Source of the DNA: a virus
Virus record (IMG/VR): IMGVR_UViG_3300033153_010718
Coordinates: 88,853 to 120,043 of that record
Direction: 5' to 3' (one strand)
Length of the DNA stretch: 31,191 bases
The translations under genes and the position numbers were made by a program. A model generated the notes under the pieces. That model had not been told where the DNA came from. It searched no databases and was given only the letters and a program-made list of their open reading frames with translations. Shown piece by piece: positions 1 to 31,191 of this stretch; the stretch's first letter is position 1; each line of letters opens with the position of its first letter.

Positions 1-435
1 CCCGCGACCCAATGCACGCGCAAGGCGCGACGGGCGCTGGCGCTCTGCCCCGGCGGCTGCGGCGGGAATGCCGAACCCGGCGAGATGTGCGAGACCTGCT
101 GGGACCAGCTGGCGGATGCGCAAGCGATGTCCAAGGCCGACAAGCTCTACCCCATCGTCATCCGCATCCCCGAGGAGCTAGCCGAGATCGTCGGACGCGC
201 GGTCAGCGGACGCGGCGCGGGCGAGGCCGACGTGACCCACTACGGCGAGGTCACGGCCAGCGTCACGTCCACCCAGGCAGACGCCATGAAGGAACTGGCC
301 GCAGCGTTCAAGGCGTTCGGCGAGCGGAAGAAGGCCGGGGGGTTCAAGGAGGGCAACTCGTTCATCCAGCGCCTGGCCGCCGGCTCAATCTCCATGGATG
401 AGCTGAACAAGCGCACCACAGGAGACAAGCCGTGA
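1..435 (+). CDS. zinc-ribbon protein, 5' end cut by window
   Basis: The frame is open from the first base, with two cysteine pairs encoded at 46-102 (CPGGC and CETC). A start at the ATG at 85 would discard the first pair, so the gene probably begins upstream of the window. After the zinc ribbon comes a segment starting around MSKADKLYP, with an alpha/beta look (PIVIRIPEELAEIVG) and a lysine-rich helix (ERKKAGGFKEG). It carries no LGEL tag. The stop overlaps the GTG of the next gene by 4 bases. Function unknown; a small nucleic-acid-binding or scaffold role is a guess. Confidence 0.65.
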   Translation, partial: PATQCTRKARRALALCPGGCGGNAEPGEMCETCWDQLADAQAMSKADKLYPIVIRIPEELAEIVGRAVSGRGAGEADVTHYGEVTASVTSTQADAMKELAAAFKAFGERKKAGGFKEGNSFIQRLAAGSISMDELNKRTTGDKP

Positions 436-638
436 CCGTCCTCGTTCGCCTCACTCGCCGCGCCCCCCGCCTCGACGAGATCGGCTTCTTGCCATCCGGC
501 ACGGTCTGCGAGCTGGTAGGGCACCGGACCCCGCACGCGGCTTGGCTGCAACGGCCCGGCGAGCGGGCGCTGCACCTCGTCTCGACGGGGGACTTCGAGC
601 CCGTCGATCCGATCACCGCGCTAGGAACACTGACGTGA
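432..638 (+). CDS. small tagged beta-rich protein
   Basis: GTG start in a GTGA overlap with the gene before; 68 residues. The pattern of short strands (FLPSGTVCELVG, then ALHLVSTGDFEPV) suggests a small SH3-like barrel. It ends in the LGEL tag in its DPIT form (DPITALGTLT). The following gene again starts in a GTGA overlap. No family was recognised. Confidence 0.65.
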   Translation: MTVLVRLTRRAPRLDEIGFLPSGTVCELVGHRTPHAAWLQRPGERALHLVSTGDFEPVDPITALGTLT

Positions 639-856
639 GCGCGCGCGCGTGGAGCTGGCGACTCTTCATCAGCTGGTCGCGCTGGCCGTGGCTCGGCTGG
701 AGGCCAAGGCGTCTGGCGGCACCCATCAGCAGCAACAACGACTACGCCCCGCGCTGGTGGAAGGCATACCGCTTCCCCGGCCCGTGCGAGATCTACTACG
801 CGGCTCTGTCCCTCGGGTGGGGGCACGTTTGGATCACGATCGAGAGGACCCGATGA
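635..856 (+). CDS. tryptophan-rich small protein
   Basis: GTG start overlapping the previous stop; 73 residues with eleven tryptophans (WSWRLF, SWSRWPWLGW, RWWKAYRF, HVWIT). It has no signal peptide or clean membrane span and no LGEL tag. The start was chosen because the GTGA overlap matches its neighbours and because the end overlaps the next ATG in the same way. Function unknown. Confidence 0.55.
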   Translation: MSARAWSWRLFISWSRWPWLGWRPRRLAAPISSNNDYAPRWWKAYRFPGPCEIYYAALSLGWGHVWITIERTR

Positions 857-1203
857 CCGAGTGGGCCTGTCCCAAGTGCGGCATGAACGAGACCGGCGAC
901 CACACGCCAGAGCGTACCGCGTCCGACTGCATCGCCAGCCTGTCCGACGACGGCGCGCACTGCGCCGGCTTCATCTGCCTGTGCCTCGAATGCGACGACG
1001 CCAACTGCGCCTGCAAGAACAACAAGAGCAACGACCACGACGCGCCAGACCACGGGGAGAGCGCGGCAACCGCGTGCCAGCACGCCTCCTGCTACCACTG
1101 CGGCTGGGGCGGCATCTGGCCGGCGCCGCCGGCCGATGCGGCCGAGTGGGAACACACTGCGCTGGAGGCCGGCTGGACGCCTCCGGCGGGCTGGGGGTAC
1201 TGA
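853..1203 (+). CDS. cysteine-rich multi-zinc protein
   Basis: 116 residues with about a dozen cysteines: CPKCG at residues 6-9, a CLCLEC...CAC cluster in the middle, then CQHASCYHCGWGG before an acidic/tryptophan tail. The pairs suggest two or three zinc sites. The ATG sits in an ATGA overlap behind GAGAGG, a fair Shine-Dalgarno. A longer reading in the same frame (from 649) would run out of phase through the previous gene and was not used. No tag. Confidence 0.75.
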   Translation: MTEWACPKCGMNETGDHTPERTASDCIASLSDDGAHCAGFICLCLECDDANCACKNNKSNDHDAPDHGESAATACQHASCYHCGWGGIWPAPPADAAEWEHTALEAGWTPPAGWGY

Positions 1204-1670
1204 TGACCATCACCGCCACCTCGACACTCAGTGAAGTCCTGGCCGAGCTGGGCTACACCGTAAGCACGAACACCGCCGAGACCGGGAACCGCACCAAGAC
1301 CATCCTGCACGACGGCGAGGCTATCCGGTTCCCCGAGGGCACGCTGCCCGGCGAGTACGCGCACGTCACCAATCTCCACAGCACGACGGCCGGCATCGTG
1401 TGGGCCTGGCTGCGAGCGACGAACCAGCTGCCCGAGCGCAAGCGCGTGAGCAGCTACGGCGTCGTGCGCTACGGCACCTGTCGCGCCGTCGTGGACAAGT
1501 CCTACCCGCCGCCCGGCCGCGGCTACATGCCCGCCGATGCGTGGGGACGCGTGCTGACAGCCTCGGGCACCCGCGCGCGTCGGTTCAACAGCACCGAGAC
1601 CGCGTGGCGACTCGCCACCAAACTGAACAACGTGCCCGCCGACGAACGCCAATGGAAGGAAGCGACATGA
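1203..1670 (+). CDS. unknown protein, 155 aa
   Basis: The ATG overlaps the previous TGA by one base (TGATG). The N-terminal half reads as alpha/beta (SEVLAELGYTVST, TKTILHDGEAIRFPEG). The C-terminal half is basic and contains a proline/glycine loop (YPPPGRGYMPADAWGRV) and a closing helix (TAWRLATKLNNV). I recognise no family and there is no LGEL tag. The stop overlaps the ATG of the following large gene, so the two are probably translationally coupled. Confidence 0.7.
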   Translation: MTITATSTLSEVLAELGYTVSTNTAETGNRTKTILHDGEAIRFPEGTLPGEYAHVTNLHSTTAGIVWAWLRATNQLPERKRVSSYGVVRYGTCRAVVDKSYPPPGRGYMPADAWGRVLTASGTRARRFNSTETAWRLATKLNNVPADERQWKEAT

Positions 1671-2818
1671 GCAAGAAGAAGAAGAAGAAGAAGAAGGTCG
1701 GCGCCAAGAAGGCCAAGGCCGTCAAGGCGAAGGCGTCCAAGACCTACGACGACGACCAGCTCCACCCAGCTGGCACCACCGGCGCGAACGTAATGCCCGA
1801 CACCCACGACCACACCGACGTCGCGCTCACGACCCGCGGACCCGGCTGCGGCGAGACGGTCTACCTCCCAGGCGACGGGTTCCTGGTCTCGCACGGAGGG
1901 TTCTCCAACAGGATGAAGACGTCAGTCTACGACGACAAGGTAAGGGAGATCCGCGAGGCCCGCGGGGAGGACCCCGACAAGAGGAGACAGCTCCCCCAGG
2001 GCGGCACCTACCTAAGCGAAGGCGAGATTCTCGAATACGCCGCGAGCATCCACGCCTACCGGAAGATGTCCGGCGCAAAGAGCGCGAAGGAGGAGATCTT
2101 CGAGGAGGCAAAGGCTCGCAAGCACCCCGGCACCGACGCCGTGGACGGGGCCAAGGACGGTCTCCACAGCCAGTCCGACAGCTTCGACATCGACAGGAGC
2201 CGGTCCACGGTCTTCATCGGCATGTCTTCCTGCGGGCCTCCCGGCATGGCGCTCAACGGCTCCAAGGTCCACCACCACCACGTGGTCAGCATCTCGATCT
2301 CCAACCCGGACGGCCGGCAGATCTGCGACATCACGATGAGCCCCGAGCAGTTCGCGATGGCGCTGGTCGGCAACTCGCACACGCCGTGCACCCTGGGCCG
2401 CTACTGGAGCATCACCGACGATTCCGTAATGCTCACGGAGCGCGTGCGCGAGCCCGAGTCGATCCGCAAGCGCATGGAAAAGAGGCTCAAGCACCGGCTC
2501 AAGGAGCAGACCGACGCGCTGCGCAAGGTGGTGGAGGAGATGGCCACCCAAGCCGAGAGCGGCAAGCCGGCGCGCAAGACCATGCTGCGCGACTTCGCCG
2601 AGCGCGTGGCGCGGGCCGCGGAGTACACGGCAGCCAACGCCGCCTTCACGGTAGATCAGGCCCAGGAGGAGATCACCGGAATCATGGAGAGCGCGGCCAT
2701 CCAGTTTCTCGGACAGCAGAACCTCGACGCCAAGACGCTGTGGGCCGCGGGCGGCCCGGCCCTGGGCATGGACGACGAGACCCCGCTCATCGGCTGCGAT
2801 CCAGAGAAAAGCGAGTGA
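1667..2818 (+). CDS. phage protein with poly-lysine N-terminus
   Basis: 383 residues, among the largest proteins here. It starts with a run of eight lysines and a KAK-rich stretch (residues 3-25). A middle domain follows with FIGMSSCGPPGMALNGSKVHHHH, an ISISNPDGR strand and MSPEQFAMALVGN...PCTLGRY. That last pattern (an [MI]S.EQFA segment followed by a PCT motif) resembles a conserved tailed-phage protein of unknown function, from memory only. The C-terminal third is long helix (RKRMEKRLKHRLKEQTDALRK), probably coiled coil. A strong GGAAGGA precedes the ATG. Likely DNA- or RNA-bound, by inference from the lysine tail. Confidence 0.8.
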   Translation: MSKKKKKKKKVGAKKAKAVKAKASKTYDDDQLHPAGTTGANVMPDTHDHTDVALTTRGPGCGETVYLPGDGFLVSHGGFSNRMKTSVYDDKVREIREARGEDPDKRRQLPQGGTYLSEGEILEYAASIHAYRKMSGAKSAKEEIFEEAKARKHPGTDAVDGAKDGLHSQSDSFDIDRSRSTVFIGMSSCGPPGMALNGSKVHHHHVVSISISNPDGRQICDITMSPEQFAMALVGNSHTPCTLGRYWSITDDSVMLTERVREPESIRKRMEKRLKHRLKEQTDALRKVVEEMATQAESGKPARKTMLRDFAERVARAAEYTAANAAFTVDQAQEEITGIMESAAIQFLGQQNLDAKTLWAAGGPALGMDDETPLIGCDPEKSE

Positions 2819-3018
2819 CCGAGCCGCACGAAGGCGTGGTCGTTGAAGCCACCGAAGATTGGGGTCTCTACGTGGAACAAGGGGACCGCGGCACCGTCAC
2901 GTGGCGCAGTGGGCGCTGCTACGTCGCGTGGGACGATGTCTCGCACGACCTTTACACCACCGCCCCGGTGCGCGAGGTATCTGCAGTAGAGCGGCTAGGC
3001 GAGCTGACCGGAGGGTAG
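2815..3018 (+). CDS. tagged SH3-like small protein
   Basis: GTG in a GTGA overlap; 67 residues. A barrel-like core (GVVVEATEDWG, GDRGTVTWRSGRCYVAWDD) runs directly into the LGEL tag SAVERLGELTGG. It is the last gene before a GGGTAGAAC element, and the TAG of that element is its stop codon. No gene is coupled to its end, yet it keeps the tag, which argues that the tag works as protein. Confidence 0.7.
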   Translation: MTEPHEGVVVEATEDWGLYVEQGDRGTVTWRSGRCYVAWDDVSHDLYTTAPVREVSAVERLGELTGG

Positions 3019-3021
3019 AAC
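3013..3021 (+). promoter_or_regulatory. GGGTAGAAC promoter-like element, copy 1
   Basis: Exact GGGTAGAAC; six bases separate it from the ATG at 3028, with no Shine-Dalgarno between. If TAGAAC is a -10 hexamer, transcription would begin at or next to the ATG, giving a leaderless mRNA. No common -35 box is visible. Confidence 0.5.
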
Positions 3022-3027
3022 AGAAAC

Positions 3028-3498
3028 ATGGAAATGAAGATCACGTACGAGCAGGCAATGGCCGACCACCCCACGGAAGCGGCAGAGGCCATCGCCCTGC
3101 TGCGCAAGAGCAGGAGCAAGCACCGCAAGACCGACCCGGCAACGCTCAAGTGGCAGTACATCTGGGGCGTCGAGGTCCGCGGCAACACGTTCCAGGAACT
3201 CATCGACGGCACGGCCGCGGCCCAGGGCGCCGAGCGGCGCGCCATGGGCCTGGAGGAGCGGATTGCGGACGAGGCAAAGCGCACAAGCGTCTCCATCGCC
3301 GTGCACGGCTACGGTTCCGGGCTACCGATGGTACCGACAGCGATCATGCACGGGATCATCGACGGTTCGACGGAGGCTTACCGCCAGGAGCAGCACGCGG
3401 CATCCCTCACCCCCGAGCAACGCGCGGCCGAGGTTCAGCAACTCCTCGCCAAACTGCAAGGGCCGGGCTTCGCCGCCTTCGGCGTTCCGGGAGGCTAG
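3028..3498 (+). CDS. helical protein, 156 aa
   Basis: First gene after a GGGTAGAAC element; an alternative ATG lies two codons downstream. Largely helical: MKITYEQAMADHPTEAAEAIALLRKSR, then a WQYIWGVEVRG strand and repeated charged helices (EERIADEAKR, TPEQRAAEVQQLLAKLQ). It has no cysteine, membrane span or LGEL tag. Function unknown; the closing AFGVPGG is flexible. Confidence 0.75.
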   Translation: MEMKITYEQAMADHPTEAAEAIALLRKSRSKHRKTDPATLKWQYIWGVEVRGNTFQELIDGTAAAQGAERRAMGLEERIADEAKRTSVSIAVHGYGSGLPMVPTAIMHGIIDGSTEAYRQEQHAASLTPEQRAAEVQQLLAKLQGPGFAAFGVPGG

Positions 3499-3500
3499 GC

Positions 3501-3695
3501 GTGGGCGAGTTCGAGCCGCAGAACATCCCGATCCCGATCGACCCGGACAAGAGCCTGCGCAAGGCGTTCCTCGGGAGACGGCGGCGGCTCACGGCCGACA
3601 TCGACTACTCGCGGATCGAGCTGCGCGTACTGAAGCAGGCCGAGAACTTCGCGCCTCGCGACATGGGCCGGTTCTACGGCGGGGGGCGGCGCTGA
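3501..3695 (+). CDS. small basic protein
   Basis: GTG start two bases after the previous stop, behind GGAGG. The 64 residues comprise a proline-rich N-terminus (PQNIPIPIDPDKS), an arginine cluster (FLGRRRRL) and a basic tail ending GGGRR. RIELRVLKQAENF is helical. No tag. Its stop overlaps the CTG start of the next gene. Confidence 0.6.
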   Translation: MGEFEPQNIPIPIDPDKSLRKAFLGRRRRLTADIDYSRIELRVLKQAENFAPRDMGRFYGGGRR

Positions 3696-3907
3696 CCAGG
3701 CAGTTCAAGATCGGCGATCGGGTCACGAACGTATGGGACGGCATTCGCCGAAGTGGCGCGGTCACGCGCATCACCCCCGGCCTCGCCTACTCGGTCCGCG
3801 TTCGCTGGGACGAGGCTCCGCGCGGATGGGCCATAGTCTCCTGGTACCGCGAGGCGCACCTGACGCTGGAGAGCGCCATCGACCGCCTCGCGAGGCTGGC
3901 GTCATGA
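3692..3907 (+). CDS. tagged SH3-like protein with a CTG start
   Basis: The frame has no ATG, GTG or TTG that would give a sensible product. The CTG at 3692 sits in a CTGA overlap exactly where neighbours have ATGA or GTGA. From it the protein aligns residue for residue with the paralogue at 4224: FKIGDRVTNV against FKAGDRVTTV, and EAPRGWAIVSWYREAHLTLE against the same block there. It reads as a KOW/Tudor-like barrel followed by the LGEL tag (SAIDRLARLAS). 71 residues. The CTG start is inferred from this alignment. Confidence 0.7.
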   Translation: MTRQFKIGDRVTNVWDGIRRSGAVTRITPGLAYSVRVRWDEAPRGWAIVSWYREAHLTLESAIDRLARLAS

Positions 3908-4227
3908 GCATCGAACAGGCCCGCAGGCTGGTTCGCGAGAGCTTCGGCAGCGCAACGCGCGTGACCACAGAGCAGTACCTGCGGCGGCTCAAGGAAGTCT
4001 CGCACCAGCTGGAGGACGAGCACTGCCGCGCCGGTGACCGAGTCGAGGCCACGGCGGCCTGGGGCGAATTCGTACCGGAAGGCTCGCGGGGCACCGTGAA
4101 CCCGGCGGGCGACCGGCTCAACATCGTGTGGGACGTCATCGACGGCAAGCTCCTGCCGATCTGCCGCACCACCGGCCCGTTCCGCGTGATTTCGGCTGTT
4201 GACGCGCTCGCAGAGTTAGCGTCATGA
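3904..4227 (+). CDS. tagged protein: helix plus SH3-like barrel
   Basis: 107 residues. The N-terminal third is helical (MSIEQARRLVRES, TTEQYLRRLKEVSHQLEDEH). A barrel segment follows (CRAGDRVEATAAWG, GSRGTVNP, RLNIVWDVIDGK), then the LGEL tag SAVDALAELAS. It lies between two near-identical paralogues (3692 and 4224), and its second half shares their GDRV strand, so the three probably arose by duplication with an added helical N-terminus here. Confidence 0.75.
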   Translation: MSIEQARRLVRESFGSATRVTTEQYLRRLKEVSHQLEDEHCRAGDRVEATAAWGEFVPEGSRGTVNPAGDRLNIVWDVIDGKLLPICRTTGPFRVISAVDALAELAS

Positions 4228-4436
4228 GCCGCTTCAAGGCGGGCGATCGGGTCACGACCGTGCGGAATGGAGTTTACCGTTGCGGCGCGGTCACGCACGC
4301 CGCGTCCAGCGGTTCCTACCCTGTCCACGTTTTCTGGGACGAGGCGCCGCACGGCTGGGTCAAAAGCGCCTGGTATCACGATAGGCACCTGACTCTGGAG
4401 AATGCCATCGACCGCCTCGCACGGCTGGCGCCGTGA
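4224..4436 (+). CDS. tagged SH3-like protein, paralogue of 3692
   Basis: 70 residues. FKAGDRVTTVRNGV, CGAVTHA, PVHVFWDEAPHGWVKSAWY and HLTLE match the 3692 gene closely, also at DNA level, so the duplication is fairly recent. Ends NAIDRLARLAP, an LGEL tag. The ATG lies in an ATGA overlap. Barrels of this GDRV...V.W type usually bind nucleic acid or peptide; here that is inference. Confidence 0.78.
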   Translation: MSRFKAGDRVTTVRNGVYRCGAVTHAASSGSYPVHVFWDEAPHGWVKSAWYHDRHLTLENAIDRLARLAP

Positions 4437-4723
4437 GCCGCTTCGAGGCTAGCGACCGCGTGCGCTGGCTGTTCCACAAGCACCCGCCGATGTACCGGGT
4501 GGGCGTAGTAGTATCCGTGAAACCGGCGGTCGTCGAGGGCCCGGTAGACGCCATCCGCCTGGGCGTAAAAACCCGCGTGGCTCAGGTGGAATGGGACCAC
4601 CTCGAAAAGCGGCACCCGAACGGCATCGTCACCCGCACACCGTGTCTGGACCGCTACGGTTTTGTGCCCGAGGCCGATCTGATGCGCGAGGACGCCGTGT
4701 CCGCGCTGGGAGACCTGGTGTGA
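4433..4723 (+). CDS. tagged SH3-like protein, third local relative
   Basis: GTG in a GTGA overlap; 96 residues. The opening MSRFEASDRVRW echoes MSRFKAGDRVTT of the gene before, and the strand order continues (RVGVVVSVKPAVV, TRVAQVEWDHLEK), with a longer insert before the LGEL tag DAVSALGDLV. It is probably a diverged member of the 3692/4224 family. Confidence 0.72.
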   Translation: MSRFEASDRVRWLFHKHPPMYRVGVVVSVKPAVVEGPVDAIRLGVKTRVAQVEWDHLEKRHPNGIVTRTPCLDRYGFVPEADLMREDAVSALGDLV

Positions 4724-5028
4724 GCTGGGAATGGGCCAAGGCGCCAATGCCCAAGCCGAAGCGCTTCAGGCCACCGCCGCAGCCGCCCCGGCTCCGCTCG
4801 TTCAATGACGGTGACCTGGTGCGCCTGCGCGAGCGCCCGGAGCTGGTGGGCCAGGTCATCATCCCGGCGCGCGGCGGCCTTCCTCCCCGCCCTACCCGCC
4901 TCCCGTTCGGCCTCTGCCATCCGCGCGTGAAAGTAATCTGGGCGACGTCCGCCGGCCCGCGCGAGTGGATCGACGAGGACAAGCTGATGGCTATCGACGC
5001 CATCACCGAGCTAGGACGGCTGTGGTGA
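4720..5028 (+). CDS. tagged proline-rich SH3-like protein
   Basis: GTG start in an overlap; an ATG ten codons later would also work. 102 residues. A proline/lysine-rich lead (PMPKPKRFRPPPQPP) is followed by a barrel (FNDGDLVRLRERPELVGQVIIP ... RVKVIWATS) and the LGEL tag DAITELGRLW. Strand pattern and tag tie it to the preceding barrels. Confidence 0.7.
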   Translation: MSWEWAKAPMPKPKRFRPPPQPPRLRSFNDGDLVRLRERPELVGQVIIPARGGLPPRPTRLPFGLCHPRVKVIWATSAGPREWIDEDKLMAIDAITELGRLW

Positions 5029-5306
5029 GCAAGGTCATCATCGGCTACTACGCCGGCGACCACCACCAGCGCGTGGGCTACCATCTGGCGCGAGTCCGAC
5101 CGGGACAGAAGGTACGGCCCTTGTGCGGCGCAGCGCAGGAGCTGCGCCAGGCGATGGCCTGGGGCTGGACGCGGCAAGCGCTCACTGTCGATAGGGCGCG
5201 CGAGCGCTTGGCCAAGTCGAAGCGCCGCGTCTGCCGACGGTGCGACCAGCTGGCCGAGAGACTGCGCGATCCGATCACGCGCCTGGGGGAGCTGGTCGAT
5301 GGCTGA
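5025..5306 (+). CDS. tagged basic protein with cysteine pair
   Basis: GTG start; 93 residues. Begins VSKVIIGYYAGDHHQRVGYHLARV, has a lone cysteine (LCGAAQELRQ), a basic helix (DRARERLAKSKRR) and a CRRCDQ pair, then the LGEL tag DPITRLGELVDG. The cysteines and nearby histidines may bind one zinc. GGGGGAG inside the tag codons is the likely Shine-Dalgarno for the next ATG. Confidence 0.7.
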   Translation: MSKVIIGYYAGDHHQRVGYHLARVRPGQKVRPLCGAAQELRQAMAWGWTRQALTVDRARERLAKSKRRVCRRCDQLAERLRDPITRLGELVDG

Positions 5307-5499
5307 CCGGATCAAGCCAGATGACGAGGTCTGGGACGTGCAGGTCCCGCACGCGCCCAAGCGCTGCACCGTAGTCGCGGTCGATGGCGACTGGGCTGCT
5401 GTCACATGGCCCGGCTCCAACGGGCCTTGGCGCACGCTGCTGTGCGAGCTGGAGCCGGTCTCGGCCGTGGATCTGCTCGGCGAGATCGCCGATGGCTAG
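5299..5499 (+). CDS. tagged SH3-like small protein
   Basis: 66 residues, ATG at an 8-base overlap. Compact barrel: IKPDDEVWDVQ, KRCTVVAVDGDWAAVTW, WRTLLCELEPV, then SAVDLLGEIADG. It shows the layout common in this window: the last strand (ELEPV) passes straight into the LGEL tag with no linker. Untagged homologues could not be sought here. Confidence 0.75.
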   Translation: MADRIKPDDEVWDVQVPHAPKRCTVVAVDGDWAAVTWPGSNGPWRTLLCELEPVSAVDLLGEIADG

Positions 5500-5731
5500 C
5501 CGCGCCCTGTGCCCAGTCTGCTCCCTGAGCGTGCGCTTCCGAAGGAACGGCACCCTCGGCGCGCACAAGGTCACGATCTACGACGGCTGGGAGCAACCCT
5601 ACCGCTCGATCATCGGCACCGTGCAATGCTCGGGAACGGGCCTGCGCCCCGGCGATCCGCCTGTACCTCAGACCTGCGGCTGGTGTGAGAAGACGGAGCC
5701 CTGCCGCTGCTCGGGGCGCCACTCAACATGA
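5492..5731 (+). CDS. zinc-finger protein
   Basis: 79 residues. CPVC at residues 7-10, a single C46, CGWC at 62-65 and CRC at 71-73 give enough ligands for one or two zinc ions. The middle is beta-like (AHKVTIYDGWEQPYRSIIGTVQCSG). No LGEL tag. Overlaps by 8 bases upstream and 4 bases downstream; sits among tagged genes. Confidence 0.7.
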   Translation: MASRALCPVCSLSVRFRRNGTLGAHKVTIYDGWEQPYRSIIGTVQCSGTGLRPGDPPVPQTCGWCEKTEPCRCSGRHST

Positions 5732-6027
5732 CCGAGCGCAAGCGCGTCTACCTGCTGCTCCTCGGCTACGAACACTGCGTACGCTACTGGCTGCTCCAGC
5801 GCGGACGGCACGGTCTGCCGCCGCACCTGCGGCAGTGGCGGCACGTGACCGGCCCCGAGCAGCTGATGAACATACCGCGCAAAGGCATGGCCTGGCTGCA
5901 AGTCGGCCCCGAGACGAGTCACGCGAGCCTCATACGCGAAGCGCTGCGCTACCGCGGCGTTCGCGAGATGGGCGACGTGAGCGCGATCGACCTCATGGGG
6001 ACGCTCGTGGCAGGAGAAGAGACATGA
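5728..6027 (+). CDS. tagged protein, 99 aa
   Basis: ATG in an ATGA overlap. A helical lead rich in leucine, tyrosine and arginine (RVYLLLLGYEHCVRYWLLQRG) is followed by HVTGPEQLMNIPRKGMAWLQVG and a basic helix, then the LGEL tag SAIDLMGTLVAGEET. The opening LLLLG segment is too short and charged to be a membrane span. No family recognised. Confidence 0.7.
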   Translation: MTERKRVYLLLLGYEHCVRYWLLQRGRHGLPPHLRQWRHVTGPEQLMNIPRKGMAWLQVGPETSHASLIREALRYRGVREMGDVSAIDLMGTLVAGEET

Positions 6028-6290
6028 GCGCGCCCTGGTGCTGCAAGATCGGCTGCAACCGCGCAGCGACACACCGCATCGAGTGGTACGACGGCACGCC
6101 CGAGGGCGGTCACGTGGACGCCTGCGACCTGCACCTCGCGGAGCTACTCCCCGACTGCCCGAGCAACCTGTACCCACTACACCCGAGCGCGATCGACCAG
6201 CTGGCGGCGGTGGCCAAGCCGCCCTACGGCCCGTCCCTGCTCTCGACGCTTTACCCGCTCTGGAAACAACTGCGGAGGGTCACGCCATGA
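6024..6290 (+). CDS. zinc-binding protein with LGEL tag and extension
   Basis: 88 residues. CC...C at residues 6-11 and CDLH at 34-37 form a C..C...C..H zinc site of the kind also seen at 23890 and 26966. The tag variant SAIDQLAAVA starts around residue 55 and is followed by about 24 more residues (PPYGPSLLSTLYPLWKQL), so the tag is not strictly terminal here. Confidence 0.7.
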   Translation: MSAPWCCKIGCNRAATHRIEWYDGTPEGGHVDACDLHLAELLPDCPSNLYPLHPSAIDQLAAVAKPPYGPSLLSTLYPLWKQLRRVTP

Positions 6291-7042
6291 GCATGGTCAT
6301 CGACAGGATCCTCGACAAGATCGACAGCCGGCCGCACGTCTTCGTCGTCGAGCGCACCCGGTCCAGCGAGCGGATCATCGAGCGCATGGACTGGCCGCGC
6401 AACGACGCCAACGAAGGCTGCACCTACGACGACGATGGATTCGTCTGGCGGAACGGCGAGCGGTTGGACTACTGGTACGGCTCCGTCAAGACGGACTACG
6501 ACGACTGGATCATCCGCCGCGACCGGCTCTCCACACCGTCCGTCGTAGAGGCAATCCGGTGGCGCATGCTCGTGCGCTTCGAGAAGGTGCGGCAGGAGTG
6601 GCGCGAGGTCGCCGACAAGATCCGCGCGCGGGGCAGACGCGGTGCCCGGTTCTTACAGGCTGACGGCAAGGTGACCGAGTTCATCAGCGACACCGCGGGG
6701 GGAATAATCCGCCGACCGGTCGAGGGCCGCGACGGCGCCATCGACCAGCTGGCGATCCTGGCCGACCCGGAAGGCGTCGCCATAGCGCGGCGCTTCGACT
6801 ACCTGCAGACCCGCTCGCGACAGCACGTGAGCCGACTGCAACGGATCGAGACGCTCCTCTTCCAGCTGCTCCTACTCGGCAACTGGCTGCCTTACCGCCC
6901 GGTCCTGCGCGAGGCCATCACCTACACGTTCCGCATCAACGGTCGCCTCTACCACTACCGAGACCACTGGACCAGCAGCAGCGGCTCGCCGGAGACCATG
7001 CGCGGACCCTCGCCCTCGGACGTAATAGTCGAGGTCCCGTGA
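6287..7042 (+). CDS. two-module protein with an internal LGEL tag
   Basis: 251 residues. Module 1 (1-149) contains a beta-rich part (HVFVVERTRSS, CTYDDDGFVWRNGERLDYWYG) and a helical part (VEAIRWRMLVRFEKVRQEWREVADKIR). GAIDQLAILA at 150-159 is an LGEL tag in the interior. Module 2 (160-251) is helical then aromatic (LLFQLLLLGNWLPYRPVLREAITYTFRI). The layout suggests a tagged gene that lost its stop and fused to the next one. Function unknown. Confidence 0.75.
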   Translation: MSMVIDRILDKIDSRPHVFVVERTRSSERIIERMDWPRNDANEGCTYDDDGFVWRNGERLDYWYGSVKTDYDDWIIRRDRLSTPSVVEAIRWRMLVRFEKVRQEWREVADKIRARGRRGARFLQADGKVTEFISDTAGGIIRRPVEGRDGAIDQLAILADPEGVAIARRFDYLQTRSRQHVSRLQRIETLLFQLLLLGNWLPYRPVLREAITYTFRINGRLYHYRDHWTSSSGSPETMRGPSPSDVIVEVP

Positions 7043-7227
7043 AGCGCTTCGAGCGCTGCGAGGCGCGGGAAGGTCTCGGCGGACCGTGGGAGCCGGCGAA
7101 GTTCTCGCGCACCAACACGACGAGCGGCAATCCGATGGTCTACATGCGCGGATCCGTCTGGGAGAGGGAGGTCCGCGCCGTGCGACCGATACCGGCGGTC
7201 GTGCTGCTCGCGAGGCTGGTCAAGTGA
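7039..7227 (+). CDS. small protein with degenerate LGEL tag
   Basis: GTG start; 62 residues. Core FERCEAREGLGGPWEPAKFSR and MVYMRGSVWEREVRAVRPI, ending IPAVVLLARLVK. The end keeps the hydrophobic spacing of the tag but has lost the aspartate. It is coupled on both sides by 4-base overlaps. Confidence 0.6.
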   Translation: MKRFERCEAREGLGGPWEPAKFSRTNTTSGNPMVYMRGSVWEREVRAVRPIPAVVLLARLVK

Positions 7228-7496
7228 GCGGCACGCGCTGGACCATAGCGGAGATGGAGGAGAACGCGCGAGGTGGGGTGATCGGTGGCCTCCAACAAGG
7301 CGCGTCCCACGCCCACGCCTGCGAGCACGTGGACCGCTACCTGCGCGAGCACTGCCGCCTCGACCCCGTCAAGTGGGCATGGACCGTGCGCGCGCCGTGG
7401 CGCGGTGGCGTGCTACTGCCGACGTGGAAGCCGAAGGACGTGAGTGTGACCATCACCGAGCGGTCGGCGGTGGATCGGCTGGGCGAGATCGCATGA
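7224..7496 (+). CDS. tagged protein, 90 aa
   Basis: GTG start; 90 residues. A helix with clustered histidine/cysteine (SHAHACEHVDRYLREHC) could bind a metal. Then KWAWTVRAPWRGGVLLPTW, VSVTITE and the LGEL tag SAVDRLGEIA, which is the last thing in the protein. The next gene follows 7 bases later with its own GAGGAGA Shine-Dalgarno. Confidence 0.7.
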   Translation: MSGTRWTIAEMEENARGGVIGGLQQGASHAHACEHVDRYLREHCRLDPVKWAWTVRAPWRGGVLLPTWKPKDVSVTITERSAVDRLGEIA

Positions 7497-7503
7497 GGAG
7501 AGC

Positions 7504-7854
7504 ATGGCACGCACGTTGGACAACATCGCGATTCAGGTCTCCCGGTCAGCTCTCGGCGAATTCACCCACACCATCATGCCGCTGATCCGCCTGACCACCG
7601 AGGAGTGCGAGAGCCTGGAAGACGACTGGGACATGCGCGCGTTGAAGGCGGGCCTGGAGCCGGCCGATGTCGTCAGGCTGGGTCCGATCATCACGCGCGG
7701 CCTCATACTGGAAGAGGACACCCCGGTCGTCGGCGCGACCAACCTGCGAGCGCTTTACCGGGCCGCCATCTACGAGCCCCGGGTAGAACCAGTGATGAGG
7801 AAGATCGAGGCGACGGGCATGTCCATCGTGGACCTGCTCGGCGGACTCAGCTAA
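7504..7854 (+). CDS. tagged protein, 116 aa
   Basis: ATG behind GAGGAGAGC. IAIQVSRSALGEFTHTIMPLIRLTTEECESLEDDWDMRALKAGL reads as alternating strand and helix; the last third is helical (VEPVMRKIEATGM) and the end, MSIVDLLGGLS, is a divergent LGEL tag. No cysteine pair, no membrane span, no known family. Confidence 0.7.
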   Translation: MARTLDNIAIQVSRSALGEFTHTIMPLIRLTTEECESLEDDWDMRALKAGLEPADVVRLGPIITRGLILEEDTPVVGATNLRALYRAAIYEPRVEPVMRKIEATGMSIVDLLGGLS

Positions 7855-7863
7855 GAGGCGCCC

Positions 7864-8217
7864 GTGTCCAGTCATCTCCCAAAGGGAGTGAAGATCGACC
7901 CGAGGCAGATCAACTGGCAGACGGACGGCTACGACCTGGAGGTTGCGCACACGCTGTCCGCCGCAGGCTGGAGCTACGACGTGGACACCGCGACCTGGAG
8001 GAAAGGTCAACACAGCATCGCGACGGAAGGTCTGGGCAACATCCTGAACAACTTTCGGGCAGTCCGGTCGCGCATCCTGAAAGCGATCCTCGCCGGCGCG
8101 CTGGCGTTCGAGATGGACGTGCAGGCCGACGCGGAAGGCACGGGTTGGGAGTTCCAGATCAGCGTCACGATCACCTGGCCCGACGCAGTGACGCGCCTGG
8201 GGGCGATCACGACATGA
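7864..8217 (+). CDS. tagged protein, 117 aa
   Basis: GTG start nine bases after the previous stop, behind AAGAGG. Alpha/beta: VAHTLSAAGWSYDVDTATWRKGQHSIATEG, a helix NILNNFRAVRSRILKAILAGALAFEMDV, then a strand GWEFQISVTITW into DAVTRLGAITT, an LGEL tag of the DAVT type. Coupled to the next ATG by 4 bases. Confidence 0.72.
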   Translation: MSSHLPKGVKIDPRQINWQTDGYDLEVAHTLSAAGWSYDVDTATWRKGQHSIATEGLGNILNNFRAVRSRILKAILAGALAFEMDVQADAEGTGWEFQISVTITWPDAVTRLGAITT

Positions 8218-8558
8218 GCACCGGTGAAGTGTTCGGGAGCGGTATCCGGGTGCGGCTCGCCTGCGGCCTCTGCGGCACGCGCTACACGTACAAGACCGTC
8301 TCGGGCCACACCATACGCCTGACCGGCGCCTGGAGAGAGGCGGCAATCGCGAACGCCGCAAGGCTCGGCGAACTCTACTCAGACCGGCGCGGCAAGATGT
8401 TGTTCTGCAACGATGAGCACGCTACCGATTACGCGGAGTTGGAGCAGAAGGCGCTGGCCGCCGCGCAGGCGGCGTTCCGCGAGGCCATCCGCACCGGACA
8501 AGCCAACGCGAGATCCGCGGTAGACGCGCTCGCGGATGTGGGGAGAGACGGTGCCTAG
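8214..8558 (+). CDS. zinc-binding tagged protein
   Basis: 114 residues. CGLC at 17-20 and CNDEH at 65-69 make a treble-clef-like C..C...C...H site. A long helix (YAELEQKALAAAQAAFREAIRTG) leads to the tag SAVDALADVGRDGA. The tag codons contain GGTAGACG, close to the promoter-like element found elsewhere, and the next gene's Shine-Dalgarno. Confidence 0.72.
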   Translation: MSTGEVFGSGIRVRLACGLCGTRYTYKTVSGHTIRLTGAWREAAIANAARLGELYSDRRGKMLFCNDEHATDYAELEQKALAAAQAAFREAIRTGQANARSAVDALADVGRDGA

Positions 8559-8817
8559 CCTGCCGCCCTGCGACCTGACCCGGCGCTGCCCCAAGTGCGG
8601 GAGCGACGACATCAACACGCGCTGGGTCAAGGCTGCGCCGTTCGCGAGCAGCAAGATCCTGGTCTCGGACCGCATGCGCGAGCGGTATCTGCAAGACCAC
8701 CCGGCCATTGAGGAACACGTGGCCAGAACCTGCCGAACGTGCCAGTACGCCTGGCCCGAGGCCCCGCTCGACCAGTGCTCGGCGGTAGACCAGCTGGCGG
8801 CCAAAGCCGATGCCTGA
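8551..8817 (+). CDS. zinc-ribbon tagged protein
   Basis: I chose the GTG at 8551 because GGAGAG lies at good distance and the overlap is 8 bases; an in-frame ATG at 8536 lacks such a site. 88 residues. CPKC at 13-16 and CRTC at 61-64 form a zinc ribbon around a helix (RMRERYLQDHPAIEEHVART). Ends SAVDQLAAKADA, an LGEL tag variant. Confidence 0.72.
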   Translation: MPSLPPCDLTRRCPKCGSDDINTRWVKAAPFASSKILVSDRMRERYLQDHPAIEEHVARTCRTCQYAWPEAPLDQCSAVDQLAAKADA

Positions 8818-9184
8818 CCGGCAGCTCGACCTGCGCCCGCTCTACCCCATCTTCGAGGAGGTCTCGTTCTTGGCCCGGGACGAGCTGCACACGTGGCTGC
8901 TGGAGGAGATCAGAGCAATCACCGCCGTCGCTGACGACCTGATGGACACGGCCAAGGACATGGGCGAACTGGAGCGGGCGAGCGCCGCGCTGCGGGAGAC
9001 CGAGAGGGCGCTGACCGAGTGGATCAACCACCACACGTCCGGCGCTACAGTGGCCACGGTCCGCGCCTGGAGCCTGCTGGAACTGCACGATGACCCGGTA
9101 ACCGAAATGAAGGCGCAGATGTTGAGGTTTCTGCCCGCGGTAGACGCGCTGGCTTTCCTCGTGCGACCGGCGACTACGCCATGA
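8810..9184 (+). CDS. helical tagged protein
   Basis: 124 residues, almost all helix: LYPIFEEVSFLARDELHTWLLEEIRAIT, DDLMDTAKDMGELERASAALRETERALTEWINHH, and VATVRAWSLLELHDDPV, then PAVDALAFLVRPATTP as the LGEL tag. The heptad-like pattern suggests a coiled coil or helical bundle. Its stop overlaps the start of the QueC-like gene, so the two are coupled. Confidence 0.72.
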   Translation: MPDRQLDLRPLYPIFEEVSFLARDELHTWLLEEIRAITAVADDLMDTAKDMGELERASAALRETERALTEWINHHTSGATVATVRAWSLLELHDDPVTEMKAQMLRFLPAVDALAFLVRPATTP

Positions 9185-9810
9185 CAACCAAGGCGCTTGT
9201 TTGCTGGAGTGGAGGCGCAGACAGCACCCTGATCCTGCACGAGATGGCCCGCGTCCACGGCACGCCGGAATCGCCGGTGCGCGCCGTCGCTATCACGAGT
9301 AGCCAAGTGACCGCGCGCAAGCACGAGAAGCGGGCGCGCACCCGGCTCTTGAGAACGTTCCTCAAGCAAGGGCTGCACGTCAGTCTCTCGGAAATTCACG
9401 TGGAGGTGGTGTCGGGCGCCGGACTGGAATGGCACGGGCTCCCGCAAGCAGTGCTCTGGCTCTACGCTTCCCAGATGCTCGGTCCAACCGAACACCTGGT
9501 GCTGGGCTACATCAAGGGCGATGACTGGATTGCGGACCGTGCCGAGTTCTGGGCCGTCTTCAACGCTCTCCAGAAGGTCGGCGGACGAACAGGCGAGCTT
9601 TGGACACCGTTGCGCTACATCGAGAAGCGCGGCGTACTGGACGGCCTCAAGACCCGCAAGCTGCTCGATCTGACCTGGTGGTGCGAAGTGCCGCCGAAGC
9701 ACAAGGGCAACAAGCCGTGCGGCACCTGCGAGTCGTGCCAGCGGCACGAGGCTGCGCTCTGGCGCCTGGAGAAGCACGGGGCCGGCTACACGACCTGGAC
9801 CGTGGACTGA
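9181..9810 (+). CDS. QueC-like PP-loop ATPase (7-cyano-7-deazaguanine synthase-like)
   Basis: 209 residues. The PP-loop SGGADST is at 10-16. Cysteines 168, 180, 183 and 186 (C-x11-C-x2-C-x2-C) match the zinc site of QueC, which has a C-x8-C-x2-C-x2-C layout. The middle (GLPQAVLWLYASQ ... GYIKGDDW) fits the QueC core, but the usual RN motif is absent. QueC turns 7-carboxy-7-deazaguanine into preQ0 with ATP and ammonia; phages use preQ0 to modify DNA guanine against restriction. No queD, queE, folE or DpdA-like transglycosylase is in the window. Another PP-loop role (tRNA or nucleotide modification) is possible. No tag. Confidence 0.8.
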   Translation: MTTKALVCWSGGADSTLILHEMARVHGTPESPVRAVAITSSQVTARKHEKRARTRLLRTFLKQGLHVSLSEIHVEVVSGAGLEWHGLPQAVLWLYASQMLGPTEHLVLGYIKGDDWIADRAEFWAVFNALQKVGGRTGELWTPLRYIEKRGVLDGLKTRKLLDLTWWCEVPPKHKGNKPCGTCESCQRHEAALWRLEKHGAGYTTWTVD

Positions 9811-9811
9811 A

Positions 9812-10231
9812 GTGGCCGGCAAACAGACATCGGTCACCTTCACGCAACGCCAGTGCGTGATCCTGAGCATGCTCGACCGGGAGACGCACGACCTGGCGCT
9901 CAACAGCCCCGCCTGGCGCAAAGCCGTTCGCGCCTTCGGCCTCCCGCCGACACACCTGAGCGTCCACCGGGTACTTGCCTACGGCGCAAAGAACACCTCG
10001 GGGCTGCGGCTGGAGCTGTATCCGAAGGCGTCCGGCGGGTTCAAAACCTTCGAGACCGCGCGGTTTCTTCGCTTGCGCCAGCTGTGCGAGCGCGGCATCG
10101 TGCTGGCCACAGAGATCGATAACCTGCCCTTGCGCCGCGCGTTCAAGCGCCGCGCGAGAGTCCTGGCCGAACCGGCCGGGGTCACGGCAATCGACCGCCT
10201 CGCCGACCTCGTAGACGGAAGTGCCGGGTAG
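9812..10231 (+). CDS. tagged basic protein, 139 aa
   Basis: GTG start one base after the QueC-like gene. TFTQRQCVILSMLDRETHDLAL and WRKAVRAFGLPPTHLSVHRVLAYG look helix-turn-helix-like. A strand (LRLELYPKASGGFKTF) and basic helix (LPLRRAFKRRARVL) follow, then the LGEL tag TAIDRLADLVDGSAG. The TAG stop belongs to a GGGTAGAAC element. DNA binding is plausible but unproven. Confidence 0.7.
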   Translation: MAGKQTSVTFTQRQCVILSMLDRETHDLALNSPAWRKAVRAFGLPPTHLSVHRVLAYGAKNTSGLRLELYPKASGGFKTFETARFLRLRQLCERGIVLATEIDNLPLRRAFKRRARVLAEPAGVTAIDRLADLVDGSAG

Positions 10232-10234
10232 AAC
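10226..10234 (+). promoter_or_regulatory. GGGTAGAAC promoter-like element, copy 2
   Basis: Exact match. Nine bases (AACAACAAC) separate it from the ATG at 10244; no Shine-Dalgarno is present, consistent with a leaderless or near-leaderless transcript. Confidence 0.5.
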
Positions 10235-10243
10235 AACAACAAC

Positions 10244-10636
10244 ATGAGCAAGACCAAATACACGTACATCGTCCACTCCCGCGCCTGGTATGCAGACAGA
10301 GCACCCATGGAGCGCGACGCGACGGAAGAGGTCCACGTCAGATGCGAGGGCGAGGGCGGCTGGGAGTTCTCAATCCGGCTCTACACGCTCACGCCGGACC
10401 GCGCCGCCTTCCGCATCGAGATGTTCGACGACACGTGGCGCGCGTTCACAGACATACCGAACCTGTTCCAGGCGCTGGCGGAACTGGGCGACGACACCGA
10501 CATGGGCGAGCTGGAGGCAGCGCTGACCGAGCACGGGTTCACGGACGCAACGCCGACGACGAACCCGGGCGGGCTGCCGGACGCGCCGCTGCATCACTGC
10601 TCTCGGTGCAGCTTGGTCGAGCCGGTTCGGAGCTGA
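10244..10636 (+). CDS. unknown protein, 130 aa
   Basis: First gene of a new run. Strands dominate the first half (YTYIVHSRAWYADR, EVHVRCEGEGGWEFSIRLYTL, AAFRIEMFDDTWRAF). The second half is helical and acidic (LFQALAELGDDTDMGELEAALTEHGF), followed by a short tail with a cysteine pair (HHCSRCSL). FQALAELG resembles an internal LGEL-like segment but lacks the aspartate. Stop and next ATG abut. Confidence 0.75.
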   Translation: MSKTKYTYIVHSRAWYADRAPMERDATEEVHVRCEGEGGWEFSIRLYTLTPDRAAFRIEMFDDTWRAFTDIPNLFQALAELGDDTDMGELEAALTEHGFTDATPTTNPGGLPDAPLHHCSRCSLVEPVRS

Positions 10637-11020
10637 ATGGCGAAGGTCGGCCGACGAAAACGCATTCGCATCCCCGTCATAGGAGCGGACGAGTGGCAGG
10701 AGTGGCACCTGACGCAGGGCAACGGCTGGGTCGAAGGACGCCAGAAGCTGGACTGCATGCCCAAGCAGTGGCGGGTTCCGAAACCGCCCGGCCGAGTGTT
10801 CACCTGTCGGCTGGGCGACCGGATGAACACCATGTGGGACAAGCCGGAGTTCTACATCGAGGAGCGCTGGCGCATACGCGTGCCCGGGGCCTTGGCCGCC
10901 GCCGTCGCCGAGCACGGGAAGTGGCCGCCGGACTTCCGCACCGAGACGCTAAAGAAGATGCAACCGCGATGGCTGTCAGACACGAGGAAGCTGCGCAAGA
11001 AGAAGAAGAAGAAGACATGA
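10637..11020 (+). CDS. basic protein with lysine-run C-terminus
   Basis: 127 residues starting directly after the previous stop, behind CGGAG. Begins VGRRKRIRIPVIGADEWQEWHL; the middle is RVFTCRLGDRMNTMWDKPEFYIEERWRIRV; the end is LRKKKKKKT, six lysines in a row. The lysine run mirrors the N-terminus of the 1667 protein and suggests contact with DNA or RNA. No LGEL tag. Confidence 0.72.
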   Translation: MAKVGRRKRIRIPVIGADEWQEWHLTQGNGWVEGRQKLDCMPKQWRVPKPPGRVFTCRLGDRMNTMWDKPEFYIEERWRIRVPGALAAAVAEHGKWPPDFRTETLKKMQPRWLSDTRKLRKKKKKKT

Positions 11021-11244
11021 TTGAACAGGAGTGGCGCATCGTACGCGCCATACACGTGGCTTTCCTCGCGGCGGTAGCGGCAGTAGCGACTGCCTGTTCG
11101 GTGGCGGTGCCCGAACGGCACGCGCTGGTCGCGCGCCAACCGGAATACCAGCTGGTCGAGATTGATGACAGTTACCAGGACTGCACGCAGGAGCGCGACT
11201 GCACCTGCGGCTGGTGCCCGCCCTACGGCGACGACGGGGACTAG
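11017..11244 (+). CDS. putative small lipoprotein
   Basis: 75 residues. Two basic residues (RIVRA) precede a hydrophobic run AFLAAVAAVATAC ending at C27, which can be read as a lipoprotein signal with a weak lipobox (A-T-A-C). The mature part is short, with four more cysteines near the end (DCTQERDCTCGWC) and an acidic tail. Phage lipoproteins often act in superinfection exclusion or lysis; neither is shown here. Non-lipidated secretion is the alternative. Confidence 0.62.
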   Translation: MIEQEWRIVRAIHVAFLAAVAAVATACSVAVPERHALVARQPEYQLVEIDDSYQDCTQERDCTCGWCPPYGDDGD

Positions 11245-11245
11245 C

Positions 11246-11614
11246 ATGGGCTTTCTGCGGCGTTCGCAGCTGCTCGACCGGATGGGTTGCCTGGAGAAGG
11301 ACGTCTCCATCGCGATGTCGCGGTTCGCGCGCAACGCCGAGGTCACGGTGATAGGCGCCGGCACGCTGGCGTTCACCTGCCTGGACAAGCGCGGCAAGCT
11401 AGCCCAAGAACGCCTGCGCGTCGTAGCCAAGGTCAAGCGACCAAACCGTCGTGTAGCGCTCAGCGCCAGCATACTGCGTGCACCTAGCAAATCGCTCTAC
11501 TACGAGGTCGTGGCGCTCGACGCTGCTCCCAAGATCATCACCAACCTGCTGATGTTCGGCTTCGTAGAGCCGAGCGCCGTGGACCGGCTGGGCGCGCTGG
11601 AGGCGCCGCTGTGA
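11246..11614 (+). CDS. tagged protein, 122 aa
   Basis: ATG one base after the previous stop, behind GGGGA. Strands VTVIGAGTLAFTC, RLRVVAKVKRPNRRVALSASILR and LYYEVVALDAAPKIITNLLMF suggest a compact beta or alpha/beta fold, followed by the LGEL tag SAVDRLGALEAPL. The N-terminus is helical and basic. No family recognised. Confidence 0.72.
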   Translation: MGFLRRSQLLDRMGCLEKDVSIAMSRFARNAEVTVIGAGTLAFTCLDKRGKLAQERLRVVAKVKRPNRRVALSASILRAPSKSLYYEVVALDAAPKIITNLLMFGFVEPSAVDRLGALEAPL

Positions 11615-12039
11615 GCAACAACCCGAACGCGTCCGCGCAGATGAAGATCCACTGGGCGCGGTGCGCCGTGATCGCCAACATGCTGGGGGTCAAGAGCGGG
11701 GTCGTCAACAAGCACTGGTCCTGCTGCCTCAAGGCCGCGTGGGGCGACGCGACCTGGGCGGGCGCCATCCCCGCCGAAACCGCCAGCAAGCTGCACGAGG
11801 CTTACACCACCTGCGCCGCGCGGCGGGCTGCGGCAATCGATCGCGACGCGCGCGACTACGCCAAGCGGGAGGTGGCGGCCAAGCCCAGGTTCAACCACAG
11901 GCCCAAGCCAGAGCCCACGCCAGAGACCGACCTGCACATCCGCATCAAGATCATGCTCTGGGCGATCAAGAAGTGCGGCGGCATCGAGAAGGCCGAGGAC
12001 GCGCTGAAGCGCGCCGTGCGCTCGCTGGAGGACACATGA
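11611..12039 (+). CDS. helical protein, possibly extended by readthrough
   Basis: GTG start; 142 residues to the TGA at 12037. Helical, with several cysteines (WARCAVIANMLGV, HWSCCLKAAWGD, TTCAARRAAAID) and a proline-rich linker (RPKPEPTPETD) before IKIMLWAIKKCGG and DALKRAVRSLEDT. After TGA-C, a leaky stop context, the same frame continues for 25 codons and ends in a perfect LGEL tag at 12117 (see the entry at 12055). A tagged long form may exist. Confidence 0.7.
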   Translation: MSNNPNASAQMKIHWARCAVIANMLGVKSGVVNKHWSCCLKAAWGDATWAGAIPAETASKLHEAYTTCAARRAAAIDRDARDYAKREVAAKPRFNHRPKPEPTPETDLHIRIKIMLWAIKKCGGIEKAEDALKRAVRSLEDT

Positions 12040-12054
12040 CCGATCGTAACCGGG

Positions 12055-12117
12055 ATGCTGGACGAGATGAGCGCAATCGACCTGCTCGGCGCCTGCGCGA
12101 GCGAGCAAGCCGGGTAG
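12055..12117 (+). CDS. tag-only minigene or readthrough extension
   Basis: ATG to TAG encodes 20 residues: MLDEMSAIDLLGACASEQAG, little more than an LGEL tag. It lies in the same frame as the gene ending at 12039, separated by that stop and five codons. Three readings are possible: readthrough adding a tag, a free tag peptide, or the relic of a small gene starting at the overlapping ATG at 12036 whose frame has shifted. The Shine-Dalgarno is weak. The stop TAG is part of a GGGTAGAAC element. Confidence 0.4.
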   Translation: MLDEMSAIDLLGACASEQAG

Positions 12118-12120
12118 AAC
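12112..12120 (+). promoter_or_regulatory. GGGTAGAAC promoter-like element, copy 3
   Basis: Exact match, six bases before the ATG at 12127 and without a Shine-Dalgarno between, as in copies 1, 5 and 8. Confidence 0.5.
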
Positions 12121-12126
12121 ACTGAC

Positions 12127-12411
12127 ATGAGAAAGCGTCCGCGCCCCAAGCGGATCCGATGTTACTGCTGCGAGCGGCTGATGGCCCCCGAACCCTACAA
12201 GCGGGGCGACGCGATCCGGCGTCCGGCGCCGTCGGCAAATGTCTGTTGGGACTGCCACCCGATCAAGCGGTGGGAATACAGCATCATCAACAAGCGCAAT
12301 CGCATGGACCTGCGACCGCGACCGGGCGAGGGCGGCCTCTGCAAGAAGCGGGGCTGCGTGCCCGGACCGGTCATAGACAAGCTGGCAGCGCTGGCGCGAG
12401 GCGCGCCGTGA
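12127..12411 (+). CDS. zinc-finger tagged protein
   Basis: 94 residues. A basic start (RKRPRPKRIRCYCCERL) holds C12, C14 and C15, and CWDC lies at 40-43, giving a treble-clef-like zinc site reminiscent of HNH-type folds. No HNH catalytic histidine can be pointed to with confidence. Ends PVIDKLAALARGAP, an LGEL tag variant. First gene after a GGGTAGAAC element. Confidence 0.7.
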   Translation: MRKRPRPKRIRCYCCERLMAPEPYKRGDAIRRPAPSANVCWDCHPIKRWEYSIINKRNRMDLRPRPGEGGLCKKRGCVPGPVIDKLAALARGAP

Positions 12412-12854
12412 CCGACCCGCGCACGCCCGCGCCCCCCGAGTTCGCCGCATGGCCCCCCGCCGGCTGGGGCGCCACCATGCCGTGGCAGGAGCGCCTGACC
12501 GCGTGGCGGCGACTGCCCCGAAAGGAGCGCATCGCCCACCCAGGCACCCCCCGGCTGCGCCGCGACCCGCGTCCACTGCCCATCGACGGTGACCTGGTGT
12601 GGAGCCACGGGGCCTGCACCGTCCGGCGCTACGGCACGCGGAGCCCGGTCATGGGCCGCGGCTTCTGGCTTCTCAGCGACTACGGCGACACGCCGCGGCG
12701 CATCGAGAGCGTCAACGGCTGGCTCGCGCAACTGGAGGCGGGCGCTCGCGGCAATTTCAGCGCCGAGATGCAGCGCATCGAGAATATCAGGGCGGCGATC
12801 AACAAGGTCAGCGCGGTCGAGCAGCTGAGCGCGGTCGCGGGCAGCGCCCCATGA
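12408..12854 (+). CDS. tagged protein, 148 aa
   Basis: GTG start. The first 55 residues are proline/arginine-rich and probably disordered (PRTPAPPEFAAWPPAGWG, RKERIAHPGTPRLRRDPRP). A barrel-like part follows (IDGDLVWSHGACTVRRYG, RGFWLLSDYGDTPRRIES), then a helix (MQRIENIRAAINKV) and the tag SAVEQLSAVAGSAP. The layout is disorder, SH3-like core, helix, tag. Confidence 0.7.
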   Translation: MTDPRTPAPPEFAAWPPAGWGATMPWQERLTAWRRLPRKERIAHPGTPRLRRDPRPLPIDGDLVWSHGACTVRRYGTRSPVMGRGFWLLSDYGDTPRRIESVNGWLAQLEAGARGNFSAEMQRIENIRAAINKVSAVEQLSAVAGSAP

Positions 12855-13123
12855 GCCGCCCCGAGCACGTCTACCGCGTTGGCGACCGCGTCCACCGCGT
12901 ACGCGGGCATCCGCTGGCCGACTACCGGCCAACCGGGCTGCGCGGCACGGTAGTTGGCATCATCGACCGGCGGCCGTATCTGATCCGCGTCCGGTGGGAC
13001 AACCATCCGCTGCCCCACAAATCCGCGGTACTCCCGAACCTACGCGGCTCGCTCTACCACCCTGACGTGCTCGAACCGCTATCGGCGATCGACCTTCTGG
13101 GGGAACTACCATGCTCCGACTAG
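12851..13123 (+). CDS. tagged SH3-like protein
   Basis: 90 residues, ATG in an ATGA overlap. YRVGDRVHRVRGHP, GLRGTVVGIIDRRPYLIRVRWDNHPLPHKS and LYHPDVLEPL give the GDRV, GTV and V.W strands of a KOW/Tudor-like barrel. The last strand leads directly into the LGEL tag SAIDLLGELPCSD. GGGGGAA within the tag codons is the Shine-Dalgarno for the following ATG. Confidence 0.75.
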   Translation: MSRPEHVYRVGDRVHRVRGHPLADYRPTGLRGTVVGIIDRRPYLIRVRWDNHPLPHKSAVLPNLRGSLYHPDVLEPLSAIDLLGELPCSD

Positions 13124-13461
13124 ACACCGAAACCGAACGCGACCGCCTCGCCTCCCTGCTGGTGAGCCTGTCGATGGTCTTGCGGCTCGCAGAGGACGCT
13201 GTGCTGATCGACCGGTTCAAGTGCGGCGACAACAAGCCAGCCGCAACGAAGATCGTCGAGCAAGGCCGAGACGCGCTGGCCAACCTGCTCGGCTGGGTTG
13301 CCGGCGACCATCCCCGCGCGCTGGACATCGCGCAGATGCGGCTCATGGAGCTGACGGCCGAGAAGATCACCATCGCCCACGCGAGGGCGATCGTTGATGA
13401 GCTGGCCGACATGCGCGACGCTGTGACAGACCTGGGCAAGCTAACAGAAGAGGCACCATGA
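13111..13461 (+). CDS. helical tagged protein
   Basis: 116 residues, all helix by pattern: TERDRLASLLVSLSMVLRLAEDAVLI, AATKIVEQGRDALANLLGWV, DIAQMRLMELTAEKITIAHARAIVDELADM, then DAVTDLGKLTEEAP, an LGEL tag. The start lies 13 bases inside the previous gene, directly behind its tag. No family recognised. Confidence 0.72.
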   Translation: MLRLDTETERDRLASLLVSLSMVLRLAEDAVLIDRFKCGDNKPAATKIVEQGRDALANLLGWVAGDHPRALDIAQMRLMELTAEKITIAHARAIVDELADMRDAVTDLGKLTEEAP

Positions 13462-14186
13462 TCAGAGAAGAAGCCATGCGCGAGCAAGCGTTCAACACCA
13501 TGCGAGCGATAGAGGCGCTCGCGCTCGCGATCTCGAACCTGGCCGGCGAACCGCTGGCCACCGAAATCCACGACATCTTCAACAAGCACACCAACACGTC
13601 CGGCAAGCCGGAACCGCGCCAGCCGTTCCTGCCAAATGGCAAACACGTGTGCCTGAGCTGCGGCCTCGTGCAGTTTATCGAAGCTGGGCGGCGCATGACG
13701 GCCGACGCTCGTGACACCTGCGAGTGCCTTGACTCCCCTTACTCGGACGCCGCGTACGTCTCACCGCCCGAACCATATACCGCTACTCGCTGTTCACTCT
13801 GCAAGAAGCTCCAGCACCAGATCGGCGGCAACCCGGTCCGCGGCGCCGAAGACGAGTGCCGGTGCAAGCAGAAGGACGGCTCCCACCCGCCGCCGGCTGA
13901 TCCGCCCTTCTGGTGCCCCGTGGACACCTGCAACCGCGGCGACGGTGCCCCGCACACCCACCCGCCAGGCACACCAGCTGGCGTCGCCGACAAGCTGCAC
14001 CGCGCCATCGCGCTGCTGACCATGAAGATGTTCGAGAAGGAGGTACCGTTCGACAACCCGATCACCGCTCACCAGATCTACCGCCTCCTGGGCCTACGCC
14101 CATGCGAGGAGTGCCGCGGCACCGGCTGGCTGGCCCGCGACGAGAGCTGCAAGAGCTGCAAACGGGCCGGTTGGCTGAGCGCGTGA
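13458..14186 (+). CDS. multi-zinc protein with DnaJ-type cysteine repeats
   Basis: 242 residues. A helical N-terminus (MREQAFNTMRAIEALALAISNL) precedes CLSC, CSLC and CPVDTC pairs, a proline/glycine linker, a helix (KLHRAIALLTMKMFEKEV), and CEECRGTGW...CKSCKRAGW at the end. That final pair, C-x2-C-x-G-x-G type, is the zinc repeat seen in DnaJ and other RNA- or protein-binding factors. No LGEL tag. Several separate metal sites are likely. Confidence 0.75.
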   Translation: MIREEAMREQAFNTMRAIEALALAISNLAGEPLATEIHDIFNKHTNTSGKPEPRQPFLPNGKHVCLSCGLVQFIEAGRRMTADARDTCECLDSPYSDAAYVSPPEPYTATRCSLCKKLQHQIGGNPVRGAEDECRCKQKDGSHPPPADPPFWCPVDTCNRGDGAPHTHPPGTPAGVADKLHRAIALLTMKMFEKEVPFDNPITAHQIYRLLGLRPCEECRGTGWLARDESCKSCKRAGWLSA

Positions 14187-14461
14187 CGCAGACGGTCGGA
14201 CGCGGCGCCGGATCGGCGCTGGGCATCTGGCACACCGTGCGGCGCCCGTACGACAACGAGGGCACGCCCGAGAAGCGCGCAACGGATTGGCGCCTGTCGC
14301 TCTGCGCGCTGGTGTGGGAGATCACCGAGTTCAGGGCCAGCAAGCCGACCTGCTGGCACTGCCTGAATCGAGCGGTGCCGAGCAAAAGATCCTCTGTTTT
14401 GACGCGCAACCAGGGTAGAACGGCACACGACCAGGAGCCGTCAGCACATGCCGGAGACTAA
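14183..14461 (+). CDS. small basic protein
   Basis: GTG start in a GTGA overlap; 92 residues. TWRLSLC-type helix region (DWRLSLCALVWEITEFRAS) with a CWHC pair at about 57-60. The last 30 residues cross a GGGTAGAAC element and look like unselected sequence, so the functional end may be nearer residue 65. Overlaps the next start by 14 bases. No tag. Confidence 0.5.
   Translation: MTQTVGRGAGSALGIWHTVRRPYDNEGTPEKRATDWRLSLCALVWEITEFRASKPTCWHCLNRAVPSKRSSVLTRNQGRTAHDQEPSAHAGD
14413..14421 (+). promoter_or_regulatory. GGGTAGAAC promoter-like element, copy 4
   Basis: Exact match; 26 bases lie between it and the ATG at 14448, with AGGAG in that gap. This copy would give a short leader with a Shine-Dalgarno. 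A TTGACG lies 11 bases upstream, too close for a normal -35. Confidence 0.5.
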
Positions 14462-14969
14462 GAAGATCACGTACTGCGTAGCGATCGACGCGACCGGCGA
14501 GGTCGGCTCGGGAGAGAAGAGGTACGAAGCTCTGGCCGCACTAAGCACGTTCAGCCTGAGCTTCCACCCCGCGACGAGCACCTACATCGTTTACGAATTC
14601 GAGCACGAGCTGGCTGTCCCCAAGGAGGGGGACTGGACCGGCCTGCGCTCTGTCCCAAGCCCAAGGAGGAAGAAAGTGGCAGCGACTGCAACAGCGACGA
14701 AGAAGGCGACCAAGAAGAAGGCGAAGGTCGCCAAGAAGGCCAAGAAGAAGGTCACCAAGAAGGCCAAGAAGGCCAAGAAGAAGGCCGTCAAGAAGGCCAA
14801 GAAGGTCGCCAAGAAGGCGAAGAAGGCCGTCAAGAAGGCGACCAAGAAGGTCGCCAAGAAGGCCAAGGCCAAGCCGAAGGCCAAGCCGAAGGCCAAGCCG
14901 AAGGCCAAGAAGGCAACCAAGAAGAAGGCCAAGACTTCCAGGTCCGGCCGCCCCACGATGCCTTGGTAG
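14448..14969 (+). CDS. histone-H1-like lysine/alanine-rich protein
   Basis: 173 residues. Residues 1-70 form a small domain with strands (ITYCVAIDATGEV, STYIVYEFEHELAV). From about residue 73 to 165 the chain is built from KKAKK, KAVKK and KAKPK units, as in bacterial and eukaryotic H1 tails. Such tails neutralise DNA phosphate, so a role in condensing or coating DNA is likely. The repeat-rich DNA is unstable by nature, so length may vary between relatives. No LGEL tag. Confidence 0.8.
   Translation: MPETKKITYCVAIDATGEVGSGEKRYEALAALSTFSLSFHPATSTYIVYEFEHELAVPKEGDWTGLRSVPSPRRKKVAATATATKKATKKKAKVAKKAKKKVTKKAKKAKKKAVKKAKKVAKKAKKAVKKATKKVAKKAKAKPKAKPKAKPKAKKATKKKAKTSRSGRPTMPW
14697..14935 (+). 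repeat. low-complexity AAGAAGGCC-type repeat
   Basis: Short imperfect tandem units (AAGAAGGCC, AAGAAGGTC, CCGAAGGCCAAG) encoding the lysine/alanine tail of the gene at 14448. The last part is a regular run of CCGAAGGCCAAG units. It is a coding repeat, not a separate element. Confidence 0.8.
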
Positions 14970-14972
14970 ACC
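14965..14972 (+). promoter_or_regulatory. GGTAGACC, variant of the GGGTAGAAC element
   Basis: Four bases lie between this variant and the ATG at 14977, and it contains the stop of the gene before. Position and core resemble the exact copies, but the sequence differs (ACC for AAC), so a promoter role is tentative. Confidence 0.25.
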
Positions 14973-14976
14973 GCGC

Positions 14977-15666
14977 ATGACCAACCTCCCCGACATGAAC
15001 AACCCGGACGCGCTCCGTGATCACGCACGCGCCGAACGTGTGCGCAAGCGTGATCTGTTCACTGTCGGGGACGAGGTCTTGATCGGTCCAGACATGGCCA
15101 GGATCGAGGTCGTGACGCCTTACGGCCCAGCGCTCACGGTCAAGGTCCGCTTCACCACAGGCGACCGCAAAGGCCAGCTGCACGGCACGATGATTCAGGA
15201 TCTTGGTGAGGTCGATGCAATCACCAAGCTCGGGTCGATCTTCACCAAGATGCTGGAAGACCAGGAGGCCGACGCCGACGCCGACAAGGCCGACGCCAAG
15301 GTCGAGGCAGCGGAAGAGGCTGGCGAGGAGGTCGGTCCGCAGATGAGCAATCCAGCGCTGACCGCCGACAAGCCCAAGCGCGCGCCCAAGGGCGAGGTCA
15401 TCTCGTGCGACTGCCCCTGCCACCGGAACGAGCCGTTCGTTCACGACCTGCCGTGCTGCACGGCGGTCTACGCGAACGGCCGGAACATCCCTCTCGGCGT
15501 GGCGCTCATCGAGTTCCGCATCAAGATGGGACGCCTGACGCGCAAGGGCGTCGAGGGCCTGGGGACGGACAGGCCGGAAGACACCTACTGCCCCGTGTGC
15601 GACCTGCGAGGCCATGCCGAATCGTCACCGGCCTGCGAGCTGTTCGGAGAGTACGGGCAGCGGTGA
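14977..15666 (+). CDS. SH3-like barrel, internal LGEL tag, zinc domain
   Basis: 229 residues in three parts. Residues 25-75: a barrel (FTVGDEVLIGPDMARIEVV, ALTVKVRFTTGD). Residues 80-88: an internal LGEL tag (DAITKLGSI). A very acidic, alanine-rich linker (90-125) follows, then a zinc domain with CDCPC, HDLPCC and CPVC...C near the end. It looks like a tagged barrel protein fused to a second protein through its tag. The end has no second tag. Confidence 0.78.
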   Translation: MTNLPDMNNPDALRDHARAERVRKRDLFTVGDEVLIGPDMARIEVVTPYGPALTVKVRFTTGDRKGQLHGTMIQDLGEVDAITKLGSIFTKMLEDQEADADADKADAKVEAAEEAGEEVGPQMSNPALTADKPKRAPKGEVISCDCPCHRNEPFVHDLPCCTAVYANGRNIPLGVALIEFRIKMGRLTRKGVEGLGTDRPEDTYCPVCDLRGHAESSPACELFGEYGQR

Positions 15667-15896
15667 GCTTCAGGGCCGGAGATCGCGTCGTTCCCCGCGC
15701 GCCTTTCCTAATCGGTGGCCGCGATCCATTCGCGAGCTGCCGGGACGTCGGCACGATCGAACTGCGCGATGCGATGGGGCTGTACCACGTCAAGTGGGAC
15801 GGCGGGCGCCAGGGTCGCACCGGCTGGACCCTCGACACGCTGGCGCTCGCCAGCGCAGTAGACCAGCTGGCTCGTCTGCTGGAGCCGGAGGAGTGA
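15663..15896 (+). CDS. tagged SH3-like protein
   Basis: GTG start; 77 residues. FRAGDRVVPRAPF, DVGTIELRDAMGLYHVKWDGG and GWTLDTLALA give the GDRV, GTI and V.W strands. Ends in the LGEL tag SAVDQLARLLEPEE. The next gene overlaps by 4 bases and is another barrel, so this pair resembles the 3692-4436 cluster. Confidence 0.75.
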   Translation: MSFRAGDRVVPRAPFLIGGRDPFASCRDVGTIELRDAMGLYHVKWDGGRQGRTGWTLDTLALASAVDQLARLLEPEE

Positions 15897-16123
15897 GCCA
15901 CCCCTACAACGCCGGCGACCGCGTGTGGCTGCGCCTGCAATCAGGACCGATCCGCGCCACCGTGTCCTCCTGCGGCTGGGAGCACTTCGGCGGAAAGCCG
16001 TGCGTCTACCTCCGGTTGGACCGCGATGTAGCCGCCGACCAGGAAGGCATCTACAAGTTCGGCTGCGGCCCCTGGGTCTCGCCGCTCAGCGCCATCGATC
16101 GGCTCGCGGAGATCACAGCGTGA
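15893..16123 (+). CDS. tagged SH3-like protein
   Basis: GTG start; 76 residues. YNAGDRVWLRLQSGPIRATVSSCGW, CVYLRLDRDVAADQ and GPWVSPL form the barrel strands, then SAIDRLAEITA ends the protein. Two or three cysteines (SSCGW, PCVYL, GCGPW) are scattered rather than paired, so no zinc site is claimed. Confidence 0.75.
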   Translation: MSHPYNAGDRVWLRLQSGPIRATVSSCGWEHFGGKPCVYLRLDRDVAADQEGIYKFGCGPWVSPLSAIDRLAEITA

Positions 16124-16575
16124 AGCACAGGTGGGTCTTCGCCGATTACGACTACCGGTGCATGAACTGCCACCTGCGAATGCTCCGGGGGCCGACGCCT
16201 GCCGACGCGGACGGCTGCGACCCCGGCTGGATCCCCGTCGGCACCCGCATCGTCCGCACACTGCGCGACTCGGCGCACTGGCCCATGGACGCCACCGAGA
16301 ACCTCAATCGGCACGGCGAGATCATCGGCTACGACCTGAACCCGGGCGCGGACTTCTACCGGATCATGTTCGATGGCGACGACGAGCCCACGCGCTACGC
16401 GATCGGGCACCGCGGCATCGTGGAGTTGTCGGTCATCGATCTCCTGGGAGAGCTGGGGCGCGTGGTCCGCGCCGGGGAGGCGCTCAAGCGCGGCCTGCGC
16501 GACGGCCTGCGGCTCCAGAACGGCGCGGTCAGCGCTGACGCGCTCTGCGCCGAGCTGGCGGATGATCCGCCGTGA
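16120..16575 (+). CDS. zinc/barrel protein with internal tag
   Basis: GTG start; 151 residues. CMNC at 14-17 with C33 may bind zinc. A beta-rich middle (VGTRIVRTLRD, EIIGYDLNPGADFYRIMFDGDD) leads to SVIDLLGEL at 104-112, an LGEL tag. A helical tail of about 35 residues follows and itself ends ADALCAELADDPP, a faint second tag. Such tails may arise by loss of the original stop. Confidence 0.7.
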   Translation: MKHRWVFADYDYRCMNCHLRMLRGPTPADADGCDPGWIPVGTRIVRTLRDSAHWPMDATENLNRHGEIIGYDLNPGADFYRIMFDGDDEPTRYAIGHRGIVELSVIDLLGELGRVVRAGEALKRGLRDGLRLQNGAVSADALCAELADDPP

Positions 16576-16769
16576 TGCAACCTGTCATCTACTGCCGCAG
16601 CTGCCAAGTCTCGCTGAGCCTGGCCGGCAACTCCGCGAGTATCATGGCAACCCTCCACAGGGTTGCCATCGCCGACGGCTGGTTCCCTGGGCGCGACGGC
16701 TGGTTGTGCGACGTATGCGTGCCGGGAGTAGTCGATCTTCTGGGAGACCTGGCCGATGACAGACCTTGA
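16572..16769 (+). CDS. small zinc-finger tagged protein
   Basis: GTGATG at the start allows either codon; the GTG gives the usual 4-base overlap. 65 residues. CRSC at 8-11 and CDVC at 46-49 bracket a helix (SIMATLHRVAIADGW), a typical small zinc finger. Ends GVVDLLGDLADDRP, an LGEL tag. GGGAGA in the tag codons precedes the next ATG. Confidence 0.75.
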   Translation: MMQPVIYCRSCQVSLSLAGNSASIMATLHRVAIADGWFPGRDGWLCDVCVPGVVDLLGDLADDRP

Positions 16770-17211
16770 AGCCTTCCACTGGCTGAAGAAGATGAGCGCC
16801 ACGGTGCTGCTGGACGCGGACAGCGACTACACCGTGGTCATCGTGCCGCTCGGCTCGCGGGATGTAGTAACCGGAACCGCACCGAGCAACCTGACCGTGA
16901 GCCACCACGATGCCATCATCGAAGTGCGCGCCAACAGCCTGGCCGACGCCACCGAGCAGGCGCTTCAGATGTGGCGAGCACGCGGTCCGCGCTCGGCCGT
17001 GGACAGTCTGGCCGACCTGCAAGGCGCCCCGAAGAACATCTCCAGCGGCGTCTGCCCACACTGTCGCGGCGCAACCGTCGAGCGCACCGAGATGGGCGAG
17101 ACCTTCAAGCTGGAGCGCGTGATCCTGTGCACGGCGTGCGACGCCAAGACCTTCATCAGCCCGGAGGGCGCCAACGACGCGCGGGCGCAAGGGGGCGTCG
17201 GGAAATGCTAA
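16756..17211 (+). CDS. tagged domain fused to a zinc ribbon
   Basis: 151 residues. Residues 1-75 are alpha/beta (AFHWLKKMSATVLLDADSD, YTVVIVPLGSRDVV, HDAIIEVRANSLADATEQALQMW). The tag SAVDSLADL is at 80-88. After it, CPHC at 100-103 and CTAC at 125-128 form a zinc ribbon. The tag therefore lies between two complete domains, a further example of fusion through a lost stop. Confidence 0.75.
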   Translation: MTDLEAFHWLKKMSATVLLDADSDYTVVIVPLGSRDVVTGTAPSNLTVSHHDAIIEVRANSLADATEQALQMWRARGPRSAVDSLADLQGAPKNISSGVCPHCRGATVERTEMGETFKLERVILCTACDAKTFISPEGANDARAQGGVGKC

Positions 17212-17363
17212 CGCTGACTCTCGGCTACGCGCTGCTGCGGCGCTGGTGGCACTGCCTATGGGGCTGCCTCGACGGTCATTGCATGGTGGATGCTCGGCAC
17301 TGCGACGGGAGCCGCAGCTTCTGGTGCACCTGCGGTAGATTGTTCTGGAAGGAGGGCGACTGA
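17205..17363 (+). CDS. small cysteine/tryptophan-rich protein
   Basis: 52 residues. Six cysteines (17, 21, 26, 33, 41, 43) with WW, LWG and FW around them; probably one zinc site and an exposed aromatic surface. The hydrophobic first ten residues (MLTLTLGYAL) are too short for a firm membrane call. The stop abuts the next ATG (TGATG). No tag. Confidence 0.6.
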   Translation: MLTLTLGYALLRRWWHCLWGCLDGHCMVDARHCDGSRSFWCTCGRLFWKEGD

Positions 17364-17605
17364 TGGCCGCGACCGACAAGATTCGCTACGGCATCGAGCA
17401 CTGGCGCGCGAAGGCCGCGGCGCTCCCGAACGGCGAGATCATGAGCGCCCAGCTGGAGCGCCTGCTGGCAGTGTTCCGCGCCTGCGAGCACCCCGGGGAG
17501 ACCCCCATCAGCGCCACGCACACGCTCTGCAACCACTGCCAGTGGATGCACTACACCCCCACCCATCCCAACGGGGAGTGGGAACCGGTCGGCTTCAGCC
17601 AGTAG
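17363..17605 (+). CDS. small histidine/cysteine protein
   Basis: 80 residues. Helix KIRYGIEHWRAKAAALP and AQLERLLAVFRACEHPG, then THTLCNHCQWMHYTPTHP, where two cysteines and four histidines could hold one metal. No tag. It is the last gene before a GGGTAGAAC element. Confidence 0.68.
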   Translation: MAATDKIRYGIEHWRAKAAALPNGEIMSAQLERLLAVFRACEHPGETPISATHTLCNHCQWMHYTPTHPNGEWEPVGFSQ

Positions 17606-17609
17606 GCCG

Positions 17610-17618
17610 GGGTAGAAC
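17610..17618 (+). promoter_or_regulatory. GGGTAGAAC promoter-like element, copy 5
   Basis: Exact match in a 19-base gap between genes, six bases before the ATG at 17625, no Shine-Dalgarno. Here it lies wholly outside coding sequence, which argues that it is selected as DNA. Confidence 0.55.
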
Positions 17619-17624
17619 TAGGGC

Positions 17625-17894
17625 ATGGCCATGCTCGTGCCAGGCGACCGCGTCGAGATCACCACGGATGTCCCGTACTACGTCCACCTGGACCACAAGT
17701 GGGATCCCAACACGAAGCTCTACCTGCGGCTGGTCGGCTGCCGAGGCGCGGTCCGCGAGGGTTTCAGGACATGGGACGGCGTGCCATACGTCAGACTGAC
17801 CATGGACCTGGATCCAGAGAAGCCCTACACGATCGGCCCCGAGTGGTGCGAACTGCTCTCGGCGGTAGACCGGCTCGGGGAGCTGGTCGCATGA
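17625..17894 (+). CDS. tagged SH3-like protein
   Basis: 89 residues. LVPGDRVEITTDVPYYVHLD, LYLRLVGCRGAVREGF and VPYVRLTMDLDPEKPYTIG form a barrel; WCELL passes into the LGEL tag SAVDRLGELVA, the consensus form. The tag codons hold both GGTAGACC (17864-17871) and GGGGAG, so they may carry a -10-like box and Shine-Dalgarno for the next gene. Confidence 0.78.
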   Translation: MAMLVPGDRVEITTDVPYYVHLDHKWDPNTKLYLRLVGCRGAVREGFRTWDGVPYVRLTMDLDPEKPYTIGPEWCELLSAVDRLGELVA

Positions 17895-18163
17895 GCAGCC
17901 GCCTCATCGGTCCCATGCGCGACACCACCTACCACGAAGGCGAAGAGGTCTGGCTACACCCGAACAAGGGTAAGCCCGCGCTGCGCCACCGCTGCCGGAT
18001 CACGAGAGTCCACCGCTACAGCGGCTTCGGCCAGACCGTGCTCTACAACACGGACCACACCTACCTGTCCGACGGAAAGACGTGCAAGGCCGAGTGCATC
18101 AGCGCCCACTGGTTCGTGCCCCTGTCCGCCATCGACCGCTTGGGAGAACTGATCAGTGCCTGA
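17891..18163 (+). CDS. tagged barrel protein, paralogue of 18470
   Basis: 90 residues. YHEGEEVWLHPNKGKPALRHRCRITRVHR matches EGNEVWFFYAVADRTVRYRCRITRVCR two genes on. Continues with a variable loop (TVLYNTDHTYLSDG) and HWFVPL before the tag SAIDRLGELISA. The shared RCRITRV block marks duplication; an unrelated gene now lies between the copies. Confidence 0.75.
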   Translation: MSSRLIGPMRDTTYHEGEEVWLHPNKGKPALRHRCRITRVHRYSGFGQTVLYNTDHTYLSDGKTCKAECISAHWFVPLSAIDRLGELISA

Positions 18164-18473
18164 GCGCATCTACATGGTCGAGCAGATCGAGGTGCAGCGC
18201 GCCAGGCTCCTGACGTGCTGGGCAACCTACGACCTGGCCAAGCGCGAGGTCGAGAAGCTCCTCGACAAGATGCCGAAGCGCGGGGGCGGTAGCCACGGCA
18301 GGTGGGAAAGGCGGCCCAAGCAGAAGCGCGGGAGCCCGAACCACGGCAAGACCGAAATGGTTTGGGGCTGCAACTCGTTCGGCCCTTCGACAAACCACGT
18401 CTCCGCGTTCGCGGTCGTCTCGTTCGAGGTCGGGGGCTCTGTGGTCGATCGCCTCGCGGACCTGGCGCGATGA
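18156..18473 (+). CDS. tagged helical/basic protein
   Basis: GTG start at an 8-base overlap; TTGGGAGAACTG inside the preceding tag supplies GGGAG. 105 residues. A helix (MVEQIEVQRARLLTCWATYDLAKREVEKLLDKM) is followed by a basic glycine-rich loop (KRGGGSHGRWERRPKQKRG), then strands (SAFAVVSFEVGG) and the LGEL tag SVVDRLADLAR. Confidence 0.72.
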   Translation: MPERIYMVEQIEVQRARLLTCWATYDLAKREVEKLLDKMPKRGGGSHGRWERRPKQKRGSPNHGKTEMVWGCNSFGPSTNHVSAFAVVSFEVGGSVVDRLADLAR

Positions 18474-18709
18474 GCTTCCAGGAGGGCAACGAGGTCTGGT
18501 TCTTCTACGCCGTCGCCGATCGCACGGTGCGCTACCGCTGTCGCATTACGCGGGTGTGCCGTCTCCAGAACAAGCGCGTTCCGGGCGCCTCAACCGCGTT
18601 CTACGACCTGGACTACCAGTGGGCGCCAACCGTCTTCGCGCGCGCCATCACCGAAGACCGTCTTGAGCACGTCTCGGTCATCGACAGACTCGGGGAACTG
18701 GCGCCATGA
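18470..18709 (+). CDS. tagged barrel protein, paralogue of 17891
   Basis: 79 residues. Shares EG-EVW and RCRITRV with the 17891 gene, and the following AFYDLDYQWAP matches its VLYNTDHTYLS. Ends EHVSVIDRLGELAP, an LGEL tag. Tag and barrel core are more conserved between the copies than the loops. Confidence 0.75.
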   Translation: MSFQEGNEVWFFYAVADRTVRYRCRITRVCRLQNKRVPGASTAFYDLDYQWAPTVFARAITEDRLEHVSVIDRLGELAP

Positions 18710-18996
18710 ACCGCCCGCCGCCCGAGCGCACGCCGCCCAAGTTCAAGGTCGGGGACCGCGTGTGGGTCGATCTCTTCAAGACCCGCTACCTGGGAACGAT
18801 CTGGAAGATCGCCGCCTACCCCACGGATGATCTGATCCGCATGGGCTACGCCGCGGGCTTCTGGGCCTATCACGTGAACGACTGCGCGCCCTACGAATCG
18901 ACCTCGTTCTCCGGCAACCTGCTGGAGCTGGCGGTCATCGATACCCTGGGGAGCCTGACCAACACCGACAGGAGAGCCGCAGATGACTTGGACTGA
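18706..18996 (+). CDS. tagged SH3-like protein with acidic tail
   Basis: 96 residues. A proline-rich lead, then FKVGDRVWVDLFKTRYLGTIWKIAAYP and a strand AYHVNDCAPYES; the tag AVIDTLGSLTN is followed by eleven residues (TDRRAADDLD), some overlapping the next gene. The GDRV and GTI strands again suggest a KOW/Tudor-like barrel. Confidence 0.74.
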   Translation: MNRPPPERTPPKFKVGDRVWVDLFKTRYLGTIWKIAAYPTDDLIRMGYAAGFWAYHVNDCAPYESTSFSGNLLELAVIDTLGSLTNTDRRAADDLD

Positions 18997-19213
18997 CATC
19001 GTGGGCGCGCACCCCTACCTCATCGCGCTGGTGCTGGTGTTCGCGGTCTACGTGACGGGCCGCACGACGTTCCTCTGCTGGAACCGCGCCATGCGCGCGC
19101 TCAACGTGCGCAAGCACGGCTGGCCGCCAGCGCACTGCGATGCGGACGGCGACCTGACCGCCTTGTACAAGGAGCAGAGCAAGCGCTTCGGGCTCGGCAA
19201 CGGCCACCAGTGA
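18983..19213 (+). CDS. small membrane protein
   Basis: 76 residues. Residues 10-30 (PYLIALVLVFAVYVTG region) form one membrane span preceded by few residues; the rest is basic and soluble (RAMRALNVRKHGW, LYKEQSKRFGLG), so the C-terminus is probably cytoplasmic by the positive-inside rule. No tag, unlike its neighbours. Role unknown. Confidence 0.7.
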   Translation: MTWTDIVGAHPYLIALVLVFAVYVTGRTTFLCWNRAMRALNVRKHGWPPAHCDADGDLTALYKEQSKRFGLGNGHQ

Positions 19214-19416
19214 TGGGACCGGGGGACCGCGTCACCATCGCCGCACCGCACCTTGGCTACCACGGCTGGTCTGGCGTAGTAGTCCGCAGCGACCGCGGCG
19301 ACCGCGGACTGGTACCGGTCATGTTTCCAACGAACAAGAACGACGTCGGCTGGTTCAAGCCGGAGAACCTCGTCTTGGACGCGGTCACAGCCCTGGGCAA
19401 TCTGGCCAATGAGTGA
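19210..19416 (+). CDS. tagged SH3-like protein
   Basis: GTGATG start, so either codon could serve. About 67 residues. GPGDRVTIAAPHLGYHGWSGVVVRSDRGDRGLVPVMFP is a clear barrel with GDRV and G-VV strands; WFKPENLVL leads to the LGEL tag DAVTALGNLANE. Confidence 0.74.
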   Translation: MMGPGDRVTIAAPHLGYHGWSGVVVRSDRGDRGLVPVMFPTNKNDVGWFKPENLVLDAVTALGNLANE

Positions 19417-19711
19417 CCTGTACCCCGACAATCCGGCCAAGGACATCCCAGGGCTCAACCGGGACGACTACGCCATCGTCACCGGCTACCCGTTCTTCCA
19501 GCCCAGCAACGATGCGAACGGCCGCGTGGTTCAGCTGCGCGGACACCAGGGACCGGGCCACCAGCGCTCGTTCGTGCTGGCAACCGACATCGCGCGGGAA
19601 GCCGAGGACCCGGATTACTGGTCACGCCACATGAGCTTCCACTCCCAGTGGCTGCGGCCGGTGGGCGTCATCGAGGCGCTCGGGAGCTTGGCCAATGCCT
19701 CATCCGCATGA
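19409..19711 (+). CDS. tagged protein, 100 aa
   Basis: ATG at an 8-base overlap. DDYAIVTGYPFFQPSNDANGRVVQLRG and RSFVLATDIAREAED look like barrel strands; SQWLRPVGVIEALGSLANASSA ends it, an LGEL tag of GVIE type. Last 17 bases overlap the next gene. Confidence 0.7.
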   Translation: MSDLYPDNPAKDIPGLNRDDYAIVTGYPFFQPSNDANGRVVQLRGHQGPGHQRSFVLATDIAREAEDPDYWSRHMSFHSQWLRPVGVIEALGSLANASSA

Positions 19712-19976
19712 GTTCCTCTCCCCAGGCACGGGCGGCCACGAGAGAGATGCAAGGATCATCCCGCCGCCGCGCTTCGTTCCAGACGAGTTCGTGACCACAC
19801 AGGGCACGCGCCCGGGGGCCTGCTTCCGCGTCCTTGAGTGCTTGGGCGTGGACGCCGAGAACCGCCACCGGTGGTACCTGATCGAGATCAGCGGCGCGAA
19901 GGTGCGGATCTGCGAAAGCGATCTGCAAGGCCCGGTCGAGGTTGTCGAGGAGCTGGGGAGGATCGTCGATGTCTAA
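19695..19976 (+). CDS. tagged SH3-like protein
   Basis: 93 residues. An unstructured lead (PHPHEFLSPGTGGHERD), then FVTTQGTRPGACFRVLECLGVD, HRWYLIEISGAKVRICESDLQG and the LGEL tag EVVEELGRIVDV, with glutamates replacing the usual small residues. GGGGAGGA in the tag codons is a strong Shine-Dalgarno for the next gene. Confidence 0.7.
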   Translation: MPHPHEFLSPGTGGHERDARIIPPPRFVPDEFVTTQGTRPGACFRVLECLGVDAENRHRWYLIEISGAKVRICESDLQGPVEVVEELGRIVDV

Positions 19977-20307
19977 CTGGTCCGAGTACGGCGTCGTCTC
20001 GCACGCCCGCTACGCTCTGGAGTGCCCGCTCTGCAACAAGGCCAGAGGTCAAGTGCTCATCACCGAGCGCTGTCAGACGGCGAACAGCTACGGCGGCCTC
20101 CTGCACATGGAATGCAAGACCTGCGGCGAGCTGGGCCAGACGGAGATCGCGTGGGATTGGGCTGTCCCGGCCGGAACCAGAATGAGCGAGCACGGACGCG
20201 ACGCGGCCGAGATACTGACCGTCTGGCTCATGGACCACCCACCGAGCGCCGTCGTGCAGCTGGCCGCCATCGCCAGACGCATCGGCCCAGAGAACGACGA
20301 TTCGTGA
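19969..20307 (+). CDS. zinc-ribbon tagged protein
   Basis: 112 residues. CPLC at 19-22 and CKTC at 49-52 make a classic zinc ribbon, as in Lar-type restriction alleviation and other phage ribbons (similarity in layout only). A helix (GRDAAEILTVWLMDH) leads to SAVVQLAAIARR plus nine residues; the tag has V for D. Confidence 0.74.
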   Translation: MSNWSEYGVVSHARYALECPLCNKARGQVLITERCQTANSYGGLLHMECKTCGELGQTEIAWDWAVPAGTRMSEHGRDAAEILTVWLMDHPPSAVVQLAAIARRIGPENDDS

Positions 20308-20630
20308 AGAGGGTAGACCAGATCTTCCAGGTGTTCGTGCAGCCGCCTGAGACCAGACTAATCCACCTGCCCGCGGACGCGAGGATCGCCATAGCCACCA
20401 TCACCACCGACCAGAACATCTGGCTGAGTATCAGCGGTCTGCATCACGGCGGCGGCTCCGGTCAGACGGCGCTGCGCGCAGGCGAGACGATCACCATCGA
20501 AAAACCGTCTGGCAACGTGATCGAAATTCATGGGGGCAGCAGAGATGCCGAAGTCACCGCCGTCCTCTGCTACGATCACGACCCATCGGCGGTAGACCAG
20601 CTGGCGGACCTGGCCAGGAAGCTCAAATGA
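20304..20630 (+). CDS. beta-rich tagged protein
   Basis: GTG start; 108 residues. Strands throughout: QIFQVFVQPPETRLIHL, ARIAIATITTDQNIWLSISGLHHGG, ETITIEKPSGNVIEIHGG, EVTAVLCYDHD. This resembles a jelly-roll or sandwich rather than an SH3 barrel. Ends in the LGEL tag SAVDQLADLARKLK, whose codons hold GGTAGACC at 20591-20598. Confidence 0.72.
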   Translation: MKRVDQIFQVFVQPPETRLIHLPADARIAIATITTDQNIWLSISGLHHGGGSGQTALRAGETITIEKPSGNVIEIHGGSRDAEVTAVLCYDHDPSAVDQLADLARKLK

Positions 20631-20944
20631 CCGAGCGCGAAGAGGCCGCCCTGGTCGATGCGCTGGCCGCCATGCGCGGCGTGAGGCGATGGACGGGAAC
20701 CGTCAATCAGGATCCGTGCGTTCGGAGACTGCAGCGAGCGCTCTTGCGCCTGGCCGGCATGCCAACGCGGGGCGAGATCGATACTCGCGGCGTGCCGTTC
20801 GATCTGCGCGCGGCCGAGGGCGAGTACTACGAGTGCGAGGAGTACGCCTGGGAGATCAAGCGCTGGTTGCCCAAGCTCCGCGCCCGGATCGTGGCGTGGC
20901 GAGGCCCGGTGGAAGCGCTCGGGGACCTGGCCCGCGATGCCTGA
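20627..20944 (+). CDS. helical tagged protein
   Basis: 105 residues. EEAALVDALAAMRGVRRW, CVRRLQRALLRLAGMP, an acidic aromatic patch (AEGEYYECEEYAWEIKRWL), then PVEALGDLARDA as a divergent LGEL tag. No known family. The tag codons hold GGGGA ahead of the next ATG. Confidence 0.7.
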   Translation: MTEREEAALVDALAAMRGVRRWTGTVNQDPCVRRLQRALLRLAGMPTRGEIDTRGVPFDLRAAEGEYYECEEYAWEIKRWLPKLRARIVAWRGPVEALGDLARDA

Positions 20945-21263
20945 CGCGAACGCACTGCGCCAGCGCCGACACGACCTGTGCATGGCCACTACCAGATGCC
21001 CCAGGTGCGCAGCTTGGCCGGGCCGCGAGTGCCACGCGCTCTATCGGCACATCAACCGCCGCGTATACCCGCGCGGAGTTTGGAAGCGCGCGATCCAGAA
21101 CGCAGGCAAACCGGCGAACACCGCAGGCGTCACGGGCAAGATCGAGGGCAAGATCGGCCGCAGCGATTGGGGCCGCCAGCTGGGCGGGCTGCACGCCGAG
21201 CGCTGGACCGCGTGGGAAGCCAGGTCAGTCGTAGAGCGCCTGGGGGAGATCATCGATGCCTGA
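20937..21263 (+). CDS. phage-type zinc finger, tagged, copy 1 of tandem pair
   Basis: 108 residues. C21-PRC-C24, PGRE-C32 and GLHAER (H86) follow the phage zinc-finger pattern CPxCxAxPGxxC ... HxxR. The start MPDANALRQRRHD and the block GLHAERW are shared almost exactly with the next gene. Ends SVVERLGEIIDA, an LGEL tag. Fingers of this type are common in actinophages and are thought to bind nucleic acid. Confidence 0.78.
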   Translation: MPDANALRQRRHDLCMATTRCPRCAAWPGRECHALYRHINRRVYPRGVWKRAIQNAGKPANTAGVTGKIEGKIGRSDWGRQLGGLHAERWTAWEARSVVERLGEIIDA

Positions 21264-21588
21264 CGCGAACGCGCTGCGACAGCGCCGACACGACTCCTGC
21301 AAGGCGACAACGTGGTGCTCGCGGTGCGGGGCCTTCGCCGGTCGCGCGTGCCACGAGCTGCGCTCGCCATACAACAACCCCGTCTACCAGAAGCAAGCCG
21401 CCCAACGCGCAATGGTCGCCGGCGTCTCGATGGGCAAAACGATGTTGCAGACAGCGGCTGTGCTCAGAGACTTGCGCGGCTTCTCAGATCGTGGCCGAGC
21501 GATCGGCGGTCTGCACGCCGAGCGCTGGGCAGAGTGGGAAACCAGCAGATCCGTCATAGAACGACTGGGAGACATCGCAGAACGATGA
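21256..21588 (+). CDS. phage-type zinc finger, tagged, copy 2 of tandem pair
   Basis: 110 residues. CSRCGAFAGRAC at 21-32 and GLHAER (H87). Ends and DNA start match copy 1 closely while the middle differs (YQKQAAQRAMVAGVSMGKTMLQ), which suggests either quick divergence or exchange of the central part. Ends SVIERLGDIAER, an LGEL tag. Confidence 0.78.
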   Translation: MPDANALRQRRHDSCKATTWCSRCGAFAGRACHELRSPYNNPVYQKQAAQRAMVAGVSMGKTMLQTAAVLRDLRGFSDRGRAIGGLHAERWAEWETSRSVIERLGDIAER

Positions 21589-21803
21589 GCAAATCGACGA
21601 ACGGGAACATCCAGGTCGTGCTCTACGACATCGACCCGCCCGGCCCCGAGTGCGCCGCCCGCGTGGAGTGGATCAGCCACGGCGACGACATGGTCGGCAC
21701 GAACCCGGTGGCCGTCACCCACGGCCGGCTCTGCTCGCGCAAGCAGGGCTGCCGATGGTGCACCAGCCTGCGCGACCGAATCCGCTCACGGACAGTCCGG
21801 TGA
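21585..21803 (+). CDS. small protein with C-terminal cysteines
   Basis: 72 residues, ATG in an ATGA overlap. NIQVVLYDIDPPGPECAARVEWISHGDD is beta-like; the end is basic with LCSRKQGCRWCTSLRDRIRSR, possibly one zinc. No LGEL tag. Confidence 0.65.
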   Translation: MSKSTNGNIQVVLYDIDPPGPECAARVEWISHGDDMVGTNPVAVTHGRLCSRKQGCRWCTSLRDRIRSRTVR

Positions 21804-21979
21804 CCGACGCCGAACAGGCCATGGCCACGTGCAAGTGCCCGGTGTGCGGCGCAGAGCCGGGGAAGTGCTGTTTCGAGGACAACTACCGGCCAGTCATCCA
21901 CGGCGAGCGCGCGTACTTGATCGAACGGATGTCGGCCGTAGACAGGCTGGCGCGCGTGATGGAGCGCAGCTGTGGGTGA
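21800..21979 (+). CDS. small phage-type zinc finger, tagged
   Basis: GTG start; 59 residues. CPVCGAEPGKCC at 13-24 and HGER from H34 give the whole CPxCGAxPGxxC...HxxR finger in about 25 residues, followed at once by the LGEL tag SAVDRLARVMERSCG. The smallest finger-plus-tag protein here and a good minimal example of the architecture. Confidence 0.78.
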   Translation: MTDAEQAMATCKCPVCGAEPGKCCFEDNYRPVIHGERAYLIERMSAVDRLARVMERSCG

Positions 21980-22265
21980 AATCCCCTTTCGCGTACGGAT
22001 CGATGGCCACGACACCGTGTGCGCCCCTCCCTACGACGTGTTCGGCCCGACGCTCGGCGCATTCGGCCCTCGCATGCGCTCCTGGTTCGACCCGGGGCTG
22101 ACCGCAGAACTCCAAACCGCCGTGCACAGCGCCGTTCTGGCCGAAGCGCCCGAGATCGCGCGCGCCTACACTATGGTCGTCGCGATAGCGCAAGACGCGG
22201 TCATCATCGAGCTGACCTCACGCTCGGCGGTGGACCGGCTGGCCGACCTGGGGCAGGGCCCGTGA
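21972..22265 (+). CDS. tagged protein, 97 aa
   Basis: GTG behind GGAGCG, 8-base overlap. PFRVRIDGHDTVCAPPYDVFG, a helix ELQTAVHSAVLAEAPEIARAY and a strand MVVAIAQDAVIIELTS precede the LGEL tag SAVDRLADLGQGP. No family recognised. Confidence 0.7.
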   Translation: MGEIPFRVRIDGHDTVCAPPYDVFGPTLGAFGPRMRSWFDPGLTAELQTAVHSAVLAEAPEIARAYTMVVAIAQDAVIIELTSRSAVDRLADLGQGP

Positions 22266-22576
22266 GCCGCAAGAAAGCATACAGGCTCCGCTTCACCCAG
22301 CTCCAGACCCACTACATGTTCTGCAACGCGCGAGAACTCAAGCTGCCCGAGTGGAAGGCGCGGTTCGAGAGCGGCATGTTCTTCGAGCAGACGGTCAACT
22401 TGCGCGCCTTGACGGACGGCCAGCTGCGCGGGCTTCGACAGATTCTGGAGAAGGCCGGGAAACAGCGTCTCGGGGGCAAGAACCGCACCCGCAAAGCGCT
22501 GCGCCGTAAGCTCCGCGTGCTGGAAGAGTTCGCCAGCCTGTCCGCGATCGACAGGTTGGGCGAGCTGAGACGGTAG
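22262..22576 (+). CDS. basic helical tagged protein
   Basis: GTG start; 104 residues. Basic throughout (SRKKAYRLRF, NRTRKALRRKLRVLEEF) with helix LTDGQLRGLRQILEKAG. Ends SAIDRLGELRR, the consensus LGEL tag, although the next gene is 35 bases away behind its own Shine-Dalgarno. This gene is therefore evidence that the tag is not kept for coupling. Confidence 0.74.
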   Translation: MSRKKAYRLRFTQLQTHYMFCNARELKLPEWKARFESGMFFEQTVNLRALTDGQLRGLRQILEKAGKQRLGGKNRTRKALRRKLRVLEEFASLSAIDRLGELRR

Positions 22577-22580
22577 AGCC

Positions 22581-22589
22581 GGGTAGAAC
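22581..22589 (+). promoter_or_regulatory. GGGTAGAAC promoter-like element, copy 6
   Basis: Exact match in a 35-base gap; 22 bases separate it from the ATG at 22612, and AAGGAGA lies in that gap. This copy would make a short leader with a strong Shine-Dalgarno. Confidence 0.55.
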
Positions 22590-22611
22590 ACTGTCAGGAA
22601 GGAGACCGCCG

Positions 22612-22809
22612 ATGCCTGACGACAAATTGCCAGCCGCCCTTCGTGGCATGTGGGTAATCTGCGACCTGTGCCGCCTCAAGCGCGACGCCAGCAATGCCCG
22701 CGAGTTCGTGCGCGAGCACCTCGACCACGTGTTCACCGGCCTGCGCGTCATGGCCATGGACTTCCCCTGCCCCAACGCCCAGCGCGACTACGCCGAGGAC
22801 ACCAAATGA
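22612..22809 (+). CDS. small cysteine-pair protein
   Basis: 65 residues, ATG behind AAGGAGA. CDLC at 17-20, a basic helix (RLKRDASNAREFVREHLDHV) with histidines, then MDFPCPNAQRD. A single C..C...H..C zinc site is possible. No tag; it opens a stretch (22612-24482) in which tags are rare. Confidence 0.7.
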   Translation: MPDDKLPAALRGMWVICDLCRLKRDASNAREFVREHLDHVFTGLRVMAMDFPCPNAQRDYAEDTK

Positions 22810-23165
22810 CCGCGAACAAGCTCACCACCGACGACTGCCGCAAATGGCTGGCAGCCAGCCCGGTCATCAAGAAGCTGGTCAAGGACCGCTCCGGCGTCTC
22901 CGACGGCGAGGAGGACGCGCTAACTGAGTGGGTCATCGACGCGGCCGACCCCAAGAAGTGGACGCGCCAGAGCAAGGTCAAGGTCGGCTCCAAGACCGAC
23001 AAAGACGACATGAACTACGCAGACCCTTTCTTCGCCAACCAACTCGGATTCCCGCTCACCGGCGGCGTCGTCCGCACGTTCTGGCTAAAGGGCACCGACC
23101 ACGTCACCGTCAGCATCTTGGAGCTGAACGGCTCGCTGCACTTCCTCGACGACCTGAGTGACTGA
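22806..23165 (+). CDS. unknown protein, 119 aa
   Basis: ATG in an ATGA overlap. Helical N-terminus (TTDDCRKWLAASPVIKKLVKDRSG, ALTEWVIDAADPKKW), then strands (VVRTFWLKGTDHVTVSILELNGSLHFLDDL). The end HFLDDLSD is not the LGEL tag. No family recognised. Confidence 0.72.
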   Translation: MTANKLTTDDCRKWLAASPVIKKLVKDRSGVSDGEEDALTEWVIDAADPKKWTRQSKVKVGSKTDKDDMNYADPFFANQLGFPLTGGVVRTFWLKGTDHVTVSILELNGSLHFLDDLSD

Positions 23166-23178
23166 ACAAGGAGAACCG

Positions 23179-23736
23179 ATGACACCACGCGAAGAGATCA
23201 AAGCCGCCTACAAGAACCTCTGCGCGATCGAGAAGGACTACGTCGCCTTGGTCGAGCGGCACGCCACGGACCCGGTGGTCCAGGAGATGCACGGCGTGAT
23301 CGCCGAATTCCGCAAAGACTCGCGGCGAACGTTCCCCGTCGAGATCACGGCCATCCGCGCCGAGGGGTTCGGCGAACCGCTCGACGGGAGCCTCTTCGGC
23401 AGCGCCCACAAGCCGGGCGTCTTCGTGAAGGTCCGGCCGTGCGACGACGAGTGCGAGGGCAAGACCTACTTCGGAATCCTCCTGGGCGACCTGGCCGTCG
23501 GCATCAGGACGCGCATCTCCGAGGGCGGCGTGCTATCCGTCGGCCCGAGCGGCAACCCCGGCATCTGGGTACCCGCGCTGGGTCGGATCATCTACGGCCA
23601 CGGTTCCTGGTGGGGCGAGATCACGGACCCCGAGGACGTGCGCGAGATCACCGACGACACCATTCAGAACGTCTGGTACGTCAAGGCCCTAAAGGCGCAG
23701 TTCGCGGAGTCCAAGACCGGTGACGATTCCGAATAA
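23179..23736 (+). CDS. unknown protein, 185 aa
   Basis: The ATG at 23179 was chosen over a GTG at 23158 because AAGGAGA lies just upstream of it. A helical start (REEIKAAYKNLCAIEKDYVALVERHA) precedes a beta-rich domain (GVFVKVRPCDDECEGKTYFGILLGDLAVGIRTRIS, GGVLSVGPSGNPGIWVP, GRIIYGHGSWWGEI) and a closing helix. The GILLGDLAVG strands resemble a small barrel. No tag. Confidence 0.74.
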   Translation: MTPREEIKAAYKNLCAIEKDYVALVERHATDPVVQEMHGVIAEFRKDSRRTFPVEITAIRAEGFGEPLDGSLFGSAHKPGVFVKVRPCDDECEGKTYFGILLGDLAVGIRTRISEGGVLSVGPSGNPGIWVPALGRIIYGHGSWWGEITDPEDVREITDDTIQNVWYVKALKAQFAESKTGDDSE

Positions 23737-23893
23737 AGGCTCGATCGTCAGCGTGCGTTACGATGGAGCCATGTGCGTAGGCCGCGTAGAAGACACGCTG
23801 TTCGCCGAGAGCGATCCCGACGAGACCGAGCTGTTCGTGAGGTTCACGGACGGCGACGCGGCCTGGGTCCACGTCAGCGATGTGCAAGCATGA
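23720..23893 (+). CDS. SH3-like 57-residue protein
   Basis: GTG start at a 17-base overlap; an internal ATG at 23771 would lose the first strand. IPNKGSIVSVRYDGAMCVGRVED, TELFVRFTDGDAAWVHVSDV gives the typical strand set of a Tudor/chromo-like barrel (KGSIVSV, G.V, V.F.DG...WV). It lacks the LGEL tag, unlike most barrels here, and so shows what the bare domain looks like. The stop overlaps the next ATG. Confidence 0.65.
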   Translation: MTIPNKGSIVSVRYDGAMCVGRVEDTLFAESDPDETELFVRFTDGDAAWVHVSDVQA

Positions 23894-24312
23894 GACCCCT
23901 GCCGCGCCTGGGGCCACTGGGCCCGCTCATTCGCCAGGGAGGACCGGTGTTCTGCGGGACACCCGGTTGTCTGAAGACCACGCGCGAGGGCAAACCGCAC
24001 TGCCCCGACCATGTCGAGGACCACGCCTACGTGCAGGAGATCCTCAGCCAGCTGGCCGCGCGCGACCGCGAGCTGGAGAACGTGAGCAAGAGAGGCTGGC
24101 GCGCCGTCACGCTGGACGGGATTACGGCTACCGAGATCCTGCTCTACCTGCGCATCCACGGCGAGCGCACCGTCGAGCGCGTTCGGCGCGAGCATCTCCT
24201 CAGCCGATACCCCAAGGCCGTGACTCGCGCCTACGCCCAGGCCCTGGCCAATGCCAAGCGCGTGACGGTAGGTCGAACGACCCGCGGCAGCCTGTGCCTG
24301 CGCGCAAAGTAG
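23890..24312 (+). CDS. zinc finger plus winged-helix-like protein
   Basis: 140 residues from the ATGA overlap; a GTG at 23947 behind GGGAGGA could instead be the start and would keep all domains. C22, C27, C38 and H41 (CGTPGC...HCPDH) form a zinc site. A helix follows (VQEILSQLAARDRELENV), then TATEILLYLRIHGERTVERVRREHLL and a basic end with strands (KRVTVGRTTRGSLCLR), a layout like a winged helix. DNA binding, perhaps regulation, is plausible. Confidence 0.7.
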   Translation: MRPLPRLGPLGPLIRQGGPVFCGTPGCLKTTREGKPHCPDHVEDHAYVQEILSQLAARDRELENVSKRGWRAVTLDGITATEILLYLRIHGERTVERVRREHLLSRYPKAVTRAYAQALANAKRVTVGRTTRGSLCLRAK

Positions 24313-24482
24313 AACCCCCGGAGTGCGGCAAGTGCGGCCAGAAGGCGTCCGGCGGCTTCGCCACCATCGGCAAGCACGTGCTCTGCTTCCCGTGCTGGGA
24401 CAAGTGGCGCGAGCATAGCACCGCGCTGTTCATCGCCGAGCTGGCGCGCTGGGTAACGACGACTCTCCCGCCCCCAGGGTAG
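24294..24482 (+). CDS. small zinc-ribbon protein
   Basis: GTG start 19 bases inside the previous gene; the Shine-Dalgarno is weak. 62 residues. CGKC at 11-14 and CFPC at 31-34 form a ribbon, followed by a helix (WREHSTALFIAELARW). The helix FIAELARW occupies the place where tagged proteins have the tag, but it lacks the motif. Confidence 0.6.
   Translation: MPARKVEPPECGKCGQKASGGFATIGKHVLCFPCWDKWREHSTALFIAELARWVTTTLPPPG
24309..24315 (+). promoter_or_regulatory. GTAGAAC, partial match to the promoter-like element
   Basis: Contains the stop of the gene before, but no start codon follows within 40 bases, so a promoter role is doubtful. Confidence 0.2.
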
Positions 24483-24485
24483 AAC
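24477..24485 (+). promoter_or_regulatory. GGGTAGAAC promoter-like element, copy 7
   Basis: Exact match; eight bases before the ATG at 24494, without a Shine-Dalgarno. Confidence 0.5.
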
Positions 24486-24493
24486 AAGATCGC

Positions 24494-24961
24494 ATGAGAC
24501 GCCCGCCCGAGTTCATCGAGGTCACTGACGAGAACCACATCGAGCTGGGCCGGCGGTGCGCCCGGGAGCCCTACGTTCGCAACGGACTCATGTGCGCGCC
24601 GTGCGAATCCGAGTACCTGAGAACAGGTGACACCATCGCCTTCCCGTGGCCGGACGTGATCACCGAGCTGGGTCAGCTGGCCGAAGAGGCCGAGGCCGAG
24701 CTGGCAGGCGCGCCGCTGCCGGCATGGCCCATCAGCCGCCTGCGTCTCAAGAAGGGCGACATCCTTATAGCCCGCATCGGCGTGCCGAAGTCGATGCTCC
24801 CGGACGAAACAAGCAAGTACCTCGACCGCTGCAGGAGCACGCTCCGCGAAACCCTGACCAGGGCCGGCTACGGCGACGAGGTGCAGGTGCTCGCTGTGAT
24901 GGACAACGTCGAGATCTCCGTGATCTCTGGCGCGGACGAGATCTACGAAGCCGGTCCCTAG
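24494..24961 (+). CDS. two-module protein with internal LGEL tag
   Basis: 155 residues. A short zinc-like first module (C22, CAPC at 34-37) reaches DVITELGQLA at 54-63, an internal LGEL tag with an acidic helix after it. The second module (from about 78) is alpha/beta: RLRLKKGDILIARIGVPKSML, a helix YLDRCRSTLRETLTRAG and strands EVQVLAVMDNVEISVIS. Its end overlaps the minus-strand gene by 4 bases, tail to tail. Confidence 0.74.
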   Translation: MRRPPEFIEVTDENHIELGRRCAREPYVRNGLMCAPCESEYLRTGDTIAFPWPDVITELGQLAEEAEAELAGAPLPAWPISRLRLKKGDILIARIGVPKSMLPDETSKYLDRCRSTLRETLTRAGYGDEVQVLAVMDNVEISVISGADEIYEAGP

Positions 24962-25875
24962 AAGCCCTGCTTGCCGGTCGCCTTCTGCGCGCGCCTGCGG
25001 CGCTTGCCGATACGCGAGACCTTCGCGGCCTTGCCGGCGGCCTTGCCCGCCTTCTTCGCGGCCTTCTTGGCCTTCTTGGCCTTGCCCTTGGTGATCGCCT
25101 GCTGCATACCGGCCTGCGCCTTGGCCACCTTCGCCTTGGCCTTGGCCTTGGCATCGGGACGCGCGAACTGGGTCGCCCGCTTGGAGAGCTTGTGCTTGGC
25201 CTTGGCAACATCGTGCGCCGCGGCCGTCGCCTTCTTCTCGGCCTTCGTGAGCTTCTTCTGCCCCTTGGCCGGCTTCTTCGCGGCCTTCGCCGCAGCGCCC
25301 TTGGCCGCCTTGGCCGCGCCCTTCTCACCGCGCTTCTCACCGCGCTTCTTGTGCCCCTTACTCAGCTGGGTCCAGCCGGGATCGTAGGACTTCTCGCCAG
25401 TGTGGTAGAAGGGCCACGGGTAGCCCTGACCGTGGTCGGCCTTCTTCGACTTCGAGGTCTTCTTGAGCTTCTTGTCCTGCTTCTTGCTGCCGGTGCTGCC
25501 CTGGTATTTCTTGCCCCCCTCGGGACCGCCGCCCGGATCGCCCGGATGGCAGCCGGCGTCACCCGCCGCCTTCACGCACTTGAGCCCGAACCGCTTCTTG
25601 ATCTTCTTGGCAATCGCGACCTTGTCGGGCGGGTTGTGCATGTCCAGCGCCCGGAGAGCGCCGGCCGCGCGCGCCCAGTTCTTCGGACTGGCAGCGCCTG
25701 GGTTGGGGTACCGCTTGTTCTTGCCGGCGAAGTCACCGCCGCCGGCCTTGTTCCGCGCGCCCTTCATCCGCCAGTCGGTGTGCTGATAGGCATCGCCAGG
25801 CGTGTTCTGGAATCGCCCGGCGCGGGACTGCTGCCCCTTCGCCTCCGTCATCGTCAGCCGCTCGAACAGGCTCAT
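24958..25875 (-). CDS. lysine/alanine-rich DNA-condensing-type protein
   Basis: 305 residues from the ATG at 25875, behind GGAG. The first 110 residues are a folded domain (NTPGDAYQHTDWRMKGARNKAGG, YPNPGAASPKNWARAAGALRALD, KIKKRFGLKC). A glycine-rich linker leads to a lysine block, a YPWPFYHTGEKSYDPGW segment, and then about 150 residues of KAAKK/KKPAK/KAKAK units ending in a basic tail. It resembles histone H1-like or virion-packed basic proteins. The frame stays open upstream of 25875, but those codons look non-coding. No tag. Confidence 0.75.
   Translation of the reverse strand: MSLFERLTMTEAKGQQSRAGRFQNTPGDAYQHTDWRMKGARNKAGGGDFAGKNKRYPNPGAASPKNWARAAGALRALDMHNPPDKVAIAKKIKKRFGLKCVKAAGDAGCHPGDPGGGPEGGKKYQGSTGSKKQDKKLKKTSKSKKADHGQGYPWPFYHTGEKSYDPGWTQLSKGHKKRGEKRGEKGAAKAAKGAAAKAAKKPAKGQKKLTKAEKKATAAAHDVAKAKHKLSKRATQFARPDAKAKAKAKVAKAQAGMQQAITKGKAKKAKKAAKKAGKAAGKAAKVSRIGKRRRRAQKATGKQGF
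24970..25335 (-). repeat. low-complexity lysine/alanine coding repeat
   Basis: GGCCTTCTTGGCC-type units on the plus strand encode the basic tail of the minus-strand gene. The same kind of units appears at 14697-14935 on the other strand, so the two could recombine. Confidence 0.7.
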
Positions 25876-25897
25876 GCGCGTAACTCCAGACACGCCA

Positions 25898-25905
25898 ATC
25901 CTACC
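25898..25905 (-). promoter_or_regulatory. GGTAGGAT, minus-strand promoter-like box
   Basis: Reads GGTAGGAT on the minus strand, related to GGTAGAAC, 22 bases before the ATG at 25875 with GGAG in between, the same layout as copy 6 on the plus strand. Confidence 0.4.
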
Positions 25906-26066
25906 AAGACCGGCCCAGGCGGGCGACGCCGCTCTCGCGCACCAGGGCCCCTCCTGACGCACAGGGAGCCCGCGTGTGCTTCGATCTTCGCTCACGGGTG
26001 TCCCCTTGAGCCTCCGGCCGCGGCGGCCCCGACCGCGCACCGATATAGCAGGAGTTACGGAAAGAC

Positions 26067-26075
26067 GTGTAGAAC
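26067..26075 (+). promoter_or_regulatory. GTGTAGAAC, variant promoter-like element
   Basis: Seven-base core GTAGAAC; 43 bases upstream of the ATG at 26119, leaving a leader that contains GGAAGGAG. Confidence 0.4.
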
Positions 26076-26118
26076 TTCCGGCCAGCGTTGTTAGCGGGAT
26101 TGGAAGGAGCAAACACCC

Positions 26119-26373
26119 ATGAGCAAGACGACCCGCCGCCCGCTGATCCGCCGAGTCAAGATCGTTCGCCCCGGCGAACGCCCCGCCCGCACCATCTCCT
26201 GGTGGGACGTGCGCCTGAGCGTGACCCTCAACGGCGCCACGTTCAAGATCACCAGCCCGATTCTGGGCACAAGCGACAAGACCAAGGCCAGCCGCACGGC
26301 CCGCGAGCAGGCCGCCAGCCGGTGGCCCGCCGCGTCGATCCGGGTCGCCAGCGCCTCCCGGCGAGTGGCATAG
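26119..26373 (+). CDS. small basic beta-rich protein
   Basis: 84 residues behind GGAAGGAG. A basic start (SKTTRRPLIRRVKIVRPGERP) is followed by WWDVRLSVTLNGATFKITSPILGTSDK and a helix (TARTAREQAASRW type). Pattern like a small strand-strand-strand-helix domain. No tag. First gene to the right of the divergent region. Confidence 0.7.
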   Translation: MSKTTRRPLIRRVKIVRPGERPARTISWWDVRLSVTLNGATFKITSPILGTSDKTKASRTAREQAASRWPAASIRVASASRRVA

Positions 26374-26645
26374 TGGCCACCGCGCCGGCACCCGCCCCGC
26401 CCGAGCCCGAGGACAAGCCCGGCAGGAAACGCGTGAGCAAGGCCAAGAAGAGAGACAATGCCCTGCGCGCGCAGGAGGAGCACCTGCGCGCCGCCTTCGA
26501 GGCGGTGTGCGCCGCCCAGCAGCTCACCGCGTCCGGCGCGGGACTGACCAACGCACCCGGGATCACCACACTGCTCATGGCCGAGCTGGAGAATCTCAAG
26601 CAGCACCGGGCCGTCACGGCGCACGAGCTGCTGAGAGAGGGGTAG
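26373..26645 (+). CDS. helical protein with disordered start
   Basis: GTG start sharing one base with the previous TAG. 90 residues: a proline/alanine lead (ATAPAPAPPEPEDKPGRKR), then helices (AKKRDNALRAQEEHLRAAFEAVCAAQQ, TTLLMAELENLKQHRAVTAHELL). It may form a coiled coil. The stop lies in a GGGTAGAAC element. No tag. Confidence 0.65.
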   Translation: MATAPAPAPPEPEDKPGRKRVSKAKKRDNALRAQEEHLRAAFEAVCAAQQLTASGAGLTNAPGITTLLMAELENLKQHRAVTAHELLREG

Positions 26646-26648
26646 AAC
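26640..26648 (+). promoter_or_regulatory. GGGTAGAAC promoter-like element, copy 8
   Basis: Exact match, six bases before the ATG at 26655 and no Shine-Dalgarno. Confidence 0.5.
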
Positions 26649-26654
26649 AACAGC

Positions 26655-26969
26655 ATGATGGCCTACGAGGACATGCGCCCCGGCCTGGAAGTCCGCGCCC
26701 GCCTCTACGGCGGCAAGATGGCCCGCGCCACAATCGAGCGCGTTCACCTGTGTTGGACGACCATCAGCACCGGCTCGATCACGCTCGGCAGCCTGCGCTC
26801 CGACGACACGCTGCCCATCACCCAGGACTGCAAGTACGGGAGCGCGGCCCGCCCAAGACCGTGCATCCACGTGCGCTACCGCAACAACCACCGCGACACT
26901 ATGGAAGGCTGGGCGATCAACTCGCTGAACGCCGTGATCGAGCTGGCGAAGCTCGCGGAGACGCCATGA
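26655..26969 (+). CDS. tagged SH3-like protein
   Basis: 104 residues. MRPGLEVRARLYGGKMARATIERVHLCWTTISTG and CIHVRYRNNHRDTMEGWAI form barrel strands, then NAVIELAKLAETP, an LGEL tag with I for D. The opening MM allows a start one codon later. Confidence 0.72.
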   Translation: MMAYEDMRPGLEVRARLYGGKMARATIERVHLCWTTISTGSITLGSLRSDDTLPITQDCKYGSAARPRPCIHVRYRNNHRDTMEGWAINSLNAVIELAKLAETP

Positions 26970-27178
26970 ACGGCGGGCTCGAAGCTGCTGAGGCTGAGAT
27001 CATGCGCAAGCTCGGGGGAATGGTCCGGGGCCCGCTCGCACGGTTCGGCGAATGCGACCTCTGCAACAGACCGGCCACCGGCGGGGACGTACTCTGCGAC
27101 AAGCACCGCGCATGGCTGGCCTTGGCAGAGCGTCGGCGCAACGCCGTGGACAGGCTAGCGAAACTCGTGACATCGTGA
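26966..27178 (+). CDS. small zinc-finger tagged protein
   Basis: 70 residues. A helix (LEAAEAEIMRKLGG) precedes CDLC at 30-33 and CDKH at 44-47, the same C..C...C..H site as at 6024 and 23890. A basic helix runs into NAVDRLAKLVTS, an LGEL tag. Minimal finger-plus-tag design, as at 21800. Confidence 0.76.
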   Translation: MNGGLEAAEAEIMRKLGGMVRGPLARFGECDLCNRPATGGDVLCDKHRAWLALAERRRNAVDRLAKLVTS

Positions 27179-27588
27179 AGTTCGTCATCGTGTTCACGAA
27201 GGCGATCAGGATCCCGGTCAAGAACACGCCAGTCGAGACCGTCTACGTCTACAAGGCGCCGCGCTACAATCCGTACACCCACCGGCGCACCGCACGACCG
27301 CGGACGCGCTGGTTCGGTGCGCGAGCCCGCCGCGGCACGTGGACTGCCACACACGAGACGTATCAGGCCGACCAATTCGAGTCGGTCAGCGCTGCCCGGC
27401 GCGTAGTCGATACGGCCGCATGGTGCAGGCTCGCGCTAGCGAACGGTTGGCGCGCGAGCGTGCGCGCCGTCAAGAGCGAGCGGCACCCTGGCCTCTTCCG
27501 CCACACGATAGTCACCGCCGAAGTCTGGCCAAACGCGCAAGCCATCGATGCGCTAGCCGCCGTTCTGCACGAAGGAGAGAGATCATGA
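27175..27588 (+). CDS. tagged basic protein, 137 aa
   Basis: GTG start. Strands KFVIVFTKAIRIPVKNTP and ETVYVYKAPRYNPYTHRR, an arginine-rich loop (RPRTRWFGARARRGTW), a helix (SAARRVVDTAAWCRLALANGW) and strand HTIVTAEVWPN lead to AQAIDALAAVLHEGERS, a divergent LGEL tag. Nucleic-acid binding is plausible from charge. Confidence 0.72.
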   Translation: MKFVIVFTKAIRIPVKNTPVETVYVYKAPRYNPYTHRRTARPRTRWFGARARRGTWTATHETYQADQFESVSAARRVVDTAAWCRLALANGWRASVRAVKSERHPGLFRHTIVTAEVWPNAQAIDALAAVLHEGERS

Positions 27589-27755
27589 CACCAGATGAGA
27601 AGGCGAAGGCGGAAGCGGAATTACGGTTGGCGCGCGGGCGCTGGCGGGGGGCGCTGGCGCAGGGCAAGGCGACCAAGGCGGAACAGGACGCCCTGTGGGA
27701 AATCTACGTGCGGGCCCGCCACAAGCGCGACGGAAGGACAGCAGATGGCTCTTGA
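27585..27755 (+). CDS. small helical basic protein
   Basis: 56 residues, ATG in an ATGA overlap behind GAAGGAGAGA. One long charged helix (PDEKAKAEAELRLARGRWRGALAQGKATKAEQDALWEIYVRARHKR, given in parts: EKAKAEAELRLARGRW, KAEQDALWEIYVRARH). No tag; function unknown. Confidence 0.65.
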   Translation: MTPDEKAKAEAELRLARGRWRGALAQGKATKAEQDALWEIYVRARHKRDGRTADGS

Positions 27756-28155
27756 CGACATGATCATCCGACCGAAATACGAAGAGGGGATGCGCATAGA
27801 CTTCGTCCCCCGGCCGGGCAACCAGCACGGTCCCGGCGGAAAGCACGGCCTGGGCAAGCTGCCCGAGCACCACGTGATCGGCGCGCACCAGAAGGCGATC
27901 GAGGCGGGCCAGGGCCTGCGCAAGCGCGCCCTCATCGACCGGATCGTCAGCCGCGACGGCGAGGGCCAGATCAGGCTCATGCTCGACGACACCATGGAGC
28001 TGGTCTGGGCGACCTACGACGAGATCCAGCCGCTCGACTCGATCTCCCAGCTGGGAGACCTGGTCGGCCCGGCGTCTCGCTCGCTCAAGGACGGACTGCG
28101 CGAGCTGCGGGAGAAGGAGACCAAGGAAGCGGCAAAGGCGGCCGAAGCCGAGTGA
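27745..28155 (+). CDS. protein with near-terminal LGEL tag and charged tail
   Basis: 136 residues. The core has a glycine/histidine loop (RPGNQHGPGGKHGLGKL), a helix KAIEAGQGLRKRALIDRIV and strands GQIRLMLDDTMELVWATYDEI. DSISQLGDLV at 98-107 is an LGEL tag variant, followed by about 29 charged residues (SLKDGLRELREKETKEAAKAAEAE, in two helical turns). The tail may be an added module. Confidence 0.72.
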   Translation: MALDDMIIRPKYEEGMRIDFVPRPGNQHGPGGKHGLGKLPEHHVIGAHQKAIEAGQGLRKRALIDRIVSRDGEGQIRLMLDDTMELVWATYDEIQPLDSISQLGDLVGPASRSLKDGLRELREKETKEAAKAAEAE

Positions 28156-28526
28156 CCGAGATGCCCAAGGCCGCATCGCTAGCGCGCGTCAAGGCCGGAG
28201 CCGAGTGGATGCCCGGCTTCGGCAATCAGCCGATCCCGCCTCGGCTCCCGGCACTGGCGCAGTTCATCCGCGAGACCTGGTCAGACCTGCGCGTGACGCT
28301 CGAACCTTGGACTACGAACACCGACCGCAAGTTCCAGGACTCCCGCATCCGGTGGCCCGGCAAAGGTCGCAAGGGCAAGCGCCTCAAGGTGGTAGACCCG
28401 AAGAAGGACCCCACAGGCTTCGGCTACCACGGGATCCTCCTGCAACACGAGAGCGGCGAAACCTACCGCCACAACGGCGAGGTCTGCAAATGGATCGTCG
28501 AGCGGCTGAAAGGCGAGGACAAATGA
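28152..28526 (+). CDS. basic protein, 124 aa
   Basis: GTG start. Residues 8-50 are helical (AASLARVKAGAEWMPGF, LPALAQFIRETWSDLRVTL). A basic stretch (RWPGKGRKGKRLKVVDPKKD) follows, then GYHGILLQHESGETYRHNGEVCKWIVERL. No tag. Function unknown. Confidence 0.7.
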   Translation: MTEMPKAASLARVKAGAEWMPGFGNQPIPPRLPALAQFIRETWSDLRVTLEPWTTNTDRKFQDSRIRWPGKGRKGKRLKVVDPKKDPTGFGYHGILLQHESGETYRHNGEVCKWIVERLKGEDK

Positions 28527-29023
28527 GCATCGAGGGCAGGAACGACATCGAGGTCATCGACGCTGACGAACCGTTCAAGGGGCGCACGATCGCGCTCTCC
28601 TACACGTCGCCGTTCCAAGGCGCCGGCATCTACCTCACCCCCGACAATGCTGAGAATCTCGGGCGGGCGCTTCTCGTGAAGGCGCGCGAGCACCGGCCGG
28701 AGATCAGGCCCAGCACGCTTCGGACGACCACCGACGACCTGCGCAACACGCGCGGGGCGCTCCAGCTCATCTGCAACGAGGTGATGCGAACCGATCGGAT
28801 GGACGTCAAGAGCCTGCTCCACATAGAGCAGCTCGCCCTGGCCGTTCTTGCAGAAACAGAAGAACAGCTCGTCGAGTTCAAGCGCGCCGGCGCCGACTGC
28901 GTCTGCCCCACGTGCCTCAGCAATTACCGCGAGCATCCACTAGACCGGCGGCCCGAGGCGCGCGGCGACAACGACCAACCGTTCCTGCGCGTCCTGTGCA
29001 ACGGGGAGAGGGTGAAGCTGTGA
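28523..29023 (+). CDS. unknown protein, 166 aa, with cysteine pair
   Basis: ATG in an ATGA overlap. NDIEVIDADEPFKGRTIALSYTS and GAGIYLTPDNAENLGRALLVKAREH form an alpha/beta domain. Helices follow (RNTRGALQLICNEVM, LLHIEQLALAVLAETEEQLVEF), and CVCPTC near residue 132 with a later cysteine may bind zinc. The EQLALAVLAETEE helix is not the tag. Confidence 0.72.
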   Translation: MSIEGRNDIEVIDADEPFKGRTIALSYTSPFQGAGIYLTPDNAENLGRALLVKAREHRPEIRPSTLRTTTDDLRNTRGALQLICNEVMRTDRMDVKSLLHIEQLALAVLAETEEQLVEFKRAGADCVCPTCLSNYREHPLDRRPEARGDNDQPFLRVLCNGERVKL

Positions 29024-29196
29024 CCAAGAAGAACGAGAAGAAGCTCGCGGACTACACGATCGGCGAATTCTTCGGCTTGCGGCTGCGCGATCTGAAGGAT
29101 CCTTCTGCCTGGGCGTGCTGTATTCTCCCGAGCCTCGTGGTGCTCATCATCGTCGCGGGCCTGCTCTACAAGTTCGTGCGGTGGGCGTTCTTCTAA
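29020..29196 (+). CDS. small membrane protein
   Basis: GTG start; 58 residues. A basic cytoplasmic part (TKKNEKKLADYTIGEFFGLRLRDLKD) is followed by one membrane span at about 32-53 (ACCILPSLVVLIIVAGLLY) and KFVRWAFF. The N-terminus is probably inside. No tag. Could be a holin-like or accessory protein, but one span and length alone cannot tell. Confidence 0.7.
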   Translation: MTKKNEKKLADYTIGEFFGLRLRDLKDPSAWACCILPSLVVLIIVAGLLYKFVRWAFF

Positions 29197-29420
29197 TGAA
29201 CAGGCTGCGGCTCGACAAGATGAAGGCGTGGCTCGACACGGAGGGCGTACTCGATCTGCGGCGGCCTCTGGACGCGGTCACGCGGCTGGGCAACCTTGCG
29301 CCCCAGGAGCCGTTGGACGAGCGCATCAAGCGCCTACTCGCCGACGCCAACCCCGACAAGCCGCTGATAGTCGTCATCGACTCCATCGCCGGCGATACCA
29401 CAGAGAAGCCGCATGCCTGA
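29196..29420 (+). CDS. small protein with internal LGEL tag
   Basis: 74 residues; the ATG shares one base with the previous TAA. The helix LRLDKMKAWLDTEGVLDL leads at once to DAVTRLGNLA at 26-35, then a second part (ERIKRLLADAN, PLIVVIDSIAGD). The tag is central, with a helix before it and a strand after it. Confidence 0.7.
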   Translation: MNRLRLDKMKAWLDTEGVLDLRRPLDAVTRLGNLAPQEPLDERIKRLLADANPDKPLIVVIDSIAGDTTEKPHA

Positions 29421-29610
29421 CCCCGAGATCCTCCCAGCATCGTTCACGTTCGACGACCGAGGCGCGGTCATCACGATCCCGGGCCCCGACGGCGAACCGC
29501 TCGACATCCTGATCACCGGCAAGGACAAGCTGCGGCTGAGCGGTATGCTGGTCCTGACCATGAACGACAGCGAGCTGAGCGCACTCCGCATGAGCCTCCC
29601 GCCGACATGA
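29413..29610 (+). CDS. small beta-rich protein
   Basis: 65 residues. SFTFDDRGAVITIPGPDGEPLDILITGKDKLRLSGMLVLTM is all strands and turns; ends in a short helix (SELSALRMSL). No LGEL tag. Overlaps both neighbours (8 and 4 bases). Confidence 0.68.
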   Translation: MPDPEILPASFTFDDRGAVITIPGPDGEPLDILITGKDKLRLSGMLVLTMNDSELSALRMSLPPT

Positions 29611-29882
29611 GCCTCGACGGCGTCGGCAAGGGCTACATCGACGATTCCATCCGCGGAGCCCAATGGCGCGAGCCGGTCGAAACCGCAAATGACCTGGCGC
29701 AGCTCGACGACGCGCTCGACACCGTCCGTATGGCGCTGGACACCGGGAACGCCTACATCAAGGACGGTCCCCGGTGGGTACCGTTCGTCGCGGCCGGCTC
29801 GGACGCGCCGTTTCCGGCGTCGATTGCTGTGGACGTCGTGACCCGGCTCGGCGACGTGGCGCGCGACGATCAGTCGCCGTAG
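29607..29882 (+). CDS. tagged protein, 91 aa
   Basis: ATG in an ATGA overlap. A helix (ETANDLAQLDDALDTVRMALDTG), strands RWVPFVAAGSD, then DVVTRLGDVARDDQSP, a divergent LGEL tag. No plus-strand gene follows for almost 500 bases: the end runs 13 bases into the minus-strand gene. The tag is kept without any downstream start. Confidence 0.72.
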   Translation: MSLDGVGKGYIDDSIRGAQWREPVETANDLAQLDDALDTVRMALDTGNAYIKDGPRWVPFVAAGSDAPFPASIAVDVVTRLGDVARDDQSP

Positions 29883-30313
29883 TGCGTTCTGTCGATGTCG
29901 GGCGGAACGCCTAGCTCCTTGCCGCCCTCCTCGGCCATGGACTGAGCCTGCGCCTGATACCACGCGCGGACGGCCTTCTCTTTCGTGTGGCGGTCCCGCC
30001 ACTCCTCGATCTTGTCCGTCAGCTCTGTCTTGCGCGCCTCGTGGGCCGTTCGCATACCGGCAAGCTCGGATCGGTGCGCAACGCCCAGCCCGGCCTGCGC
30101 CTTCTGCGCCGCGTCCAGCTTCCCGGCAAGACCGTCGATGGTGGTTTGGAACTTGGGGATGCGCTTCTTCTCGGTGTACCAGGCGTAGACGAGCAGCAAC
30201 ACAAGAGCGCCAAGGGGCCCGAGAATATAGCTCAACCACTCGGGCATCCCGCCGGACGGTGGCGGCGGATGACCGGGCGGCGGTGTCTGGGCTAAGAGGT
30301 AGAACAGGTGCAT
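29870..30313 (-). CDS. membrane-anchored coiled-coil protein, spanin- or holin-like
   Basis: 147 residues; ATG at 30313 behind a purine-rich Shine-Dalgarno (GGAGGTGGAAGGGG). A proline-rich lead precedes one membrane span at about 28-45 (YILGPLGALVLLLVYAW), then YTEKKR and a long charged coiled coil (TIDGLAGKLDAAQKAQAG, EARKTELTDKIEEWRDRHTKEK). The layout fits inner-membrane spanins or small phage lysis-accessory proteins. The KKR right after the span argues for a cytoplasmic C-terminus, against a spanin. No endolysin or outer spanin gene is nearby. Confidence 0.7.
   Translation of the reverse strand: MHLFYLLAQTPPPGHPPPPSGGMPEWLSYILGPLGALVLLLVYAWYTEKKRIPKFQTTIDGLAGKLDAAQKAQAGLGVAHRSELAGMRTAHEARKTELTDKIEEWRDRHTKEKAVRAWYQAQAQSMAEEGGKELGVPPDIDRTHYGD
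30297..30305 (+). promoter_or_regulatory. AGGTAGAAC, variant promoter-like element
   Basis: Core GGTAGAAC, 65 bases before the ATG at 30371. It lies inside the start of the minus-strand gene, where it encodes FYLL on the other strand, so chance is possible. Confidence 0.35.
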
Positions 30314-30337
30314 GAGACCCCTTCCACCTCCAGGATA

Positions 30338-30352
30338 CCCAGGTCACCTGGG
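30338..30352. promoter_or_regulatory. CCCAGGTCACCTGGG palindrome, operator candidate
   Basis: A perfect 7-base inverted repeat around one base, in the 57-base gap between the divergent genes at 30313 (minus) and 30371 (plus). Size and position fit a dimeric repressor site controlling both. No T-run follows, so a terminator is less likely. Confidence 0.4.
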
Positions 30353-30370
30353 CTGGGCTACGACCTAACC

Positions 30371-30841
30371 ATGCCGCCGCTGCCTGATCTGGCCGACATC
30401 GAGTACAAGCGCGGCGACGTCGTGTGGGTCTACTCGCGCGACCGGACCACCAGACGGCGCGGCGATGTTCTCCAGTCGGACGGCTGGAACGTCCGCGTCG
30501 AGATCGAGTACCCGCGCCACGAGCTTCGCTGGGTCGATCGCTTCGACCTGCGGCCCTACTCGGCCGTGGACCAGCTGGCTGACCTGATCCGGTGCAAGAC
30601 CTGCGACAGGCGGCCGGCGGACTGCGACTGCTGGAAGTTCACCATCACAGAGGGCGCCGCCACCGACGCTACGTGGACAACGACCATCGGCCCCGACGAC
30701 GTTGCCACGAACTGCGACCCGATAACCGCGTTGGGCGATCTCATACGCAACCCCGAACGTCCGCCGCTGACCGACCGAGAGTGGAATCGACGAAGGCGCC
30801 GGAACTGGCTGGCCAAGCGCTCCAGACGCCGAAATCGGTAG
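30371..30841 (+). CDS. double-tagged protein: SH3-like barrel and zinc module
   Basis: 156 residues. Barrel at 10-60 (YKRGDVVWVYSRDRTTRRRGDVL, VRVEIEYPRHELRWV), first tag SAVDQLADLIR at 64-74. Module 2 begins at once with CKTCDRRPADCDC (75-87), strands TWTTTIGPDDVATN, and a second tag DPITALGDLIR at 117-127. An arginine-rich tail follows (REWNRRRRRNWLAKRSRRRNR, in parts). Two complete tagged units in one chain. The ATG was chosen because the frame upstream looks non-coding. Confidence 0.76.
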   Translation: MPPLPDLADIEYKRGDVVWVYSRDRTTRRRGDVLQSDGWNVRVEIEYPRHELRWVDRFDLRPYSAVDQLADLIRCKTCDRRPADCDCWKFTITEGAATDATWTTTIGPDDVATNCDPITALGDLIRNPERPPLTDREWNRRRRRNWLAKRSRRRNR

Positions 30842-30882
30842 CGGACAGGTCGCATAGTGCCGCGGTAAGATCGGTGGCTCAG

Positions 30883-31101
30883 ATGACCGATCAAGAGTGC
30901 CTAGAGCTGTTCTCCATCGTGTTCCGGTGCCCGGCGTGCCGCGCCAATCTCGGCCGGCGCTGCTGCGCACGGCCGCGCAAGGGCACGCGATACCGGTCGA
31001 GCCACCGCACGGCCAGCCGGCAACCGCACGGCGCGCGCGTGGACCTCGCCCGCGGCTGGCTCGATCACGAGAGCGCGGGTTGGCGCTCTAGCCAGCGCTG
31101 A
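30883..31101 (+). CDS. phage-type zinc finger, very basic
   Basis: 72 residues from the ATG; a GTG three codons earlier is possible. CPAC at 16-19, RRCC at 25-28 and H49 (HGAR) follow the CPxCxAxxGxxC...HxxR finger seen at 20937, 21256 and 21800, with arginine-rich loops. This copy lacks the LGEL tag. Ends 14 bases inside the minus-strand gene. Confidence 0.7.
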   Translation: MTDQECLELFSIVFRCPACRANLGRRCCARPRKGTRYRSSHRTASRQPHGARVDLARGWLDHESAGWRSSQR

Positions 31102-31191
31102 CCTCGCCCAACCTGCTCACAGCGTCCTCGGGATCGGGCCAGTCCCTCGGCCACGGCTCTATGCCGGCGATCCACATGTCCACCCGCTCGC
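31088..31191 (-). CDS. C-terminal end of a tagged minus-strand gene
   Basis: Partial: only the last 33 codons lie in the window. The minus strand reads ...ERVDMWIAGIEPWPRDWPDPE and then DAVSRLGEVSAG followed by TAG at 31090-31088. The end is a clear LGEL tag. The gene continues beyond the right edge. It shows that the tag is not limited to plus-strand operons, and it converges tail to tail with the zinc-finger gene. Confidence 0.65.
   Translation of the reverse strand, partial: ERVDMWIAGIEPWPRDWPDPEDAVSRLGEVSAG

Follow-up and report, generated by a model that had tools for sequence, protein, structure and literature searches.

At positions 12036-12117 of the window (the whole 31,191-nucleotide stretch analysed here), we find what is on balance probably the remnant of a small tagged gene that has collapsed, with both ends kept and the middle lost. 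The window forms the right end of a phage contig of 120,043 bases (G000), which encodes a T4-type major capsid protein, a prohead protease and a portal. A profile search showed that about 105 of its ORFs end in S-A-(V/I)-(D/E)-x-L-(G/A)-x-(L/V/I), the tag. The features of the site are the following.

11611-12039, plus strand: upstream gene, GTG start, 142 aa, untagged; its stop, TGA 12037-12039, overlaps ATG 12036.
12027-12032, plus strand: ribosome site GGAGGA, 3 nt 5' of ATG 12036, pairing energy -9.3 kcal/mol.
12036-12125, plus strand: candidate start of the lost gene, an ATG with ATGA overlap, opening a 29-codon ORF (MTDRNRDAGRDERNRPARRLRERASRVEH) that is untagged and whose codon usage is not coding-like.
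12040-12117, plus strand: putative surviving tag-coding end, PIVTGMLDEMSAIDLLGACASEQAG, stop TAG; +1 relative to ATG 12036; 15.6 bits; codon usage of a true gene end.
12070-12096, plus strand: tag motif SAIDLLGAC.
12112-12126, plus strand: GGGTAGAAC and a 6-nt spacer before ATG 12127, including the TAG stop of the tag frame.
12127-12411, plus strand: downstream tagged gene for a small cysteine-rich protein (...CYCC...PVIDKLAALARGAP), with homologues in two related records, G002 and G007.

The initial annotation described gene 11611-12039 as untagged, with its frame resuming past TGA-C and running on to the tag, and this is correct. Its coordinates and letters were exact: the TGA at 12037-12039 is followed by C, and the frame stays open to the TAG at 12115-12117, reading PIVTGMLDEMSAIDLLGACASEQAG and terminating in MLDEMSAIDLLGACASEQAG. 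The ATG at 12036, which overlaps the TGA, was absent from that annotation. Among the explanations that it offered, a decayed gene is supported; readthrough and a minigene from ATG 12055 are not supported (see below). An open run of 25 codons is weak evidence by itself: 57% of genuine 4-bp overlaps in this GC-rich contig leave the upstream frame open for at least 25 codons beyond the stop.

The tag itself is a much stronger signal. Scored with a profile trained on tags of G000 and one relative but not on the stray tag itself, SAIDLLGAC reaches 15.6 bits; order-3 Markov sequences yielded 3 such windows per 1.5 million, or about 1e-4 expected in the gap, and the match is not due to chance. Codon usage in the tag frame exceeds that of the shifted frames by +22.8 and +21.7 bits, at about the 75th percentile of true gene ends, and the remaining two frames of the stretch show no coding-like usage, so that the part left here keeps the coding signature expected of a gene relic. 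At the same time, the open frame before the tag is only 10 codons long here, compared with at least 53 in the other tagged ORFs apart from one at the contig end; with that ORF set aside, the stray tag is the sole case among the 105 with fewer than 45 codons in front of the tag. The stretch thus looks like a genuine gene end without a body. At the threshold used, tags were counted on about 105 ORFs in G000, 33 in G002 and 89 in G007, most of which encode small accessory proteins; the head genes examined in the three records all lack the tag. Some proteins carry internal tag motifs (window 16120-16575, 16756-17211 and 30308-30841; G000 55593-56577), and the product of 30308-30841 has two of them, as a fusion of two tagged genes would. 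A literature search for a shared phage C-terminal tag gave nothing relevant.

The other end of the presumed gene is marked by ATG 12036. Overlaps of this kind are common in G000, where the start codon of an ORF of 60 aa or longer overlaps the stop in 61 of the 105 tagged genes; of the 68 NTGA stops of tagged genes, 61 begin such an ORF, and the 4-bp overlap is the usual gene junction in this phage. The ribosome site in front of ATG 12036, at -9.3 kcal/mol, is of a strength attained by 10% of real overlap starts and by 2% of random positions. Fewer than 90 bases separate the start from the tag end, which is in another frame (+1 relative to the ATG), so that a start of gene quality stands out of frame with the retained end.

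This arrangement argues for a gene whose start (the ribosome site and the ATG over the upstream stop) and tag-coding end remain, whose middle is gone and whose retained ends would now sit in different frames. Initiation at 12036 would then give an untagged 29-residue peptide stopping just before the next gene, and the tag frame would be translated rarely or never. We infer that a deletion was the cause and that the remnant has no function. Deletion pseudogenes in phage gene arrays are alike in that a real start and end are kept, the body is missing, the frames are mismatched and relatives have intact genes in the slot; they differ in that no parent gene was found for the relic here.

A wrong base or an indel introduced by sequencing or assembly could in principle have split an intact gene. 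The site lies on a single metagenomic contig and no near-identical record was found for comparison, but correcting a one-base indel would give a gene of about 27 codons, much smaller than the other overlap-start genes (the smallest of the 61 has 67 aa, which places a 27-codon gene out of range), and an independent contig has a comparable structure (G007, below). We regard such an error as improbable.

The relatives bear directly on the preferred reading, that of a collapsed tagged gene. G002 is a record of 159,664 bases whose capsid protein is 80% identical, and G007 one of 275,101 bases with a capsid 81% identical. In G002 the homologue of gene 12127 is directly preceded, with an overlap, by an intact tagged gene ending in HDEIRPVSAIERLGEVVRET; in G007 the gene immediately before it, likewise overlapping it, is an intact tagged homologue of window gene 13111-13461. 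The slot before gene 12127 thus normally holds a tagged gene. As the preceding gene differs between the two relatives, the comparison indicates that the slot is normally filled without specifying the parent. The initial annotation had named an intact separate gene at this place in relatives as the finding that would refute it, and what they contain supports decay. Bacterial and archaeal genomes scanned with the downstream gene gave no relative.

A second case was found in G007 at 154508-154604 (locus L121), where a GTGA-overlap start lies at the end of a fully tagged gene and opens a frame (VKVYLIY) that is coding-like for 7 codons (+12.7 bits); the coding signal then shifts to the +1 frame, and the tag end that follows (+27.7/+19.1 bits; REREVRGSVVDALAEVVR-TGA) overlaps the ATG of the next gene. 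It is a collapsed gene built like 12036-12117. Since the upstream G007 gene has a tag of its own, the leftover tag there does not derive from a stop mutation in that gene.

We searched for the parent of the relic among 240 tagged ends, and the best match was not decisive. An intact, in-frame 42-aa tagged mini-gene of G002 (138230-138102, minus strand, locus L019; MTVFVVLRHYAYSNSPAQDGIEVPLDEMDLASAVDALGRCVE) shares LDEM...SA(I/V)D.LG.C with the relic, but it ranks third of the 240 and is not claimed as the parent; the two tagged ends ranked above it belong to genes that look homologous to each other. At the DNA level, searches for a parent within the contigs returned short matches only, the best of which, 17 nt, pointed to the GGGTAGAAC element.

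Taken together, a coding-like tag end, a start of gene quality, the frame mismatch between the two, relatives with intact tagged genes and a second relic are the grounds for reading the site as the remnant of a lost gene. Several observations count against this. The tag shares the frame of the upstream gene, which would happen by chance in one case in three; the upstream gene lacks the tag that most genes around it carry; codon usage directly after ATG 12036 is neutral or slightly favours the tag frame; and no parent gene was found, with the site covered by one contig.

The first three of these observations would also fit a reading in which one substitution created the TGA within a formerly 168-residue tagged upstream gene, leaving its tag end as an untranslated leftover. 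This is the main and a serious rival, which we consider possible though unlikely. One mutation would be enough, the tag is in the upstream gene's frame, the majority of neighbouring genes are tagged, and the frame is coding-like right after the TGA (+2.4/+5.7 bits for 12040-12054). On the other hand, a stop mutation would make a coincidence of the ATGA overlap and of the strong ribosome site at 12036, and the second relic, in G007, follows an already tagged gene and must have had another origin. Decay is the best reading under either scenario.

The upstream gene gives little further help in this comparison. It is untagged, whereas its neighbours mostly carry the tag; neither Pfam nor PHROG returned a family at a meaningful E-value, and no homologue turned up among viral contigs, phage records and the records of the related phages. 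A weak phmmer match in G002 (E 0.03) looks compositional, lies in a non-coding frame there and was set aside.

We also weighed the possibility that the tag stretch is translated. The initial annotation had pointed to the TGA-C as a leaky context and suggested readthrough, by which a fraction of the upstream protein would be tagged. Such programmed readthrough would account for a tag in frame behind TGA-C, but this context is ordinary here. TGA is the main stop of the tagged genes (82 of 105) and is followed by C at 18 of the 82; in 12 of these 18 the C is part of an overlapping ATGAC or GTGAC start. None of the 28 tRNAs found in G000 has a suppressor anticodon. Neither a phage-encoded suppressor tRNA nor a reassigned stop, features that would support readthrough without being required for it, was seen. 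Among more than 220 tagged ORFs of the three related phages, no other gene has a tag directly behind its stop, the one exception being the G007 relic, which sits behind an already tagged gene and behind a second TGA. The A1 protein of phage Q-beta is a known stop-codon readthrough extension, and the likeness goes as far as a UGA stop with an open frame behind it that closes with what looks like a functional module; here, in contrast, the extension has 25 codons and no counterpart elsewhere in the genome, and a different frame, served by a strong ribosome site, starts across the UGA. We consider programmed readthrough very improbable; leakage at a background level would be compatible with these results.

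The tRNA genes of G000 lie at L002 19830-19902 and L003 150-4785. G002 has about as many or more (L013-L014), together with a tmRNA gene for the tag peptide ANAPVRLAA.

Translation could alternatively begin within the stretch, at ATG 12055 or ATG 12067 (or at 12036 with a +1 shift), and yield a nearly free tag peptide that would compete for the tag's partner. Gene-like codon usage has been kept in the tag frame, and the intact 42-aa mini-gene of G002 shows that very short tagged genes can be in frame. However, ATG 12055, from which the initial annotation had proposed a minigene, lacks Shine-Dalgarno pairing (+0.3 kcal/mol, a poorer value than at any of the 61 overlap starts), and ATG 12067 has a weak site (-4.1 kcal/mol, equalled or bettered by 27% of random positions), so that a usable ribosome site was found at neither start in the tag frame. 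Moreover, no shift-prone site is evident, and this is the only frame of its kind among the 105 tagged ORFs of G000. The bar minigene of phage lambda is similar as a very short open frame in a phage operon, and dissimilar in that ATG 12055 lacks a ribosome site and the content here is a tag end common to about 100 larger proteins. We regard a functional minigene as improbable. There is likewise only a slight chance that the three related phages, with one very short tag gene each (about 27 codons in G000, about 32 in G007 and the intact 42-aa gene in G002), produce tag peptides, nearly free ones, that would saturate the tag's partner or cap it; two of the three would need a +1 frameshift. Were such a peptide made, it would be a natural competitor for that partner and a route to finding it.

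Gene 12127 has no strong ribosome site and would be served by its own GGGTAGAAC-N6-ATG element. We had considered the 29-codon ORF as a bridge coupling gene 12127 to the upstream gene, which is needless given this element. Copies of GGTAGAAC number 37 in G000 (1.1 expected), 39 in G002 (1.7 expected) and 62 in G007, and a start codon follows exactly 6 nt past them in 17, 12 and 25 cases, respectively. GGGTAGAAC looks like a -10-type promoter, and the 6-nt class may serve leaderless mRNAs; in a second class, a leader with a ribosome site comes after the element. Within the window, further copies of GGGTAGAAC-N6-ATG/GTG are found at 3013-3027 and 17610-17624.

Most likely the site itself is ordinary and it is the surrounding tag family that is unusual. 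As a relic, the site would be evidence of turnover, with tagged genes being acquired, shuffled and lost in these phages and the tag-coding end remaining recognisable throughout. The tagged array also holds an untagged QueC-like gene (window 9181-9810; PHROG 1550, E 2e-22). Elsewhere in the contig, the portal protein gene (L002 5703-10454, minus strand) has intein-like interruptions with three stretches matching Pfam intein splicing domains, and window 14448-14969 encodes a lysine/alanine-rich repetitive protein that resembles a histone-like tail.
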